Origin: Anaerococcus urinomassiliensis
GTDB taxonomy: Bacteria; Bacillota; Clostridia; Tissierellales; Peptoniphilaceae
Assembly (NCBI RefSeq): GCF_900128425.1
Contig: NZ_LT635782.1
Location: 222,712 to 286,711, forward strand
Length of the DNA stretch: 64,000 nucleotides
Reading direction: 5' to 3'
The translations under genes and the position numbers were made by a program. The stretch's first letter is position 1. The number at the start of each line of letters is the position of its first letter. The notes beneath the pieces were generated by a model. That model ran no database searches and was not told the DNA's origin. It was given only the letters and a program-made list of their open reading frames with translations. Positions 1 through 64,000 of the stretch are shown here, piece by piece.

Positions 1-288
1 GATTATTGATGGATTATTGATTTTAAGATTGTTTGATAGGCTTTGATAGGACATTTCTCCTGTTAAATACAAGTTTACTACATTTAGTTTAAATTCTAAA
101 GTGTAACTATTATTCTTTCTTGATACTTTTAGTCCATCATAACCTTGGGATTGGTAAGCATTAACCCACGTTCTAATAGTATGCTTGTCTGGGATATTGT
201 ATTTTTTTGCTAATTCTCTGTATCCTATTTTTCCTTCAAGATATTCTTTTACTAATTTCATCTTAAATTCTGTGCTGTATTTTGTCAT
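1..288 (-). CDS. IS3-family transposase OrfA (partial, runs off window)
   Basis: This is an open frame from ATG at 286-288 to the window edge with no stop. The N-terminus YSTEFKMKLVKEYLEGKIG and the following IRTWVNAYQSQGYDGL are the DNA-binding helix-turn-helix of the IS3/IS150 OrfA family, which with OrfB forms the transposase by programmed frameshifting. The 3' part and orfB lie outside the window. It differs in sequence from the OrfA of the two 1464-bp IS copies in this window. Confidence 0.8.
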   Translation of the reverse strand, partial: MTKYSTEFKMKLVKEYLEGKIGYRELAKKYNIPDKHTIRTWVNAYQSQGYDGLKVSRKNNSYTLEFKLNVVNLYLTGEMSYQSLSNNLKINNPSII

Positions 289-344
289 TAAAAAACTGAC
301 CTCCTTAAGTTAGTTTTTAAGTCCAACTTTTGGGGGTCAGTACA
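1..344 (-). mobile_element. IS3-family element, left end with partial orfA
   Basis: The minus strand carries an IS end (TGTACTGACCCCC, ending at 344), a ribosome binding site (AAGGAGG) and an ATG at 288. The reading frame runs off the window. It begins MTKYSTEFKMKLVKEYLEG and has the two helix-turn-helix modules (K-I-G-Y-R-E-L-A-K-K-Y; IRTWVNAYQSQG) typical of OrfA of IS3/IS150-type elements. Only about 96 codons are visible, so activity cannot be judged. A degraded copy of the same left end lies at 37926-37979. Confidence 0.8.
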
Positions 345-385
345 TTTCTTGTAGGGTGTTGTTTTTATAATATTTTAAATTTTAT

Positions 386-1510
386 TTAAATTAAAAACTC
401 ATGAGCTTGTTTCAAACCTTCGATGATCTCAAGGTTTTGAGGACAAATCCCCTCGCACTTGCCACATTCTATACATTCTACTGGGCTTACTCCATCTTTT
501 AAGTAATTTTCATATTGACTTTTACTTTTTTTACTTTCATCATATAAATAGGCATTGTTCCACAGGCTAAAAACTTTTGGAATATTGATATCTACTGTAC
601 AAGGCAAGCAATATTCACATGCTGTGCAGCCAATTTGCTCTTTTGATTTATAGATTGCTCTTGCCCTTTCATAAAAGTCAATATCTTCTTGGCTAAGGGA
701 ATTATAGTCTACCATAGATGCCATATCTATATTTTCTCTGACTTGATTTATATCATTCATTCCGCTTAGGACTGTCATAACATTATCTAGACTTAGTGGG
801 AATTTTAGGGCTTCTTGAGCAGGGCTTAGGTCTGTAAAGTTTTCTAGTAGGTCCATTATTTCTGCTGGAGGATTTGCTAGGCGGCCTCCCTTGATTGGCT
901 CCATGATTACTACTGGTATGCCCAAGTCTTTGGCAAGTTCATATCCCTTCATCCCAGCCTGATAGTTGATATCCAGATAATTTAGCTGGATTTGGCAAAA
1001 GTCCCAATCATAGGACTTAATGATCTCTTCAAAAGCAGGGTAGTCATCGTGAAAAGAAAATCCTACATATTTAACCAAGCCCTTTTCTTTTAGTTCATCT
1101 AAAAATTCAAACACTCCAAGCTCAACCATTTGCTTAAATCTATTTATATCTAGGGAATGCAAGAGGTAAAAGTCCAGGTAATCAGTCCCAAGGTTTGCAA
1201 GTTGTTCTTTAAACAGTCTATAAAAGTCATCTTTTTCTTTTACTAGCCAGCAAGGAAGCTTAGTTGTAAGCTTAATCTTATCACGGAGTCTATTTTCTTC
1301 TAAAAACTCTCCTACAAATTTTTCACTCATACCATCATGATAAGGGTAGGCGGTATCTATGTATGTAAGCCCCTTATCTATAGCTTCAAGCATAGCTTTT
1401 GAAGAAATAGCCTTATCTATCTTGCCATTGTCACCATCAAGGGTCTTAAATCTCATACAGCCAAAACCCAACCCAGAAACTTTACTTCCATTTAAGTCAA
1501 AATATTTCAT
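386..1510 (-). CDS. aldo/keto reductase with C-terminal 4Fe-4S domain
   Basis: This 374-residue oxidoreductase has an AKR barrel at about residues 1-280 and a ferredoxin-like tail. The AKR tetrad is visible: D52 and Y57 in IDTAYPYHDG, K84 in LTTKLP, H118 in LLHSL. The tail has two Cys clusters, CTACEYCLPC starting at C295 and CIECGKCEGICP starting at C346, which resemble sites for two 4Fe-4S clusters. This architecture is common in anaerobes as an uncharacterised ferredoxin-linked reductase; the substrate cannot be told from sequence. It is divergent from glmS and appears monocistronic, with no clear terminator between it and the IS end. Confidence 0.9.
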   Translation of the reverse strand: MKYFDLNGSKVSGLGFGCMRFKTLDGDNGKIDKAISSKAMLEAIDKGLTYIDTAYPYHDGMSEKFVGEFLEENRLRDKIKLTTKLPCWLVKEKDDFYRLFKEQLANLGTDYLDFYLLHSLDINRFKQMVELGVFEFLDELKEKGLVKYVGFSFHDDYPAFEEIIKSYDWDFCQIQLNYLDINYQAGMKGYELAKDLGIPVVIMEPIKGGRLANPPAEIMDLLENFTDLSPAQEALKFPLSLDNVMTVLSGMNDINQVRENIDMASMVDYNSLSQEDIDFYERARAIYKSKEQIGCTACEYCLPCTVDINIPKVFSLWNNAYLYDESKKSKSQYENYLKDGVSPVECIECGKCEGICPQNLEIIEGLKQAHEFLI

Positions 1511-1615
1511 AATTTTTCCTTTTTATTTTTATTTTATCATATACCTATATAAGTTATTAAAGAAAGATTAGCTACTTACAAATTTACTTACCTAATTAAT
1601 ACTTACCTAATTAAT

Positions 1616-1632
1616 TTGTGCTATAATAAAAA
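1616..1632 (+). promoter_or_regulatory. extended -10 promoter for the glmS ribozyme transcript
   Basis: A perfect extended -10, TGCTATAAT, sits at 1619-1627, with no good -35 at normal spacing. Transcription would start about 30 bases before the ribozyme cleavage site at 1669/1670, which fits a short leader. Confidence 0.55.
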
Positions 1633-1661
1633 AGCATAAATTAATAAATAGAGGGAAAAAT

Positions 1662-1795
1662 ATACAAAAGCGCCAGGACCTTATGGTTGACGAGGAGTGG
1701 AGTTATCGAAAGATTCGGCGGATGCTTCACAGGTATTACAGCCTTAATAGTGCACAAAAACCCCTAGCAATAGGGTAACAAAAGCACTATAGTAA
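1662..1795 (+). ncRNA. glmS ribozyme (glucosamine-6-phosphate activated)
   Basis: The leader of glmS carries the conserved glmS ribozyme core. The cleavage site is A1669/G1670 followed by GCGCCAG; then come GTTGACGAGG, the GGAGTTATCGAA and TTCGGCGGATGC core blocks, and a downstream P4/P4.1 region (AATAGTGC pairing with GCACTAT; CCCTA-GCAA-TAGGG). In this known family, glucosamine-6-phosphate is the cofactor for self-cleavage, after which the mRNA is degraded, giving feedback on cell-wall amino-sugar synthesis. The Shine-Dalgarno AAAGGAGG follows immediately, 5' of the glmS ATG. Confidence 0.95.
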
Positions 1796-1815
1796 CCCTC
1801 TTTAAAGGAGGACTT

Positions 1816-3636
1816 ATGTGCGGAATAGTTGCCTATAATGGCGAAAAAAATTGTAAAGATATGTTACTTCAATCCCTTAAAAGATTAGAATATAGGGGTT
1901 ATGATTCAGCAGGCCTTGGCCTTATTTATAATGACAAATTAGAAATTATAAAGGAAAGTGGCAATATAGATATTCTTAGCAAAGAGGCTAATAGCTCTAA
2001 GAGTGATGGAAATATTGGTATAGGCCATACTAGGTGGGCAACCCATGGTAAGCCAAGCAAAGTCAATGCCCACCCCCACACTAACAATAAAAAGGACCTA
2101 GCCCTAGTCCACAATGGAATAATTGAAAACTACCAAGACCTAAAAAAAGAGTTAATAGGTGATGGTTATAGCTTTTATTCAGAAACCGATACAGAGGTTA
2201 TAGTAAATCTTTTGGATAAAAATTATAAAGATGATTTAACAAGTTCTGTTAAAAATACTATAGCAAAGCTTAAAGGAGCTTTTAGTCTAGCTATAGTATC
2301 TGAACGTGATCCAGATACCTTGGTCCTAGTAAGAAGGGAAAGCCCCCTAATACTTGGCTTAAGCGATCATGGAATTTTTGCAAGCTCTGATATTACAGCT
2401 ATCCTAGCCTACACAAAAGATATAGTATATTTAGAAAATGAAGATATAGTTACTATAAATAATGGCAAATACACAATAGAAAACCAAGGTCAAGTCATAA
2501 ATAGGGAAGTAAAACATATAGATATATCTATAGATGCTGCTAGCAAGGGATTATATGAGCACTTTATGATTAAGGAAATCAATGAACAAGATAGGGTTAT
2601 AAAAGATTCCCTTGCTAGAAAAATTGAGGATGACTTTGTAAATATATCTGACTCTTCCTTTAGCAAAGATGAGCTCGAAGCCTTTGATAGAATCTTTATA
2701 ACAGCATGTGGAACTGCCTTTCATGCAGGCGAAGCTAGTAGAAAAAATTTAGAAAAAGCCCTAGGAAAACCTGTAAGAGCAGAAATAGCATCAGAGTTTC
2801 GCTATGATATGGACTTTCTTACTGAAGATAGCCTGCTAATAACCATATCTCAGTCAGGAGAAACTGCAGATAGCCTATCTGTTTTAAGGGAGGCTAAAAA
2901 AAGAGGAGCAAAGGTCCTAGCTATAACCAATACCTTAGGATCTAGCCTAGATAGAGAGGCAGATAAGGTTCTTTATTGTGATGCTGGTCCAGAAATATCT
3001 GTAGCTTCAACCAAGGCTTACACAGCCCAAGTTATGGCCCTTTATATCTTAGCTTTAGACTTTGCCTATAAGCTAGGAAATATCGATAGGGACCTTGTAG
3101 AAAAAACAATAAAAGAATTTAAGTCTTATCCAGAAAAAATTACTGGCCTACTCAAAGACTGCCAAGATATGGAAGAATTAGCTAAAAAGATAAAAGATCA
3201 TAAAGATGTATTTTACCTAGGTAGGGGCTTAGACTTTTTATATGCCAAGGAAGGAGCCTTAAAGCTTAAGGAGATTAGCTATATAAACGCTTTAGCCTTA
3301 CCAAGTGGTGAGCTAAAGCATGGTTCTATTGCCCTAATAGAAGATGGGGTACCTGTCATATCTATACTAACCCAGCCTGAACTTAGGGAAAAATCCTTAG
3401 CAAATGTCAAGGAAGTAAAGGCCAGAGGAGCCTATACAATTGCTATAGCAACAGATGTAGATGATAGTCTTAGAGAAAACTTTGACTATGTCATAGAAAT
3501 ACCAAAAACTAATCCAAGCTACCAGGGCATATTTGCAGCCGTTCCCCAACAAATCCTAGCTTACCAAGTAGCTAGGTCTTTGGGCCTAAATGTAGATAAA
3601 CCTAGAAACCTTGCTAAGTCAGTAACAGTAGAATAA
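1816..3636 (+). CDS. glmS: glutamine-fructose-6-phosphate aminotransferase (isomerizing)
   Basis: This 606-residue protein makes glucosamine-6-phosphate from fructose-6-phosphate and glutamine, the first step to UDP-GlcNAc. The N-terminal glutaminase domain begins MCGIVAYNG with catalytic Cys2, and HTRWATHGKP is present. Two SIS isomerase domains follow (TACGTAFHAG and SQSGETADSL; then LGRGLDFLYAKEGALKLKE). The C-terminus DKPRNLAKSVTVE is the family signature. The length is normal. The start at 1816 is fixed by Cys2 and the AAAGGAGG site. It is regulated by the glmS ribozyme directly upstream. Confidence 0.98.
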   Translation: MCGIVAYNGEKNCKDMLLQSLKRLEYRGYDSAGLGLIYNDKLEIIKESGNIDILSKEANSSKSDGNIGIGHTRWATHGKPSKVNAHPHTNNKKDLALVHNGIIENYQDLKKELIGDGYSFYSETDTEVIVNLLDKNYKDDLTSSVKNTIAKLKGAFSLAIVSERDPDTLVLVRRESPLILGLSDHGIFASSDITAILAYTKDIVYLENEDIVTINNGKYTIENQGQVINREVKHIDISIDAASKGLYEHFMIKEINEQDRVIKDSLARKIEDDFVNISDSSFSKDELEAFDRIFITACGTAFHAGEASRKNLEKALGKPVRAEIASEFRYDMDFLTEDSLLITISQSGETADSLSVLREAKKRGAKVLAITNTLGSSLDREADKVLYCDAGPEISVASTKAYTAQVMALYILALDFAYKLGNIDRDLVEKTIKEFKSYPEKITGLLKDCQDMEELAKKIKDHKDVFYLGRGLDFLYAKEGALKLKEISYINALALPSGELKHGSIALIEDGVPVISILTQPELREKSLANVKEVKARGAYTIAIATDVDDSLRENFDYVIEIPKTNPSYQGIFAAVPQQILAYQVARSLGLNVDKPRNLAKSVTVE

Positions 3637-3638
3637 AA

Positions 3639-3675
3639 TAAAGCTCAAATCTTTCTAAGATTTGAGCTTTTTTTA
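3639..3675 (+). terminator. rho-independent terminator after glmS
   Basis: A 13-bp perfect stem (AAGCTCAAATCTT, loop TCT, AAGATTTGAGCTT) is followed by seven T residues. The T-run touches the stop codon of the convergent gene at 3673, and the opposite strand is also T-rich after the stem, so it may act in both directions. Confidence 0.9.
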
Positions 3676-4674
3676 GGCAAATATTTCTTTTAATGACTTG
3701 TATGTATTGTACCTATTTTCTAGGCCATAGATTGGGGTAAAGGCTAGGATTTCATCTATTGAATATTGGCTAATTTCCCTATCTAAGATTTTTTCTACTT
3801 CTTCCTTAGTTCCCTTGATGATGAAATTAGCATCATAGTATTTTTTAAGGATCGCCTCTTCATTTAGGCTAAATTCATAATCTTTAACTTCTTCAGGATT
3901 TACTAAACTAGAAGACTGACCTCTTATCTGCTGGATATGAGAGTAGTCAAAGGCCTTAGATAGATATTCTAGGCTTTCTTTATCATCAGCTATCAGCATC
4001 TTATAGGACATAGAAACATATGGCTTATCAGCAAAGCTTGATGGTATGAAATTATTTTTGTAGTCAGTAAATAAATGGCTAGGTGTTTCTACTGAGAAAA
4101 ACTTAGCGTGGGAATACTTAAGTCCCCATTGGGCTGCCATGCCCATAGCCTGACCAGTAGATCCTAGCATCCAAGGGCTAACTAGCTTTTCATTGTTGCT
4201 AGGCATAGCCTTAGCCTTGGTATATATGGGGTTATTAGGCTCCTTATCTTCCAAATAGTCAAGGATTATTTTAATCTCTTCATATAGGTTTTGAGATTTG
4301 CTAGGGAAATTTTGGTTAAGGGCACGGATTTCATGGCCTGCAGCACCTGGTGCACGGCCTATACCTAGGTCAACCCTGCCAGGAGCAAGTTCTGCCATGG
4401 TTTTAAAAGTTTCTGCAACCTTTAATGGAGAATAATGCATAATCATTGTTCCACCAGTGCCTATTACAATATTTTCAGTATTTGATAAAAAATATGTTGC
4501 AAGTATTTCTGGTGCAACTGAAAGTAGGTTTTCAAAACCGTGATGCTCTGCAAACCAATATCTATCATAGCCAAGCTTGTCTAATTCGACTACCATTTTT
4601 TTGGTATCATTAAAGACATCTTGGTTAGTTTTTCCTGCTTCTCTTATTAATAAATCATGGACTCCAAGTTTCAT
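3673..4674 (-). CDS. LLM-class (luciferase-like) flavin-dependent oxidoreductase, copy 1
   Basis: This 333-residue TIM-barrel flavin oxidoreductase is of the bacterial luciferase-like family (MsnO8-type). The landmarks are YDRYWFAEHHG, GTGGTMIMHYSPLKVAETF and APGRVDLGIGRAPG. The start is the ATG at 4674 (MKLGVHDLL) preceded by AAGGAGG; the frame stays open upstream to 4800, but that extension crosses the terminator of the next gene and is not conserved in its paralogue. It is a tandem paralogue of the gene at 4793-5794, nearly collinear end to end. The substrate is unknown. Confidence 0.88.
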   Translation of the reverse strand: MKLGVHDLLIREAGKTNQDVFNDTKKMVVELDKLGYDRYWFAEHHGFENLLSVAPEILATYFLSNTENIVIGTGGTMIMHYSPLKVAETFKTMAELAPGRVDLGIGRAPGAAGHEIRALNQNFPSKSQNLYEEIKIILDYLEDKEPNNPIYTKAKAMPSNNEKLVSPWMLGSTGQAMGMAAQWGLKYSHAKFFSVETPSHLFTDYKNNFIPSSFADKPYVSMSYKMLIADDKESLEYLSKAFDYSHIQQIRGQSSSLVNPEEVKDYEFSLNEEAILKKYYDANFIIKGTKEEVEKILDREISQYSIDEILAFTPIYGLENRYNTYKSLKEIFA

Positions 4675-4739
4675 AATAACCTCCTTAAAGTTTAAATCAT
4701 TGCTAACATTATTATACTCGTTGCTAGGAAATATTGGCA

Positions 4740-4772
4740 TAAAAATATCAACCCCAAAATGGAGTTGATATA
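4740..4772 (-). terminator. terminator between the two luciferase-like genes
   Basis: Read on the minus strand, an 11-bp arm ATATCAACTCC and its complement GGGGTTGATAT (one mismatch) enclose a short loop and are followed by TTTTTA. It lies just after the upstream paralogue, so the two genes are probably transcribed separately or with attenuation between them. Confidence 0.8.
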
Positions 4773-4792
4773 TGATTTGTATTATTATATTT

Positions 4793-5794
4793 TTAGTCAA
4801 AAATTTCTTTTAATAGTTTGTAAGTATTAATTCTATTTTCAATTCCAAAAATAGGGGTGAAGCAAAGAATTTCATCTAGGTAGAATGTTTCGATTTCATC
4901 TTCTAGGATATCAGCGATTTCTTGCTTGCTGCCCTTAAGTAGGAATCTTTGTTCATAGGCTTTTTTGAGTACTGCTTGTTCGTTTAAGCTAAATCGATAG
5001 TCTTTTAGTTCCTCTGGATCTAGGATTCCGCTCCAATCACCCTTAGTTTGTTGGATGTGGAAGTATTCAAAAGATTTTCCTAAATACTCAAGCTCGTCTT
5101 TATCATCGCTGATTAACATCTTGTAAGACATTGATGTATATGGTTTGTCAGCGAATTTAGAAGCCTTGAAACTTGATCTGTAAGTGTCGAAAACTTCAGC
5201 AGGAGTTTCAAATAAGAAGAATTTTGCGTGAGAATATGGTAGTCCCAATTCTGCTGCTTTTGCAACTGCTTTGCCCGTGGAACCTAGCATGGTAGGATTA
5301 ACTTTTTTCTCATTTTTGTTTGGTATAGCTTTAACGTGTCTATAAATAGGGTCAGTTGGTTTTTTGTCAACTAGGTAATCCAAAATAATTTCAATCTCGT
5401 CAAATAATTCTGGAGATTTGTCTTCAAATTTGTGGTTTAATGCACGAGCTTCTGATACACCTGTTCCAGGTGCTCTACCGATTCCAATATCTACTCTGCC
5501 TGGAGCAAGTTCAGCCATAGTTTTAAAAACTTCTGCTACCTTTAGTGGAGAGTAATGCATTATCATACAACCGCCAGCTCCTACATGGATATTTTTAGTT
5601 TCTGCTAGAAAATAGCTTGCTAAAATTTCAGGAGCTACAGCTAGTAAACTTTCATAGCCGTGGTGTTCTGCAAACCAATATCTATCATATCCCATTTCAT
5701 CTAAAGTGTGCACTAACTTTCTTGTATCATCAAAAAATTCTTGATTGGTCATACCACGAGATTTGAGCATCAAATCATGGACTCCAAGTTTCAT
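4793..5794 (-). CDS. LLM-class (luciferase-like) flavin-dependent oxidoreductase, copy 2
   Basis: This 333-residue protein has the same family and length as the gene downstream. It starts MKLGVHDLMLKSRG and carries YDRYWFAEHHGYESLL, GGCMIMHYSPLKVAEVF and APGRVDIGIGRAPGTG. The start is supported by a GGGAGG site upstream. A candidate promoter on the minus strand (TTCCAA, 17 bp, TATAAT) lies near 5811-5850. The pair looks like a recent tandem duplication. The family uses FMNH2 or a bound flavin; the actual substrate is not evident. Confidence 0.88.
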   Translation of the reverse strand: MKLGVHDLMLKSRGMTNQEFFDDTRKLVHTLDEMGYDRYWFAEHHGYESLLAVAPEILASYFLAETKNIHVGAGGCMIMHYSPLKVAEVFKTMAELAPGRVDIGIGRAPGTGVSEARALNHKFEDKSPELFDEIEIILDYLVDKKPTDPIYRHVKAIPNKNEKKVNPTMLGSTGKAVAKAAELGLPYSHAKFFLFETPAEVFDTYRSSFKASKFADKPYTSMSYKMLISDDKDELEYLGKSFEYFHIQQTKGDWSGILDPEELKDYRFSLNEQAVLKKAYEQRFLLKGSKQEIADILEDEIETFYLDEILCFTPIFGIENRINTYKLLKEIFD

Positions 5795-6044
5795 ATTTTC
5801 CTCCCTAGTGTGTATTATATTCTATTTATTATACTATTGGAATGCAATAATTCACTAAAAATCAATGTACATTTTCCAAGTAATAATTTATCGCAGGAAA
5901 GACTTAGCTATCCTAAACGTTCTAAATGTTGTATAATAGTTATAATATTAATTCTATCTATTATTTATGTTTATATTATTACATAATTTGTAAGCGAATT
6001 ACACTGAAAAATCTTTTCAAACCAAAATATGAGAGGAATTTTAA

Positions 6045-9000
6045 ATGGACACTTTGATTTCACAAGAAACTGATATTAATCAAAATACAAGAGAAGAAAC
6101 TAACAAGAGAACTTCACTTGTTGGCGAAAAATTTAATATTATATCTATGATGGGTGAGGTCAAATATGAGGTTGAGGTAAAAAAACTCATCGGCCAAGGA
6201 GGATCATCTTTAGTATATGAGGTAGAGGTAGACGATACATACCCACCAAAAAAGAAGATGATAATGAAAGAGTTTTATCCAAATTATGACGAGGAGAAAA
6301 TTACTGCCGAAAGAAATCCGCTCAATAGATTGGAACTATATTTTGATCCTTTAGATTTTGAAAGCGAAGATAGGATAAAAAAAGATCGAAATAGCTTTAT
6401 TGACGCTTACAGTAAGCATATAAGGATTCTTGATATGGATCCTTACTTAGAAAGTAGGATTGTAAGACCTTATAGGGTAGAGATTGATAACTCATATCTT
6501 TACTCCCTATATGAAGTTGATACAGCCACAAGTGTTGATAAGTACTACAATCTAGATTTGATTAGGATAGTAGATATATTAAAGCAGACTGCTGATATTT
6601 TAGTTCACCTCCACAACAAAGACATCATATACATGGATTTGAAACCAGCCAATATTCTCTACGACTATAACAATGGCAAGGTGAAACTTTTTGACTTTGA
6701 TGCGGCTGTTGACCTTAACGAGCTAGAATATATAAATGAATTTTTTATGCCAAATGAGAGAGCTTTCATTCCTCCAGAACTTAGGTTTATAACAGATATA
6801 GCTAATAGAAAAGATTTCTTCATAACTGAAGAAATAGATGTTTATATGCTTGGAGTAACCTTCTTCCTTCTACTAATGGGCAGATATCCTACTGAGCTTG
6901 AAAATGAAGATATGGATTATCTGAGGAGAAATCTGGAAGATGCCTTAAGCAATAAATCGAACAAGATCCTGCTTACATCAAAAGCGACAGAAGGCATAAT
7001 AAAATTACTGCAAGACTCACTTACAGTACATAGATATATTAGTGCCTATGATTTTAAAAATAGTCTTGACGATATAGAAAGCAATCTTAGATTTAGAAAC
7101 AACGAGGACTTTGCCAATATAATTTCTACTGCATATTTCCTAGACCATAAGAGACTTTATAATTATATAGTTGACAAAGACGGCAAAAAATCCATGGATG
7201 TGGCCATTGTTGGAAATAACGAGATTTCTAGAGTTTTCTTCTCTTTTATATTTTCAATTGCAAATATAAAAGGGGTGGATTTGAACATATCATTTTATGA
7301 TAAGAATCCAAAGAAATGCTATGATGATATGATAAGGGAAAACCCCCTTTTGGCAAAAACAACAGAAATATCTCTCAATAGCAAATTAAGTATGAGAAAT
7401 ATTAATGAAAAAATAACTGACCAACCATATGCATATATAAATTTCCTATCATCAAAAGAAAAAATAGACCAATCTTACATACTGATCCTGGATAAGACTG
7501 GTTACGATTATTACAATCTAGCTGATGCCTTATACAATGAATTTAAAGATGACAGTCAAAAAAGAGTTATCCTAAACTATTCTAGAAATAACCACGAAGT
7601 GGATATAAGGCATGGAAAGAATATAGATTTTTATAATCTAGACCTGGCATCAACTTTGACCTTCAGTAACAAAAATCACCATGATGAGATTTTGGACAAG
7701 GCTTTCAGTATACATAGACTACTTTCCATGAAGAGTTTTGGTGAGAGGATTGACTATAACAGCATATGGGAAAGCTTCTCAAAGGATGATTTTTACAATT
7801 TAAAATCATCCATCAGGGTTGCCCTATACATTGAATACCTGATTTATATGGCAGGTATAGATGATAGAGAATTTTTATTTTATGAGCAGGTAGTCAAGGC
7901 CTGTCAAGATGAAGATGAATTAAATATTAGGGATATATTAGCTGAATATGAACACCACTCTTGGAATAGATTTATGATAGCCCAAGGATTTAAACTTCCA
8001 AGTGAAGCTGAGCTAAATTCTTATGCCTATTTTGACCAGAAATACTATATAGACTTCCAAAACAAATTCCATCCACTTATCGTCAATACCCATATAGATA
8101 GGGTCAAAAAGGGAGAAAACGACGAATTAGATGAGATTTCCGTTCATATCAACAATTTGATACAAGAAAAAACAATCTACAAGGAAAAGCAAATCAAATC
8201 AAGGATATTAAATATATTGAATAATACTTTCTGGAACGATAACAAATATCTAAAAGAGCTAAGACCCTTGTGGGTAAAACTTGTAAAATTGTCCTACAGC
8301 ATAATGGAAAACGAGTATTATTCAAACAATACGTTAAATCGTTTAACCTATGAAATAGAAGAAATACTCCAAAAAGCCAAGCCGGATTTGAGTATACTTA
8401 CAAATGATTACTATTATATTAAAGATGACTTAAACTTACTGATTACGAGAAATCAAACATTTGATACAAGGACAATAGATTACATGATAGTAGATTCTAT
8501 ACCATTTATTTCTACAAACAATATAAAGACTATCTTTAAGCCATTTTTAGATGATGATGAAAATCTTTGGGCTAATATCATTGCAGCAATCAAATTTGAT
8601 CCTGAAAAACTCATATTTTTATCAGATGAAGATGTTGATAGCAACAAGATCAATAGGATAGAAAACTTTTTGAGAAATAAGAGATTGCAAAAATCTATGA
8701 AAATCGAAGTGATTCCTTATGAAAAAATGCAACTTTACAATAAGGAACATTCATTAGTTGATTTGACCTTAAATAGCCATTTAGACGGTAAAAGATCCGA
8801 ATTTGCAGGTCTTCCATTTGTAGAATATATAGGATCAAACAAATGGAATGGAAGCTATAAGGCTCTGGACTTTTACAATGGCAGATCTTCTCTTACTGTT
8901 GAAGAAACTTTCTTCCTAAATAATGCTCAAGTCTATGATAATATAAGCCTAACTAATATAACTAGATTGATTAACCACTACTATGTGATTTGGAAAACAT

Positions 9001-10046
9001 ATCTGAAACTAGATTCCAATGATTGGGATCAATTTGCTAGGGCAATAAAATCTAGTGAAAATGATTATATATTATACTTAGATCAATTCGAAAAAGAAGA
9101 AAAACATTCCTTGATAGAAGTTGGGGATTTTACATTTAGAAGAAACGACGCTTCCAAATACCTTTCTCTAAAACATCTTTTGGATGAATTAGTCAAAGAA
9201 GAGATAATTTATAACTATGAATTCCCAACCAATCCTGGCAAGATAAAAATTGATTCATATAATGATCAGATGTCTATTGTCTTGGGAGAATTTATATCAA
9301 GAAATATTTGTGAATACAATCTAAGCTTTCATCTGGTAAAAACAGAAATAGCTAAGAAAAACTACAAATACTCCTATTTTGTAGTATCTGATAAACTAGC
9401 TTTTGAATACGAATACCAGGTGGAAAACCCAGAAGAGTTTGCTAATATAAGCAATGAAATAATGAATGAGTATGATTCAACAAATGAGTTAAGTAACGTT
9501 AGAATATTTAACAAAATAAATGATCAAGCATATGTTAAGGCCAAAGAAAAGTCTGTTGTATTTTCCTACGAATTTGGAGATATAGTTTTCAGGGAATTCT
9601 TTAGGAATTATAACAATAAAGGCAATATCCTCAGGGTATTTACCTACTTTGAGCTTATAAAATATGCAGATTACTTTGACGAGATAAAATTAAGAGTAAA
9701 CCTGAGATGGAAAGCTTATGATGACTATAGGGAGGACAGTCTACCTATAGAAAACTTCTTGGATATAGTTTGTACAAAGGGTTTTACAACTATAATCATT
9801 TCGACCATTGAAAGACATATTAAAAATGAAGACTTATACGAAATCAATAACCACGCCAAACAGTTTGGTATGGACGCCAAGCCTGTACTAATTGCAACAA
9901 ACTCTCACGATGATACAAGTCAGATTAAGATGATTGCAGCAGCTGCAGGAGTATTCTTCATAGATAGAGATATGATCAAAGATAATGGTGTAGTTGATTA
10001 CATCAAAAATATTGCAAAAGGTGAGAAAGAATGGTGGGATATATAG
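6045..10046 (+). CDS. multidomain protein: Ser/Thr-kinase-like, Rossmann-like, CARF-like and Card1/DUF1887-nuclease-like regions
   Basis: This is a large 1333-residue cytoplasmic protein with no signal peptide or membrane span. Residues about 45-345 form a eukaryotic-type kinase: Gly loop LIGQGGSSLVYEV (49-61), Lys75 in MKEF, catalytic loop YMDLKPANIL (D188, K190, N193), DFD in place of DFG (217-219), and PPEL. Residues about 383-420 look like a Rossmann strand (MDVAIVGNNEISR). Residues about 815-960 resemble the CARF half of Card1/DUF1887 proteins (NLWANIIAAIKFDPEKLIF, then KIEVIPYEKM). Residues about 1195-1310 resemble their PD-(D/E)xK half, including LYEINNHAKQFGMDAKPVLI, but the usual E-x-K is replaced by IST (1252-1254), so catalysis is doubtful. 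The kinase call is firm; the other regions are inferred by eye. The gene is monocistronic, in a 250-bp upstream gap, with a GAGAGGA ribosome site. Confidence 0.75.
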   Translation: MDTLISQETDINQNTREETNKRTSLVGEKFNIISMMGEVKYEVEVKKLIGQGGSSLVYEVEVDDTYPPKKKMIMKEFYPNYDEEKITAERNPLNRLELYFDPLDFESEDRIKKDRNSFIDAYSKHIRILDMDPYLESRIVRPYRVEIDNSYLYSLYEVDTATSVDKYYNLDLIRIVDILKQTADILVHLHNKDIIYMDLKPANILYDYNNGKVKLFDFDAAVDLNELEYINEFFMPNERAFIPPELRFITDIANRKDFFITEEIDVYMLGVTFFLLLMGRYPTELENEDMDYLRRNLEDALSNKSNKILLTSKATEGIIKLLQDSLTVHRYISAYDFKNSLDDIESNLRFRNNEDFANIISTAYFLDHKRLYNYIVDKDGKKSMDVAIVGNNEISRVFFSFIFSIANIKGVDLNISFYDKNPKKCYDDMIRENPLLAKTTEISLNSKLSMRNINEKITDQPYAYINFLSSKEKIDQSYILILDKTGYDYYNLADALYNEFKDDSQKRVILNYSRNNHEVDIRHGKNIDFYNLDLASTLTFSNKNHHDEILDKAFSIHRLLSMKSFGERIDYNSIWESFSKDDFYNLKSSIRVALYIEYLIYMAGIDDREFLFYEQVVKACQDEDELNIRDILAEYEHHSWNRFMIAQGFKLPSEAELNSYAYFDQKYYIDFQNKFHPLIVNTHIDRVKKGENDELDEISVHINNLIQEKTIYKEKQIKSRILNILNNTFWNDNKYLKELRPLWVKLVKLSYSIMENEYYSNNTLNRLTYEIEEILQKAKPDLSILTNDYYYIKDDLNLLITRNQTFDTRTIDYMIVDSIPFISTNNIKTIFKPFLDDDENLWANIIAAIKFDPEKLIFLSDEDVDSNKINRIENFLRNKRLQKSMKIEVIPYEKMQLYNKEHSLVDLTLNSHLDGKRSEFAGLPFVEYIGSNKWNGSYKALDFYNGRSSLTVEETFFLNNAQVYDNISLTNITRLINHYYVIWKTYLKLDSNDWDQFARAIKSSENDYILYLDQFEKEEKHSLIEVGDFTFRRNDASKYLSLKHLLDELVKEEIIYNYEFPTNPGKIKIDSYNDQMSIVLGEFISRNICEYNLSFHLVKTEIAKKNYKYSYFVVSDKLAFEYEYQVENPEEFANISNEIMNEYDSTNELSNVRIFNKINDQAYVKAKEKSVVFSYEFGDIVFREFFRNYNNKGNILRVFTYFELIKYADYFDEIKLRVNLRWKAYDDYREDSLPIENFLDIVCTKGFTTIIISTIERHIKNEDLYEINNHAKQFGMDAKPVLIATNSHDDTSQIKMIAAAAGVFFIDRDMIKDNGVVDYIKNIAKGEKEWWDI

Positions 10047-10181
10047 TTTAAAAAATCTTGCCATTTAAGTGAAAATATTTGTATTTATTTTTAAATCAAA
10101 TAGAGATTTGTTGATATTGAACTAAGGTATTCCTAATTATTTGGTCTAATAGATTACTTAATAAAGCCATATATAAAGTAA
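10047..10181. other. intergenic stretch without clear gene
   Basis: AT-rich sequence after the kinase gene. No strong terminator hairpin or promoter is evident. It may hold the eroded 5' part of the acyl-carrier-like gene that follows. Confidence 0.4.
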
Positions 10182-10412
10182 TACATTGATTTTATTAGTA
10201 AATATGGTAAAGTCTTAACAATATATGATATTAAATTACCACTAACTGGTTCTAGAATAGGATTGTCTGGTAATGATATATTTGAATTGTATTTAATATT
10301 TTGCAATTATTTTTCACTAAAAATAAAATTGGAAGATTACTATGATTTTTATACTATAGAAAGAATAGCTATAACAATAATAAGACAAAAGGATAGGAGA
10401 TATGAAGTTTAA
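10182..10412 (+). pseudogene. acyl-carrier-protein-like small protein of peptide-maturation type, no good start (remnant)
   Basis: This is a 76-codon open frame that earlier stop TAA (10179-10181) cuts off upstream and that has no ATG, GTG or TTG start. It reads IYDIKLPLTGSRIGLSGNDI then FELYLIFCNYFSLKIKLEDY and DFYTIERIAITI. This follows the helix pattern of acyl carrier proteins, and the PLTG opening and FYTIERI ending recall the ACP-related proteins found in Cys-rich peptide (CLI_3235-type) maturation systems. The phosphopantetheine Ser appears shifted or lost (SGND at the usual DSLD). Its stop overlaps the ATG of the next permease by 11 bases, as in an operon. The assignment is inference; the 5' end is probably deleted. 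Confidence 0.45.
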
Positions 10413-12090
10413 AGATGAATTGAAATTAATTTTTAGGAAGCCTTGGAAATTTGTTATAATGCTAGTGATTTCTACTATAATTTTATTTTCCTTTTTACTT
10501 ATGGTCTTTAATTTCCTTACATCTAGGAATAATTTGGATAGGATGAAAGATAATTATGCTCAAATTTCGACGATAGCTATTGCAAAACCTAGTGGAGATG
10601 GGAAGCCTGTAGAGTATACAGAGATTGATAAGGATTTAATTGATGACATTAATAAGTCTAGCCTTGTTGATAAGGTGGACATTAGAGATACCATGGCTGC
10701 TAGAATTCCTGGTGTCAATAATTCAAATATCGCCTTTGGTAGTCCATCATCAAATAGTATAGCGGTCTTTAAAGGAAAGATTGAAGAAGTAACAGACAGG
10801 CAAGATTTTGGTGCAACTGAAGGGATAAATGCTATTGTTACAATAGAAAAGATAATTGTAGCTAAAGATAGTTGGCTTAGAGAAGGGGAAAGCGTTAACT
10901 TATCTATAAATAAGAGCAAAGATGCACGTATTAAGCTTAGTAACGACAAGTCTTACGTATTTATAGGTGTTTGCGAGCCAACGAGTCTTGGATATATGCG
11001 TCAGAACCTATTGGTTAGCAGAATTAGCGAAAATTTGATGATGGAACAAGGCAAATTAAAGGAGCTTACATATTTATACACAAAGGGTGTTTTAGAAGAC
11101 GAAGAAGATTTGGAAAAAGACTTTATTTCTCTTTTGAAGAATGAAATCAAAAATCAAGATGACCTTTATACTCTTAGACTTGTTTCTGATATGAATATGG
11201 TCTTGCCTGTAGCTAATGAAAATATGTTTTTACTTGAGGGTAGGCGGATTTCTGAAGATGATTTTGGTAAAGACCTTTGTTTGATCTCTAGCGATTTGGC
11301 AAAAAAACACAATTTTAAACTGGGAGATAAGATAGATATAGAATTATCGACTGATATATATAAGAGCTATAATGGTTATGTATCAGCATTTCCATCTATG
11401 CTTGATGAGGGCAAGTACGATTTTGACGAAGCTAGAGTTTTCGAAGTAGTAGGTATATATGATTTTTCAGACTTAAATATTGAAAATAGTCCTATGCTTT
11501 TTTCCTTAAATGATATATTTATTCCGAAATTTAAGGAAGAACTAAACACAAGTTTTGTCACACCTCATAACTTGTCTTTAAAAATTGGGGTGGACAATAT
11601 AGCTAGTTTTGAAGAAGAACTCCTACCAGAAATCGAAAATGCTGGCTACAAAGTAGTGTCAGCTGACAACAATTGGTCTAAGGTAGAGTCATCCTTTGAT
11701 CTTATAAAAAAATCCATGGTAAAGAATCTTATTTATGGATTTGCGATTGGCATAGTAGGGATATTTATTCTAGTATTTGTAAATACTACATTAAATAAAA
11801 ACGAATATGTTCTAAGAAGAATTTTTGCAGGAGATAAAAACCATATAAATCAAAGTTTAAAAGTAACTTTAATGTTAGCGCTTTGCATAGGTTTGGTAAT
11901 AGCCCTTGGATCTATCTTTGGATTTGCTGATAAGCTTGTATCTAATAAAGATATGATTCTTATCTTTAACAAGATTGACTATTTAATTTTACTTCTTACA
12001 GGGCTTATATTCCTAGCCCTTGCTCTAATTATTAACCAAAAGAGAATTAAAAAGTTAGAGAAAAAAGACATAGTGGAGTTGATGCAATAA
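10402..12090 (+). CDS. ABC transporter permease, FtsX/MacB-like
   Basis: This 562-residue membrane protein has one N-terminal span (about residues 17-38), a large outside domain and three C-terminal spans (about 438-460, 487-510, 525-545). That is the FtsX/MacB layout used by exporters of peptides, lipids or antibiotics. It starts at ATG 10402 behind GGATAGGAG, overlapping the stop of the acyl-carrier-like remnant. It is followed three bases later by a second, smaller permease and then an ATPase, forming a three-gene ABC system. No precursor peptide gene is seen nearby, so the cargo is unknown. Confidence 0.8.
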   Translation: MKFKDELKLIFRKPWKFVIMLVISTIILFSFLLMVFNFLTSRNNLDRMKDNYAQISTIAIAKPSGDGKPVEYTEIDKDLIDDINKSSLVDKVDIRDTMAARIPGVNNSNIAFGSPSSNSIAVFKGKIEEVTDRQDFGATEGINAIVTIEKIIVAKDSWLREGESVNLSINKSKDARIKLSNDKSYVFIGVCEPTSLGYMRQNLLVSRISENLMMEQGKLKELTYLYTKGVLEDEEDLEKDFISLLKNEIKNQDDLYTLRLVSDMNMVLPVANENMFLLEGRRISEDDFGKDLCLISSDLAKKHNFKLGDKIDIELSTDIYKSYNGYVSAFPSMLDEGKYDFDEARVFEVVGIYDFSDLNIENSPMLFSLNDIFIPKFKEELNTSFVTPHNLSLKIGVDNIASFEEELLPEIENAGYKVVSADNNWSKVESSFDLIKKSMVKNLIYGFAIGIVGIFILVFVNTTLNKNEYVLRRIFAGDKNHINQSLKVTLMLALCIGLVIALGSIFGFADKLVSNKDMILIFNKIDYLILLLTGLIFLALALIINQKRIKKLEKKDIVELMQ

Positions 12091-12092
12091 TC

Positions 12093-13229
12093 ATGATTAA
12101 AACATTTTTAAGAAAACCTATTTATCTTATTCTTTATACAATATTAATATTACTTGGATTTTACGCCATGGCTGAGATTAATAATAATATTAAATCAGAT
12201 AAAAAAGAGTATAAGTATATTTATGAAAACACTGAAATCAAGGGTCAAGTCAAGGAAGCTACAAGTGTAAGTGGAGAAGTAAGGCTAGACTATTATGATC
12301 TTTATCCTATGTTTTTGCAAGAGGAAATACAAGAAATCTATACCAGAGCTTTTGCCAAAGGCTTCATGGATATAGATAAAATCGCTAAGATTACCGATAC
12401 TGATGAAGACGGTCGAGTAGATGTATTTGCATCAAATAATGTTGGTAAGCTAATTGAAAGAAACTTCGTATCCTATGACGGAGATACAAAGCTAAAAAAA
12501 GGTGAAGCCCTAGTATCCAAAGATCTTGCGAATAAATACGGTCTTAAAAAAGCTGAAAAATTTACACTAAAGATAGATACAGATAGCAAAGAAGACTTAT
12601 ATATGGATTTACTGGTCAAGGATTTTGTAAATCTCAATGAGTCGGTGATAGCATTAGATTCTGTAATTGTAAATAATAAAACTATGTTTGATGATAATCT
12701 CATGGGAAATAGCTTTTATAAAGAGGCTTATGGATCTTATTTAGGCTTTAACTTTAAAATCAATCCTAAATATAATAATGATTATGAAAGAATTAAGGAA
12801 AAAATCGATAATATTTTAGGAACTAAGTATATTGCTCCAACAAATGCTAAAGATTTTTATAATGTGATAAAACCCCTAGGAGAGAAAATAAAAGAAGAGG
12901 AGAAGTTTCTTTTCATCATAAAAATAGCGCTAGCGATTTTTTCCTCTTTGATATTGTTTCTAAAGGTGAAAGAGGAGAATGTCTCTATACTAATTAGAAA
13001 GATTTTTGGAGAAAGTGATGTAAAAGTATTTGCTTCATACTTTTTAAGTCTGGGATTGGTAGTACTTCTTATAAATGGATTAAGCTTTGCTATTGTAAAT
13101 AAAATATCGTATATTTCCCTTAATGATCTTGCTATAAATCTATTGATAAATCTTGTAGTATTAATTGCTGGCTTATTTTTAATAATTTACAAAGATATTT
13201 TTATCCTATATCAGAAAACGGAGGATTAA
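12093..13229 (+). CDS. ABC transporter permease (second subunit, FtsX-like)
   Basis: This 378-residue protein has an N-terminal span (about 10-28), an outside domain and three C-terminal spans (about 274-292, 305-328, 340-367). It is the same layout as the preceding gene but shorter. It begins MIKTFLRKPIYLILYT, two bases after the upstream stop, and the downstream ATPase ATG directly abuts its stop, so translation is likely coupled. It probably forms a heterodimeric permease with the 10402-12090 product. Confidence 0.75.
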   Translation: MIKTFLRKPIYLILYTILILLGFYAMAEINNNIKSDKKEYKYIYENTEIKGQVKEATSVSGEVRLDYYDLYPMFLQEEIQEIYTRAFAKGFMDIDKIAKITDTDEDGRVDVFASNNVGKLIERNFVSYDGDTKLKKGEALVSKDLANKYGLKKAEKFTLKIDTDSKEDLYMDLLVKDFVNLNESVIALDSVIVNNKTMFDDNLMGNSFYKEAYGSYLGFNFKINPKYNNDYERIKEKIDNILGTKYIAPTNAKDFYNVIKPLGEKIKEEEKFLFIIKIALAIFSSLILFLKVKEENVSILIRKIFGESDVKVFASYFLSLGLVVLLINGLSFAIVNKISYISLNDLAINLLINLVVLIAGLFLIIYKDIFILYQKTED

Positions 13230-13886
13230 ATGAATAAATTGGAGATATCAAATGTTGGATATGTATATAATAAATCTGACAAAATTATTTTAAGAGATGT
13301 ATCAGCAAGTTTTCTAGAGGGGACTGTGTCATCTATTGTAGGAGAATCTGGGGCTGGAAAATCTACACTTTTATATGTAATATCTGGCTTTAGCAAACCA
13401 AAGGCTGGCAAAATTTACTATAATGGAAAAGAAGTCGAAGATTTGAGGGACTATAGGAGAAATATAGTATCAACAATTAGCCAGTCCTATATGCTATTTC
13501 CTACAAGAACAGTTTTAGAAAATGTGATGTATCCAATGTTGCTTGATAAAATAGACAAAAACGAAGCGAGAGATAAAGCCAAAGACCTATTAAAATCAGT
13601 AGCAATAGATAATATTCATTTTGATAAATTACCCGAAAAATTATCCGGAGGGGAGAAGCAAAGAGTCGCCATAGCTAGGGCTCTTGCGGCAAATTCAAAG
13701 ATAATAGTGGCAGACGAGCCAACTGGAAATCTAGACGATAAAAATTCCGAAGAAATCTATGCTATATTTGATAGGCTTGCTAAAAAAGACGGGAAAATCG
13801 TTATAATTGTAAGCCATGATAAACACCTTTCAAAAAAGGCTGATTACCAGTATGAGATGAAGGATGGGAAATTAAATCAAATATAG
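13230..13886 (+). CDS. ABC transporter ATP-binding protein
   Basis: This 218-residue ATPase is of the LolD/MacB type. Walker A is GESGAGKST (38-46), the signature is LSGGEKQR, Walker B is KIIVADEPTGNLDD, and the switch His is in VSHDKH. It directly follows and presumably powers the two FtsX-like permeases. Length is normal for this family. Confidence 0.92.
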   Translation: MNKLEISNVGYVYNKSDKIILRDVSASFLEGTVSSIVGESGAGKSTLLYVISGFSKPKAGKIYYNGKEVEDLRDYRRNIVSTISQSYMLFPTRTVLENVMYPMLLDKIDKNEARDKAKDLLKSVAIDNIHFDKLPEKLSGGEKQRVAIARALAANSKIIVADEPTGNLDDKNSEEIYAIFDRLAKKDGKIVIIVSHDKHLSKKADYQYEMKDGKLNQI

Positions 13887-13921
13887 ATTAGGTTATGGAA
13901 TTACTTTTTTGTTGCGTTTCA

Positions 13922-13958
13922 TAAAAAAAGAGCTTAAGGTTTAACACCTAAGCTCTAT
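13922..13958 (-). terminator. terminator after tpx
   Basis: On the minus strand the hairpin AGAGCTTAGGTGTTAAACCTTAAGCTCT is followed by seven T residues. It ends the tpx transcript and may also serve the convergent ABC operon. Confidence 0.85.
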
Positions 13959-13967
13959 TATTATTTA

Positions 13968-14465
13968 CTAGATTAGTTTTTTAACTTCTTCTAAAGCTTT
14001 GTCAAAATCAACTTCATCTGTAACTTCTGGTACGTATTCTACGTAAGCTACTTTTCCGTCTTTATCAACAACTACAACGCCACGAGCTAGCAATTTGTTT
14101 TCATCCATAAGGAATCCGTACTTTTCGCCAAATTCACGATTTTGGTAATCAGAAATCATAATTGTATTTTCTATATCTTCGTTAGTGCAAAATCTAGCTT
14201 GAGCAAATGGTAAGTCTTCAGTAATTGTAACTACATTTACACCATCTAAAGCTGCTGCTTCTTTGTTAAATCTTTTTGCTTGTAAAGCGCAAACGCTAGT
14301 ATCAAGAGATGGAGCAACTGAATATACAATAACTTTTCCCTTGTAATCTTCACTAGACCATTCAGAAAGGTCGTTTTTTGTTGCCTTAAATTCTGGAGCT
14401 GTATCTCCAACTTTGATTTCATTTCCAATTAAATTTACTTTGTTTCCTGCAAATGTTATATCCAT
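13968..14465 (-). CDS. tpx: thiol peroxidase
   Basis: This 165-residue atypical 2-Cys peroxiredoxin of the Tpx family reduces hydroperoxides using thioredoxin. The peroxidatic Cys59 lies in APSLDTSVCALQ and the resolving Cys93 in QARFCTNED. Length is typical. The start ATG at 14465 follows a GGAGAAG site on the minus strand. It is probably an oxygen-defence gene, useful to an anaerobe. It is transcribed alone, divergently from the sugar PTS operon. Confidence 0.95.
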   Translation of the reverse strand: MDITFAGNKVNLIGNEIKVGDTAPEFKATKNDLSEWSSEDYKGKVIVYSVAPSLDTSVCALQAKRFNKEAAALDGVNVVTITEDLPFAQARFCTNEDIENTIMISDYQNREFGEKYGFLMDENKLLARGVVVVDKDGKVAYVEYVPEVTDEVDFDKALEEVKKLI

Positions 14466-14623
14466 TTTTAATCTTCTCCTTTAATCTAAAAGTTTCCATT
14501 GATACTTATACCCAAATATATAAAAATATTTAAATTATTTAGGAAAATACTTTTGATGTGAAAATTCACAAAAACAAAATATTTTCGATTGGATGAACAT
14601 AAATACCTAAATACCAACGTTTG

Positions 14624-14652
14624 TTGACAATAGTACGAGCTGATAATATTAT
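14624..14652 (+). promoter_or_regulatory. promoter of the alpha-glucoside PTS operon
   Basis: TTGACA (14624-14629), 17 bp, TATTAT (14647-14652), close to the consensus. A short inverted repeat CAACGTTTGTTG (about 14617-14627) overlaps the -35 and could be an operator for the nearby RpiR-type regulators; that link is inference. Confidence 0.65.
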
Positions 14653-14692
14653 ATAAGTAAATAAAATTCGTTTTCAAAGGAGGAAAAAACAT

Positions 14693-14952
14693 ATGATGGA
14701 GAAAATCCAGAAGTTTGGTGGAGCGATGTTCACACCTGTTATGCTTTTTGCAGTGTCAGCTTTACTAATTGGCTTTGGTACCTTGTTTACAACAGAAGTA
14801 ATCATGGGGCCTATAGCTTCAGAAGGAAGCTTATGGTTTGGTATCTGGGATATGATTCTATCAGGTGCCTGGGTTGTATTTAATCAACTTCCATTACTAT
14901 TTGCAATAGCACTGCCTATAGGACTAGCAAAAAAACAAAATGCTCGTGCAAG
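14693..14952 (+). pseudogene. alpha-glucoside PTS EIICB, 5' fragment (split by IS)
   Basis: The first 87 codons of a glucose/alpha-glucoside-type PTS permease, MMEKIQKFGGAMFTPVMLFA through IALPIGLAKKQNARA, are cut by an IS at 14953. A TTGACA/TATTAT promoter and an AAAGGAGG ribosome site are intact. Joining 14952 to the base after the target duplication (16420) restores the frame through ARASMEAFVIYL, so the break is recent and precise. Read alone the fragment ends after a few IS-encoded codons at 14968. Confidence 0.9.
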
Positions 14953-14987
14953 TGATGTGTACCCATAAAACTGGACACAATATTTAA

Positions 14988-15779
14988 TTAATTATTAGTG
15001 GATGCTAACCTATATTTTGTAGGCGGCATCCATTTTGTTTTTGATTGAATCCTTTCGTTGTTGTAATAGTAAATATATTCCTCTATTACTTTTGAAAATT
15101 CTTCAAAAGAGCTATAGCTCTTTTCATATCCATAATAAACTTCATTTTTTAGCCTTCCAAAGAATGTTTCCATTATGGAGTTATCATAGCAATTCCCTTT
15201 TCTTGACATGGATTGTCTTATACCATGTCTTTTAAGCTCATTTACATAATATTCATGTTGGTATTGCCAACCTTGATCTGAATGTAGAATTAAGTTATCT
15301 AGTTTTGGAAATTTATTAAATGCTTTTTCTAACATATTTGATATCTGATTTAAGTTGGGACTTAAGGATAGGTCGTAAGAAATAATCTCATTGGTATACA
15401 TATCAAGTATTGGAGATATGTAGCACTTACCCCAAGAGAATTTAAATTCTGACACATCAGTAGTCCATTTTTGTAGAGGTCTATCTGCCTTGAAATCTCT
15501 ATTTATTATATTATCAGCTACTTTACCTACCTTCCCCTTATATGAGTGATATTTTTCCTTAGATCTTTTTCCAAATAGTTTTAGCTCATGCATTATTCTT
15601 TGAACTCTTTTATGATTTATGACATAACCTTGATTTATCAGATCCATATATACTCTTCTTACTCCATATCTTCCTTTGTGTAAGTTAAATATTTGAGTTA
15701 TTTTATCTGCAATATGACTATTCTTAATCTTTATATTATCAACTTTGTTTATTTCAAAATAGTATGTTGATCTTGGCAT
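14988..15779 (-). CDS. IS3-family transposase OrfB (integrase, DDE), copy A
   Basis: This is a 263-residue DDE recombinase: first Asp in WTTDVSEF, second in LHSDQGWQYQ, Glu in NSIMETFFGRLKNE. The listed ATG (MPRSTYYFE) is internal to the usual OrfB start. The frame continues upstream as IVKELKEEGYRLKYLLKAID, overlapping the end of orfA, as expected if the active transposase is an OrfAB fusion made by -1 frameshifting. An A-rich slippery site lies at 15845-15850 (AAAAAG on the minus strand). The product appears intact. Confidence 0.93.
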   Translation of the reverse strand: MPRSTYYFEINKVDNIKIKNSHIADKITQIFNLHKGRYGVRRVYMDLINQGYVINHKRVQRIMHELKLFGKRSKEKYHSYKGKVGKVADNIINRDFKADRPLQKWTTDVSEFKFSWGKCYISPILDMYTNEIISYDLSLSPNLNQISNMLEKAFNKFPKLDNLILHSDQGWQYQHEYYVNELKRHGIRQSMSRKGNCYDNSIMETFFGRLKNEVYYGYEKSYSSFEEFSKVIEEYIYYYNNERIQSKTKWMPPTKYRLASTNN

Positions 15780-15802
15780 ATCAATAGCTTTTAAAAGATA
15801 TT

Positions 15803-16369
15803 TTAGTCTGTATCCTTCTTCTTTGAGTTCTTTGACAATCGCTGCTTTTTCGCCTTGAGTTGCGCAGCGTAACGTTCTTCTCTCAAGGCGATCTCTTTTT
15901 TTATTATTTCGTTTTCTGCTTTTATATATTCATTTTCTGCTCTAAGTTTTATTAGTTCTTCTCTTTCAGATTCATTAAGTTCTTTTGCTTTATGGTTATT
16001 ATTATTTTTCATACTTGTATTTTTAGATTTACGGCCTTTCTTTTTATTCACAAGACCATTATATCCATAATTTTTATACTTGTTAACCCATGAATAAAGT
16101 TGTCCATCATTGATTCCATTTTCGATTGCTATAGATTTTATGGAATTTCCAGCTAACACTTTAGATATCATTTCTAATTTCTCATCAGCAGTCCAATTAA
16201 TATTATTTCCGTGTTTTAAAATTTCTGGTCCATGAAGTTCTTCTAACTTAAACCATGTTCTAATTGAATCATGAAAGTTTTTTTCTTTAGCTCCTTCAGG
16301 TGTATCAGGCCATTTACCTTCTCTATACAATTGTACGCATTCTTTTTTGAATTCATAACTATATTTCAT
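15803..16369 (-). CDS. IS3-family transposase OrfA, copy A
   Basis: This 188-residue DNA-binding subunit has two helix-turn-helix modules (YSYEFKKECVQLYREGKWP; then KSIAIENGINDGQLYSWVNK) and a C-terminal coiled coil or leucine-zipper rich in Glu/Lys. The ATG at 16369 (MKYSYEFKK) follows GGAGGG, so the longer upstream reading through the inverted repeat was not used. Compared with copy B it has NFHDSIRTW where B has NFHASIRIW. Confidence 0.92.
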   Translation of the reverse strand: MKYSYEFKKECVQLYREGKWPDTPEGAKEKNFHDSIRTWFKLEELHGPEILKHGNNINWTADEKLEMISKVLAGNSIKSIAIENGINDGQLYSWVNKYKNYGYNGLVNKKKGRKSKNTSMKNNNNHKAKELNESEREELIKLRAENEYIKAENEIIKKEIALREERYAAQLKAKKQRLSKNSKKKDTD

Positions 16370-16416
16370 AAAAATACCCTCCTTACTGGTTTGTCCAGTA
16401 AAGAGGGTACATATCA

Positions 16417-19119
<2,703 letters not shown>

Positions 19120-19137
19120 TAATAAATAATGGAAGCA

Positions 19138-19182
19138 CAGATCCTATTTGCGTATAGTATATGCAAATAGGATTTTTTATTT
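19138..19182 (+). terminator. terminator after malH
   Basis: An 11-bp stem ATCCTATTTGC / GCAAATAGGAT followed by TTTTT lies in the gap between malH and the first RpiR gene. Confidence 0.85.
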
Positions 19183-19208
19183 GAGGTGATAGTATAGATA
19201 TTTCAAAT

Positions 19209-19856
19209 TTGATAAAGAAAAATGAACAAGACCTAAGTGCTACAGATATGATAATTGCTAAAGAAATTCTAGATAATGGTATAGATTATAACATGTCTAT
19301 CAATGAATTAGCTAAAAAATGTTACACATCTAGAACCAGTGTTTTAAGATTTGCAAAAAAATTAGGTTTTTCGGGATATAGTGAACTTAAATTTTTTGTA
19401 AACGATAGTGACTATGAATCTAAAAACTACCAGTACTTAGAAGAAGACCTTGCCGACATATTTAAATCAATGAATAAATGTGAAAAAATAATGATTTATG
19501 GCAATGGTGGATATGAAAGTATTGTGAAATCAACTATAAAGTATTTTCTAGAGGAGCTTGGGATCCTCGCTGAAGTATATAGTGGTGGGGAAGAAATTAC
19601 CGCCTTTACTGGGAAAATGTTGGAAGATTCAGGCGTTTTTATAGTAGATTTTTCAGATAATTTTCTTGCTAAGAAGCTAATGCTACAAATTGCCAATATA
19701 GATTGCCTGAAAATCAACATAGGACTTCCACAAACCAAAACATACAAGGCGGATTATAGCATATATTATAGAGATCAAAAATCCGAATTTAAATTTCTAA
19801 GCTTGTATATAAAACATTTGGAAGAATTTTTCAAAAAATATAAGAGGCATCTATAA
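19209..19856 (+). CDS. RpiR-family transcriptional regulator (short SIS domain)
   Basis: This 215-residue protein has an N-terminal RpiR helix-turn-helix (INELAKKCYTSRTSVLRFAK) and a shortened, diverged SIS sugar-phosphate domain (MIYGNGGYESIVKS). The first in-frame conventional start is TTG at 19209, 15 bases after a GAGGTGAT site; the real start could be a few codons upstream at a non-ATG codon. It directly precedes a second RpiR gene and follows the alpha-glucoside operon, which it may control. Confidence 0.78.
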   Translation: MIKKNEQDLSATDMIIAKEILDNGIDYNMSINELAKKCYTSRTSVLRFAKKLGFSGYSELKFFVNDSDYESKNYQYLEEDLADIFKSMNKCEKIMIYGNGGYESIVKSTIKYFLEELGILAEVYSGGEEITAFTGKMLEDSGVFIVDFSDNFLAKKLMLQIANIDCLKINIGLPQTKTYKADYSIYYRDQKSEFKFLSLYIKHLEEFFKKYKRHL

Positions 19857-20609
19857 ATGATTTTAACTGAATTGGTTACAGAGTATTATGAAAAACTTAA
19901 TAAAAATGATTTGAAAATTTATTCTTATATAATGATCAATAAGGCTAGGTTCATTGAAAAAAACATAAATGAACTTGGAGAAATTTTAGATTTAAGTCCT
20001 TCTTCAATAGTAGGATTTTCCAAAAAGCTTGGCTTAGATGGCTTTAGTGAGCTTAGATATGTGGTCAAATGGTCGACTTCTTATGAAGCGAAATTTGATG
20101 AAAATGAGATAGAATACACAAAAAACGATATAAATCTAACTATGTCAATGATGATGGCCCTAAATTTGAATGAATTTTATGAAAAATTATATGAGGCCAA
20201 AAGAGTATTTGCTATAGCTAGTGGTCACACACAGAGAAATGCTACTGATGAGTTAAAAAGGAATTTCCTTACCGTCGATAAATCTATATTTTTACTTGAT
20301 AAGTCTACACCAAGGTCTATTACCAGCCTTATAACTAAGGATGATATACTCTTTGCTTACTCCCTATCAGGAGAAAATGAAGATATATTAGACTTCATAG
20401 ATAATCTTAAGGAAAGGCCGATTATAGTATCAGTAACAAAACTTTCCAACAATAGATTATCGCAAATATCGGACTATAGTATTCCCTTTGTGACCCACGA
20501 GGTCTTTGAATATGAGAGCAGGACTAAAATTTCTCCAATATCTCAGTTTTATGTTGTGAATGATTTTTTGATCTTAAAGTATATATCATTTTTAGAAAAC
20601 CACAGCTAA
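19857..20609 (+). CDS. RpiR-family transcriptional regulator
   Basis: This 250-residue regulator has an N-terminal helix-turn-helix (INELGEILDLSPSSIVGFSK) and a C-terminal SIS domain (VFAIASGHTQRNATDELKR; FAYSLSGENEDILDF) that would bind a sugar phosphate. Its ATG directly abuts the stop of the preceding RpiR gene, so the two are translated together. The pair may act as a hetero-oligomer on the PTS operon; this is inference from position. Confidence 0.88.
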   Translation: MILTELVTEYYEKLNKNDLKIYSYIMINKARFIEKNINELGEILDLSPSSIVGFSKKLGLDGFSELRYVVKWSTSYEAKFDENEIEYTKNDINLTMSMMMALNLNEFYEKLYEAKRVFAIASGHTQRNATDELKRNFLTVDKSIFLLDKSTPRSITSLITKDDILFAYSLSGENEDILDFIDNLKERPIIVSVTKLSNNRLSQISDYSIPFVTHEVFEYESRTKISPISQFYVVNDFLILKYISFLENHS

Positions 20610-20634
20610 ATGCTGTGGTGTCTATATTTTGTCC
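20600..20634 (+). terminator. weak hairpin after the RpiR pair
   Basis: CCACAGC / GCTGTGG with a 5-base loop, followed by a T-rich tract (TGTCTATATTTT). It overlaps the stop of the convergent FAD gene. Confidence 0.55.
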
Positions 20635-22076
20635 ATAAAATCATTAGCAGCTAATTGGCCTGACTTTATTATCGATCTTAAGTCGTTGTTTAGAACGTCT
20701 GTACCACCTGCCCACATGCCGTTAAGGTAGAAGTTTTCCATAAGCCCATACTTTTTATTTACAAGTCTATATGATGGGTAGGCCACCCTTATAAATTTGC
20801 CATTTATGTCATCTTCTATATACTTTCTTTTGTAGAGATTAGCTAATAATTTATCGACTTTGATTGCGGCTAATAGGTTTTTCTCAAAGCCTTGGGCATT
20901 TATAATGACATCGATTTTAATTTCTTTTTCATTATCACTTGTTACTATAAATTGACCTTGTGAATCTACTTTTATATCGTCAGTAGCTCTGATAACTTTT
21001 ATCTTGGAGTCCTTATAATCTTCAATAATATTTTGCATGGTGATTGTTGGAGTTTTTGTAGCTATGAATTCGATCATTTCTAGATACTTCTCGTCTACTT
21101 CTACTTTATCAAGACCATTTAAACTGTTATATATAAGAGCAGCATAGCCAGTTAACTGCATGGTGTATGTTTGGGCAAAACTTAAGCCAAGGTCATTTTC
21201 CATTAGGGCCGTGGTGTAGGACTTGATACCGGTGTTTTTGTATTTATCATAAGTTTCTATTAGGTTGTGTCCGTATTTTGAGAAATCATTTGATACTTGA
21301 TCTTTGATTTTACTTAAGCTTACAAAACCTTCTTCATTCTTATTTTTTTCTATCCATTTTTCATCAATTGAACAAATATCATCATCTATATAGTAAGGTA
21401 TATCTATTGGAGGAAAGCCATTCTCTTTAGTTAAAAAATATAGGGGATAGGTAAATTTTTTAAAATTTGTAAGATATCTATATATATCAATTGATGTTGG
21501 ACCGGCTCCTATTATCCCGATTGTCTTTGAATCTGGGATGTTTTTGATTTTTTCATCTAATGGGTAGGGATCGTATATAAAATTGGCATTTTCTTTTAAA
21601 TTGTAGGAATCTTTGTAGTAAGATTGGCCAATAGCTAGGAAGATAGAAGCAAAGTTTTCTTTTTCGACTTTTGCATCACTTACAATTTTGTATGTTGATT
21701 GTTCTTTATAGATATCTACTACTTCATTTTTGTGAATTATGACGTTTTCATTGGCTATATACTTTCCAAAGCTATCTTTTATATAATCAGCAAATATATT
21801 CCTTGGAACCATTCCTTCTATTTTCTCATTTTCTTTATTATTTTGGCTAAGCCAATTTTTAAAATGATTTGGATTATCCATATCCAAGGACATATATCTT
21901 TCGTGTACGTTTAAAACTTTGTAATCTGTATCTTTCTCATAGGCTATTCCTACTGATAGTTCTTCATTTTTTTCAAATATATGGATTTTTATATCACTAG
22001 TATAATTTTTATGACTAATAATTGTTTTTAGGATATTAGCTCCACCCACGCCAAAACCTACTATAGCTATGTTCAT
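20622..22076 (-). CDS. FAD/NAD(P)-binding protein (YdhS-like, NAD_binding_9 type)
   Basis: This 484-residue flavoprotein-like oxidoreductase has an N-terminal dinucleotide fold AIVGFGVGGANIL (about residues 4-16), an FExN-like region and a second nucleotide motif IGIIGAGPTSIDIYRYL mid-protein. It resembles uncharacterised FAD/NAD(P)-binding proteins such as E. coli YdhS; no substrate can be assigned. It is monocistronic, and faces away from the ribosomal operon. The ATG at 22076 follows GGGAG. Confidence 0.8.
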   Translation of the reverse strand: MNIAIVGFGVGGANILKTIISHKNYTSDIKIHIFEKNEELSVGIAYEKDTDYKVLNVHERYMSLDMDNPNHFKNWLSQNNKENEKIEGMVPRNIFADYIKDSFGKYIANENVIIHKNEVVDIYKEQSTYKIVSDAKVEKENFASIFLAIGQSYYKDSYNLKENANFIYDPYPLDEKIKNIPDSKTIGIIGAGPTSIDIYRYLTNFKKFTYPLYFLTKENGFPPIDIPYYIDDDICSIDEKWIEKNKNEEGFVSLSKIKDQVSNDFSKYGHNLIETYDKYKNTGIKSYTTALMENDLGLSFAQTYTMQLTGYAALIYNSLNGLDKVEVDEKYLEMIEFIATKTPTITMQNIIEDYKDSKIKVIRATDDIKVDSQGQFIVTSDNEKEIKIDVIINAQGFEKNLLAAIKVDKLLANLYKRKYIEDDINGKFIRVAYPSYRLVNKKYGLMENFYLNGMWAGGTDVLNNDLRSIIKSGQLAANDFMDKI

Positions 22077-22151
22077 TATCTACTCCCTTTTTGTTTTTTG
22101 AAGTTAATTATTCTAATTATTACCCAAATTTGTATAAATTAAGTAAATTAT

Positions 22152-22180
22152 TTGACACTAGCCTTTACACATAGTAAAGT
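22152..22180 (+). promoter_or_regulatory. promoter of the rpsL-rpsG-fusA-tuf operon
   Basis: TTGACA (22152-22157), 17 bp, TAAAGT (22175-22180), located about 60 bases before the rpsL start. Confidence 0.6.
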
Positions 22181-22238
22181 TATTAAGTATTGGCGTGAGA
22201 TTCGCCAAGATTAATTATAAAAGAAAAGGAGGTGCATT

Positions 22239-22652
22239 ATGCCTACAATTAACCAACTTGTTAGAAAAAGCAGAAAAAGTGAAAAATCTAAATCAAACAC
22301 TCCAGCTTTGGGTTACAACTACAATACTTTAAAAAGTAGAACAACTCCTAACCAATCACCACAAAAACGTGGAGTTTGTACATCAGTTAGAACTGTAACA
22401 CCTAAAAAGCCAAACTCTGCTTTACGTAAAGTAGCCAGAGTTAGACTAACTAATGGTGCTGAAGTTCTTTCTTACATCCCAGGTATTGGACACAACTTGC
22501 AAGAACACAGTGTTGTGCTTATCAGAGGTGGTAGAGTTAAAGACCTTCCAGGTGTGCGTTACCACATCATAAGAGGTACTCTTGATACTGCAGGAGTAAA
22601 CGGACGTAAACAAGCTAGATCTAAATACGGTGCTAAAAAAGACCAAAACTAG
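22239..22652 (+). CDS. rpsL: 30S ribosomal protein S12
   Basis: This 137-residue protein of the decoding centre begins [13 protein letters not shown] and has [32 protein letters not shown] (here [10 protein letters not shown]) and [13 protein letters not shown]. The Lys in TPKKPNS and the Lys in GRVKDLPG where streptomycin-resistance changes occur are wild type. It is the first gene of the str operon, with an AAAGGAGGTG ribosome site. Confidence 0.98.
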
Positions 22653-22791
22653 GATCTAAAACTTAGTGCATAATGTACCTATAATATAGAAATAAAGATT
22701 ATAAATTTCGGTATATGCATGCACACTAACAACACATGATTAGTTGAGTACTAATGATATTACTTAATAATTGGTAAAGGAGGGAAGCAAA

Positions 22792-23262
22792 GTGTCAAGA
22801 AAGGGACATATACCAAAAAGAGAAGTAATGCCTGACGCTAAGTATAACGATAGAGTTGTAACAAAACTTATCAACAACGTTATGCTTGATGGCAAAAAAG
22901 GCATTGCAACAAAAATTGTTTACGATGCATTTGACATCGTAGCAGAAACAACAGGCAATGACGCGCTAGAAGTATTCTACCAAGCTATGGAAAATATTAT
23001 GCCAACACTTGAAGTTAAAGCACGTAGAATCGGTGGTGCTAACTACCAAGTTCCAATGGAAGTTAGACCAGAAAGAAGACAAACTTTAGCTTTAAGATGG
23101 TTAGTAAACTTTTCAAGAGCTCGTGGTGAAAAAACTATGGTTGAAAGATTATCTAAAGAAATCTTAGATGCATCTAACAACGCTGGTGCAGCTGTCAAGA
23201 GAAAAGAAGAAATGCACAGAGCTGCAGAAGCAAATAAAGCATTTGCACACTACAGATATTAA
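22792..23262 (+). CDS. rpsG: 30S ribosomal protein S7
   Basis: This 156-residue primary 16S-binding protein begins [14 protein letters not shown]. The start is GTG at 22792, seven bases after AAAGGAGGG. An in-frame TTG at 22771 would add seven residues and overlap the ribosome site, so it was rejected. Internal landmarks are [16 protein letters not shown] and [13 protein letters not shown]. It is the second gene of the str operon, 139 bases after rpsL. Confidence 0.97.
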
Positions 23263-23276
23263 TTTTAGGGGGATAA

Positions 23277-25349
23277 ATGCCTAGACAAGTAGCACTAAAA
23301 GATACTAGAAACATAGGAATCATGGCCCACATAGATGCGGGTAAAACAACAGTTACAGAAAGAATCCTATATTATACTGGTAAAATTTATAAAATTGGTG
23401 ATACTCATGATGGTACAGCAGTAATGGACTCCATGGACCAAGAAAAGGAACGTGGTATTACAATCGGTTCTGCTGCAACCACAGCTTTTTGGAAAGACCA
23501 TAGAATAAATATTATCGATACTCCAGGACACGTGGATTTTACTGTAGAAGTAGAAAGATCACTAAGAGTTCTTGATGGTGCGGTAGCTTTATTTGACGCA
23601 AAAAGCGGGGTAGAACCACAATCTGAAACAGTATGGAGACAAGCTGATAAATACCACATCCCAAGAATTTGTTTCATCAACAAAATGGATGCTACTGGTG
23701 CAGATTTCTTCATGTCAGTGGAAACAATTAAAGATAAGCTAAAAGCTAATGCAGTTCCACTAGAAATTCCTATAGGAGCTGAACAACAATTCCAAGGCGC
23801 AGTTGACCTTGTCAAAATGCAAGCTGTAACATACAACACTGAAGATCTTGGTGCCCACCCAATGTTTTCAGAAATCCCAGCTGAACTAAAAGACCAAGCT
23901 GAAGAATATAGAAACAATCTTCTTGAAGAATTATCAGAAGTTGATGATACAATTATGATGAAATATCTTGAAGGAGAAGAAGTAAGCGAAGAAGAAATAA
24001 ATGCTGCTATTAGAAAAGGAACAATTGAACAAAAGATTTTCCCATGCTTACTAGGGTCAGCATACAAAAACAAGGGTGTTCAACCACTACTAGATGCAAT
24101 CATCGACTATATGCCATCTCCAATAGATGTACCATATATCACAGGTACAGATCCTAAAGATGAAGAAGTAGTAATGGAAAGAAAACCTGGAGATAATGAA
24201 CCAACAGCAGCCTTAGCATTTAAAGTTGTAACTGACCCATATGTAGGTAAGTTAATATATACAAGAATTTACTCAGGTTCAATAGAATCAGGTTCATATA
24301 TCTACAATGCAACAAAAGGTAAAAGAGAACGTGTTGGACGTATCATGCAAATGCACTCCAACAAACAAGAGGAAATTCCAGTAGGTTACGCAGGAGACAT
24401 CGTTGCTCTTCTTGGACTAAAAGATACAACAACAGGTGATTCCTTATGTGATCAAGATAATCAAATTATCCTTGAAAAAATGGAATTCCCAGATCCAGTA
24501 ATCTCAGTTGCAATCGAACCAAAGACAAGAGCATCTCAAGATAAGATGATTATTGGTCTACAAAAACTATCTGAAGAAGATCCAACATTCGTAACAAAAT
24601 CTGATGAAGAAACAGGCCAAACAATAATCTCAGGAATGGGTGAGCTTCACCTTGAAATCATCGTAGATAGACTGCTAAGAGAATTCAAAGTAGAAGCAAA
24701 TATCGGTAACCCACAAGTAGCTTACAGAGAAGGTATCACAGCTGAAGCAGAAGCACAAGGTAAGTTTGTAAGACAATCTGGTGGTTCTGGTCAATACGGT
24801 GATGTTCATCTAAGAGTTACTCCAGGAGAAGAAGGCTCTGGTATTACATTCGAATCTAAAATTGTCGGTGGTACTGTACCAAAAGAATATATCAGACCAG
24901 TTGAAGAAGGTGTACGTGAAGCGGCAGCTAGCGGTATCCTAGGTGGTTACCCAATGGTTGACATGCACGTTGTTCTATACGATGGTTCTTACCACGAAGT
25001 AGACTCTTCAGAAGTAGCCTTCCACGTAGCAGGATCAATGGGTCTTAAAAATGCAGTAGAAAAAGCAAAACCAGTTCTATTAGAACCAATTGAAAAAGTT
25101 GAAATTACAACCCCGGATGAGTATCTTGGAGATGTAATGGGTGACGTTTCATCAAGACGTGGTAAAATTGATGGTATGAATCCAAAAGATGGTATCCATG
25201 TACTAGATGCCTTCATTCCACTATCAGAAATGTTTGGATACGCAACAGACTTACGTTCCAAAACACAAGGTAGGGCAACATACTCAATGCAATTTGACCA
25301 CTATGCTCAAGTACCAGAATCAGTAAAAGAAGAAGTACTAAATAAATAA
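23277..25349 (+). CDS. fusA: elongation factor G
   Basis: This 690-residue translocation GTPase has P-loop [10 protein letters not shown]2 [22 protein letters not shown], then domains II-V, with [19 protein letters not shown] in domain IV. Length and order are normal. It lies 14 bases after rpsG behind GGGGG in the str operon. Confidence 0.98.
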
Positions 25350-25368
25350 TTAATACGAGGAGAAATAA

Positions 25369-26565
25369 ATGTCTAAACAACAATTTGAAAGAAGCAAACC
25401 ACATATTAATATCGGAACAATCGGTCACGTAGACCACGGTAAAACAACAACAACAGCAGCAATCACTCAAGCCCTAAACAAAAAATACGGCACAGGTGAA
25501 TACGTAGACTACGAACACATCGACAAAGCTCCAGAAGAAAGAGAACGTGGAATCACAATCAACACATCAGTAGTAGAATACGAAACACCAAATAGACACT
25601 ACGCACACATCGACGCCCCAGGCCACGCTGACTACGTTAAAAACATGATCACAGGAGCAGCCCAAATGGACGGCGCAATCATCGTAGTATCAGCAGCAGA
25701 CGGTCCAATGCCACAAACAAGAGAACACATCTTACTAGCAAGACAAGTAGGCGTACCAAAAATCGCAGTATTCCTAAACAAAGAAGACCAAGTAGACGAT
25801 GCCGAACTAATCGAATTAGTAGAAATGGAAGTAAGAGACCTACTAAACGAATACGAATTCGACGGAGACAACTGCCCAGTAGTAGTAGGATCAGCACTAA
25901 AATCCCTACAAGAAGGTGGCGAAGGCCCATGGACAGACAAAATCCTACAACTAATGGAAGAAGTAGACAACTACTTTGACATTCCAGAAAGAGACAACGA
26001 CCAACCATTCCTAATGCCAGTAGAAGACGTAATGACAATCTCAGGCCGTGGAACAGTAGCAACAGGAAGAGTAGAAAGAGGAACATTAAAAGTAGGCGAC
26101 ACAGTAGAAATCGTAGGCCTAACAGAAAAAACAACAAGCGCAGTAGTAACAGGCGTAGAAATGTTCCACAAATCACTAGAACAAGCAGAATCAGGCGACA
26201 ACGTAGGAATCCTACTAAGAGGAGTACAAAGAGACGAAATCTCAAGAGGACAAGTACTAGCAAGACCAGACAGCGTACACCCACACACAGAATTCGAAGG
26301 CCAAGTATACGTACTAACCAAAGATGAAGGAGGCCGTCACACACCATTCTTCAGTGGCTACAGACCACAATTCTTCTTCAGAACAACAGACGTAACAGGC
26401 GACATCCAACTAGAAGAAGGCGTAGAAATGGTAATGCCAGGCGACAACGCAACATTCAAAATCAGCCTACAAAAACCAATAGCCCTAGAAGAAGGCCTAA
26501 GATTCGCAGTACGTGAAGGTGGAAGAACAGTAGCATCAGGCGTAGTAACAAAGGTTATTAAATAA
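25369..26565 (+). CDS. tuf: elongation factor Tu
   Basis: This 398-residue aminoacyl-tRNA delivery GTPase has [26 protein letters not shown], and NKEDQVDD where most have NKCDMVDD. Domains II and III follow ([26 protein letters not shown]). Codon use is extreme: almost every codon ends in the C or A of one favoured synonym (AAC, ATC, TTC, GTA, CTA, AGA), unlike neighbouring genes, as expected for one of the most expressed proteins. It is last in the operon. Confidence 0.98.
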
Positions 26566-26569
26566 TTAA

Positions 26570-26653
26570 GGCTCTATGTCAAATAGTGTTGGTAAATAAT
26601 AATTAACCAAATACTTTTCCATGGATAGGAATTCCTATCCATGGAATTTTTTT
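26570..26653 (+). repeat. 84-nt ISL3-end-like dispersed repeat with terminator palindrome, copy 1
   Basis: It starts GGCTCTATGTCAAATAGTG, which resembles ISL3-family terminal repeats, and ends with a perfect palindrome TTCCATGGATAGG-AATT-CCTATCCATGGAA followed by seven T. Placed five bases after the tuf stop, it can serve as the tuf terminator. A second copy of equal length with a handful of changes is at 37980-38063. It is probably a remnant or small derivative of an IS; no transposase is present. Confidence 0.75.
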
Positions 26654-26696
26654 GCGTTCACTTAAGTGAGTTGAGCGAACGAATGTGAGCGAAACA

Positions 26697-27400
26697 AAAA
26701 ACCACCTGCTATGCAGGTGGAGGGATTAAGCTTTAGCTTCAAGACCAAAAAATTCTCACTTGTAATATAATTGTGATAACCACATGCACAATAAAAACAA
26801 GGAGAATAAATTGGACAACAATAGTTTATCACATACAAAATGGAGATGTAAATATCATATAGTATTTGCCCCGAAATTTAGAAGACAAGAAATATATGGG
26901 AAACTAAAAAAAGACATAGGTCAAATACTACGAGAACTATGTCAAAGAAAAGGAATAAACATAATAGAAGCCCAGATCATGTCCATATGCTTATAGAAGT
27001 ACCACTAAAATATAGTATCTCAGAAATAATGGGATATCTAAAAGGAAAAAGTTCACTAATAATATTTGATCGACACGCAAACTTAAAATATAAATATGGA
27101 AACAGACATTTCTGGTGTAGAGGTTATTACGTGGATACAGTAGGGCGAAATGAGAAAATGATAAAAGAATATATACAAAATCAACTAAAAGAAGACTATT
27201 ATGCGGATCAAATAAGTATCAAGGAATACTATGACCCGTTTACGGGAGAGTCAGTAAAAAGAAGCAATAAATAAACTGCTTAAGCAGAAGCTGAGAAAGT
27301 GGTGCATGTGGAGATAATACTCGGAGCCCCAATAGGGGCGTGCCGGTATTCGCGCCTTCTAGGCGCTGTGCAAACTACCAGCTAAGCTGGTAGTTTTGAT
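26697..27400 (+). mobile_element. IS200/IS605-family element (tnpA only), degenerate
   Basis: The end hairpins are typical of IS200: CCACCTGCTATGCAGGTGG at 26702-26720 on the left, and CTACCAGC/GCTGGTAG at 27375-27393 on the right, flanking one tnpA. There is no tnpB. The exact ends and flanking tetranucleotide cannot be fixed from one copy. tnpA is frameshifted, so this copy is dead unless helped in trans. Confidence 0.8.
26811..27274 (+). pseudogene. IS200-type transposase TnpA, frameshifted
   Basis: The frame starts at TTG 26811 behind AAGGAG, reading MDNNSLSHTKWRCKYHIVFAP, and breaks near 26970, after NIIEA. It continues in another frame as PDHVHMLIEVPLKYSI through GYYVDTVGRNEKMIKEYI. 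The HUH motif (HVH) and the Tyr-bearing GYYVDTVG helix are both present but on different sides of the break. Loss of a short segment between IEA and PDHVHM, perhaps about 10 bases, would explain it; that size is inferred from relatives. Confidence 0.85.
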
Positions 27401-27411
27401 TGGAGGCTAAT

Positions 27412-28155
27412 ATGAATATTAAAGAAGCTTCTAACATACTTAAGCTCTCTTATCTAAGAGAGTCATATGAGGATTTAATAGAAGAATCATCAAATCTAAA
27501 CTTATCTAACGAAGACTTCTTAAAACTTTTCTTAGAAAGAGAGGTAGAAAGAAGAAAAAACAACGGGATAGCAAGAAGAATAAGAAATGCTAAATTTATC
27601 AACAAGAAATTCTTAGAAGACTTTGATAAAACAAAATATTCTCTAGAACTAAACAAAAAATTTGAATATCTTGAAACACTAAAATTCATAGATAACAAAG
27701 AAAACATAATCATGATAGGAACACCTGGTTGTGGAAAAACTCACTACGCTACAGCCTTAGGCATAAAAGCGTGTATGAAAGGAAAAAATGTACTCTTTAC
27801 ATCAGTTCCCAACTTAGTAATAGAATTACAGGAGGCAATGAGTAAAAATCAAATTACTAATTACAAAAGAAAATTTGAAAAATATGATTTAGTAATACTA
27901 GATGAGCTAGGATATGTATCATTTGATAAAACAGGATGCGAAATATTATTTAATCTCCTCTCATCAAGAAATGATAAGGGATCAATAATATTAACCACAA
28001 ACCTAAACTTTGAAAGATGGGAAGAAGTATTTAAAGATCCAATGCTAACGGGAGCAATAGTAGATAGACTTGCTCATAGAGCCCATATCATGGATATGTC
28101 TAGGGAAAAATCATATAGGATGGAAGATAGCATAGAGTGGTCAAAAAATATGTAA
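27412..28155 (+). CDS. istB: IS21-family helper ATPase IstB
   Basis: This 247-residue AAA+ protein has Walker A GTPGCGKTH, Walker B LVILDELGY, sensor region ILTTNLNFERW and arginine-rich GAIVDRLAHRAHIM, as in IstB. The ATG at 27412 follows TGGAGG; an in-frame TTG at 27400 overlaps that site. The partner transposase istA is missing: an IS200 element sits directly upstream instead, so the IS21 element is truncated. The protein itself looks intact. Confidence 0.9.
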   Translation: MNIKEASNILKLSYLRESYEDLIEESSNLNLSNEDFLKLFLEREVERRKNNGIARRIRNAKFINKKFLEDFDKTKYSLELNKKFEYLETLKFIDNKENIIMIGTPGCGKTHYATALGIKACMKGKNVLFTSVPNLVIELQEAMSKNQITNYKRKFEKYDLVILDELGYVSFDKTGCEILFNLLSSRNDKGSIILTTNLNFERWEEVFKDPMLTGAIVDRLAHRAHIMDMSREKSYRMEDSIEWSKNM

Positions 28156-28259
28156 AGACGCCTTTCCCCTAGGGGAAAGCTAGTAAAAGATATTAAGTAT
28201 TTCTTTACCATAAGTGGACCATTTTTCAATAATAACTGTGGACCATTTTTCGGTTGACA
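28156..28259 (+). mobile_element. right end of truncated IS21-family element
   Basis: After istB, two direct copies of GTGGACCATTTTTC (about 28213 and 28239) lie before a terminal TTGACA ending at 28259. Multiple subterminal repeats and an ACA end are typical of IS21. Immediately after it the IS256 transposase frame begins mid-gene, so this IS21 had inserted into that IS256. A small hairpin CCTTTCCCC/GGGGAAAG lies at about 28163-28180. Confidence 0.7.
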
Positions 28260-28431
28260 TTTACAACAAGAAATGGTACAAGCAAGAAAACAGTTAGATC
28301 ATCTTACGGAAATATAGATCTAAACATACCAAGAGATAGAGAAGGATCCTTTGAACCACAATCATTAAAAAAATACGAAAAAGACATATCAAACATAGAA
28401 AATCAAATAATATCAATGTATGGAAAAGGAA

Positions 28432-28499
28432 TACCCTCACCTAATAATATCTGCAGCTCGTAAACTCGCTGGATATTATTGGCTGGGGCAGACCCTGAC
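28432..28499 (+). repeat. hairpin insert 1 in IS256 transposase gene
   Basis: A 68-nt segment begins TACCCTCACC and ends GGGGCAGACCCTGAC. It folds as a hairpin: AATAATATC (28443-28451) with GATATTATT (28472-28480), and inside CAGC (28454-28457) with GCTG (28468-28471). It interrupts the codons after MYGKG. A partner with the same ends and geometry is at 28603-28671. Confidence 0.65.
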
Positions 28500-28602
28500 C
28501 ACAAGAGATATATCAAGTCACATCAAAGATATTTATGGATTTGGCATATCAGAAATAATGGTAAGCAAAATAACCAACAAAATTCTACCAACCATAGAAG
28601 AG

Positions 28603-28671
28603 TACCCTCGCCTCAATCTTTCTACAACTCATTACATTCGTTGGAAAGAATGGGCTGGGGCAGTCCCTGAC
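28603..28671 (+). repeat. hairpin insert 2 in IS256 transposase gene
   Basis: A 69-nt segment begins TACCCTCGCC and ends GGGGCAGTCCCTGAC. Arms CAATCTTTC (28614-28622) and GAAAGAATG (28644-28652) pair with one mismatch, and CAAC (28625-28628) pairs with GTTG (28640-28643). Arm sequences differ from insert 1 but complementarity is kept. It interrupts the codons after ILPTIEE. Confidence 0.65.
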
Positions 28672-29433
28672 AAAATAGACCATTAGAAAAAGTCTACCCT
28701 ATGGTATTTTTAGACGCCATACACTATCACGTAAGAGAAAACAACATAGTAGTCAAAAAAGCAGTATACATTGCCCTAGGCTACAACCTAGAAGGATTTA
28801 AAAAAATACTAGGACTATTGGTTGGAGAAAACGAATCAAGCAAATACTGGCTTTTAGTATTAAATGGTCTAAAAGAAAGAGGACTAGAAGATGTATTAAT
28901 ATTCTCAACAGACAATCTACCAGGATTTAGTGAGGCTATAGAAGCAGTATATCCAAGATCAGAAATACACCCCAAAAGCGTTGGGAAAATCATGTATAAT
29001 ACATCAAATAAGATACTCCACAAAGTATGTATCCTACAAAGACATAAAAGAATTAATGAAAGACCTAAAAGCAGTATACAAGACACCAACAGAAGACTTA
29101 GTCTTAACAAATTTAGGAGTCTTTGAAGAAAAATGGGGTAAAAAATATCCAATGTGTGTAAGCTCTTGGAAAAACAACTGGACAGAATTATCGACATATT
29201 TTAAATATCCAGAAGGAATAAGAAAACTGATATATACAACAAATGCTATGGAAAACTCCAATAGGCAACTAAGAAAAGTGACCAAAAATAAAACCATATT
29301 TCCAAATGACTATGCTCTACAAAAAAGCTTGTATCTGGCAATGGTAGATGTCTCAAGTAAGTGGACATATAGAATACGAGGCTGGGATCAAATCTTATCC
29401 CAATTATTAATATTTTTTGAGAGGAGGTTTTAA

Positions 29434-29831
29434 TTAAGATAAAAATTTAGTATGAAATCGGCTGCAAATTTTCATGAAAATTTGACAGTTTATTTAAGTT
29501 GTGTAGAATTAAGAAAAGCTCCATTCCTATAGGAATGGACAAACATTGATACATAAAAAATGTATCAACCCTTGCCCTTATGTCAGGATTTAGGTTGATA
29601 CACAAAATTATTTACAGACCCGTTTCATAGTAAAGAGGGTACATATTAAATCTTGAATATAGTTCAAGGAAGCTGGATCTATTATGTGTTTTATGTATAA
29701 TACTTACAAATCTTTTAATTAACTATAAGCTACTTATTATGTATAATATATATAAGATAGTTTGATAAAGAGTGATTAGTAAAATGAATGATTATAAGAT
29801 ATACTGGGCTAATTGATTATAAGGAGATATT
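29434..29831. other. IS256 right end, solo IS3 end and promoter region of the regulator
   Basis: This 398-bp gap has no gene. It holds an inverted repeat CCATTCC/GGAATGG (about 29521-29538), another TTGATACAT/ATGTATCAA (about 29548-29571), and the likely IS256 right end TTGATACACAAAATTATTTA (ending about 29620). Then 29622-29648, AGTAAAGAGGGTACATATTA, is an orphan right end of the 1464-bp IS type with a few changes. The last ~180 bases are AT-rich leader of the regulator gene, with a GGAGAT ribosome site. Confidence 0.6.
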
Positions 29832-30710
29832 ATGTCAGATGGAAGAATGGAATTTAGTAAAATTCTTAAAGATATAAGATATAGAAACAGGCTAAGTCAA
29901 GAAGATGTAGAGTGGGAATCTGTTATAAGCAGAAAAACTATTTCAAAGCTTGAAACAGCAAATTTCAAGGAAGCGAGTATAAGTTCACTCCTAGATTTAT
30001 CAAGGATCTATGGAGAAGATTTGGTTTCTTTATATCTCAAGTATTGCTTTAAGTCAGATATTTTATTTAGAGAAATAATAGAAAGTCTTGATATGTCAGC
30101 TATCTTTATGACTTATGATGAACTCTCCGTCCTAAATAAAAAACTAGAAATAATAAAGCAAGATAGATATTTTAAAATGAAAGAAGAAGACATTTTAATA
30201 ATAGAATTGTTTATAGATAGGCTAAGTGATAAGAGTATGACTATGAATACTTACAAAAATAGGTATGAGGATATAGTAAAATCAAAGCCGCTCAATATTC
30301 TAGATAAAAAATACTCGCCTATTGAGCTTAGAATAGTTATAGAGATAGCTCTTAAGCTTAAGGAGTATAAAGGGATCAGTATATATGATATATTGAAAGT
30401 TTTTTCAGAAAAAACAGAGGGTTCTTACTTGAATTTGATAGTATCTAATATTGATATTAATATGCTTATCGTAGAAAGCAAATATGAGCATGCTCTATTA
30501 ATTATTAACGACAAAATTAGCTTTGCCAGTGAAAAAGGATATTATGACAGTTTAATATATCTCTACTATGATAAGTTTATTTGTGAATATAGACTAGGCA
30601 TAGGTAACTATAGAGAAAGCCTAAAGAAATCTTTGTTTTTGGCAAAATTATGTAAAAAAGATGCATTGAAAAATTTAATAGAACAAAAAAGTAAACATCT
30701 TAATAAGTAG
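29832..30710 (+). CDS. XRE/HTH regulator with TPR-like C-terminus (RRNPP/Rgg-PlcR-like)
   Basis: This 292-residue protein has an N-terminal Cro/XRE helix-turn-helix (about 8-62: LKDIRYRNRLSQEDVEWESV then SRKTISKLE) and an all-helical C-terminal part (about 70-290) of the size and look of the peptide-binding TPR domain of RRNPP regulators. Such regulators sense small re-imported peptides. A 43-residue secreted-peptide ORF lies convergent, two bases apart on the other strand (30712-30843), and a RiPP precursor and maturase lie downstream. It probably controls that cluster; the family call is from layout, not from a search. Confidence 0.7.
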   Translation: MSDGRMEFSKILKDIRYRNRLSQEDVEWESVISRKTISKLETANFKEASISSLLDLSRIYGEDLVSLYLKYCFKSDILFREIIESLDMSAIFMTYDELSVLNKKLEIIKQDRYFKMKEEDILIIELFIDRLSDKSMTMNTYKNRYEDIVKSKPLNILDKKYSPIELRIVIEIALKLKEYKGISIYDILKVFSEKTEGSYLNLIVSNIDINMLIVESKYEHALLIINDKISFASEKGYYDSLIYLYYDKFICEYRLGIGNYRESLKKSLFLAKLCKKDALKNLIEQKSKHLNK

Positions 30711-30711
30711 A

Positions 30712-30843
30712 CTAACTTTCACTAAGTGGATTATCACTGCATGGAACTATTATAATATCTTTATCTTCTTCGGATGCATATACAGAGTCGATAAATCCTA
30801 TACAAAGAGCTAAAGCTAGTAAAGTTGTAAAAATTTTTTTCAT
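30712..30843 (-). CDS. small secreted peptide, candidate signalling pheromone
   Basis: A 43-residue ORF too short for most gene callers. The ATG at 30843 follows a strong TTAGGAGG site. Residues 1-23 are a clean signal peptide (MKKIFTTLLALALCIGFIDS then VYA), leaving a 20-residue acidic mature peptide SEEDKDIIIVPCSDNPLSES. It is tail-to-tail with the RRNPP-like regulator, a common arrangement for pheromone and receptor genes. The core IVPCSDN recurs as IVPCEDN in the second tiny peptide at 57383-57505. Function is inference; a small secreted defence or structural peptide is the alternative. Confidence 0.65.
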   Translation of the reverse strand: MKKIFTTLLALALCIGFIDSVYASEEDKDIIIVPCSDNPLSES

Positions 30844-31232
30844 GAAAACCTCCTAATTGATTTAAAATTATTTTAATAAATTTGCTGATAATTTAATATC
30901 CAACTTGAGGGGTGGACAAGATAATAAGAATATGTTATAATACATGAATTTATAGATTATTTAAAGCTATGTATCATAAATTAGATTTTTTGTCAACCCC
31001 ACAAGTGAGGTGTTAGTTGAATGAAGAATTTATTATAATGAAATTGTAAATTAATTTACCGCTATGTATTATAATACGAGGCTACTTAATTGGTATCGGA
31101 AAAAGTTGTCGACATTACTTTTCAGATAAAATGTTGTTACAGTAGCTATTTCTTACATAATAAAAGTTAAATTTCTATTAAGAATTATTTCTAATTATAT
31201 AAGAAGTGGTTTAAAAATCTAAGGAGGTAGAA
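30844..31232 (+). promoter_or_regulatory. regulatory region of the RiPP cluster
   Basis: A 389-bp gap with no further gene. It carries related motifs: ATGTTATAATACAT (30932-30945), GCTATGTATCATAA (about 30966-30979) and GCTATGTATTATAATACG (31061-31078), the last containing the perfect palindrome GTATTATAATAC (31066-31077). These could be operators or -10 elements for the pheromone gene and the precursor. CCCCAC/GTGAGG (about 30998-31013) is a weak hairpin. The precursor's ribosome site AAGGAGG is at 31221-31227. Confidence 0.45.
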
Positions 31233-31412
31233 ATGAAGCTAGTTAATGAGCCAAGAAACCGTGGAGGGGCTACACCTTCTGCAGGATGTGTTTGTTATAA
31301 TTGGGATAATCACAAAGAAACAAAAGGATTTACTTCCTGGTTTAGGTGCAATTGTGGTTGCATGAACCATGATAATAGGATGGTAAATAGACAAGACGCT
31401 AGAACATCTTAA
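31233..31412 (+). CDS. Cys-rich RiPP precursor peptide (candidate)
   Basis: A 59-residue peptide gene behind a consensus AAGGAGG site and directly ahead of a radical SAM/SPASM maturase. It starts MKLVNEPRNRGGATPSAG. Five Cys occur in two clusters: C19 and C21 (GCVCYNW), and C39, C41, C43 (RCNCGCMNHD), separated by a Trp/Phe/Thr-rich loop (TKGFTSWF). There is no signal peptide. A Gly-Gly at 11-12 could mark leader cleavage. Layout and Cys pattern fit substrates of Cys-rich-peptide radical SAM maturases (CcpM-type), giving thioether or C-C links; exact class not determined. Confidence 0.72.
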   Translation: MKLVNEPRNRGGATPSAGCVCYNWDNHKETKGFTSWFRCNCGCMNHDNRMVNRQDARTS

Positions 31413-31540
31413 TTAATATGGGGCTGTTGCAGGATTTTTCAAAAATTCCTTATTTAAAATAACTTTTAAGATTATATAAGTATGGAATTATTATGAATAG
31501 TTTTGCGGCAGCCATTTTTAAATCAGAAAGGAAACATAAT

Positions 31541-32974
31541 ATGAGTAGTAGATTAGGTACTGTGTTTTGTACTAAAAATAACAAATATTTCTATGATTCA
31601 GGTACAGGTAGAGTAATTAATTGTAGTGACACTGAGGCCTATGAGCTTGGTAAATATTTGGAAGGAAAGCTTAGTATAGAAGATTTAGATTCCTATATAA
31701 GAAAGTTTGTAGAAGATAATAATTTATTAAGAAAACCTATATATCAAAAATTTGATATTCCATCGAAAGAAGAATTTAAAAATCTCCTTAAGGAAAGTTG
31801 CGAACAAATTATAATAGAACTTACTGAAGATTGTAATTTGCGATGTGGCTATTGTATATACAATGAACACCACCCTGATTTTAGAGGATTTGCAAAGAAT
31901 TCTATCAATTTCAATACAGCCAAGGAGACTATAGATTACCTATTAAAGGACTATAAAGGAAATAAATTTAATTTAACATTTTATGGTGGGGAACCACTTA
32001 TAAAATTTAATTTAATGAAAAAGATAATAGATTATACAATTGATACTTATAAAAATATCAAAATATCAGTTTCCTTTACTACTAATTTAACTTTATTAAC
32101 AGAAGAACAAATAGAGTACTTTAAAAATATAGATGCCTTTAGAGTATCCCTTATGGTAAGTTTAGATGGACCTTCAAGTATCCATGACAATTATAGAAGA
32201 GATATAAAATCTCGACCAACTCATAATATTGTCGAATCTAATTTTAAAAAGCTTGTTAATAAATTCTATAATAAAGAGAAAAATAGAACGATATCTATAA
32301 ACTGTGTACTTACACCTCCGTATAATGTAGATAAATTCGATGAGCTTGATAATTATTTTTATAATACATTGAAGATACCTAAAGATATGAATTTAAATTA
32401 TACATATGTTGATTCTGGAAATATGATTTATGATATTGATCAAGATTATGAATATAAAAGTCTAGAAAACTATCAAGTTGATAAGGTTAAAGATGACGAA
32501 AAAAATTATTATCCGTATCTGATTGCGAAAAAAATATACAGGATGAACAATAGAAGAGTTACTCAAGATAAGGATCTTATCGAAACAATAGGGTTACACG
32601 GAAATTGTATCCCTGGTAACAGAAGACTGTATTTACAGACTGATGGAAACTTTAGGATTTGTGAGAAAACTGGTAATGCAGTAAGTATTGGTGATTATAA
32701 AAATGGTTACTATTTTGATAAGATTTATAAATATTATTACGAGGATTATGTCAAATATTTCAAGAATCTCTGCTCTAATTGTTGGGCAAGTGACATGTGT
32801 GATATATGTTACGATTTAGTAATGGATGAAAAAGGGATAAAAGATAATCTTGATGAAGAACTATGTCCTATGGTTAGAGAATATTTAAAGGAAGACTTAA
32901 GTCAATATTTTGAGATTATCGAGCACAATCCTAATTATATTGAGGAAATACTAGGAAAATATAGTTTTTCTTAG
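31541..32974 (+). CDS. radical SAM/SPASM peptide maturase (CcpM-like)
   Basis: A 477-residue enzyme. The SAM cluster motif CNLRCGYC (C98, C102, C105) is followed by LTFYGGEPL. A C-terminal SPASM-type region has HGNCIPGNRRLYLQTDGNFR, ICEKTG and CSNCWASDMCDIC for auxiliary 4Fe-4S clusters. The N-terminal ~90 residues resemble a precursor-binding (RRE-like) region. The start at 31541 follows AGAAAGGAA; an in-frame ATG at 31493 has no ribosome site. It presumably modifies the Cys-rich peptide encoded 129 bases upstream; a weak hairpin (31434-31451) in the gap could lower maturase expression relative to precursor. Confidence 0.85.
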   Translation: MSSRLGTVFCTKNNKYFYDSGTGRVINCSDTEAYELGKYLEGKLSIEDLDSYIRKFVEDNNLLRKPIYQKFDIPSKEEFKNLLKESCEQIIIELTEDCNLRCGYCIYNEHHPDFRGFAKNSINFNTAKETIDYLLKDYKGNKFNLTFYGGEPLIKFNLMKKIIDYTIDTYKNIKISVSFTTNLTLLTEEQIEYFKNIDAFRVSLMVSLDGPSSIHDNYRRDIKSRPTHNIVESNFKKLVNKFYNKEKNRTISINCVLTPPYNVDKFDELDNYFYNTLKIPKDMNLNYTYVDSGNMIYDIDQDYEYKSLENYQVDKVKDDEKNYYPYLIAKKIYRMNNRRVTQDKDLIETIGLHGNCIPGNRRLYLQTDGNFRICEKTGNAVSIGDYKNGYYFDKIYKYYYEDYVKYFKNLCSNCWASDMCDICYDLVMDEKGIKDNLDEELCPMVREYLKEDLSQYFEIIEHNPNYIEEILGKYSFS

Positions 32975-32985
32975 GAGGAGTTAAG

Positions 32986-33816
32986 ATGATTAAAATAAAT
33001 AATTTGACAAAGTCCTATGGCGATAAAGTCGTCTTGGATGGGATAAACTTGGACTTAGGTAAGGGACTTTACGGTCTTCTTGGTGAAAATGGGGCTGGAA
33101 AGTCTACTTTGTTTAAAACTCTGATAGGTTATGAAGGAGTTGATAGTGGAGAAATAAAGCTTGGTTCTCAAAAAATTGGCTTTCTTCCCCAAAAATTTAT
33201 AGGTTACCCTGACTTTTCTGTGGATGATTTTCTATCCTACATGGCGGACCTAAAATCAATTAGCAAAGAAAATATGACAGGCGAAATACAAAATGTCAAA
33301 CAGATCTTTAATTTAGATGGATTTTCTAAGAAAAAACTTAAAAAATTATCTGGAGGCCAGCTTAGAAGGGTGGGTCTTGGCCAGGCCTTTTTAAATAATC
33401 CTGACATAGTATTGCTTGATGAACCCACTTCCGGTCTTGATCCAAGCGAGAGGATTAGGCTTAAAAACTTCATTGTAGAGATGAGCCACGATAGGCTTAT
33501 AATCCTATCCACCCATATAGTTGATGATTTAACTTCCATAGCCAAGGAGATTTTAATTCTTCATAATAATAAAATTGCGATGGATGCTAGCGAAACTTCC
33601 TTAATTCAAAACTTAGAGGGCTATGTTTGGGAATGTCCTTATGATTTGTATTTGAAGAACCAATCACAAAACGATATCCTTTCAAAGGTCTACCAAAAAG
33701 AATCTAAAGATTTTATCAGGCTTATTAGTAAAGAAAAACCATTTGAGATGGCAAAGGCCATAGAGCCTAACTTGGATGATGTATTTTTAGCAGTTATAAA
33801 GGATTTTGACCTATGA
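32986..33816 (+). CDS. ABC transporter ATP-binding protein (RiPP cluster)
   Basis: This 276-residue ATPase is of the CcmA/NatA type: Walker A GENGAGKST (33-41), signature LSGGQLRR, Walker B IVLLDEPTSGLDPSE, and the switch His in STHIVDD. It follows the maturase by 11 bases with AGGAGG, and its stop overlaps the start of the next permease by four bases. With the two following permeases it likely forms an export or self-immunity ABC system for the modified peptide. Confidence 0.9.
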   Translation: MIKINNLTKSYGDKVVLDGINLDLGKGLYGLLGENGAGKSTLFKTLIGYEGVDSGEIKLGSQKIGFLPQKFIGYPDFSVDDFLSYMADLKSISKENMTGEIQNVKQIFNLDGFSKKKLKKLSGGQLRRVGLGQAFLNNPDIVLLDEPTSGLDPSERIRLKNFIVEMSHDRLIILSTHIVDDLTSIAKEILILHNNKIAMDASETSLIQNLEGYVWECPYDLYLKNQSQNDILSKVYQKESKDFIRLISKEKPFEMAKAIEPNLDDVFLAVIKDFDL

Positions 33817-34982
33817 TTTATGAGTTAAAAAAGATTTTTTCAGGCCTTTTAGCTAAATTATCTGTAATATTATTAATAGTATTTATTTTTGCTATTAGTA
33901 TATTTGCTTTTTCGAAATTTGAAGCAGACGTCGGGACCTATAAGGGAAAGGCTGGTTTTAATTATGAAGCGGGTTTAGAAGAAAAATATGAGGGAGAGAT
34001 TGATTCTAATTTAATCAATACTTTTATAGACAGCGCAGACTTAAGTGGGGGAAAGGATAAGGCCTTAATATCTATGTATACAAAATTTCCAAGCCTATCA
34101 AATACCATTTTAAATGCCTACGAACCTCTCCAAGGTGGAAATACTAAGGCATTAGAGAATCTACTTGAGACTGGTGGTTCAGATTTTTATGATAGAAATG
34201 TCATGAATATAGAATCCCTGCTTGATGAAAGATTAAATACAACCATGCCAGAAAAAGAAAAGGCCATGGTCATAGAAAGGGCAAGCAAGATAGACAAACC
34301 CTATAAGTTTGAATATTTTGGAGAGTGGAATCTAATATATGATGTTTTTTCTGTGATAATACTAATAAGCTTTATCATTATTATTTTTCAAATATCGTCT
34401 ATCTATAGTGTAGAAGCTGAAAACTCAATGGAAATTCTCCTAAGGTCTTTGGGAGGTAACCAAGTAAGGAAAATTATCTATAGGAAAATTGCGGCAACTT
34501 TTGTCCTTGTTACAAGTGAGGTCCTTATAGTATCAATAATTTTTACTTTGGTGAGTTTATATTTTACTGGTCTAAGAGGATTTAATACCCCTGTCCAGCT
34601 TTTCTATTTTAACAGTATTTACGATTATAGTTTTGGTCAGACTTATATCCTAATTATTTTAGGATTTTTATTAGGATCCTTAGCCATAGCCATGATGACT
34701 TTCCTAATAAATAGGTTTGTAAAAAGGTCCTTCCAAGCCTTTATATTAGCTTTGGCTGCCTTATTATTGCCGAAACTTTTAGGTTTTATTACGGCTAACA
34801 ACAATATTTTCCTAAAAATCCTAAAGTCTATGCCAATAAACTTGATTCAAATTGGAGAGATGGTGAAATCACTTTATTTGGGTCTTTTTGGTAACTTGCA
34901 AATATTTAGTATCTACTTACTTTCTATTTTTATAATAGCCTTGACAAGTCTAATCCTAATATTAAAGGAGAGAAAGCTATGA
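33813..34982 (+). CDS. ABC transporter permease (RiPP cluster, first)
   Basis: This 389-residue membrane protein has an N-terminal span (about 12-31), an outside loop of about 140 residues, then five or six spans from about 180 to 385. The start overlaps the ATPase stop (ATGA). It is the same general class as the next gene, so the pair may form a heterodimeric ABC-2-like permease. No specific family name could be assigned. Confidence 0.75.
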   Translation: MIYELKKIFSGLLAKLSVILLIVFIFAISIFAFSKFEADVGTYKGKAGFNYEAGLEEKYEGEIDSNLINTFIDSADLSGGKDKALISMYTKFPSLSNTILNAYEPLQGGNTKALENLLETGGSDFYDRNVMNIESLLDERLNTTMPEKEKAMVIERASKIDKPYKFEYFGEWNLIYDVFSVIILISFIIIIFQISSIYSVEAENSMEILLRSLGGNQVRKIIYRKIAATFVLVTSEVLIVSIIFTLVSLYFTGLRGFNTPVQLFYFNSIYDYSFGQTYILIILGFLLGSLAIAMMTFLINRFVKRSFQAFILALAALLLPKLLGFITANNNIFLKILKSMPINLIQIGEMVKSLYLGLFGNLQIFSIYLLSIFIIALTSLILILKERKL

Positions 34983-36154
34983 AGTATGAATTTAAAAAAA
35001 TATTTTCAAACCCTATCTTAATCCTACTTACAGGTCTAGTATTTTTTCTAACTGTGGGAGCTTGCTTATATAATATTTCTGATAGGAGGGTTGAGGTTTT
35101 TGAAGACGGAGAAAAAAAGGTCTTAGAGGGAAGAGCAGCCCTTGATTATTTATACAAAAATAGTGAAAGAACTGTCCTAGATGAGAAAACTATAGAAAAT
35201 ATCTTTACTAAATACGACGGTAAATCCTACGACTATGTGGCAGAAAGTTTCGCAAAAACAGATCCTAGTCTACTTTCTCATATATATTCTATTTATAAGA
35301 ACCAGATGTTTGATGAAGAAGGCATCCTCCATAAGTCAAGGGTTTCTACCTTTGATATAGGGAAAGTGAATAAAGATTATACTATGGGATATATAAAGGA
35401 AACTCATATGTATACTGAAAAAGAATTGGCAAATACTGATAAGAAGCTCAGCAAGATAAATAAAAAAGTAGAACACGGCTTTACAGGTCATTTCAGAAAC
35501 TTTTTTAACACATCTTATATAGGCTATTTTCTCTTTGCCTTTTTGGTTATAGTCATATCAGTCTACCTTGTATCTTTGGAAAACTGGTATGAGACAGATA
35601 TAATCTTAAAGTCAATAAAAAACAAGGCGACCTTAAGGGTGGGAATAAATAAAATTGGGGTGATTTTTATCTTTGTAAGCGGGATTTTTATCTTAATAAA
35701 CTTAGTCATGGTGGGGCTTACTATCGCACCCTACAAATTTTCTAATTTAGATATGATGATTCAGTCATCTGTAGCCTTATTAGATTCAAATATGGACCTA
35801 AATTATGGAGAGCTTATAGCTTTGATGATGGGCCTAACCTACATATCGACTCTAAGCCTAAGTATTTTTGCTGGATTTTTAGCAAGCCTAGTAAGAAGTT
35901 CTAAAGTATCTTTACTAATAGTCTTAGCAACGATAGGGATTTTATTTCCAAGATATTCCAATCCTTTGATAGATAAGATAGTTTCAATCCTACCCCAAGC
36001 AGGAATATTTTCTCCAAGATACCTAACAAACTTTTATTCTTATGAAGTCTTTGGGGTAGAAATTAGCAATGTAAATCTAATAATTATTACAAGTTTGATT
36101 TTAATCTTTGCTTCTATTGCTGGGATATTAATTAAATCAGCGAGGAAAAATTGA
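34979..36154 (+). CDS. ABC transporter permease (RiPP cluster, second)
   Basis: This 391-residue membrane protein has the layout of its neighbour: N-terminal span (about 12-31), soluble loop to about 175, then five or six spans. Its ATG overlaps the stop of the first permease (ATGA) and its stop overlaps the TTG start of the ABC exporter, so four genes from 32986 to 37899 are translationally coupled. Confidence 0.75.
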   Translation: MKYEFKKIFSNPILILLTGLVFFLTVGACLYNISDRRVEVFEDGEKKVLEGRAALDYLYKNSERTVLDEKTIENIFTKYDGKSYDYVAESFAKTDPSLLSHIYSIYKNQMFDEEGILHKSRVSTFDIGKVNKDYTMGYIKETHMYTEKELANTDKKLSKINKKVEHGFTGHFRNFFNTSYIGYFLFAFLVIVISVYLVSLENWYETDIILKSIKNKATLRVGINKIGVIFIFVSGIFILINLVMVGLTIAPYKFSNLDMMIQSSVALLDSNMDLNYGELIALMMGLTYISTLSLSIFAGFLASLVRSSKVSLLIVLATIGILFPRYSNPLIDKIVSILPQAGIFSPRYLTNFYSYEVFGVEISNVNLIIITSLILIFASIAGILIKSARKN

Positions 36155-37899
36155 AAGAAAAGCTTAAAATACTGATTTATACACTAACTTATCTTGTAAA
36201 GATTGATTTTAAATATATAAGTCTTGTATTAATTAAGTCAGTCTTGTTTGGGATTAGGCCCGTGATTAATTTAAAATTAACCCAAATACTTCTTGATTCA
36301 TTGACAAGGGGGCAAGAAATAGAGTTCATAAATATACTAATTTTTATAAGTGTTTTTACTTGCTTAACTGATTTAGTGGGTTTTAGTATAAAAAAGATAG
36401 AGGATTTTTCCTTGTTGGAGATTAATAAATTTATAAATATAGATATACTAAATAAAATCAAGAAATTAGACGCTAAAAAGTTAGAAACTAGTGAAACTTA
36501 TGATATTATAAACAGAGTTAGGGAAGATTTTACAGTGGCCATGCTTGATAGTTTAAATATAATGTTGGATATATTTTCGGCAACCATAGCTAGTATATCC
36601 TACATTGTGATAGTTCTCTCCTACAATATTTTCTATCTATTAATTTTGATAGTGCCCATAATTAGGTTTTTAGTTGAGAAAAAATATGTTATTCTTGAAT
36701 ATAAAAATAGACTTAATAATACTCAGTTAGAAATTAGGAAAAACTATATATATGCTATGACAAGTGATAGTGAAAATTTTAAGGAGCTTAAGGTATACAA
36801 AGCATTTGATTTCTTTATAAGTATTTTTACACAATTATCAAATTGCATAAATAATACATATAAGAAAATCTACTATAATAAATATAGAAGTCTGTCAGTA
36901 TTATCTATATTAGATAGTCTTGTCGATTTTTTTGCATCCGCCAATTTAGGTTTAAGAACGTTTAATGGAGTTATTAGTTTGGGAGATTTTATACTATATA
37001 ATAATTCTATAGATAATATGAAAAATTCATTATTTACAATATTTCTTAATGGTGCACTTTTAAATAAGAACTTAGAAATTATTGAAATGGGAAAAGAGTT
37101 TTTTGAATTAGACGAAGAAATGAAAAGCTATGGTAAACATAATATTGAAGCGATAGATAATATAGTGATTAAGGATCTATCCTATTCTTATAAACAGAAT
37201 AAGGTTCTATCTAATATAGATTTACGATTTGAGAAAAACAAATCTTATACAATAATGGGAGAAAATGGATCGGGTAAATCGACTCTTTTAAAAATACTTA
37301 TGGGTATTTATGGGGATTATGGTGGACATATATATGTAAATGGGATTGATTTTTCTGAAATAGATATATTTTCTTATAGAAATCGCATTAATGTTATGTT
37401 TCAAAATTACATAAAGTATAGACTTAGTATCAAAGAAAATATTTTTCTAGACGAGAATGCAAAAGATGAGGAAGTCAGTAAGTATCTATCTAGCCTTGGT
37501 ATGGATGGATTAATTGATGATATAAATTCAAATCTAGGTTATGAATTTGATGGAGGAAGGTGGTTATCTGAAGGACAATGGCAAAAATTAGCATTTTTAA
37601 GACTTATAAATAAAGAGTGCGATATGTATTTGTTAGATGAACCATCCTCTAGTTTGGATATTGTTTCTGAGAGAAAATTATTAAATGTACTAGAAAAAAT
37701 ATCTGGAATTAAAATTATGATATGTCATAGGTTCAATGAGTATATATTAAAATCTGACGAGATAATCATGCTGAAGGATGGAGAAATAATTGCTAAAGGT
37801 AACCATAATCAGATGCTTAAGGTATGTGAAGATTACAAAGACATGTATAAAATTTATATTGAGACTCGTCACTATAATAAATCCACAGATGAGTTATAA
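36151..37899 (+). CDS. ABC exporter, fused permease and ATPase (RiPP cluster)
   Basis: This 582-residue half-transporter starts at TTG 36151, overlapping the preceding stop, with GAGGAAAA as ribosome site. Residues about 1-310 hold the six-span domain; residues about 340-575 hold the ATPase: Walker A GENGSGKST, unusual signature LSEGQWQKLA (in place of LSGGQ), Walker B MYLLDEPSSSLD, and CHRF switch. There is no C39 peptidase domain, so a leader would be cut by another protease. It likely exports the mature peptide. Confidence 0.85.
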   Translation: MKEKLKILIYTLTYLVKIDFKYISLVLIKSVLFGIRPVINLKLTQILLDSLTRGQEIEFINILIFISVFTCLTDLVGFSIKKIEDFSLLEINKFINIDILNKIKKLDAKKLETSETYDIINRVREDFTVAMLDSLNIMLDIFSATIASISYIVIVLSYNIFYLLILIVPIIRFLVEKKYVILEYKNRLNNTQLEIRKNYIYAMTSDSENFKELKVYKAFDFFISIFTQLSNCINNTYKKIYYNKYRSLSVLSILDSLVDFFASANLGLRTFNGVISLGDFILYNNSIDNMKNSLFTIFLNGALLNKNLEIIEMGKEFFELDEEMKSYGKHNIEAIDNIVIKDLSYSYKQNKVLSNIDLRFEKNKSYTIMGENGSGKSTLLKILMGIYGDYGGHIYVNGIDFSEIDIFSYRNRINVMFQNYIKYRLSIKENIFLDENAKDEEVSKYLSSLGMDGLIDDINSNLGYEFDGGRWLSEGQWQKLAFLRLINKECDMYLLDEPSSSLDIVSERKLLNVLEKISGIKIMICHRFNEYILKSDEIIMLKDGEIIAKGNHNQMLKVCEDYKDMYKIYIETRHYNKSTDEL

Positions 37900-38241
37900 T
37901 ATTAGGACTATAAAAAAACTCCAACTTCTGAACTGACCCCAAAAAGTTGTACCAACCAACTTAAGGAGCTCAGTTTTTTGGCTCTATGTCAAATCGTGTT
38001 GGTAAATAATAATTAACCAAGTACTTTTCCATGGATAGGATATCCTATTCATGGAAATTTTTTAAGAAGATTCATTATACTCTAATTGCGCAATAGATAC
38101 ATTTTCAAGACTTTTTTAAAAATAACAAGCATGTACTCATATAGTAATGTTCATAGTAGCAACTAATTGACAAAATTTATATAAATGTTAAACTGTAATA
38201 GTGACATTTAACGTTTTCATAAAATTTTAGGAGGTTTAGTT
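37900..38241 (+). other. IS relics and promoter region before yfcC
   Basis: A 342-bp gap. 37926-37979 is a degraded IS3 left end like that at 1-344 (AACTGACCCC ... AACTTAAGGAGCTCAGTTTT), whose AACTGA/TCAGTT arms before TTTT could end the RiPP transcript. It abuts the 84-nt repeat copy 2 at 37980. The rest is leader: TTGACA at 38168-38173 with a poor -10, and AGGAGG ribosome site of the transporter gene. Confidence 0.6.
37980..38063 (+). repeat. 84-nt ISL3-end-like dispersed repeat, copy 2
   Basis: It begins GGCTCTATGTCAAATCGTG and has the same length as the copy after tuf. The palindrome centre differs (GGATATCC rather than GGAATTCC) and one arm base is mismatched (CTATTCATGG). It is followed by TTTTTT. 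It joins the IS3 relic without a gap. Confidence 0.75.
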
Positions 38242-39768
38242 ATGAGCGAAGTTGCTAAAAAGAAGAAAAAGGAGAGAAAATTTCCTACTGCTTTTACGGT
38301 ATTATTTATTGTATTAATAATTGCAGCAGTTCTTACTTATGTAATACCAGCTGGATCCTATGATAGATTACAATATGATAGCGATAACAGCCAGTTTGTA
38401 AGAATAGGAAGCGATGGAGAGGAAACAAGCTTAGAAGCTAGCCAAGAAGTGCTAGATGAGCTAAATGTAACAGTTCCATTGGAAAACTTTGTTAGGGGAG
38501 ACATCAAAAAACCTGTTGCTATACCAGGTTCTTATCATCAACTTGAACAAAGTCCACAAGGTTTCTTTGATGTTGCTAGAGCGCCTATTGATGGTATAGC
38601 AGATTCTATAGGTATTATAGTCTTTGTACTATTACTCGGTGGTTGTATAGGAATATTAAATACAACTGGAACCTTTGATGCCGGTATGGCTGCCCTATCT
38701 AGAAAGACTAAGGGTAAAGAGTTCTTGATGGTAGCTATTATATCTTCACTAATAGCTCTTGGTGGTACAACATTTGGTATGGCAGAAGAAACTATTGCCT
38801 TTTATCCAATACTTATGCCAATATTCTTAGCATCAGGTTATGATGCTATGGTTACTATTGCTGCCATATATATGGGATCATCAATAGGAACTATGTTCTC
38901 AACCACTAATGCCTTTTCAGTTGTTGTAGCTAGTAATGCTGCTGGTATCAGCTTTAAAGAAGGTATGAATATTAGGATAATAACCCTACTTATTGGTCAA
39001 GCTATCAGTTTATATTATATATACAGATATGCTAAAAAAGTTAAAAATGATCCATCCAAGTCAATTATAGCTGACGAAATGCCTAGAATTAGGCAACAAT
39101 ATCTAGAAAATTATGACCCTGAACATACTGCACCATTTAATTTCAGAAGAATTGGTATGTTGGTTGTATTTATGCTAGCATTCCCAGTTATGATTTATGG
39201 TGTTATGAACCTTGATTGGTGGTTTGAAGAAATGAGTACCCTATTCTTAGTTGTGGGTATACTACTTATGATACTATCAGGACTAGGTGAACAAAAGGCT
39301 GTAAACTCATTTTTAGATGGTGCAGCAGACCTAGTTTCAGTAGCTCTAATCATCGGTGTGGCAAGAGCGATTAATATTATACTAGATGATGGTATGATTT
39401 CTGATACATTACTATACAATGCATCAAATATCATCAGCGGAATGAATGGAGTACTATTCTCAACAGTACAAATGGTTTTATTCTCATTCTTAGGAATATT
39501 TATCCCATCATCATCAGGACTTGCAACACTTTCAATGCCAATCATTGCACCACTAGCAGATACAGTCTCTATAGGTCGTGATGTAGTTGTTTCAGCATAT
39601 AACTTTGGTCAAGGTTGGATGGCAATTATTGCTCCAACAGGACTAATCCTTGCAACACTAGAAATGGTTGACGTATCATATAATAAATGGATTAAATTTA
39701 TACTGCCATTAATGGGTATAATATTAATCCTAAGCGTAGTGATGCTTGGCGTTCAAACAATGATTTAA
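38242..39768 (+). CDS. YfcC-family membrane transporter
   Basis: This 508-residue transporter has about 12 spans and belongs to the YfcC/ArcD-related group (LGGTTFGMAEETIAFYPILM; SSSGLATLSMPIIAPLADTV). Members are proposed basic amino-acid or C4-dicarboxylate carriers; the substrate is not certain. It is 15 bases upstream of pepT and likely co-transcribed with pepT and pepD, which suggests amino-acid or peptide uptake feeding those peptidases. Confidence 0.82.
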   Translation: MSEVAKKKKKERKFPTAFTVLFIVLIIAAVLTYVIPAGSYDRLQYDSDNSQFVRIGSDGEETSLEASQEVLDELNVTVPLENFVRGDIKKPVAIPGSYHQLEQSPQGFFDVARAPIDGIADSIGIIVFVLLLGGCIGILNTTGTFDAGMAALSRKTKGKEFLMVAIISSLIALGGTTFGMAEETIAFYPILMPIFLASGYDAMVTIAAIYMGSSIGTMFSTTNAFSVVVASNAAGISFKEGMNIRIITLLIGQAISLYYIYRYAKKVKNDPSKSIIADEMPRIRQQYLENYDPEHTAPFNFRRIGMLVVFMLAFPVMIYGVMNLDWWFEEMSTLFLVVGILLMILSGLGEQKAVNSFLDGAADLVSVALIIGVARAINIILDDGMISDTLLYNASNIISGMNGVLFSTVQMVLFSFLGIFIPSSSGLATLSMPIIAPLADTVSIGRDVVVSAYNFGQGWMAIIAPTGLILATLEMVDVSYNKWIKFILPLMGIILILSVVMLGVQTMI

Positions 39769-39783
39769 TGAAGTGGAGGATAT

Positions 39784-40995
39784 ATGTTAGAAAAATTTTT
39801 GAAATATGTAAGTTACGATACTCAAAGTGACGATAAGAATGAGTCTTGTCCATCAACTCCTGGCCAACTAGACCTTGCTAAGGTTCTAGTTGATGACCTT
39901 AAGGAAATGGGCATAGACAATGCTCACATGGATGAGCATGGCTATGTTTATGCTATTATAGAGGGAACCAATAAAGATGCTCCAACTATAGGACTTATTT
40001 CTCACATGGACACAGCCCTAGAGATAACAGGCAAAGATGTCAATCCACAAGTAGTTGAAAAATATGAAGGTGGTGACATCGTACTTAACGATAAGTACAA
40101 ATTAACTGAAGAAGAATTCCCATTCTTAAAAGACCTAGTAGGTCACAAATTAGTTACAACAGATGGTACAACCCTACTTGGAGCAGATGATAAGGCAGGT
40201 ATTGCCATCATCATGACAGTTGCCAAATATTTTATGGAAAATAGAGACCAAAAATTTGGCGATATCAAAATAGGCATTACCCCAGATGAAGAAATAGGTA
40301 GGGGAGCTGATCTATTTGATGTTGAAAGATTTGGTGCTGATTTCGCCTATACCATAGACGGTGGACCAGTTGGAGAATTAGAATACGAAAACTTCAACGC
40401 TGCAAGTGTTGATATCCATATCGAAGGAAAATCTGTACACCCAGGGTCAGCTAAAAATGTTTTGGTAAACGCCCTATTAGTAGCATTAGAATTAAACCAA
40501 ATGCTACCAGTAAATGAGAGACCTGAATATACTGAAGGCTACGAAGGCTTCTATATGCTAGATGAAATCCAGGGTACATCTGCAGAAGTAGATATGGCTT
40601 ATATAATAAGAGACTTCTTCACTGATACATTTAATCAAAAGAAAGAGATGCTAGAAAAATCAGTAGATTTCTTAAATGAAAAATATGGTAATATCATCGA
40701 TATCAAGATAGAAGATTCCTACTACAATATGAGGGAAAAAGTAGAACCACATATGGAAATTATAGATCTTGCGAAAGATGCTATAGAAAAAGAAGGCATC
40801 ACTCCAATAGTAAAACCAATCAGAGGTGGCACAGATGGAGCAAGACTATCATATATGGGACTTCCAACACCAAACCTATTTACAGGTGGTTACAACTACC
40901 ATGGTAGGTACGAAATAGTATCTGTTGATATAATGGAAAAATCTGTAAATGTTATCAAGAACATAATCTTAGCAAATGCCAAAGGAGACAAATAA
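39784..40995 (+). CDS. pepT: peptidase T (tripeptide aminopeptidase)
   Basis: This 403-residue M20B zinc peptidase removes the N-terminal residue of tripeptides. The metal ligands are visible in SHMDTA, LGADDKAGIA, PDEEIG, TIDGG and HGRYE. Length is normal. Its TAA overlaps the ATG of pepD by one base (TAATG). Confidence 0.95.
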   Translation: MLEKFLKYVSYDTQSDDKNESCPSTPGQLDLAKVLVDDLKEMGIDNAHMDEHGYVYAIIEGTNKDAPTIGLISHMDTALEITGKDVNPQVVEKYEGGDIVLNDKYKLTEEEFPFLKDLVGHKLVTTDGTTLLGADDKAGIAIIMTVAKYFMENRDQKFGDIKIGITPDEEIGRGADLFDVERFGADFAYTIDGGPVGELEYENFNAASVDIHIEGKSVHPGSAKNVLVNALLVALELNQMLPVNERPEYTEGYEGFYMLDEIQGTSAEVDMAYIIRDFFTDTFNQKKEMLEKSVDFLNEKYGNIIDIKIEDSYYNMREKVEPHMEIIDLAKDAIEKEGITPIVKPIRGGTDGARLSYMGLPTPNLFTGGYNYHGRYEIVSVDIMEKSVNVIKNIILANAKGDK

Positions 40996-42395
40996 TGGAA
41001 AATTTACAACCACAAAGAGTTTTTTACTACTTCAAAAAATTAATGGATATTCCAAGACCAAGTAAGCACGAGCAAGAAGTATCAGATTTTCTAATAGCTA
41101 CTGGCAAAGAACTAGACTTAGAAACATACCAAGATGACTCACTAAATGTAGTATTAAAGAGAAAAGCATCAGCAGGTTATGAAGATGCACCAAAAGTAAT
41201 ACTCCAAGGTCACATGGATATGGTTGGATCAAAGACAGAAAACTCAGACCACGACTTTACAAAAGATCCTATCATACCTGTAATTGAAGGGGAATACCTA
41301 AAAGCAAAAGATACAACACTTGGTGCTGACAATGGTATAGCAGTAGCAATGGGACTTGCCCTACTAGAAGATGAAAACTACCAAGGACCACAAATAGAAT
41401 TGCTTGTAACAACAGATGAAGAAACAAGTATGTCAGGTGCCATAGCATTAGCTGATGATGTCTTAGAAGGCGATTACCTAATTAACATAGATTCAGAAGA
41501 AGAGGGAATCCTCACAGTAGGATCTGCTGGTGGAATCACATTTTTCGTAGAGGAAGAACTAAAAGATTTAGAAGAAAAAGAAGGCTTCGAAATCAAACTA
41601 AGAGGACTTCTAGGTGGACACTCAGGTATGCAAATCCACGAAAAAAGAGGAAATGCAGTAAAAATCATCGGAGAATTACTAGCAAATATCAAAGATGAAA
41701 TAACAATTGGCGAATTTAACTCTGGCAACCTAGACAATGTTATACCATCAGAAGGAAGCGTAAAAGTTTATGGAGTAGGTAAAGAAGTTCTAGAAGATGC
41801 TAAAAAAGAAATCTTAGAAAAACACACTGACCTACTAGGCAACATGGAAATTGAGATTGGCGAAACTTCTGGCAAATCTTATTCCAAAGACCTAAGTCAA
41901 AGACTAATCAAGATGATAAATGATATGCCTACAGGGGTTAACAGTCTTATGGAAGACAAGGAAACTGTAGAATCATCTGATAACCTTGCCCTAGTAAAAG
42001 AAAAAGAAGGCAAATTAGTAAGTGAAATTTCCCTTAGATCTTCAAACAACGAAAAATTGGAAGAATTAAGAGAAAAGATTGCCAAAGTTTTAGAAGAAAC
42101 AAATTTTGCCTATAATATTGACTCAGAATATCCAGGTTGGGAATACAAAGAAGATTCAAAGCTTAGACCACTAGCACAAGAAGTCTACAAAGATCTTTAT
42201 GGTAAGGAATTCGAAACTATCGTAATCCACGCTGGTCTAGAATGTGGTTGCTTCTATGAAAAATATCCAAATCTTGACATTATTTCCATAGGACCAAACA
42301 TCACAGGCGCACACTCACCAGAAGAAAAGGTAGAAATCGCATCTGTACAAAGAGTCAACGAATACCTAAGAGAATTGCTCAAAGAAATTAAATAA
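40995..42395 (+). CDS. pepD: beta-Ala-His / aminoacyl-histidine dipeptidase
   Basis: This 466-residue M20C zinc dipeptidase of the PepD family has GHMDMVG, LGADNGIAVAMG, TTDEETSMSGA, GLLGGHSG and AGLECG. It cleaves carnosine-like and many other dipeptides. Coupled to pepT by TAATG, it completes a peptide-utilisation operon with the YfcC carrier. Confidence 0.95.
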   Translation: MENLQPQRVFYYFKKLMDIPRPSKHEQEVSDFLIATGKELDLETYQDDSLNVVLKRKASAGYEDAPKVILQGHMDMVGSKTENSDHDFTKDPIIPVIEGEYLKAKDTTLGADNGIAVAMGLALLEDENYQGPQIELLVTTDEETSMSGAIALADDVLEGDYLINIDSEEEGILTVGSAGGITFFVEEELKDLEEKEGFEIKLRGLLGGHSGMQIHEKRGNAVKIIGELLANIKDEITIGEFNSGNLDNVIPSEGSVKVYGVGKEVLEDAKKEILEKHTDLLGNMEIEIGETSGKSYSKDLSQRLIKMINDMPTGVNSLMEDKETVESSDNLALVKEKEGKLVSEISLRSSNNEKLEELREKIAKVLEETNFAYNIDSEYPGWEYKEDSKLRPLAQEVYKDLYGKEFETIVIHAGLECGCFYEKYPNLDIISIGPNITGAHSPEEKVEIASVQRVNEYLRELLKEIK

Positions 42396-42399
42396 AACT

Positions 42400-42446
42400 T
42401 TAGGATAAACTCAAATCTATTATGATTTGGGTTTATTTTAAGGCTA
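42400..42446 (+). terminator. terminator after pepD
   Basis: ATAAACTCAAATC / GATTTGGGTTTAT with a 6-base loop, followed by TTTAAG. Confidence 0.8.
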
Positions 42447-42577
42447 TAAGAAAACATTTCGATAAATAAATAATTTATAAAAAATCATTATAAAAATTTG
42501 ATGTTTTTTAATATAGAACGGGTATACTTTAGATGAAATTATGTGAAAATATTTCTACAAAAACGAAAGAAGGGACT

Positions 42578-42616
42578 ATGAAAAATAATAATTCAAACAA
42601 AAAAGCTGTAACAATT
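42578..42616 (+). pseudogene. cell-wall adhesin, 5' fragment (13 codons) cut by IS
   Basis: ATG 42578 behind AAGGGAC begins MKNNNSNKKAVTI, the charged start of a signal peptide, and is cut by the IS at 42617. Removing the IS and one ATT target copy gives MKNNNSNKKAVTILSLAMVL, a complete signal sequence running into the long 3' ORF. Confidence 0.9.
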
Positions 42617-42651
42617 TGATGTGTACCCATAAAACTGGACACAATATTTAA

Positions 42652-43443
42652 TTAATTATTAGTGGATGCTAACCTATATTTTGTAGGTGGCATCCATTTT
42701 GTTTTTGATTGAATCCTTTCGTTGTTGTAATAGTAAATATATTCCTCTATTACTTTTGAAAATTCTTCAAAAGAGCTATAGCTCTTTTCATATCCATAAT
42801 AAACTTCATTTTTTAGCCTTCCAAAGAATGTTTCCATTATGGAGTTATCATAGCAATTTCCCTTCCTTGACATGGATTGTCTTATACCATGTCTTTTAAG
42901 CTCATTTACATAATATTCATGTTGGTATTGCCAACCTTGATCTGAATGTAGAATTAAGTTATCTAGTTTTGGAAATTTATTAAATGCTTTTTCTAACATA
43001 TTTGATATCTGATTTAAGTTAGGACTTAAGGATAGGTCGTAAGAAATAATCTCATTGGTATACATATCAAGTATTGGAGATATGTAGCACTTACCCCAAG
43101 AGAATTTAAATTCTGACACATCAGTAGTCCATTTTTGTAGAGGTCTATCTGCCTTGAAATCTCTATTTATTATATTATCTGCTACTTTACCTACCTTCCC
43201 CTTATATGAGTGATATTTTTCCTTAGATCTTTTTCCAAATAGTTTTAGCTCATGCATTATTCTTTGAACTCTTTTATGATTTATGACATAACCTTGATTT
43301 ATCAGATCCATATATACTCTTCTTACTCCATATCTTCCTTTGTGTAAGTTAAATATTTGAGTTATTTTATCTGCAATATGACTATTCTTAATCTTTATAT
43401 TATCAACTTTGTTTATTTCAAAATAGTATGTTGATCTTGGCAT
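42652..43443 (-). CDS. IS3-family transposase OrfB (DDE), copy B
   Basis: 263 residues identical by eye to copy A OrfB, with DDE residues in WTTDVSEF, LHSDQGWQYQ and NSIMETFFGRLKNE. The frame extends upstream into orfA as expected for frameshift expression. Confidence 0.93.
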   Translation of the reverse strand: MPRSTYYFEINKVDNIKIKNSHIADKITQIFNLHKGRYGVRRVYMDLINQGYVINHKRVQRIMHELKLFGKRSKEKYHSYKGKVGKVADNIINRDFKADRPLQKWTTDVSEFKFSWGKCYISPILDMYTNEIISYDLSLSPNLNQISNMLEKAFNKFPKLDNLILHSDQGWQYQHEYYVNELKRHGIRQSMSRKGNCYDNSIMETFFGRLKNEVYYGYEKSYSSFEEFSKVIEEYIYYYNNERIQSKTKWMPPTKYRLASTNN

Positions 43444-43466
43444 ATCAATAGCTTTTAAAAGATATT

Positions 43467-44033
43467 TTAGTCTGTATCCTTCTTCTTTGAGTTCTTTGAC
43501 AATCGCTGCTTTTTCGCCTTGAGTTGCGCAGCGTAACGTTCTTCTCTCAAGGCGATCTCTTTTTTTATTATTTCGTTTTCTGCTTTTATATATTCATTTT
43601 CTGCTCTAAGTTTTATTAGTTCTTCTCTTTCAGATTCATTAAGTTCTTTTGCTTTATGGTTATTATTATTTTTCATACTTGTATTTTTAGATTTACGGCC
43701 TTTCTTTTTATTCACAAGACCATTATATCCATAATTTTTATACTTGTTAACCCATGAATAAAGTTGTCCATCATTGATTCCATTTTCGATTGCTATAGAT
43801 TTTATGGAATTTCCAGCTAACACTTTAGATATCATTTCTAATTTCTCATCAGCAGTCCAATTAATATTATTTCCGTGTTTTAAAATTTCTGGTCCATGAA
43901 GTTCTTCTAACTTAAACCATATTCTAATTGAAGCATGAAAGTTTTTTTCTTTAGCTCCTTCAGGTGTATCAGGCCATTTACCTTCTCTATACAATTGTAC
44001 GCATTCTTTTTTGAATTCATAACTATATTTCAT
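43467..44033 (-). CDS. IS3-family transposase OrfA, copy B
   Basis: 188 residues from ATG 44033 behind GGAGGG. It differs from copy A only at NFHASIRIW (copy A: NFHDSIRTW) as far as can be seen. Helix-turn-helix modules and coiled coil are intact. Confidence 0.92.
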   Translation of the reverse strand: MKYSYEFKKECVQLYREGKWPDTPEGAKEKNFHASIRIWFKLEELHGPEILKHGNNINWTADEKLEMISKVLAGNSIKSIAIENGINDGQLYSWVNKYKNYGYNGLVNKKKGRKSKNTSMKNNNNHKAKELNESEREELIKLRAENEYIKAENEIIKKEIALREERYAAQLKAKKQRLSKNSKKKDTD

Positions 44034-44080
44034 AAAAATACCCTCCTTACTGGTTTGTCCAGTAAAGAGGGTACATATCA

Positions 44081-47020
44081 ATTTTGTCATTAGCTATGGT
44101 ATTGGCTTTACCAATAACAAGTCATGCTGATGGAGAGAAAACAGAAGAAAATGTTCAAAATACCCCAAATTATACGGGAGTGGGTACAGAGACTAAGCTA
44201 GAAGCAGAAATAAGAGAAATTCTAGAAGAAGAACCAGAAATAACACTAAGTGTAGAAGAAGAAACTCCAGCAGTAGATTCAAAGGAAGAACTTCCAGAAG
44301 AAACATCTGCTGAAGAAACACCAGCTGATGAAACTAATACAGAGAATAAAGAAGCTGTCGAAGAAGAAAAAGAAGCATTCACACTAACAGATGCTCAAAG
44401 ACAAGCACTAAAAGAAGCAGGCTACACAGATAGCGAAATAGAAAAAATCGAAGCAGAAATAGCTAATAAACTAGATGTAGACGCTAACCTTGATGCACAA
44501 GCATTAGTTGATGAAAAAGTAGCTGAAAAAACACCAGCACTAGAACTAGCTGAAGAAACTAAACCAGAAGCTGTAGAAGCAGGAGAAGAAACTGAAGCAG
44601 GAAGGGATATTTCCAATGATATCACAGAAGCAGAAATTCATGTAGGTGAAACTCAGACAACTGGAGTTTTAAATGCTGGAAATGGAGAAGGCTTACCTTG
44701 GTCTGTAGCTTTTAAGGCTCCTGATGATACGAAAGCTGGGGATTATTTTGATATAACTCTTTCAGACAATTGGTCATTAAAGGGAATCGAACCTGATACA
44801 GAAAATGCAGATCCTATAAAGATTAATGATAAAATAGTTGCAGATGGTAAGAGATTATCAAGACATCAAATCAGATATACTTTTAATGATAATATAACAA
44901 GCTTAGATGAAATAAGAGTTGCTGTCCAATACGGAGGATATGACGTAAAAGAAACAGTCCAAAACTCAAAAACCCAAACCTTTACTGTTAGTGTTGGAAA
45001 CCATTCTGATTCAAAAGACTTGTATGTTGACTATGGTAAAGTAAATTATGATGACTATCAAAGGATACTAAATGGTACAAGCCAATACACACATTTTGAT
45101 CCAAAAACAGGAGAATTTACCCAAGTATTTTATATAAATCCTGAATCTAGATATATAGGAAAATCAACAGGTGAAATTTTCAATGGAAGTGTTGGAGTTA
45201 TAGTTGATGGAAGAGGCTTTGATGGTAATCAATCTGATGCATATTTTACTCAAGAAAATACAAGTGTTGAAGTAGTGAAGTTAGCTCCTAGAACTAATGT
45301 GCCTGATGCAGTTTATGAAAATCCAGTAGATGGAGATATTGATTCAAGCATTAGCCCAGTTATCCAAGATGGCAAAGTCTTTTTAGACTTTAATAGAAAT
45401 GGCATAGATAATCCTTATATAATTACAGTTAAATCAAAAATTGATCCTAATGTTGAATATATAAATTTAGGTTCTAGAGCTACACTTTATGGTAATGGAA
45501 CTTTAGATTTAGGACTTGTAAATCAAATTCAATTTAAAACGGGAAATACTGGTGGTTCAGGTGTAGAAGAAAAGAAAGGTTCATTCCAAGAACACCACAT
45601 TTACCAAACAAAGAAACTAGATGGAACAATCGTAAAAGACGATGAAGTAAATAAAGATGTAACAGAAGGAACAGAAAAAGAAAACTACAAAACATCAAAA
45701 GAAGATAGAGCTGGTTACAAACTAATTGAAGTAAAATCAGTAAACGGCGGTCAATTCAACAAAGACGGAAGTCTAAAAGAAGCAGCTTACATTGCTGATA
45801 CAAAACAAGAAGTAACCTACATCTATCAAAAAGAAGAAAAAGCTCAAACACCAATAGAAGAAACAGGAAAGTTCCAAGAACACCACATTTATATTACAAA
45901 AAATGAAAAAGGTGAGGAAGTTGACCGTAAAGAAGTAAACGGTGATGTGACTGGTGGAACAAAAGACATGACTTACACCACAGGCAAGAAAGAAAAAGAC
46001 GGCTTTGAGTTTGTAAGAACCGAAAAACCAGTAAATGAACCAGCATACAAAGAAGATGGATCAGAAACAAAAGGCAACTACAAAGTAGGTGTAACTCAAG
46101 AGATTACCTATGTCTATGAAAAAACAGTAAAGACACCAACACCAGTAGAAGAAACAGGTAAATTTGTAGAACATCATATTTACATCACAAAAGATGAATC
46201 TGGCAAAGAGATTTCAAGGAAAACTGAAGACGGTAAAACTCAAGAAGGTATAAAAGACGAAACTTACACCACAGGCAAGAAAGAAAAAGACGGCTTTACC
46301 TTTGTAAGAACAGAAAAACCAGTAAATGAACCAACATACAAAGAAGATGGATCAGAAACAAAAGGCAACTACAAAGTAGGTGTAACTCAAGAAATTACCT
46401 ATGTCTATGAAAAAACAGTGAAAAAACCAGTAGAACCATCAGAACCTGTAGAGCCAGGTACACCAGAAGATCCAGAGAAACCTGTAACTCCAGAGAAACC
46501 AGGCAATCCAGAAAATCCAGAGAAACCTGTAACTCCAGAGAAACCAGGTAATCCAGAAGACCCAGAGAAACCTGCAACTCCAGAGAAACCAGGCAATCCA
46601 GAAGATCCAGAGAAACCTGTAACTCCAGAGAAACCAGGCAATCCAGAAGATCCAGAGAAACCTGTAACTCCAGAGAAACCAGGCAATCCAGAAGATCCAG
46701 AGAAACCTGTGACTCCTGAAAAACCAGGTAAACCATCAGAACCTGAAAAACCAACAAATCCTGAGAAACCAGTAACTCCAGTAAAACCACAAGATCCACA
46801 ATCACCAGTAACAGATAATAAACCAACTAAGGATGAAAAGGTAGAAAATCCAAAGACTCCAACAAAAACTATGGATACTATAAAGACACATGGATCTACT
46901 AAACAAGCTTCTAAGAATCCAAAGACTGGTTTAGGATCAAGTGTAGGAATTGCTGGAATAGCAATAAGTTCAATCCTAGCAAGTATAGGAGTTGAAAAGA
47001 AGAAAAAAGAAGATAAGTAA
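44081..47020 (+). pseudogene. cell-wall anchored adhesin, 3' part, separated from its start by IS
   Basis: About 979 codons remain. In order: rest of signal peptide (LSLAMVLALPITSHA), an acidic Glu/Thr-rich segment (to about residue 180), a fibrinogen-binding/SdrG-like Ig-fold adhesion region (about 185-490, AFKAPDDTKAGDYFDITLSD), three ~95-residue MucBP-like repeats each starting GKFQEHHIY or similar (45573-46428), six or so 15-residue PEKPGNPEDPEKPVT repeats, and a sorting signal NPKTG, hydrophobic span and KKKKEDK tail. An in-frame TTG at 44084 lies 14 bases after an AGAGGG in the IS end, so low-level expression with a weakened signal peptide is possible but unproven. Confidence 0.88.
46471..46715 (+). 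repeat. 45-bp tandem repeats in adhesin stalk
   Basis: Five to six near-identical 45-bp units encode the Pro/Glu/Lys-rich PEKPVTPEKPGNPED unit, a wall-spanning stalk. Such repeats expand and contract by slippage, so copy number may vary between strains and assemblies. Confidence 0.9.
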
Positions 47021-47035
47021 GAATAAATAATCTTT

Positions 47036-47082
47036 TTGATACAAGAAGCCATCTAATGTGTGGCCTCTTGTATTTTTTTATA
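47036..47082 (+). terminator. terminator after adhesin gene
   Basis: ATACAAGAAGCCA / TGGCCTCTTGTAT with one mismatch, loop about 9 bases, followed by seven T. Confidence 0.88.
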
Positions 47083-47162
47083 ATGTATGTAAACATAACA
47101 TATTTATTAACAATCTTTGATATTCAGACATAATTATAGTATATTGTATACTCGGAGGAATT

Positions 47163-48425
47163 ATGAGTAAAAAATCAATAGTTATTATGTTTGCTTATGT
47201 AGGAGTTGTTACTGGTGCAGGTCTTGCTTCAGGACAAGAGCTCCTACAATATTTTATTTCACTAGGGATACCAGGATTGGTTGGGGTATCTATAGTAGGC
47301 ATACTTCACATATTGTTTGGGGGAGTATTGCTCCAACTAGGAAGTCACTACATGGCTACAGATCATTCTGATGTATTTGGAGAAATTACCAACAAATTTA
47401 TTGGCAAATTTATGGATTTGGCACTTATTTTTACTTGCTTTGTTATAGGTTTTGTAATGATAGCAGGAGCTGGATCAAACCTAAATCAAGCCTTTGATAT
47501 ACCAAAATGGATTGGCCAGGTTGTTTGTGCCAGTATGATTATAATTGTAGGATTATTAGATTTTGAAAAAGTTTCAAAAATTATCGGTTCCTTTACCCCA
47601 ATGATTTTAGTCTTTACTTTGATCGGTTCTATTTATACTTTCATAAATTACAAGCCAGATTGGTCATATTTGGATTCAGTTGCGAAAAGCCTACCATCAA
47701 ACTTTAATAATGTAGTTTTTGCAATATTTAATTATTATGGTATGTGTTTGATGAGCGGAGTTTCAATGGGCTTTGTCCTAGGTGGAGAAGAACTTGACCC
47801 TAGGGAAGCTGGAATCGGCGGGCTACTTGGTGGAGCCATAGCTGGTATATTGGGAGTGCTTATTTCTTTTACTTTATTTATACGTGTAGATGAAGTTGGT
47901 AAGCTTGATATACCTATGCTAAGTGTTATCAATAGTATTCATCCAATCCTAGGCTTTTTGATGGCCCTTGTAATCTTTGGTATGATTTTTAATACTGGGA
48001 TTTCACTTTTTTATGCCCTAGCTAGAAGATTTTCAAATGATAGCGAAAAAAGTTTTAGGATTATGCTTATTTCATTAACCCTTGTTGGTTTTGTATTAAG
48101 TTTTGGAGGCTTCAAAAAGCTAGTTTCCATATTTTATCCAATCATTGGTTATGTAGGAATGTTTATGATGGCCTTGTTGCTTATAAGCTGGTATAGGGAG
48201 AAATCTTCTATAAAGTACGAGAAATACAAACGTCTTGGTATCAGAAGTTATATGAGAAAAAAGATGGATGATAATGAAGATTTTTCCAAAGAAGATAAGA
48301 AAAGATTAGACAAATTAATTGACAGATCAAATATCGATAATGAACAGATGACCCAAGCAGCCGAAGATTATGTAAGAAAAGAACTTGAGGAAGAACAAGA
48401 GGATCAACAACTACAAGATGAATAG
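47163..48425 (+). CDS. YkvI-like membrane protein (amino-acid-transporter fold)
   Basis: This 420-residue protein has 10-11 spans with VVTGAGLASGQELLQYF near the start and an N-terminal layout like the LeuT-fold YkvI family. The last ~70 residues are a charged, Glu/Gln-rich cytoplasmic tail (EELEEEQEDQQLQDE). Substrate unknown. The ATG at 47163 follows TCGGAGG. It is transcribed alone, with a terminator after it. Confidence 0.8.
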   Translation: MSKKSIVIMFAYVGVVTGAGLASGQELLQYFISLGIPGLVGVSIVGILHILFGGVLLQLGSHYMATDHSDVFGEITNKFIGKFMDLALIFTCFVIGFVMIAGAGSNLNQAFDIPKWIGQVVCASMIIIVGLLDFEKVSKIIGSFTPMILVFTLIGSIYTFINYKPDWSYLDSVAKSLPSNFNNVVFAIFNYYGMCLMSGVSMGFVLGGEELDPREAGIGGLLGGAIAGILGVLISFTLFIRVDEVGKLDIPMLSVINSIHPILGFLMALVIFGMIFNTGISLFYALARRFSNDSEKSFRIMLISLTLVGFVLSFGGFKKLVSIFYPIIGYVGMFMMALLLISWYREKSSIKYEKYKRLGIRSYMRKKMDDNEDFSKEDKKRLDKLIDRSNIDNEQMTQAAEDYVRKELEEEQEDQQLQDE

Positions 48426-48440
48426 TTTGCAAACATATTT

Positions 48441-48471
48441 AGGAGAATAGATATTCTATTCTCTTTTTTCA
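48441..48471 (+). terminator. terminator after the YkvI-like gene
   Basis: GAGAATAGA / TCTATTCTC with loop TAT, followed by TTTTTT. Confidence 0.9.
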
Positions 48472-48523
48472 TACACAATAATAATTATCAAATAATTTAC
48501 ATCAATTTAACACGAAATTATAT

Positions 48524-48561
48524 TGATAAATATTGTCAATTTTATATAATTGTATTATAAT
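48524..48561 (+). promoter_or_regulatory. promoter and possible operator of the trehalose operon
   Basis: TTGTCA (48533-48538), 17 bp, TATAAT (48556-48561). The imperfect palindrome TTGATAAATATTGTCAA (48524-48540) overlaps the -35 and could bind a repressor; no treR gene is in the window. Confidence 0.65.
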
Positions 48562-48589
48562 TATATTATTAATATATATAGGAGGAATT

Positions 48590-50035
48590 AAGGGAAAATA
48601 TATTGATGATGCTCGTAAACTTCATGAGTATGTTGGCGGAGATTCCAATATCTCATCGGTAACTCATTGTGTTACAAGGATGCGTTTTGTTCTAAATGAT
48701 CCTAAAAAAGCTGATATTGAAAAAATCGAAGCTTTGCCATCTGTTAAGGGAAGTTTTACTCAAGCAGGACAGTTTCAAGTAATTATAGGTAATGATGTTG
48801 ACCAATTTTATAACGATTTTATATCTATTGCAAACGTTCACCAGGCCAGCAAGGCTGAAGTAAAAGAAGACGCTATGAAAAATCAAAACTGGCTGCAAAA
48901 AGTTGCATCAGTTTTGGCAGAAATCTTTGCACCACTTATACCAGCTATCATTGTTGGAGGTCTTCTACTAGGTTTAAGAAACATCCTAGGAGAGATTCAA
49001 TTTGATAATTTAGGTGGTAAAACAATAGTAGAAAGCTCAAAGTTTTGGGCAGGAACTAATGACTTTTTATGGTTAATATGTGAGGCAATTTTTCACTACT
49101 TACCAGTTCACATTACCTGGTCAATCACACGTAAGATGGGTACTACCCAAGTTCTTGGTATTGTACTAGGTATTTGTTTAGTGTCACCAAGTCTACTTGC
49201 AAATGCTTACTCAATTGCAGGTGGTGGCGAAGTTCCAGTATGGGATTTTGGAGCTTTCCAAATTCAAAGAATTGGCTATCAAGCTCAAGTTATTCCAGCA
49301 ATGCTTGCAGGATTTTCTCTTGTTTATCTTGAAAGATTTTGGAAAAAGCACATCCACCAAGCAGTTTCAATGATTTTTGTACCACTTTTATCACTGCTTC
49401 CAGCAGTAATCCTAGCTCACGTAGTTTTAGGTCCTATTGGTTGGAAGATAGGTTCTGCAATATCAAGTGGAGTTTATGCAGGACTAACAAGTGGTCTTAA
49501 CTGGCTATTTGGTGCTGTATTTGGATTCTTCTATGCGCCATTAGTAATTACAGGTCTTCACCACATGACCAATGCTATAGACTTACAACTAGCCAATGAC
49601 TTTGGTGGAACAATCCTTTGGCCAATGATTGCCCTATCAAACATTGCCCAAGGTTCTGCAGTTCTTGCAATTATCTACCTACACAAGGGCAACGAAGCTG
49701 AGGAGCAAATCTCAATTCCAGCAATGATTTCTGCATACCTTGGTGTAACAGAGCCAGCATTATTTGGTATCAATATCAAGTATGGTTTCCCATTCATAGC
49801 GGGTATGATAGGATCTGGACTTGCAGGAATGTTCTCAGTTTTAACCAAAACCATGGCATATAACATAGGTGTTGGTGGTATACCAGGATTCTTATCTATC
49901 AAAACAGAATCCATGATAACATTCATGATAGCTATGGCCATAGCAATAGTTGTACCATTTGTACTAACAGTGGTGTTTAATAAGAAAAAGATGTTCCAAA
50001 ATAAGATTGAATTCAAAACACCAAGTTTTAAATAG
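48590..50035 (+). CDS. treB: trehalose-type PTS EIIBC; start codon appears mutated
   Basis: About 480 residues: EIIB with phospho-Cys in SVTHCVTRMRFVLND, a linker, then the EIIC membrane domain (GVTEPALFGINIKYGFPF). It has no EIIA. The family starts MGKY-; here the codon at the right place after GGAGG (48581-48585) is AAG (48590-48592), giving K-GKYIDDARKLHEY. No ATG, GTG or TTG is in frame until the Met in RMRFVLND (about 48680). A TTG at 48533 is part of the -35 box and would not be transcribed. So the gene may be silent, start at a rare codon (ATT), or hold a sequence error. treC follows eight bases later. Confidence 0.8.
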   Translation, partial: KGKYIDDARKLHEYVGGDSNISSVTHCVTRMRFVLNDPKKADIEKIEALPSVKGSFTQAGQFQVIIGNDVDQFYNDFISIANVHQASKAEVKEDAMKNQNWLQKVASVLAEIFAPLIPAIIVGGLLLGLRNILGEIQFDNLGGKTIVESSKFWAGTNDFLWLICEAIFHYLPVHITWSITRKMGTTQVLGIVLGICLVSPSLLANAYSIAGGGEVPVWDFGAFQIQRIGYQAQVIPAMLAGFSLVYLERFWKKHIHQAVSMIFVPLLSLLPAVILAHVVLGPIGWKIGSAISSGVYAGLTSGLNWLFGAVFGFFYAPLVITGLHHMTNAIDLQLANDFGGTILWPMIALSNIAQGSAVLAIIYLHKGNEAEEQISIPAMISAYLGVTEPALFGINIKYGFPFIAGMIGSGLAGMFSVLTKTMAYNIGVGGIPGFLSIKTESMITFMIAMAIAIVVPFVLTVVFNKKKMFQNKIEFKTPSFK

Positions 50036-50043
50036 GAAGCAAA

Positions 50044-51705
50044 ATGAATTTAGGCAAAAAAGTAATCTATCAAATATATCCTAGATCTTACATGGATACT
50101 AATAATGATGGTATAGGAGACCTTAGGGGCATAGCTTCTAAGGCTTCTTATATTAGAGACCTTGGGGTGGATATGGTATGGCTCAACCCATTTTTTATAT
50201 CCCCACAAAATGACAACGGTTACGATATAGCAGACTACTATCATATAGATGAGAAGTTTGGTTCAGAAGAAGACTTGGATAATCTCATCAAAGTTTTTGA
50301 TGAAAATGGCCTAGGCTTAATGTTTGACATGGTATTTAACCATACGTCAACAGACCACGAATGGTTTCAGAAGGCCCTAGCAGGAGATAAGTACTACCAA
50401 GATTTTTACTACATCAGAGATGGCAAAGAAGATGGTTCACTTCCAACTAATTGGCAGTCCAAATTTGGAGGAGAAGCCTGGGCGCCATTTGGAGATACTG
50501 GCAAATATTATCTTTGCCTATATGATAAGACCCAAGCTGACCTAAACTGGCACAATCCAACTGTGAGAGAAGAATTATTTAAGATCGTAAACTATTGGAT
50601 TGATAGGGGGATAAAGGGATTTAGATTTGACGTACTAAATGTCATAGGAAAAGATCAAATCTTAAAAGATTCCAATGGAAACATTGTCGAAGAAAAAGCT
50701 CTATATACTGATACACCGAGAGTTCACAAGTGGATAAGAGAACTAAACAATAATACTTTTGGTAAACATAGTGATATAATCACAGTAGGGGAAATGAGCT
50801 CAACAAATATTAGAAACTCTGTAATGTATTCATCCGATGATGACTCAGAGCTTTCCATGGTGTTTGCCTTCCACCACTTAAAGGTTGACTACGAAAATGG
50901 TGATAAGTGGACAGATGCTAGCTTTGACTTTATGAAATTAAAAGAAATATTTAATGATTGGCAAGTTGGCATGGAAGAAGGTGGAGGATGGAATGCTCTA
51001 TTTTGGAACAACCACGACCAACCAAGAGCCAACAACCGTTTTGGAGATGTCAAAAACTACCCATATCAAAGTGCAACTATGCTAGCCCAATCTATCCATA
51101 TGATGCGTGGAACACCTTATATCTACATGGGTGAAGAAATAGGCATGACAGACCCTAGCTATGAATCAATAGATGATTATAGGGATATAGAATCAAAAAA
51201 TGCATATAAAATGCTAAAGGAAAAAGGCTTATCTGATGCTGATGCATTTAATATAATATCCAAAAAATCAAGAGATAATTCCAGAACTCCTATGCAATGG
51301 GATGATAGTGCCAATGCAGGATTTTCTAATGAAACTCCTTGGATTGCTGTCAATAACAACTACAAAAAAGTAAATGTAGAAGAGGCAAAAGAAGATCAAA
51401 GCTCAGTTTACTATTACTACAAAAAACTAATAGAGCTTAGAAAATCTGAGCTAGTAATATCTGATGGTACCTATGAGCCAATACTTGCTGACCACCCATC
51501 AGTCTTTGCCTACAAGCGTAAATATGATGATACAATTCTAGTCAATTTTAATAATTTTTATGGAGAAAAAGTAGAAATTGATTTGAAAAATGTATTAGTA
51601 AATATCGAAAATTTTGAATATTTACAAGGAAACTACCACCACAGAAAAATCAGCCAAAGGCTCAAACTTAACCCTTATGAGACGGTTTCCTTTATCAAAA
51701 GATAA
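50044..51705 (+). CDS. treC: trehalose-6-phosphate hydrolase, GH13
   Basis: This 553-residue alpha-amylase-family enzyme splits trehalose-6-phosphate to glucose and glucose-6-phosphate. GH13 regions are DMVFNHTS, GFRFDVLNVIG (nucleophile Asp), VGEMSS (acid Glu) and FWNNHDQPR. FAFHHLKVDYENGDKW is typical of the TreC group. Length is normal. It directly follows the trehalose PTS gene, which supports the substrate. It could be called treA in Bacillus naming. Confidence 0.93.
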   Translation: MNLGKKVIYQIYPRSYMDTNNDGIGDLRGIASKASYIRDLGVDMVWLNPFFISPQNDNGYDIADYYHIDEKFGSEEDLDNLIKVFDENGLGLMFDMVFNHTSTDHEWFQKALAGDKYYQDFYYIRDGKEDGSLPTNWQSKFGGEAWAPFGDTGKYYLCLYDKTQADLNWHNPTVREELFKIVNYWIDRGIKGFRFDVLNVIGKDQILKDSNGNIVEEKALYTDTPRVHKWIRELNNNTFGKHSDIITVGEMSSTNIRNSVMYSSDDDSELSMVFAFHHLKVDYENGDKWTDASFDFMKLKEIFNDWQVGMEEGGGWNALFWNNHDQPRANNRFGDVKNYPYQSATMLAQSIHMMRGTPYIYMGEEIGMTDPSYESIDDYRDIESKNAYKMLKEKGLSDADAFNIISKKSRDNSRTPMQWDDSANAGFSNETPWIAVNNNYKKVNVEEAKEDQSSVYYYYKKLIELRKSELVISDGTYEPILADHPSVFAYKRKYDDTILVNFNNFYGEKVEIDLKNVLVNIENFEYLQGNYHHRKISQRLKLNPYETVSFIKR

Positions 51706-51743
51706 GAAGTCTTGATAGCTAAAAAACAATTTTTGATTAAGGC

Positions 51744-51773
51744 TTGACAATATAACTTGATATGAGTTACAAT
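51744..51773 (+). promoter_or_regulatory. promoter of the riboflavin operon
   Basis: TTGACA (51744-51749), 18 bp, TACAAT (51768-51773), about 20 bases before the FMN riboswitch. Confidence 0.6.
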
Positions 51774-51793
51774 AATTGTAAATAAAATAACAT

Positions 51794-51902
51794 GATTCTT
51801 CAGGGCGGAGTGTAAGTCTCCACCGGCGGTAAAAGTCCGCGAGCGAAAGCTGATTAGGTGTAATTCCTAAACCGACAGTTATAGTCTGGATGAGAGAAGA
51901 AA
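51794..51902 (+). promoter_or_regulatory. FMN riboswitch (RFN element)
   Basis: The conserved RFN blocks are present in order: TTCAGGGCGG, TCTCCACCGGCGGT, AGTCCGCGAGCG, GATTAGGTGTAATTCCTA, CCGACAGTTATAGTCTGGAT and GAGAGAAG. It binds FMN. Two direct copies of TTTGTAGTACTC follow (51907-51931), then the terminator at 51948-51975, so control is by premature termination of ribD. Confidence 0.97.
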
Positions 51903-51947
51903 AAATTTGTAGTACTCTTTTGTAGTACTCATTAATAAATCTCCGAT

Positions 51948-51977
51948 AAGGTCCCTGAATTCAGGGGCTTTTTTCTT
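51948..51977 (+). terminator. riboswitch-controlled terminator before ribD
   Basis: GTCCCTGAATTCAGGGGC hairpin followed by six T, between the FMN aptamer and ribD. Confidence 0.88.
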
Positions 51978-52002
51978 TGCCCTAAAGATTTAAGGAGGCA
52001 AG

Positions 52003-53076
52003 ATGAATGATGAAAAATATATGAAACGATGTTTTGAACTGGCAAAAAAGGGAGAAGGTAGAGTTTTGAGAAATCCATTAGTCGGTGCAGTTATAGTAAA
52101 AGATAATAAGATTATTGGCGAGGGCTACCACCATGCTTATGGAAAGCTTCACGCTGAAAGGGATGCCTTTAATAACTTATCTGAAGATGCCAATGGAGCA
52201 AGCCTTTATGTAAATCTAGAACCCTGCTCCCACCATGGCAAGCAACCACCATGTGTTGACGAAGTTATAAGGCAAGGGATTAAAAAAGTATATATTTCAA
52301 ACCTAGATACCAATCCTAAGGTAGATGGGATAAAAAAACTTAAAGATAATGGTATCGAGGTTATCAGTGGAGTCCTAGAAGAAGAGGGCAAGAAATTAAA
52401 CGAATCATTCTTCTTTAATATGAAATACAATAGACCCATGGTTATTCTAAAATATGCTATGACCCTAGATGGGAAAATCGCTTGTGCTAATAAAGATTCC
52501 AAGCGGATTAGCAATGAAAGTTCAAGGAAATATGTCCACAGGCTACGCACTAAGTACGATGCAATTTTAGTTGGCAAAAATACAGCCATCCATGATAATC
52601 CCTCACTAAATTCAAGGATAAAAAATGGCATAGACCCTATAAGGATAATCGTAGATAGCAAGCTAGAAATGCCAAGAGATTTAAAGGTTTTTGACCTAAA
52701 ATCTGATAAAAAAACTTATATAGCAAGTATAAGTGATAAAGAAAATCCCTATAAGACTGAGATAATCAAATGTAAGGGAAAAGATGGCCATGTAGATATC
52801 AATGATTTATTGGAAAAGCTTTATCAGATGAATGTAGGCTCTCTATTAGTTGAGGGTGGATCTACTATCAATAATGCTTTTTTAGAGGAAAATCTAGTAG
52901 ATTGGATTTATGAATTTATTTCTCCTAAAATCATATCAGGAGAAAAATCGATTTCTCCTTTTACCGGTAAGGGATGTGAATTTATGAAAGATGCTTATAA
53001 ATTTGAAATAGAAAATGTATCAATGATTGAAGGCGATGTTTTGTTAGAGGCTAAAAATGTTCACTGGAATATCTGA
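52003..53076 (+). CDS. ribD: bifunctional pyrimidine deaminase/reductase
   Basis: This 357-residue enzyme performs deamination and then NADPH reduction in riboflavin synthesis. The N-terminal deaminase zinc site is HAERDAF with PCSHHGKQPPC; the C-terminal reductase has LKYAMTLDGKIA and LLVEGGSTINNAFL. Its stop overlaps the start of ribE by 20 bases. AAGGAGG precedes the ATG. Confidence 0.96.
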   Translation: MNDEKYMKRCFELAKKGEGRVLRNPLVGAVIVKDNKIIGEGYHHAYGKLHAERDAFNNLSEDANGASLYVNLEPCSHHGKQPPCVDEVIRQGIKKVYISNLDTNPKVDGIKKLKDNGIEVISGVLEEEGKKLNESFFFNMKYNRPMVILKYAMTLDGKIACANKDSKRISNESSRKYVHRLRTKYDAILVGKNTAIHDNPSLNSRIKNGIDPIRIIVDSKLEMPRDLKVFDLKSDKKTYIASISDKENPYKTEIIKCKGKDGHVDINDLLEKLYQMNVGSLLVEGGSTINNAFLEENLVDWIYEFISPKIISGEKSISPFTGKGCEFMKDAYKFEIENVSMIEGDVLLEAKNVHWNI

Positions 53077-53674
53077 AGAAATTGGTGAAGTTGTAGGATT
53101 TAGCCAAAAATCCGACCATGTAAGTATTGAGGTACGTGCTTCTAAAGTCTTAGAGGGAACAAAGAAGGGCGATTCTATAATGACTGATGGAGTTTGCCTA
53201 ACAGTTACCTCCTTTAGCGATAAGACCTACAGGGCCGATTTGATGAATGAATCCTTGAAAATGAGTAAGTTTGATAGGAATCTATTAGGTAAAAAGGTCA
53301 ACCTAGAAAGAGCCATGAGAATAGATTCTAGGCTTGACGGTCACATAGTCCAAGGCCATGTTGACGGGGTTGGCAGAATCGTAGCTATCAACAAAAATGT
53401 CTACAGGATCAAAACAAGTAGGGATATTTCAAAATACATTGTAAAAAAAGGTTCGGTAGCCATTGACGGGATTTCCCTAACTGTATCTATGGCAGACAAG
53501 GATATATTTGAAGTATCTCTAATTCCAGAAAGCTTGGAAGCTACAACTTTTAAGTACAAAAAAGTAAATGATTTGGTAAATATAGAAACTGATATCATAG
53601 GCAGGTATATAGAAAAACTGACAAAGGATAAAGAAAGGGTGGATGAAAACTTTTTATTAGAAAATGGTTTTTAA
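53057..53674 (+). CDS. ribE: riboflavin synthase, alpha subunit
   Basis: This 205-residue protein has two lumazine-binding repeats. It starts [12 protein letters not shown], with GVCLTVTSF and later [10 protein letters not shown], and [13 protein letters not shown]. It makes riboflavin from two dimethylribityllumazines. It overlaps ribD, hinting at translational coupling. Confidence 0.95.
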
Positions 53675-53679
53675 AAATT

Positions 53680-54885
53680 ATGGAAGAAATATTACAAGCT
53701 TTAAGAAATAACGAAATAATAATTGTAACAGATGACGAAAACAGAGAAAACGAGGGCGACCTCATCTGTGCTGGTCAAAATGTAACAGGAGAAATGATAA
53801 ACTTTATGGCTTGCTTTGGCAAGGGTTTAATTTGCACACCAATAAGCCAAGAAGTTGCAGATAGACTAAATCTAGAGCCAATGGTAGCAGTCAATACAGA
53901 CAATCACTCAACAGCTTTTACAGTATCAATCGACCATGTAGAAACAAGTACTGGCATTTCCGCCTTTGAAAGAGCAAGAACCATAAGAAGTCTATGCGAA
54001 GAATCTACAAAACCAAGCGATTTAAGACGACCAGGCCATGTCTTCCCATTAATTGCCAGAGAAGGAGGAGTTTTGGTAAGAGATGGGCACACAGAAGCAA
54101 CAATAGACCTTATGAAATTAGCAGGTCTAAAGGAAGTAGGAATTTGTTGTGAAGTGATGGCAGAAGATGGGCATATGCTAAGAGGAGATGGCTTAGCAAA
54201 ACTAGCAGAAAAATATAATTTAAAAATGACTAGTGTAGAAGCTATTCAAAAATATAAGCTAGAAAAACTTCGCCAGGAAGAAAAAACTATAGAACAAACA
54301 GATATAATCAACTTGCCAACAGATTATGGAATATTTAAGGCTATTTCATTTTTGGATAAGGAAAGCGGGGAAGAGCACCTAGCCCTAATCAAAGGCGATA
54401 TTGAAAAAGAAGATGTTCTAACTAGAATTCACTCAGAATGCCTTACTGGAGATGTATTTGGATCAAGACGTTGCGACTGTGGATCTCAACTTCACAAGGC
54501 CCTAGAAAAAATTGATAAGAATGGGTCTGGAGTCTTAGTATATCTTCGCCAAGAAGGAAGAGGCATAGGTTTATATAACAAAATAAAGGCCTACAAACTC
54601 CAAGAAGAAGGATATGATACAGTAGATGCTAACATAGAGCTTGGTTTCCCAGCAGATATGAGAGACTACAAGGTAGGAGCAGAAATCCTTAGAGAGCTTG
54701 GGGTCAAATCAATTAGGCTAATGACAAACAACCCTGACAAGATTGAACAAGTTGAAGAATACGACATCAAGGTAACAGGCAGAGAACCAATAGAAATCCA
54801 CTCCAATGAAACAGACAAGGTATACCTTAAGACAAAGGCTGATAGGATGGGACACAAATTAGAAGAATTTATAGGAGCAAATTAA
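53680..54885 (+). CDS. ribBA: bifunctional DHBP synthase / GTP cyclohydrolase II
   Basis: This 401-residue fusion has an N-terminal dihydroxybutanone-phosphate synthase ([18 protein letters not shown]-type [21 protein letters not shown]) and a C-terminal GTP cyclohydrolase II with zinc ligands in [14 protein letters not shown] and [13 protein letters not shown]. It starts five bases after ribE and overlaps ribH by one base (TAATG). Confidence 0.96.
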
Positions 54886-55343
54886 TGAGAGAATATAGTG
54901 CAGAATTAAGAAGTGAAGGTAAAAAATACGGAATTGTAGTAGCAAGATTTAACCATTTCATAACAGATAGGTTAGTTGAAGGATGCCTAGATACCTTAAA
55001 AAGACACGGAGTAAATGATGAAGAAATTGAAATTATAAGAGTACCAGGAGCATTTGAAATCCCACTAGCTGCAAAAAAAGCAACTTACAAAGATTATGAT
55101 GCAATAATTTGTCTAGGAGCGGTAATCAGAGGAGATACACCACACTTTGAGTATGTATGTAGCGAAGTATCAAAGGGAGTAGCAAGTGTAAGCCTAACAA
55201 CAGAAAAACCAGTAATATTTGGAGTAATCACAACAGATACGATAGATCAGGCAATTCAGAGAGCTGGTATAAAATCAGGTAACAAAGGAGCAGATGCTGC
55301 TCTATCAGCCATAGAAATGGCAAATTTAATGGATCTTATATAA
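54885..55343 (+). CDS. ribH: lumazine synthase
   Basis: This 152-residue enzyme has [37 protein letters not shown] and [16 protein letters not shown]. It condenses the two riboflavin precursors and forms icosahedral shells in many species. It is the last gene of the operon. Confidence 0.96.
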
Positions 55344-55392
55344 AAATAAATGCTCTTGCAAATATCTTACATTGCAAGAGCATTTATTTATT
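55344..55392 (+). terminator. terminator after ribH (bidirectional)
   Basis: A 17-bp perfect stem, AATAAATGCTCTTGCAA and its complement, with a 10-base loop. T-rich on both sides, so it may also end the convergent lipid kinase gene. Confidence 0.88.
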
Positions 55393-55396
55393 TATC

Positions 55397-56299
55397 TTAT
55401 TTTACAAAATAGGCCCAGTTGATAGCCTTACCTACGATTTTAAAATTTATGATATTGTCCATAAAAATTTCACCGTCAATATTTCCAATAAATTGTTTCT
55501 TTGAATATATTTTGCCAGCAAGGACCTTAAATTCATCAAGATATTTTGAAGATTGGTGTTTGCCCTTTTTGTATTTTAAGATTAGGAGAAGTAATTGCCA
55601 TTTTGGAAACTTTCTGGTTGTGACAAAATTTATAATTCCATCGTCAATTTTCGCATCTGGAGCTGGATTAAAACCAGATCCATAATAGCCACCATTACAT
55701 ATAGCAGAAACAAGAAACTCATCTTTTAATTCGATTTTAGTTGAATCCTCTAAGGTTAAATTTATAGAAAGATCTTGGTAGGTCAAGTTTTTGACCCTAT
55801 CACTAACTGCCTTGAGATATGCACGTTTACCCAAAGACTTATCCTTATTAAGATAATCATAAGCAGTCTGTAAAACTTCGGTATCAAAGCCAAGGCTTGT
55901 CACATTTACACAATATTTGCCATTGACTCTTATAAGATCTATAGGTCTTATACTAATATCAAAAGTATCTTCAATCTTAAAATCTTTGTAATCAAAGTTT
56001 TTTGCAAAATCATTGCCCGTCCCAGTTGGAATAAGACCAACAGCAACATCATGACCGAGGCACAAATTGACAACTTCGCTGATGGTCCCATCTCCACCCA
56101 AAGTAATAATCACCTTATCTTGGTAAGAAGAAGCCAAAAATGCCCTTACAATTTCCTCAAGATGCCCTCTATACCTGGTCTCCTTGACAATTATCTCATC
56201 TTCTCTGCCATACTTTTTATATATATCTTCTATTTGTTTTTTACTAAAATGATATTCAGTAGCTCCTGCTGTGGAGCTTATTAAAAATAGCTTTGTCAT
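55397..56299 (-). CDS. diacylglycerol/lipid kinase family protein (YegS/DgkB-like)
   Basis: This 300-residue soluble lipid kinase has GGDGTISEVVN (ATP-binding GGDGT) and GLIPTGTGNDFAKNF in the N-terminal domain and NGGYYGSGFNPAPDAKIDDG in the C-terminal domain. The family phosphorylates diacylglycerol or related lipids. The exact lipid cannot be told. It is monocistronic. Confidence 0.9.
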   Translation of the reverse strand: MTKLFLISSTAGATEYHFSKKQIEDIYKKYGREDEIIVKETRYRGHLEEIVRAFLASSYQDKVIITLGGDGTISEVVNLCLGHDVAVGLIPTGTGNDFAKNFDYKDFKIEDTFDISIRPIDLIRVNGKYCVNVTSLGFDTEVLQTAYDYLNKDKSLGKRAYLKAVSDRVKNLTYQDLSINLTLEDSTKIELKDEFLVSAICNGGYYGSGFNPAPDAKIDDGIINFVTTRKFPKWQLLLLILKYKKGKHQSSKYLDEFKVLAGKIYSKKQFIGNIDGEIFMDNIINFKIVGKAINWAYFVK

Positions 56300-56328
56300 A
56301 ATTATATTATTACCCTAAATTAATAATA

Positions 56329-57255
56329 TTAACTAAATGTACATTGATTATTAATTATTTTGTTTTTAATAAGTATAATATTGTGCTTAAAAAAGTCTCT
56401 ATTTCCTGAAACGAAAAAATACATTAGAGAATCGTCCAAATCAAGATAAAAATCTTTAGTACCTTTAAAATAATTTACTAGACCTCTGTAAAATACAGAT
56501 TGATAATATGTTACTAGGTGATTTCGTATAGAAGAGATTTTTACTAATTGAACAAGATATTTTACTGACATATTATAATCTTCTAGATTTTCTATAGATA
56601 TCATTAATATGCTATATAAGTATTTCATCTTTAAATCTGGATAAGAATCTAAATTTTCTAACATATTTGAGAGTCTATCAATTGATAGAAGTGACGCTTT
56701 AATTATATCGTCTTCATTTTTAAATAAATCAGGATAAATAGTTTGAATAACTAAAAAAATTCTATAATCTAATATTTGATTCTCTTCTGATTTTACTTTA
56801 TTTATCTTATAAGCTTCATTTAGCAAGGTATGTCCGCTTCTAATGTCATTTTTTATTATATAGTCCCAGGATTTAATAAATAAGCACTTCTTATAATATA
56901 TTGTATTCTTTCTGATATTATTACTTAATAGATTAGCAGTTTTATAAATTTTTACATAGGACTCATAATCTCTATTATCCATATAATATAAGAATTGGCT
57001 AAATAAAATATTTATATGCAATTCTGGGTTATTTGAACTGGATTTAATAATAGAATCAATGGAAAAACCTAGAAATTCACTAATAAGACTTGCGGTAATT
57101 AATGATGGATAATTGTATCCATTTTCGATTTTTGAAAGAGCTCTTACAGAGATTCCTATTAAGTAAGCAAATTCTTCTTGACTATATCCATGTTGTTTTC
57201 TACCAATAGATATGAAATTACCTAATTCAACAGCAACGGGATCATATGTTTTCAT
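56329..57255 (-). CDS. XRE/HTH regulator with TPR-like C-terminus (RRNPP-like), bacteriocin locus
   Basis: This 308-residue regulator has an N-terminal XRE helix-turn-helix (about 13-67: RKQHGYSQEEFAYLIGISVR then ALSKIENG) and an all-helical remainder. It is similar in layout to the regulator at 29832-30710. It is divergent from a 40-residue secreted-type peptide and a lactococcin-972-like operon, which it likely controls. A perfect palindrome GAACTATAGTTC (57322-57333) lies between. Confidence 0.7.
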   Translation of the reverse strand: MKTYDPVAVELGNFISIGRKQHGYSQEEFAYLIGISVRALSKIENGYNYPSLITASLISEFLGFSIDSIIKSSSNNPELHINILFSQFLYYMDNRDYESYVKIYKTANLLSNNIRKNTIYYKKCLFIKSWDYIIKNDIRSGHTLLNEAYKINKVKSEENQILDYRIFLVIQTIYPDLFKNEDDIIKASLLSIDRLSNMLENLDSYPDLKMKYLYSILMISIENLEDYNMSVKYLVQLVKISSIRNHLVTYYQSVFYRGLVNYFKGTKDFYLDLDDSLMYFFVSGNRDFFKHNIILIKNKIINNQCTFS

Positions 57256-57382
57256 TTGTAACCTCGTAAAACATTTAATTATTTTAACGTATATAATTTA
57301 TATTACTCTAATTTAAAAATAGAACTATAGTTCGTGTATATTATAACTCTTCTGTGATAAAGTATTCTTGAAAGGAGAAGAA
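57256..57382 (+). promoter_or_regulatory. divergent promoter region of the bacteriocin operon
   Basis: It contains the 12-bp perfect palindrome GAACTATAGTTC (57322-57333), followed by TATATTATAAC, which could hold a -10. It is the natural place for binding of the divergently encoded regulator. The binding itself is inference. Confidence 0.45.
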
Positions 57383-57505
57383 TTGAAAAGGTTTTTAGGT
57401 ATTTTATTAATAGGAGTTATGATTGTTCCATGTGAGGATAATAAAGATAACAGTATTATCCAAGTTTTAAGTGAGAAAGAAAATATAGCTATTATGTATA
57501 TTTAA
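57383..57505 (+). CDS. small hydrophobic-start peptide, candidate pheromone
   Basis: A 40-residue ORF starting at TTG 57383 behind AAAGGAGAAG. It reads KRFLGILLIGVMIVPCEDNK after the start, then DNSIIQVLSEKENIAIMYI. Residues 2-15 form a basic-hydrophobic export signal; the Cys at 17 could even be a lipoprotein-like site. It shares IVPC-x-DN with the peptide at 30712-30843. It is 18 bases before the bacteriocin gene. It may be the signal for the divergent regulator; the role is inferred. Confidence 0.55.
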   Translation: MKRFLGILLIGVMIVPCEDNKDNSIIQVLSEKENIAIMYI

Positions 57506-57523
57506 TAATTAAAGGAGACTAAC

Positions 57524-57817
57524 ATGAAAAAAATTAAAACTTTATTATCAGTTGTTTCATTATCAATGCTTCTAACATCAGTGGCATTTGCATCAGTAGA
57601 GGTAGATGGTGGCATTTGGTCATATGGTGGAGTTCATGAGGTAGGTAACTGGGGTGCTTTTTCTAACTACTACCATCCTAGTAGATATCATTACTCAAGA
57701 GTAGTAAGAGGGAGTGATTCCAAAGATGATACAAGATATGCAGGTGCAGGTAATACATCAGAAGCTTTTATACACACTAAGATTGGAGAAAAAGCATATT
57801 TTGACTACGGATTTTAA
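57524..57817 (+). CDS. lactococcin-972-family bacteriocin
   Basis: A 97-residue secreted protein: signal peptide 1-23 (ending SVAFA), then VEVDGGIWSYGGVHEVGNWG, SNYYHPSRYHYSRVV and KIGEKAYFDYGF. The Gly/Trp start, SNYYHPSRYHYS block and aromatic end match the lactococcin 972 family, which acts on lipid II and septum formation in the founder case. It has no Cys, so no modification is expected. The next two genes are the usual partners of this family. Target range is unknown. Confidence 0.85.
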   Translation: MKKIKTLLSVVSLSMLLTSVAFASVEVDGGIWSYGGVHEVGNWGAFSNYYHPSRYHYSRVVRGSDSKDDTRYAGAGNTSEAFIHTKIGEKAYFDYGF

Positions 57818-57876
57818 TTTATAGTAAAATATAACTAGGCGGTTCATTTACTGCCTAGTTTTTATAAGGAGATATT

Positions 57877-59862
57877 ATGAAAAAAATTGTAATTTTCATA
57901 TCATCACTACTAACGAGTGCTCTTTTGTACTTTTTTATAAGTGGGACACAAAGTCAGATTATATTTTCGTCGTTTCCAACTGTAGATTTATACTATGTAA
58001 ATCCTGAGATTGATAAGTCTGATTTTGAAGAAGATTTAGAAGCCTTGGCTAATAAAAATGATGTTATTATTGCTAAAAGGATAGTTATTCCACAAAAAAG
58101 CGGAGAAGTTAATTTTTATTATAAGACCTTTGGCGATAAGGAAGCTCCTTCTTATATAAACATTGCTTCTGATGAAGTGCTAAAGATTAACGATGACTTA
58201 GCTGCAACTTATATTATAATAGGCCAAGCTTTAAGCCAGGACGAATTATATAATTTTTTATCAACAAATGGTAACCAAACTAGAAAATTTGGAGATGGAT
58301 CTTCCCTAGAAAATGTAATTGTGCTATTTGGATATCCTGCTATGTTTTTTATACTTGTGGTAAGTTTCTTTGTTATTTTAGCTATATCTATAATCAATAG
58401 ACTAAATGAAACTGCAAAATATGGTATAAAACTAATATCTGGACAGAGAAAGTCAATGCTATTATTTAAAGATTTTATAGATGATTTGATCACTGTTATT
58501 TTGGCTTTTCTAATGAATGTGATTATTTTTGGCATTTTATTTAAAGTACATAATATTTTTAACGAACCTATAATGAGATATTTTTTGATCGCTCTTATAA
58601 TTTACTTATTAGGTATTGTACTAGTATCATTAATAGTTTCTTTTTTATTTTTTGCTATAATTAAATATAAGAATCTTATGCAAATTATCAAGGGGAGGCT
58701 GCCAATAAAGTCGATTATGACTGTATTGGTTATTTCTCAAATCTTATCGTTTATAATAGTGGCATATCAGTTTAGACTTGCAAGTTTTTCCTATCCACAG
58801 ATTAAAACTCTTGAGACTTCAGCTAGTAAGTGGGATGAATATCCTGATTTAGTAAATATTACTTTTAATTTAAATTCTCACGCAGATTCCCTTGAAGAGG
58901 ATTTAAAGAGATGGAATCAATGGTATGAATACTTAGATGATACTTTTGAAGATGATAAGTGGATACTAGCTTATAGCAATATTGCTAATTATTTTGGATC
59001 GGATATTGAGGCTACTAGAGCTAAACTAGATAAGTATAATCCAGATGGAAATACCATAATTGTTTCCAATAATTATCTAGAAAAAGAACAGGTAGATCAT
59101 AAAACTGACTTTTCTGATTTGAAATATGGAGAGTTTGGACTAATATTGCCTGAGAAGTTAAAGGCTAATGAAAAAGCACTTGTAAAAGTATATGAAGATT
59201 ATGTTAATGAAAATTTTGGTGGTGATGGTGATTTTAAGGCAAAGGTGGAATATGTTAGTGATAATCAAAAAAGATTTATCTTCAATACAACAATTATTAC
59301 AGACAAGCAGTATTTAACAGATCCTGCTATTATAGTTATAAGTCCAAAATCTACAGGAGCTAGTGATCGTAGTTTGATGTTTTGGAATAATATGATAAGT
59401 AATTTTATATTCTTTGATAACTATGAATATTGCCACAAATCCCTTGAAGATCGCGATCTTTTAAAGTGGGTTTCTTATATAATAAATAGCAGAAGTGATT
59501 ATTATGAGAGATTGTCAGACGAAATAAGAGATATTAGGTTTAGCATAATTGGAAGTATTTTTACTATACTTACATCCTTACTCTTGTTTAACAGTATTGT
59601 TATAACTTACTTCAAAGAATTTAGAAGAGAAAATTTCATAAAGAGAATATCTGGCTTGAGTTTCTTTGGTATCCATAAGCGTTTTATTATAATACAGTGT
59701 ATTATATTTTTCCTTAGCTTAATTGCTTCCTATAAGCTAACCGAGGACTGGCAATCTAGCCTAGGAACATTTTTAGTCTTTGTTTTGAATTCATTTATAA
59801 TTTTATATGTTCAAAATAAAAAAGAGAATAAGCAAAGTATGACAATTTTAAAGGGGGAATAG
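57877..59862 (+). CDS. bacteriocin-associated integral membrane protein (permease/immunity)
   Basis: A 661-residue protein: one N-terminal span (about 5-22), four spans at about 145-300, a large outside region with no Cys-rich motif, and three C-terminal spans (about 558-650). Size and place match the membrane protein that accompanies lactococcin-972-type genes and that with an ABC ATPase gives export or immunity. It starts at ATG 57877 behind AAGGAG, after a short hairpin-like repeat GGCGG...CTGCCTAG (57838-57858). Confidence 0.8.
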   Translation: MKKIVIFISSLLTSALLYFFISGTQSQIIFSSFPTVDLYYVNPEIDKSDFEEDLEALANKNDVIIAKRIVIPQKSGEVNFYYKTFGDKEAPSYINIASDEVLKINDDLAATYIIIGQALSQDELYNFLSTNGNQTRKFGDGSSLENVIVLFGYPAMFFILVVSFFVILAISIINRLNETAKYGIKLISGQRKSMLLFKDFIDDLITVILAFLMNVIIFGILFKVHNIFNEPIMRYFLIALIIYLLGIVLVSLIVSFLFFAIIKYKNLMQIIKGRLPIKSIMTVLVISQILSFIIVAYQFRLASFSYPQIKTLETSASKWDEYPDLVNITFNLNSHADSLEEDLKRWNQWYEYLDDTFEDDKWILAYSNIANYFGSDIEATRAKLDKYNPDGNTIIVSNNYLEKEQVDHKTDFSDLKYGEFGLILPEKLKANEKALVKVYEDYVNENFGGDGDFKAKVEYVSDNQKRFIFNTTIITDKQYLTDPAIIVISPKSTGASDRSLMFWNNMISNFIFFDNYEYCHKSLEDRDLLKWVSYIINSRSDYYERLSDEIRDIRFSIIGSIFTILTSLLLFNSIVITYFKEFRRENFIKRISGLSFFGIHKRFIIIQCIIFFLSLIASYKLTEDWQSSLGTFLVFVLNSFIILYVQNKKENKQSMTILKGE

Positions 59863-59863
59863 G

Positions 59864-60508
59864 ATGATAGAAATTAGAAACTTATCTAAAAGCTTTGGTG
59901 ATAGAAATCTTTTTAACAATATCAATATTAATTTTTATGACAATAGGACCTATGCCATAGTTGGAGAAAGTGGTTCGGGCAAGACAACTTTACTAAATAT
60001 TATAGCCAAACTTGAAGAAAAAGATAGGGGCACCATAGTATACAATTCTACTGATTTAGATAAGATTGATGAACATATATTTTTTAGGGACTATCTAGGG
60101 TATTTGTTCCAAAATTTAGGATTAATCGAAAGTGAAAGTGTAGATTATAATCTAGAGCTAGCATTTGTTGGAAAGAAGCTTAATAAAAGCGAAAAACTTA
60201 GATTAAAAAAAGAAGCTTTAGATAAGGTTAATTTATCGCATATAAAGCTAGATACAAAAGTTTACACATTATCTGGTGGCGAGAGTCAGAGAGTTGCCTT
60301 ATCTAAACTTATCTTAAAACAACCTCCTATAATTTTAGCTGATGAGCCAACTGCATCAGTAGATCCAATGAATGCCGAGGAAATATTAAATATTTTATTA
60401 GCAATGAAAAGTGAAGGTAGGATTATAATAATCGCCACCCATAGCAAGGACATATGGCAAGCAACTGATGAAGTGATTTCTATAGATGAATTAAAAGGTG
60501 AAATATAA
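59864..60508 (+). CDS. ABC transporter ATP-binding protein (bacteriocin locus)
   Basis: A 214-residue ATPase: Walker A GESGSGKTT, signature LSGGESQR, Walker B IILADEPTASVDP, and switch His in ATHSKD. It starts one base after the membrane gene, with GGGGGAATAGG upstream, so the two are coupled. It is of the type found with lactococcin-972-family bacteriocins. Confidence 0.9.
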   Translation: MIEIRNLSKSFGDRNLFNNININFYDNRTYAIVGESGSGKTTLLNIIAKLEEKDRGTIVYNSTDLDKIDEHIFFRDYLGYLFQNLGLIESESVDYNLELAFVGKKLNKSEKLRLKKEALDKVNLSHIKLDTKVYTLSGGESQRVALSKLILKQPPIILADEPTASVDPMNAEEILNILLAMKSEGRIIIIATHSKDIWQATDEVISIDELKGEI

Positions 60509-60531
60509 AGAAACTTTTGTAAGTTATCCAA

Positions 60532-60578
60532 GAAAAGACGAGGAAAATGTGGAATCTCACATATTCTCGTCTTTTTGC
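60532..60578 (+). terminator. terminator after the bacteriocin operon (bidirectional)
   Basis: AAAGACGAGGAAAATGTG / CACATATTCTCGTCTTT with mismatches, loop GAATCT, then TTTTTG. It sits between convergent genes. Confidence 0.8.
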
Positions 60579-60614
60579 TTATATCTATATGCTTTTTTAG
60601 CTTATAATGGAATT

Positions 60615-63359
60615 TTATTCTTCTCTTAAAGCCTCGACTGGGTCTTTCTTGGCTGCCATTGATGATGGTATGATTCCTGCAATTAAGGTTAGAATTACGG
60701 AAATTAATACCAATATACCTGCAGCTTGGGCTGGTAATTTTGACGAAATATCACTTACACCAGTTAGATTTCGAATCAAATTTGTAATAGGAATATTTAC
60801 TAGCATTGTGACTCCTACTCCGATAAGACCGGATAAAAGACCGACTATAAATGTTTCTGCCATAAATACTTTTCTAATATCAGACTTGCTTGCTCCAATG
60901 GATCTTAGAATTCCAATTTCTTTTGTTCTTTCAAGTACTGAAATGTAGGTTATGATTCCTATCATGATTGATGAAACTACTAGGCTTACTCCTACAAAGG
61001 CTATTAGGACATATGATATGGCATTTATTATATCTGTTACTGATTTTGTAATAAGTCCTATCAAGTCATTATAGGTAATCTTTTCATTTTCTGTCTTATC
61101 CTTATTGTAATCATCGATAAAGGCTTTGATTTGTTCCCTATTTTCAAAGTTTTCTACATAGATATCAATCTCTGCTGGAGCATCCTTGCTTACTACTCCT
61201 AGGGACTCTAGGTTTTTGTTATAGGAATTGCCTGCTACAAATTCATCATAAATTTCTTTTAAAGTATCTTTATCATCTTTCTCTACAATATAGCTAGCAA
61301 GAGCATTTTCTTGGCTAGCTTCACCTTGATTTCCTGCACCAGTTTGATTATCTAAAGTAGCCATATTCATACCAGAAGCCATGGCTTGTTTTTGCTTTTC
61401 TTCAGCTTCTTTTTGAGCTTCTTCTGCTATTTCTGGTTTGTTTCTCATTAGCCACGTTGTAAGGGCTAGGGAATCCCTCTGGCTTAGGTTTTCTAGGAAA
61501 TATTTGGATGAATCAATTTTTTCGCTATCATTACTTGCCTTAAATTTTATGTTGTTTAATACATTGACTTCTTTATTATCAATTTGAGCTTTAACAATTT
61601 CTGATTCATTGGCATGGTCTATCATCATATCTGTGAGACCTTCAGTAAATCCAATAGGTGCATTTACCACCTGGTTATCATCATTGGTTTTTCTCTTTGC
61701 TATACCAACGATCTTAGCTGGGACACCATTTTCTACTATATCATCAACTTTGACTTCATCATCAGATACATTTACAAAGTTATTTCCTTCTTTTTCATAG
61801 TAATCGGATGGGCTTACAAACTTAAATTCGTGACCTATTATCTTAGATGGGTCTAGGGATTTTTCATTAATCTTCACATCTTCATTGTTATCAAGTTTAG
61901 ATAGAAAGTCCCTATAGTCTTTTGCAGGTAGGAAACCTAGTTCATATAGCCTAGATGTAAATACTTCATTGTTGTAGTCTGTAAATAACACTAGCTCATC
62001 AGCTTTTTCTGGCCACTTACCTTCTACTATTTCATATTCATCTGTTATAATCGGGCTAAGTTTGCCGTCTTCTGTTGTTATAAGCTGGCTAAAGTTTTTA
62101 TTTTCTTGGTTTGGATTTAAAAACTTGGCAAATGGATCTTGGTTATCTTGTTCAAAATCATCTCCGCTTGTATTTACAAGCTCATTATTTGGATCTTTAG
62201 TATAGATATCAAAGTTCATATCATAAAGGTATGAGATAAAGTTTGTACCTATAGTTTCATTTAGCTTATCCTTTTTATCTTCGATATATTTTTTAAAAGG
62301 AGTTAGGTTGTTTTCCTTAACATTTGATGAGAACTTACTTCTGCGCTCTAAGATAAAGTCATTTCCATAGACCTTATCATCTGGGTGTGATTTTTCCTCG
62401 GTTTTTGGAGGGGTGAGAGCATTACCAATATCTAGTGATTCTTTTTGGATTTGGATTGGGTATGCTTTCAGCGCTTTTCTTTGACTATCTTCTATAAAGT
62501 CATTAGCACCTGTTGATATTGATAGGATTAGGGCTATACCAATTATTCCAATAGATCCTGCGAATGCAGTAAGTATTGTCCTTGCTTTTTTTGTTAATAG
62601 GTTATTAAAAGAAAGACCTATGGCTGTTGGAAGGCCCAGTTTAATTTTTTTTCTTGTGAAACTTGAGTCCGTTTCTTTTTCATTATAAGGGTTGGAATCA
62701 TCTATGATTTTCCCGTCTTTGATTTTAACTATTCTTGTGGAATACTCATAAGCCAAGTCTGGGTTATGGGTTACCATGATTACTAGTCTATCTTGAGCAA
62801 TTTCTTTTAAAAGCTCCATTATAGCAACAGATGTTTCACTATCCAAGGCTCCAGTAGGTTCATCTGCAAGTACTATTTCTGGATTATTTACTAAAGCCCT
62901 GGCAATTGCCACCCTTTGCATTTGCCCACCAGAAAGTTCTGCTGGTTTTTTGTCTATATGATCTTTTAATCCAACTTTCTCCAAGGCTTCTATTGCTCGC
63001 TTTCTTCTATCTTCTTTGCTAACTCCTGATAGGGTAAGGGCAAGCTCGACATTTGCTAGTATACTTTGGTGGCTTATTAGATTGTAAGATTGAAAGATAA
63101 AGCCAACCGATACATTTCTGTAGTAGTCCCAGTCGCTATCGGAAAAATCTTTTGTAGACTTTCCATCTATTAATAAGTCTCCACTAGTGTAATGGTCTAA
63201 GCCTCCGATTATATTTAATAGAGTAGTTTTACCACCACCAGATTGGCCAAAAATAGAGACAAATTCATTCTCCCTAAAAGCTATAGATACATCATCTAAG
63301 GCAACTTGCTTAAAGTCACCTGTCTTATATATTTTAGAAATATTTTTTAGTTCTAACAT
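60615..63359 (-). CDS. MacB-type ABC transporter (ATPase fused to FtsX-like permease)
   Basis: A 914-residue protein. Residues 1-230 form a LolD/MacB ATPase (GQSGGGKTT; LSGGQMQR; IVLADEPTGALDSE; VTHNPD). A span follows at about 260-285, a ~500-residue outside domain, and three FtsX spans at about 785-905 (FGVSL-type FVGVSLVVSSIMIGIITYIS; IGILRSIGASKSDIRK). Such proteins export peptides, toxins or antimicrobials or act mechanically on the wall. It is transcribed alone. Its relation to the adjacent bacteriocin operon is unproven. Confidence 0.88.
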   Translation of the reverse strand: MLELKNISKIYKTGDFKQVALDDVSIAFRENEFVSIFGQSGGGKTTLLNIIGGLDHYTSGDLLIDGKSTKDFSDSDWDYYRNVSVGFIFQSYNLISHQSILANVELALTLSGVSKEDRRKRAIEALEKVGLKDHIDKKPAELSGGQMQRVAIARALVNNPEIVLADEPTGALDSETSVAIMELLKEIAQDRLVIMVTHNPDLAYEYSTRIVKIKDGKIIDDSNPYNEKETDSSFTRKKIKLGLPTAIGLSFNNLLTKKARTILTAFAGSIGIIGIALILSISTGANDFIEDSQRKALKAYPIQIQKESLDIGNALTPPKTEEKSHPDDKVYGNDFILERRSKFSSNVKENNLTPFKKYIEDKKDKLNETIGTNFISYLYDMNFDIYTKDPNNELVNTSGDDFEQDNQDPFAKFLNPNQENKNFSQLITTEDGKLSPIITDEYEIVEGKWPEKADELVLFTDYNNEVFTSRLYELGFLPAKDYRDFLSKLDNNEDVKINEKSLDPSKIIGHEFKFVSPSDYYEKEGNNFVNVSDDEVKVDDIVENGVPAKIVGIAKRKTNDDNQVVNAPIGFTEGLTDMMIDHANESEIVKAQIDNKEVNVLNNIKFKASNDSEKIDSSKYFLENLSQRDSLALTTWLMRNKPEIAEEAQKEAEEKQKQAMASGMNMATLDNQTGAGNQGEASQENALASYIVEKDDKDTLKEIYDEFVAGNSYNKNLESLGVVSKDAPAEIDIYVENFENREQIKAFIDDYNKDKTENEKITYNDLIGLITKSVTDIINAISYVLIAFVGVSLVVSSIMIGIITYISVLERTKEIGILRSIGASKSDIRKVFMAETFIVGLLSGLIGVGVTMLVNIPITNLIRNLTGVSDISSKLPAQAAGILVLISVILTLIAGIIPSSMAAKKDPVEALREE

Positions 63360-63442
63360 TCATACCTCTTTCCGTAATTATAATACTATACCCAGTTTCT
63401 TTATATCTGACAGGAAAAATGTAACATATAAATGAGGTATAT

Positions 63443-64000
63443 ATGGAAAATTTGATTATTTATAAAGAAAATAGGATAGAGGATATCAAGTCTATAAAAT
63501 ACTACAAGGATATAAGGGTAAGTGGGATTTTACTTGATAAATTTGATAAGATTGAAGATTTGGATAAAATATTTGACTTGACTTATTATTTAAAGACGCA
63601 TGGTTTAAACTTAATCTTAAATATAGATGTTTTAAAAACCGTGGCAAAGTTAATAGACTATGACTTTACTTGGTCAAATCCTAAAATAAGAAAATCCTTT
63701 TACCAGTTCATAAACTTTTTGATAAAACGTGGGATAAGTGGTTTTTATTTTTCTAATCTTTATGAATTGATAGGAGATAATGCTTACCTTTCTTTAATAA
63801 AAGAGTTTAGTAAAAACACTATTAATAAAGATGGGATTGTTAGTATAGTAGAAACTAGTAAAAATCTGTATTTCTTAAACTACCTATCAAATCCTATTTA
63901 TAATAATTTTTCATATGTTGATATAAATAATGAGAATTTACCTTTCTTAGAATATAAGAAGTATCTTAAAACTATCCAAAATGTGGATGATGACAAAAAT
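63443..64000 (+). CDS. GH13-like (alpha-amylase-fold) protein, apparently inactive, partial
   Basis: The open frame runs from ATG 63443 (TGAGGTAT upstream) to the window edge, 186 codons without stop. FTWSNPKIRKSFYQFINFLI and KRGISGFYFSNLYELIG align with LNWHNPTVREELFKIVNYWI and DRGIKGFRFDVLNVIG of the treC product in this window, but the nucleophile Asp is Ser and the adjacent Arg is Tyr. The early barrel strand NLILNIDVL stands where DMVFNH would be. So it appears to be a degenerate glycoside-hydrolase fold that has lost catalysis. The rest of the gene is outside the window. Confidence 0.6.
   Translation, partial: MENLIIYKENRIEDIKSIKYYKDIRVSGILLDKFDKIEDLDKIFDLTYYLKTHGLNLILNIDVLKTVAKLIDYDFTWSNPKIRKSFYQFINFLIKRGISGFYFSNLYELIGDNAYLSLIKEFSKNTINKDGIVSIVETSKNLYFLNYLSNPIYNNFSYVDINNENLPFLEYKKYLKTIQNVDDDKN

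Follow-up and report, generated by a model that had tools for sequence, protein, structure and literature searches.

Gene content of the locus and of its relatives

The window, the whole stretch of 64,000 nucleotides that was analysed, belongs to a genome of 2.19 Mb. Its sequence and open reading frames reveal an array of six genes on the + strand, encoding a 59-residue precursor, a radical SAM/SPASM maturase, an ABC ATPase, two permeases and an ABC exporter. All six genes named in the original prediction are found within the coordinates it gave, on the + strand. The precursor gene (31233..31412, +) lies just 3' of an AGGAGG motif, and its product, MKLVNEPRNRGGATPSAGCVCYNWDNHKETKGFTSWFRCNCGCMNHDNRMVNRQDARTS, bears out the predicted 59-residue peptide with a C-x-C and a C-x-C-x-C cluster (Cys 19, 21, 39, 41 and 43; CxC-17-CxCxC). 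The maturase is 477 residues long (31541..32974, +) and possesses an N-terminal RRE-like fold. Its ORF opens at 31493; the start at 31541 is preferred over this position since P0050, a protein 93% identical to it, is also 477 residues long.

The following gene encodes the ABC ATPase (32986..33816, +), a probable self-protection or second export module, which exhibits an ABC_tran match and is represented by the same kind of gene in the relatives. Next come an ABC-2-like permease (33813..34982, +), assigned from a weak ABC2_membrane_3 match below the cut-off and from its relatives, and a second ABC permease (34979..36154, +) with no notable family match and with weak relatives. The last gene (36151..37899, +), which has a TTG start, encodes an ABC exporter of 582 residues, a permease-ATPase fusion recognised by its Pfam matches and its relatives. 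From the ATPase through the exporter, adjacent genes overlap by a few bases. No peptidase domain is present among the Pfam matches of the exporter, and no protease gene was seen in the cluster among the scanned window genes. Beyond the 3' end of the array lie a C4-dicarboxylate carrier gene and two M20 peptidase genes, ordinary metabolism in appearance. The best promoter-like site before the operon, TGGACA-17-TATAAT with an extended -10 (30913..30941, +), agrees with the consensus at 11 of 12 positions; it is a consensus match only, with 55 sites in the region for 46 expected.

At E up to 1e-20, 6 of 31 genomes in the genus hold a relative of the maturase; at 1e-30, so do 25 of 249 in the order, and at 1e-60, 4 of 391 in the class and 2 of 398 in the phylum. 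These genome sets overlap, and each count includes the source genome. One further family has relatives in 4 of 299 genomes (1e-55). Near a maturase relative, the Cys pattern picked out a small Cys peptide candidate in 15 of the 31 stretches L004-L034 and in 6 of 8 later ones; among the stretches without a candidate are some whose maturase match is weaker and some that do not extend far enough to cover the precursor. The precursor of genome G213 was found only in a longer stretch. In BLAST comparisons with the window proteins, 11 of 17 stretches have an ATPase, one or more permeases and an exporter of the same type close to the maturase. The permease matches are often weak, and the set includes near-duplicates (L036-L038; L046 and L047) and two stretches of one genome (L009 and L041). 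In L041, two S8 subtilases adjoin the maturase. Judged from these sequence comparisons, the gene set is more than a chance association, because six further precursors found by direct search, 75-92% identical to that of the window, have a nearly identical leader and retain the five Cys, and because maturase relatives often adjoin like peptides. A phage or virus origin was also considered and rejected: no relative is encoded in the 10 viral_contigs stretches matching a pattern, and the phage matches are less than 30% identical among the best 8 of 43 records.

A precursor family and a maturase related to ruminococcin C

Of the 69 distinct precursors collected, 61 display the CxC...CxCxC pattern, a count favoured by the fact that the stretch-derived peptides were picked by pattern (a CxC and a later Cys pair). 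Five others display CxC...Cx3C and three fit neither, two of which (P0046 and P0048) begin within the first CxC. In a protein database search, a profile built from 20 precursors picked up 49 of 91 candidates; the full CxC...CxCxC is present in 45 of these 49 proteins, which were found without the Cys pattern. Several of the 49 are named “Apre_1838 family putative sactipeptide bacteriocin” and one “RumC family sactipeptide”. The spacing, originally said to match no class that could be named, is thus common in the Apre_1838/RumC superfamily.

The 20-member profile has a sole PDB match at E up to 10, ruminococcin C (6t33, E 0.09). The profile of the window's own 10-member group has no PDB match, and the window peptide alone retrieves from the PDB only a lipid transfer protein (E 0.87); the link to RumC therefore runs via the family and the maturase and not via the window peptide alone. 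In profile-profile comparisons, the window's group matches the Apre_1838 group at 96.6% (E 5e-10) and a Paenibacillus group, which includes a “RumC family” peptide, at 87% (E 4e-6), each E being that of one pair. The RumC family model NF035950 does not match the window peptide at E up to 1, and matches 1 of the 20 members of precursor set A2 at E up to 0.1. With the Apre_1838 model TIGR04067, the window peptide scores 18.5 bits, below the curated cut-off of 45. The RumC frame, CxC plus C-x3-C, is nevertheless present in the window core as C19, C21, C39 and C43, C41 being extra. A C-terminal NxxxA[KR] motif occurs in 9 of the 10 sequences in the window's group; 5 of the 59 other precursors have it, and it was not found in 55 of the 69; R57 is replaced by Ile in P0003.

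The maturase harbors the radical SAM motif CxxxCxxC at 98-105 and a SPASM pattern, CX12GX4CX36CX2CX5CX2CX18C, whose spacing is that of RumMC (CX13GX4CX36CX2CX5CX2CX18C; PMC6779426) except for X12 in place of X13. Its best family is RumMC (NF035951), with 379.8 bits over nearly the full length, below the curated cut-off of 720; P0139 scores 894 on the same model. The CcpM model (TIGR04068) yields 240.9 bits and its curated cut-off of 500 is not reached. The enzyme had been described as CcpM-like: a radical SAM/SPASM protein of thioether type it is, but RumMC is nearer (380 versus 241 bits), and this difference of 139 bits rules out CcpM as the closest class. In the AF2 model (pLDDT 90), the N-terminus exhibits an RRE-like order of strands and helices. 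The best Foldseek match, aligned from residue 3, is CteB, a SCIFF maturase with the thioether-maturase fold. Together with the 107 bits obtained with the PapB ranthipeptide model, this match would suit a ranthipeptide, with thioethers to beta- or gamma-carbons, instead of a sactipeptide. Such a product is quite improbable: RumMC scores more than three times as many bits (380), and the Cys residues of the precursor are laid out as in RumC, with neither the SCIFF layout nor Cys-x3-Asp repeats. SCIFF itself was rejected as the class, the genome having a separate SCIFF-like maturase and precursor elsewhere.

In a midpoint-rooted tree of 34 rows, a selection made among 120 listed proteins and the stretches fetched, the window maturase groups with P0050 in a clade of 15 members (support 100/100) that includes the maturases of L009, L040 and G002, whose precursors are readable. 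The other 19 rows are RumMC-type, Paenibacillus, Apre_1838-type and Sarcina maturases. Between an earlier tree of 26 rows and this one, computed in careful mode, L046 changed sides.

As the curated cut-offs are all missed, the window is filed as a member of none of the four nearest families. It does belong to the Apre_1838/RumC superfamily in a broad, descriptive sense, combining precursor homology and the CxC...Cx[C/x]xC frame with a neighbouring maturase related to RumMC. The prediction of a RiPP cluster with a thioether-type maturase and ABC genes is supported, and the sactipeptide reading, a ruminococcin-C-like system, is given a probability of about 0.77. The window represents a divergent branch of the RumC/Apre_1838 superfamily and most likely works as RumC does. 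The suggestion that the product may be new would hold for an uncharacterised branch of this superfamily, but not for a new class.

Among the literature matches listed, ruminococcin C (RumC1/C2 of Ruminococcus gnavus, modified by RumMC1/2) is the only characterised superfamily member found. It resembles the window system by its CxC...C-x3-C frame, its C-terminal NxxxA[KR] and a maturase made of RRE-like, radical SAM and SPASM parts with nearly the same Cys spacing. The window differs by the extra C41, by a single precursor gene (five for RumC) and a single maturase (two for RumC), by a maturase in a separate clade and by the adjoining PlcR/Rgg-type regulator. Apre_1838 (TIGR04067), from plasmid pAPRE01 of Anaerococcus prevotii, belongs to the same genus and has CxC...CxCxC and an array of ATPase, permeases, maturase and exporter. 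Conversely, it has a sixth Cys (CxxCxCxC), an adjoining two-component system and an NPLGR leader, and the maturases are 33% identical. The accessible part of PMC3132745 presents Apre_1838 and its maturase Apre_1837 as a predicted cluster, and that of PMC4289311 does so for Apre_1837. Plasmid p2 of Sarcina sp. JB2 (L050) carries, like the window, a maturase, precursor, ATPase, two permeases and exporter, whereas the order of precursor and maturase is swapped and the maturase is 32% identical. Tissierella pigra (L009) and G213 (L040) have maturases in the window's clade (42-44% identical) and precursors alike in the leader and the N-terminal half of the core; in both, however, the middle Cys is replaced by Ala and a new Cys occurs at position 55, three residues after the invariant Asn. 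The accessible part of the T. pigra description (PMC7738495) mentions SCIFF-type peptides in its strains. Among the matches listed, no five-Cys member characterised in the laboratory was recognised in the open literature, though one could exist beyond it, and the term “five thioether” has no occurrence in the 9 papers listed for it.

Predicted bridges and function of the product

The bridges of RumC2 are Cys22-Asn35, Cys24-Glu31, Cys41-Arg61 and Cys45-Arg53, inner bridge first, the N-terminal pairing being the authors' favoured model (PMC6779426). RumC bridges are also given in the accessible part of the review PMC8172795. Transposed to the window, the RumC map would pair C21 with about K28 and C19 with about G32 in an N-terminal hairpin, and C43 with R49 and C39 with R57 in a C-terminal one, to which C41 may add a middle rung at about R53. 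Residue G32 is invariant in all 10 members of the window's group and is located 13 residues after C19, matching the Cys22-Asn35 distance of RumC; in other members the distance from the first Cys to its equivalent ranges from 11 to 14 residues. At the C-terminal side, the aligners match N56, the second core Asn of RumC, to Asn52 of the window, an invariant residue, so that R49 and R57 fall on the proven RumC acceptors 53 and 61. RumC carries NxxxA[KR] as NANVAK, and its residue 61 is one of these proven acceptors. C41 has no RumC counterpart, and R53 is midway between R49 and R57. Counting without gaps from C43 leads to V51/D55/S59 instead, and RumC takes a different register when aligned with the Paenibacillus profile. 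The acceptor register R49/R53/R57 is favoured, at somewhat better than even odds.

It is doubtful, though conceivable, that the product carries four thioethers as RumC does, C41 being left as a free thiol or serving for a disulfide dimer or in a metal site. Four bridges suffice for RumC, and the middle Cys is dispensable, since the five Cx3C precursors of the 69 do without it; yet its conservation in 61 of the 69 is above the expectation for an unused thiol. Five thioethers would mean a predicted mass change of about -10 Da. We tentatively propose, at somewhat less than even odds for the picture as a whole, a five-thioether sactipeptide folded as a double hairpin with 2+3 rungs, of which RumC would be a reduced form, with the middle rung reversed in L009/L040 and with its own PlcR-type quorum circuit and operator boxes. 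Going by sequence, the Cys at position 55 in L009 and L040 resembles a donor that has switched strands, a change counted as one event because their maturases are sisters. By the five-thioether reading, the 2+3 rung scaffold would be common in nature, and no solved example was found. If the fifth core Cys of most relatives is also bridged, the known molecule would be the exception and the usual product a more rigid peptide.

During maturation, the RRE-like domain of the maturase would bind the leader, and the radical SAM site would oxidise alpha-carbons, to which the Cys sulfurs would add, producing two nested hairpins. The 582-residue ABC exporter would then carry the modified peptide out. Since no protease was seen in the cluster and no peptidase domain in the exporter, the leader would probably be cut off outside, by a trypsin-like or another protease; R8 and R10 stand ahead of the core. 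Protection of the producer would fall to the ATPase and the two permeases.

The product of the cluster is very probably a small antibacterial peptide with sulfur staples, akin to ruminococcin C, and its spectrum would be narrow. The absence of an immunity gene of proven kind and the adjoining quorum-type regulator could instead point to a signal or a surface/metal-binding peptide. This is unlikely, given that RumC is antibacterial (PMC6779426), that the separate ATPase-permease set is of the kind used for self-protection, and that the distribution in the genus is patchy, with a maturase relative in 6 of 31 genomes, own included, at E up to 1e-20.

A candidate peptide-responsive circuit

Upstream of the array, a + strand gene (29832..30710) encodes a 292-residue regulator of the RRNPP type (PlcR/Rgg/ComR-like), with an HTH, to which HTH_3 and HTH_19 match below cut-off, and helical repeats. 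Its AF2 model (pLDDT 89.9) has PlcR-PapR, ComR and Rgg2 as best solved Foldseek neighbours (E 9e-5 and weaker), with modest TM-scores of ~0.4-0.54. A convergent gene (30712..30843, -) encodes a 43-residue secreted peptide, a candidate pheromone propeptide with a signal-type N-terminus by a simple hydrophobicity filter. The helical-repeat fold and the adjacent propeptide-like gene place the protein among RRNPP regulators and support the peptide-responsive regulator that had been predicted. At 29832-30710, this proposed coupled regulator lies outside the coordinates first given for the cluster. The PlcR-PapR, ComR-ComS and Rgg-SHP systems are alike in regulator fold and in the adjacent gene for a small secreted peptide; in contrast to them, the window regulator has no sequence match to solved proteins at E up to 0.1, and its cognate signal is a candidate.

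The 11-mer TATGTATNATA occurs in four exact copies in the 64 kb, for 0.59 expected, all on the + strand in the gaps before the regulator (29692..29702 and 29738..29748) and before the precursor (30968..30978 and 31063..31073); these boxes 1 to 4 are candidate operators. None of 100 whole-window shuffles reaches four copies and none of 2000 two-gap shuffles reaches two in each gap, statistics that overstate the significance because the motif was picked by eye from the same gaps. Genome-wide, there are 18 copies, compared to 11 of a reversed control pattern. The box was not found beside the regulator relatives, with 3 scattered matches in 24 other loci. Two other motifs were rejected. The PlcR-like palindrome TATGTANNATACATA has 23 matches for 6 expected (0 of 100 shuffles have as many), yet these are scattered over the window and partly represent the same place on both strands. 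The motif GCTATGTATYATAA, with up to 2 mismatches, is at chance level (4 versus 3.07); without mismatches it occurs twice, as boxes 3 and 4.

The operon is probably switched on by a peptide signal: the C-terminal part of the 43-residue peptide, once re-imported, would bind the RRNPP-type regulator, which would act via the TATGTATNATA boxes. Rgg-type control of radical SAM RiPPs is known in streptococci, according to the accessible parts of PMC8092268 and PMC13361665. New here are the regulator of PlcR/Rgg-type fold with its convergent pheromone-like gene and the four TATGTATNATA boxes in two gaps. The cluster also offers a candidate signal peptide that may induce the pathway in this genus, whose members are host-associated anaerobes. 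Relatives of the regulator are present in 26 of 249 genomes of the order, own included. A convergent secreted peptide at most 220 nt from the regulator is found at 6 of 20 loci, the window's included, giving 5 distinct peptides; the 20 are those aligned of 25 regulator loci, and the count has no chance control. Also passing the peptide filter, and left out of this count, are a convergent and mostly hydrophobic ORF of 27 residues in L067 and same-strand ORFs in L065 and L076. In the convergent peptides, an acidic stretch precedes the C-terminal part.

Cysteine positions in sister precursors

Two relatives of the 59-residue precursor, one from Tissierella pigra (L009, 9416-9616) and one from stretch L040 (12223-12420), depart from the CxCxC triplet of the core: the middle Cys, C41 in the window, is replaced by Ala, and an extra Cys is found three residues C-terminal to the invariant Asn (Asn52 in the window). 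Together, the loss of the one and the gain of the other suggest a possible exchange of donor and acceptor sides in these two precursors.

Maturase genes and other radical SAM systems

Stretches L042 and L044 each carry two maturases of the group discussed here, arranged in tandem in L044. The maturase gene is in two pieces in L035 (9576-11037), L049 (8929-10484), and L045 (4579-7330). The window's own genome encodes, outside the cluster, a second radical SAM maturase (G000:C10:580219-581256, in stretch L002) adjoined by a SCIFF-like six-Cys precursor. The Apre_1838 cluster of A. prevotii is carried by pAPRE01 (L048), whose plasmid type is conjugative. Downstream of the cluster lie a gene of the VanZ family and a second gene for a radical SAM protein.

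Regulator, convergent peptide and repeated boxes

The gaps 5' of the regulator and 5' of the precursor contain all four copies of TATGTATNATA found in the 64-kb window (29692, 29738, 30968, and 31063), a sequence similar to one half of a PlcR box. An RRNPP-type regulator and a convergent gene for a predicted secreted peptide together span 29832-30843; among the regulator loci compared, similar pairs are present in some other genomes. The DIIIV stretch of the window's peptide is reminiscent of streptococcal SHP pheromones.

Base composition and mobile-element genes

The G+C content is 28-31% across the regulator, precursor, and maturase (30001-34000) and 27% across the exporter (36001-38000), while it is 32-36% in the permease stretch and in the 4 kb flanking either side. 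These low values are only a hint of acquired DNA, since other parts of the window likewise drop to 28-31%. Upstream of the regulator, 27400-29433 contains a gene for an IstB-type ATPase and, broken across several frames, a transposase of the Mutator family.
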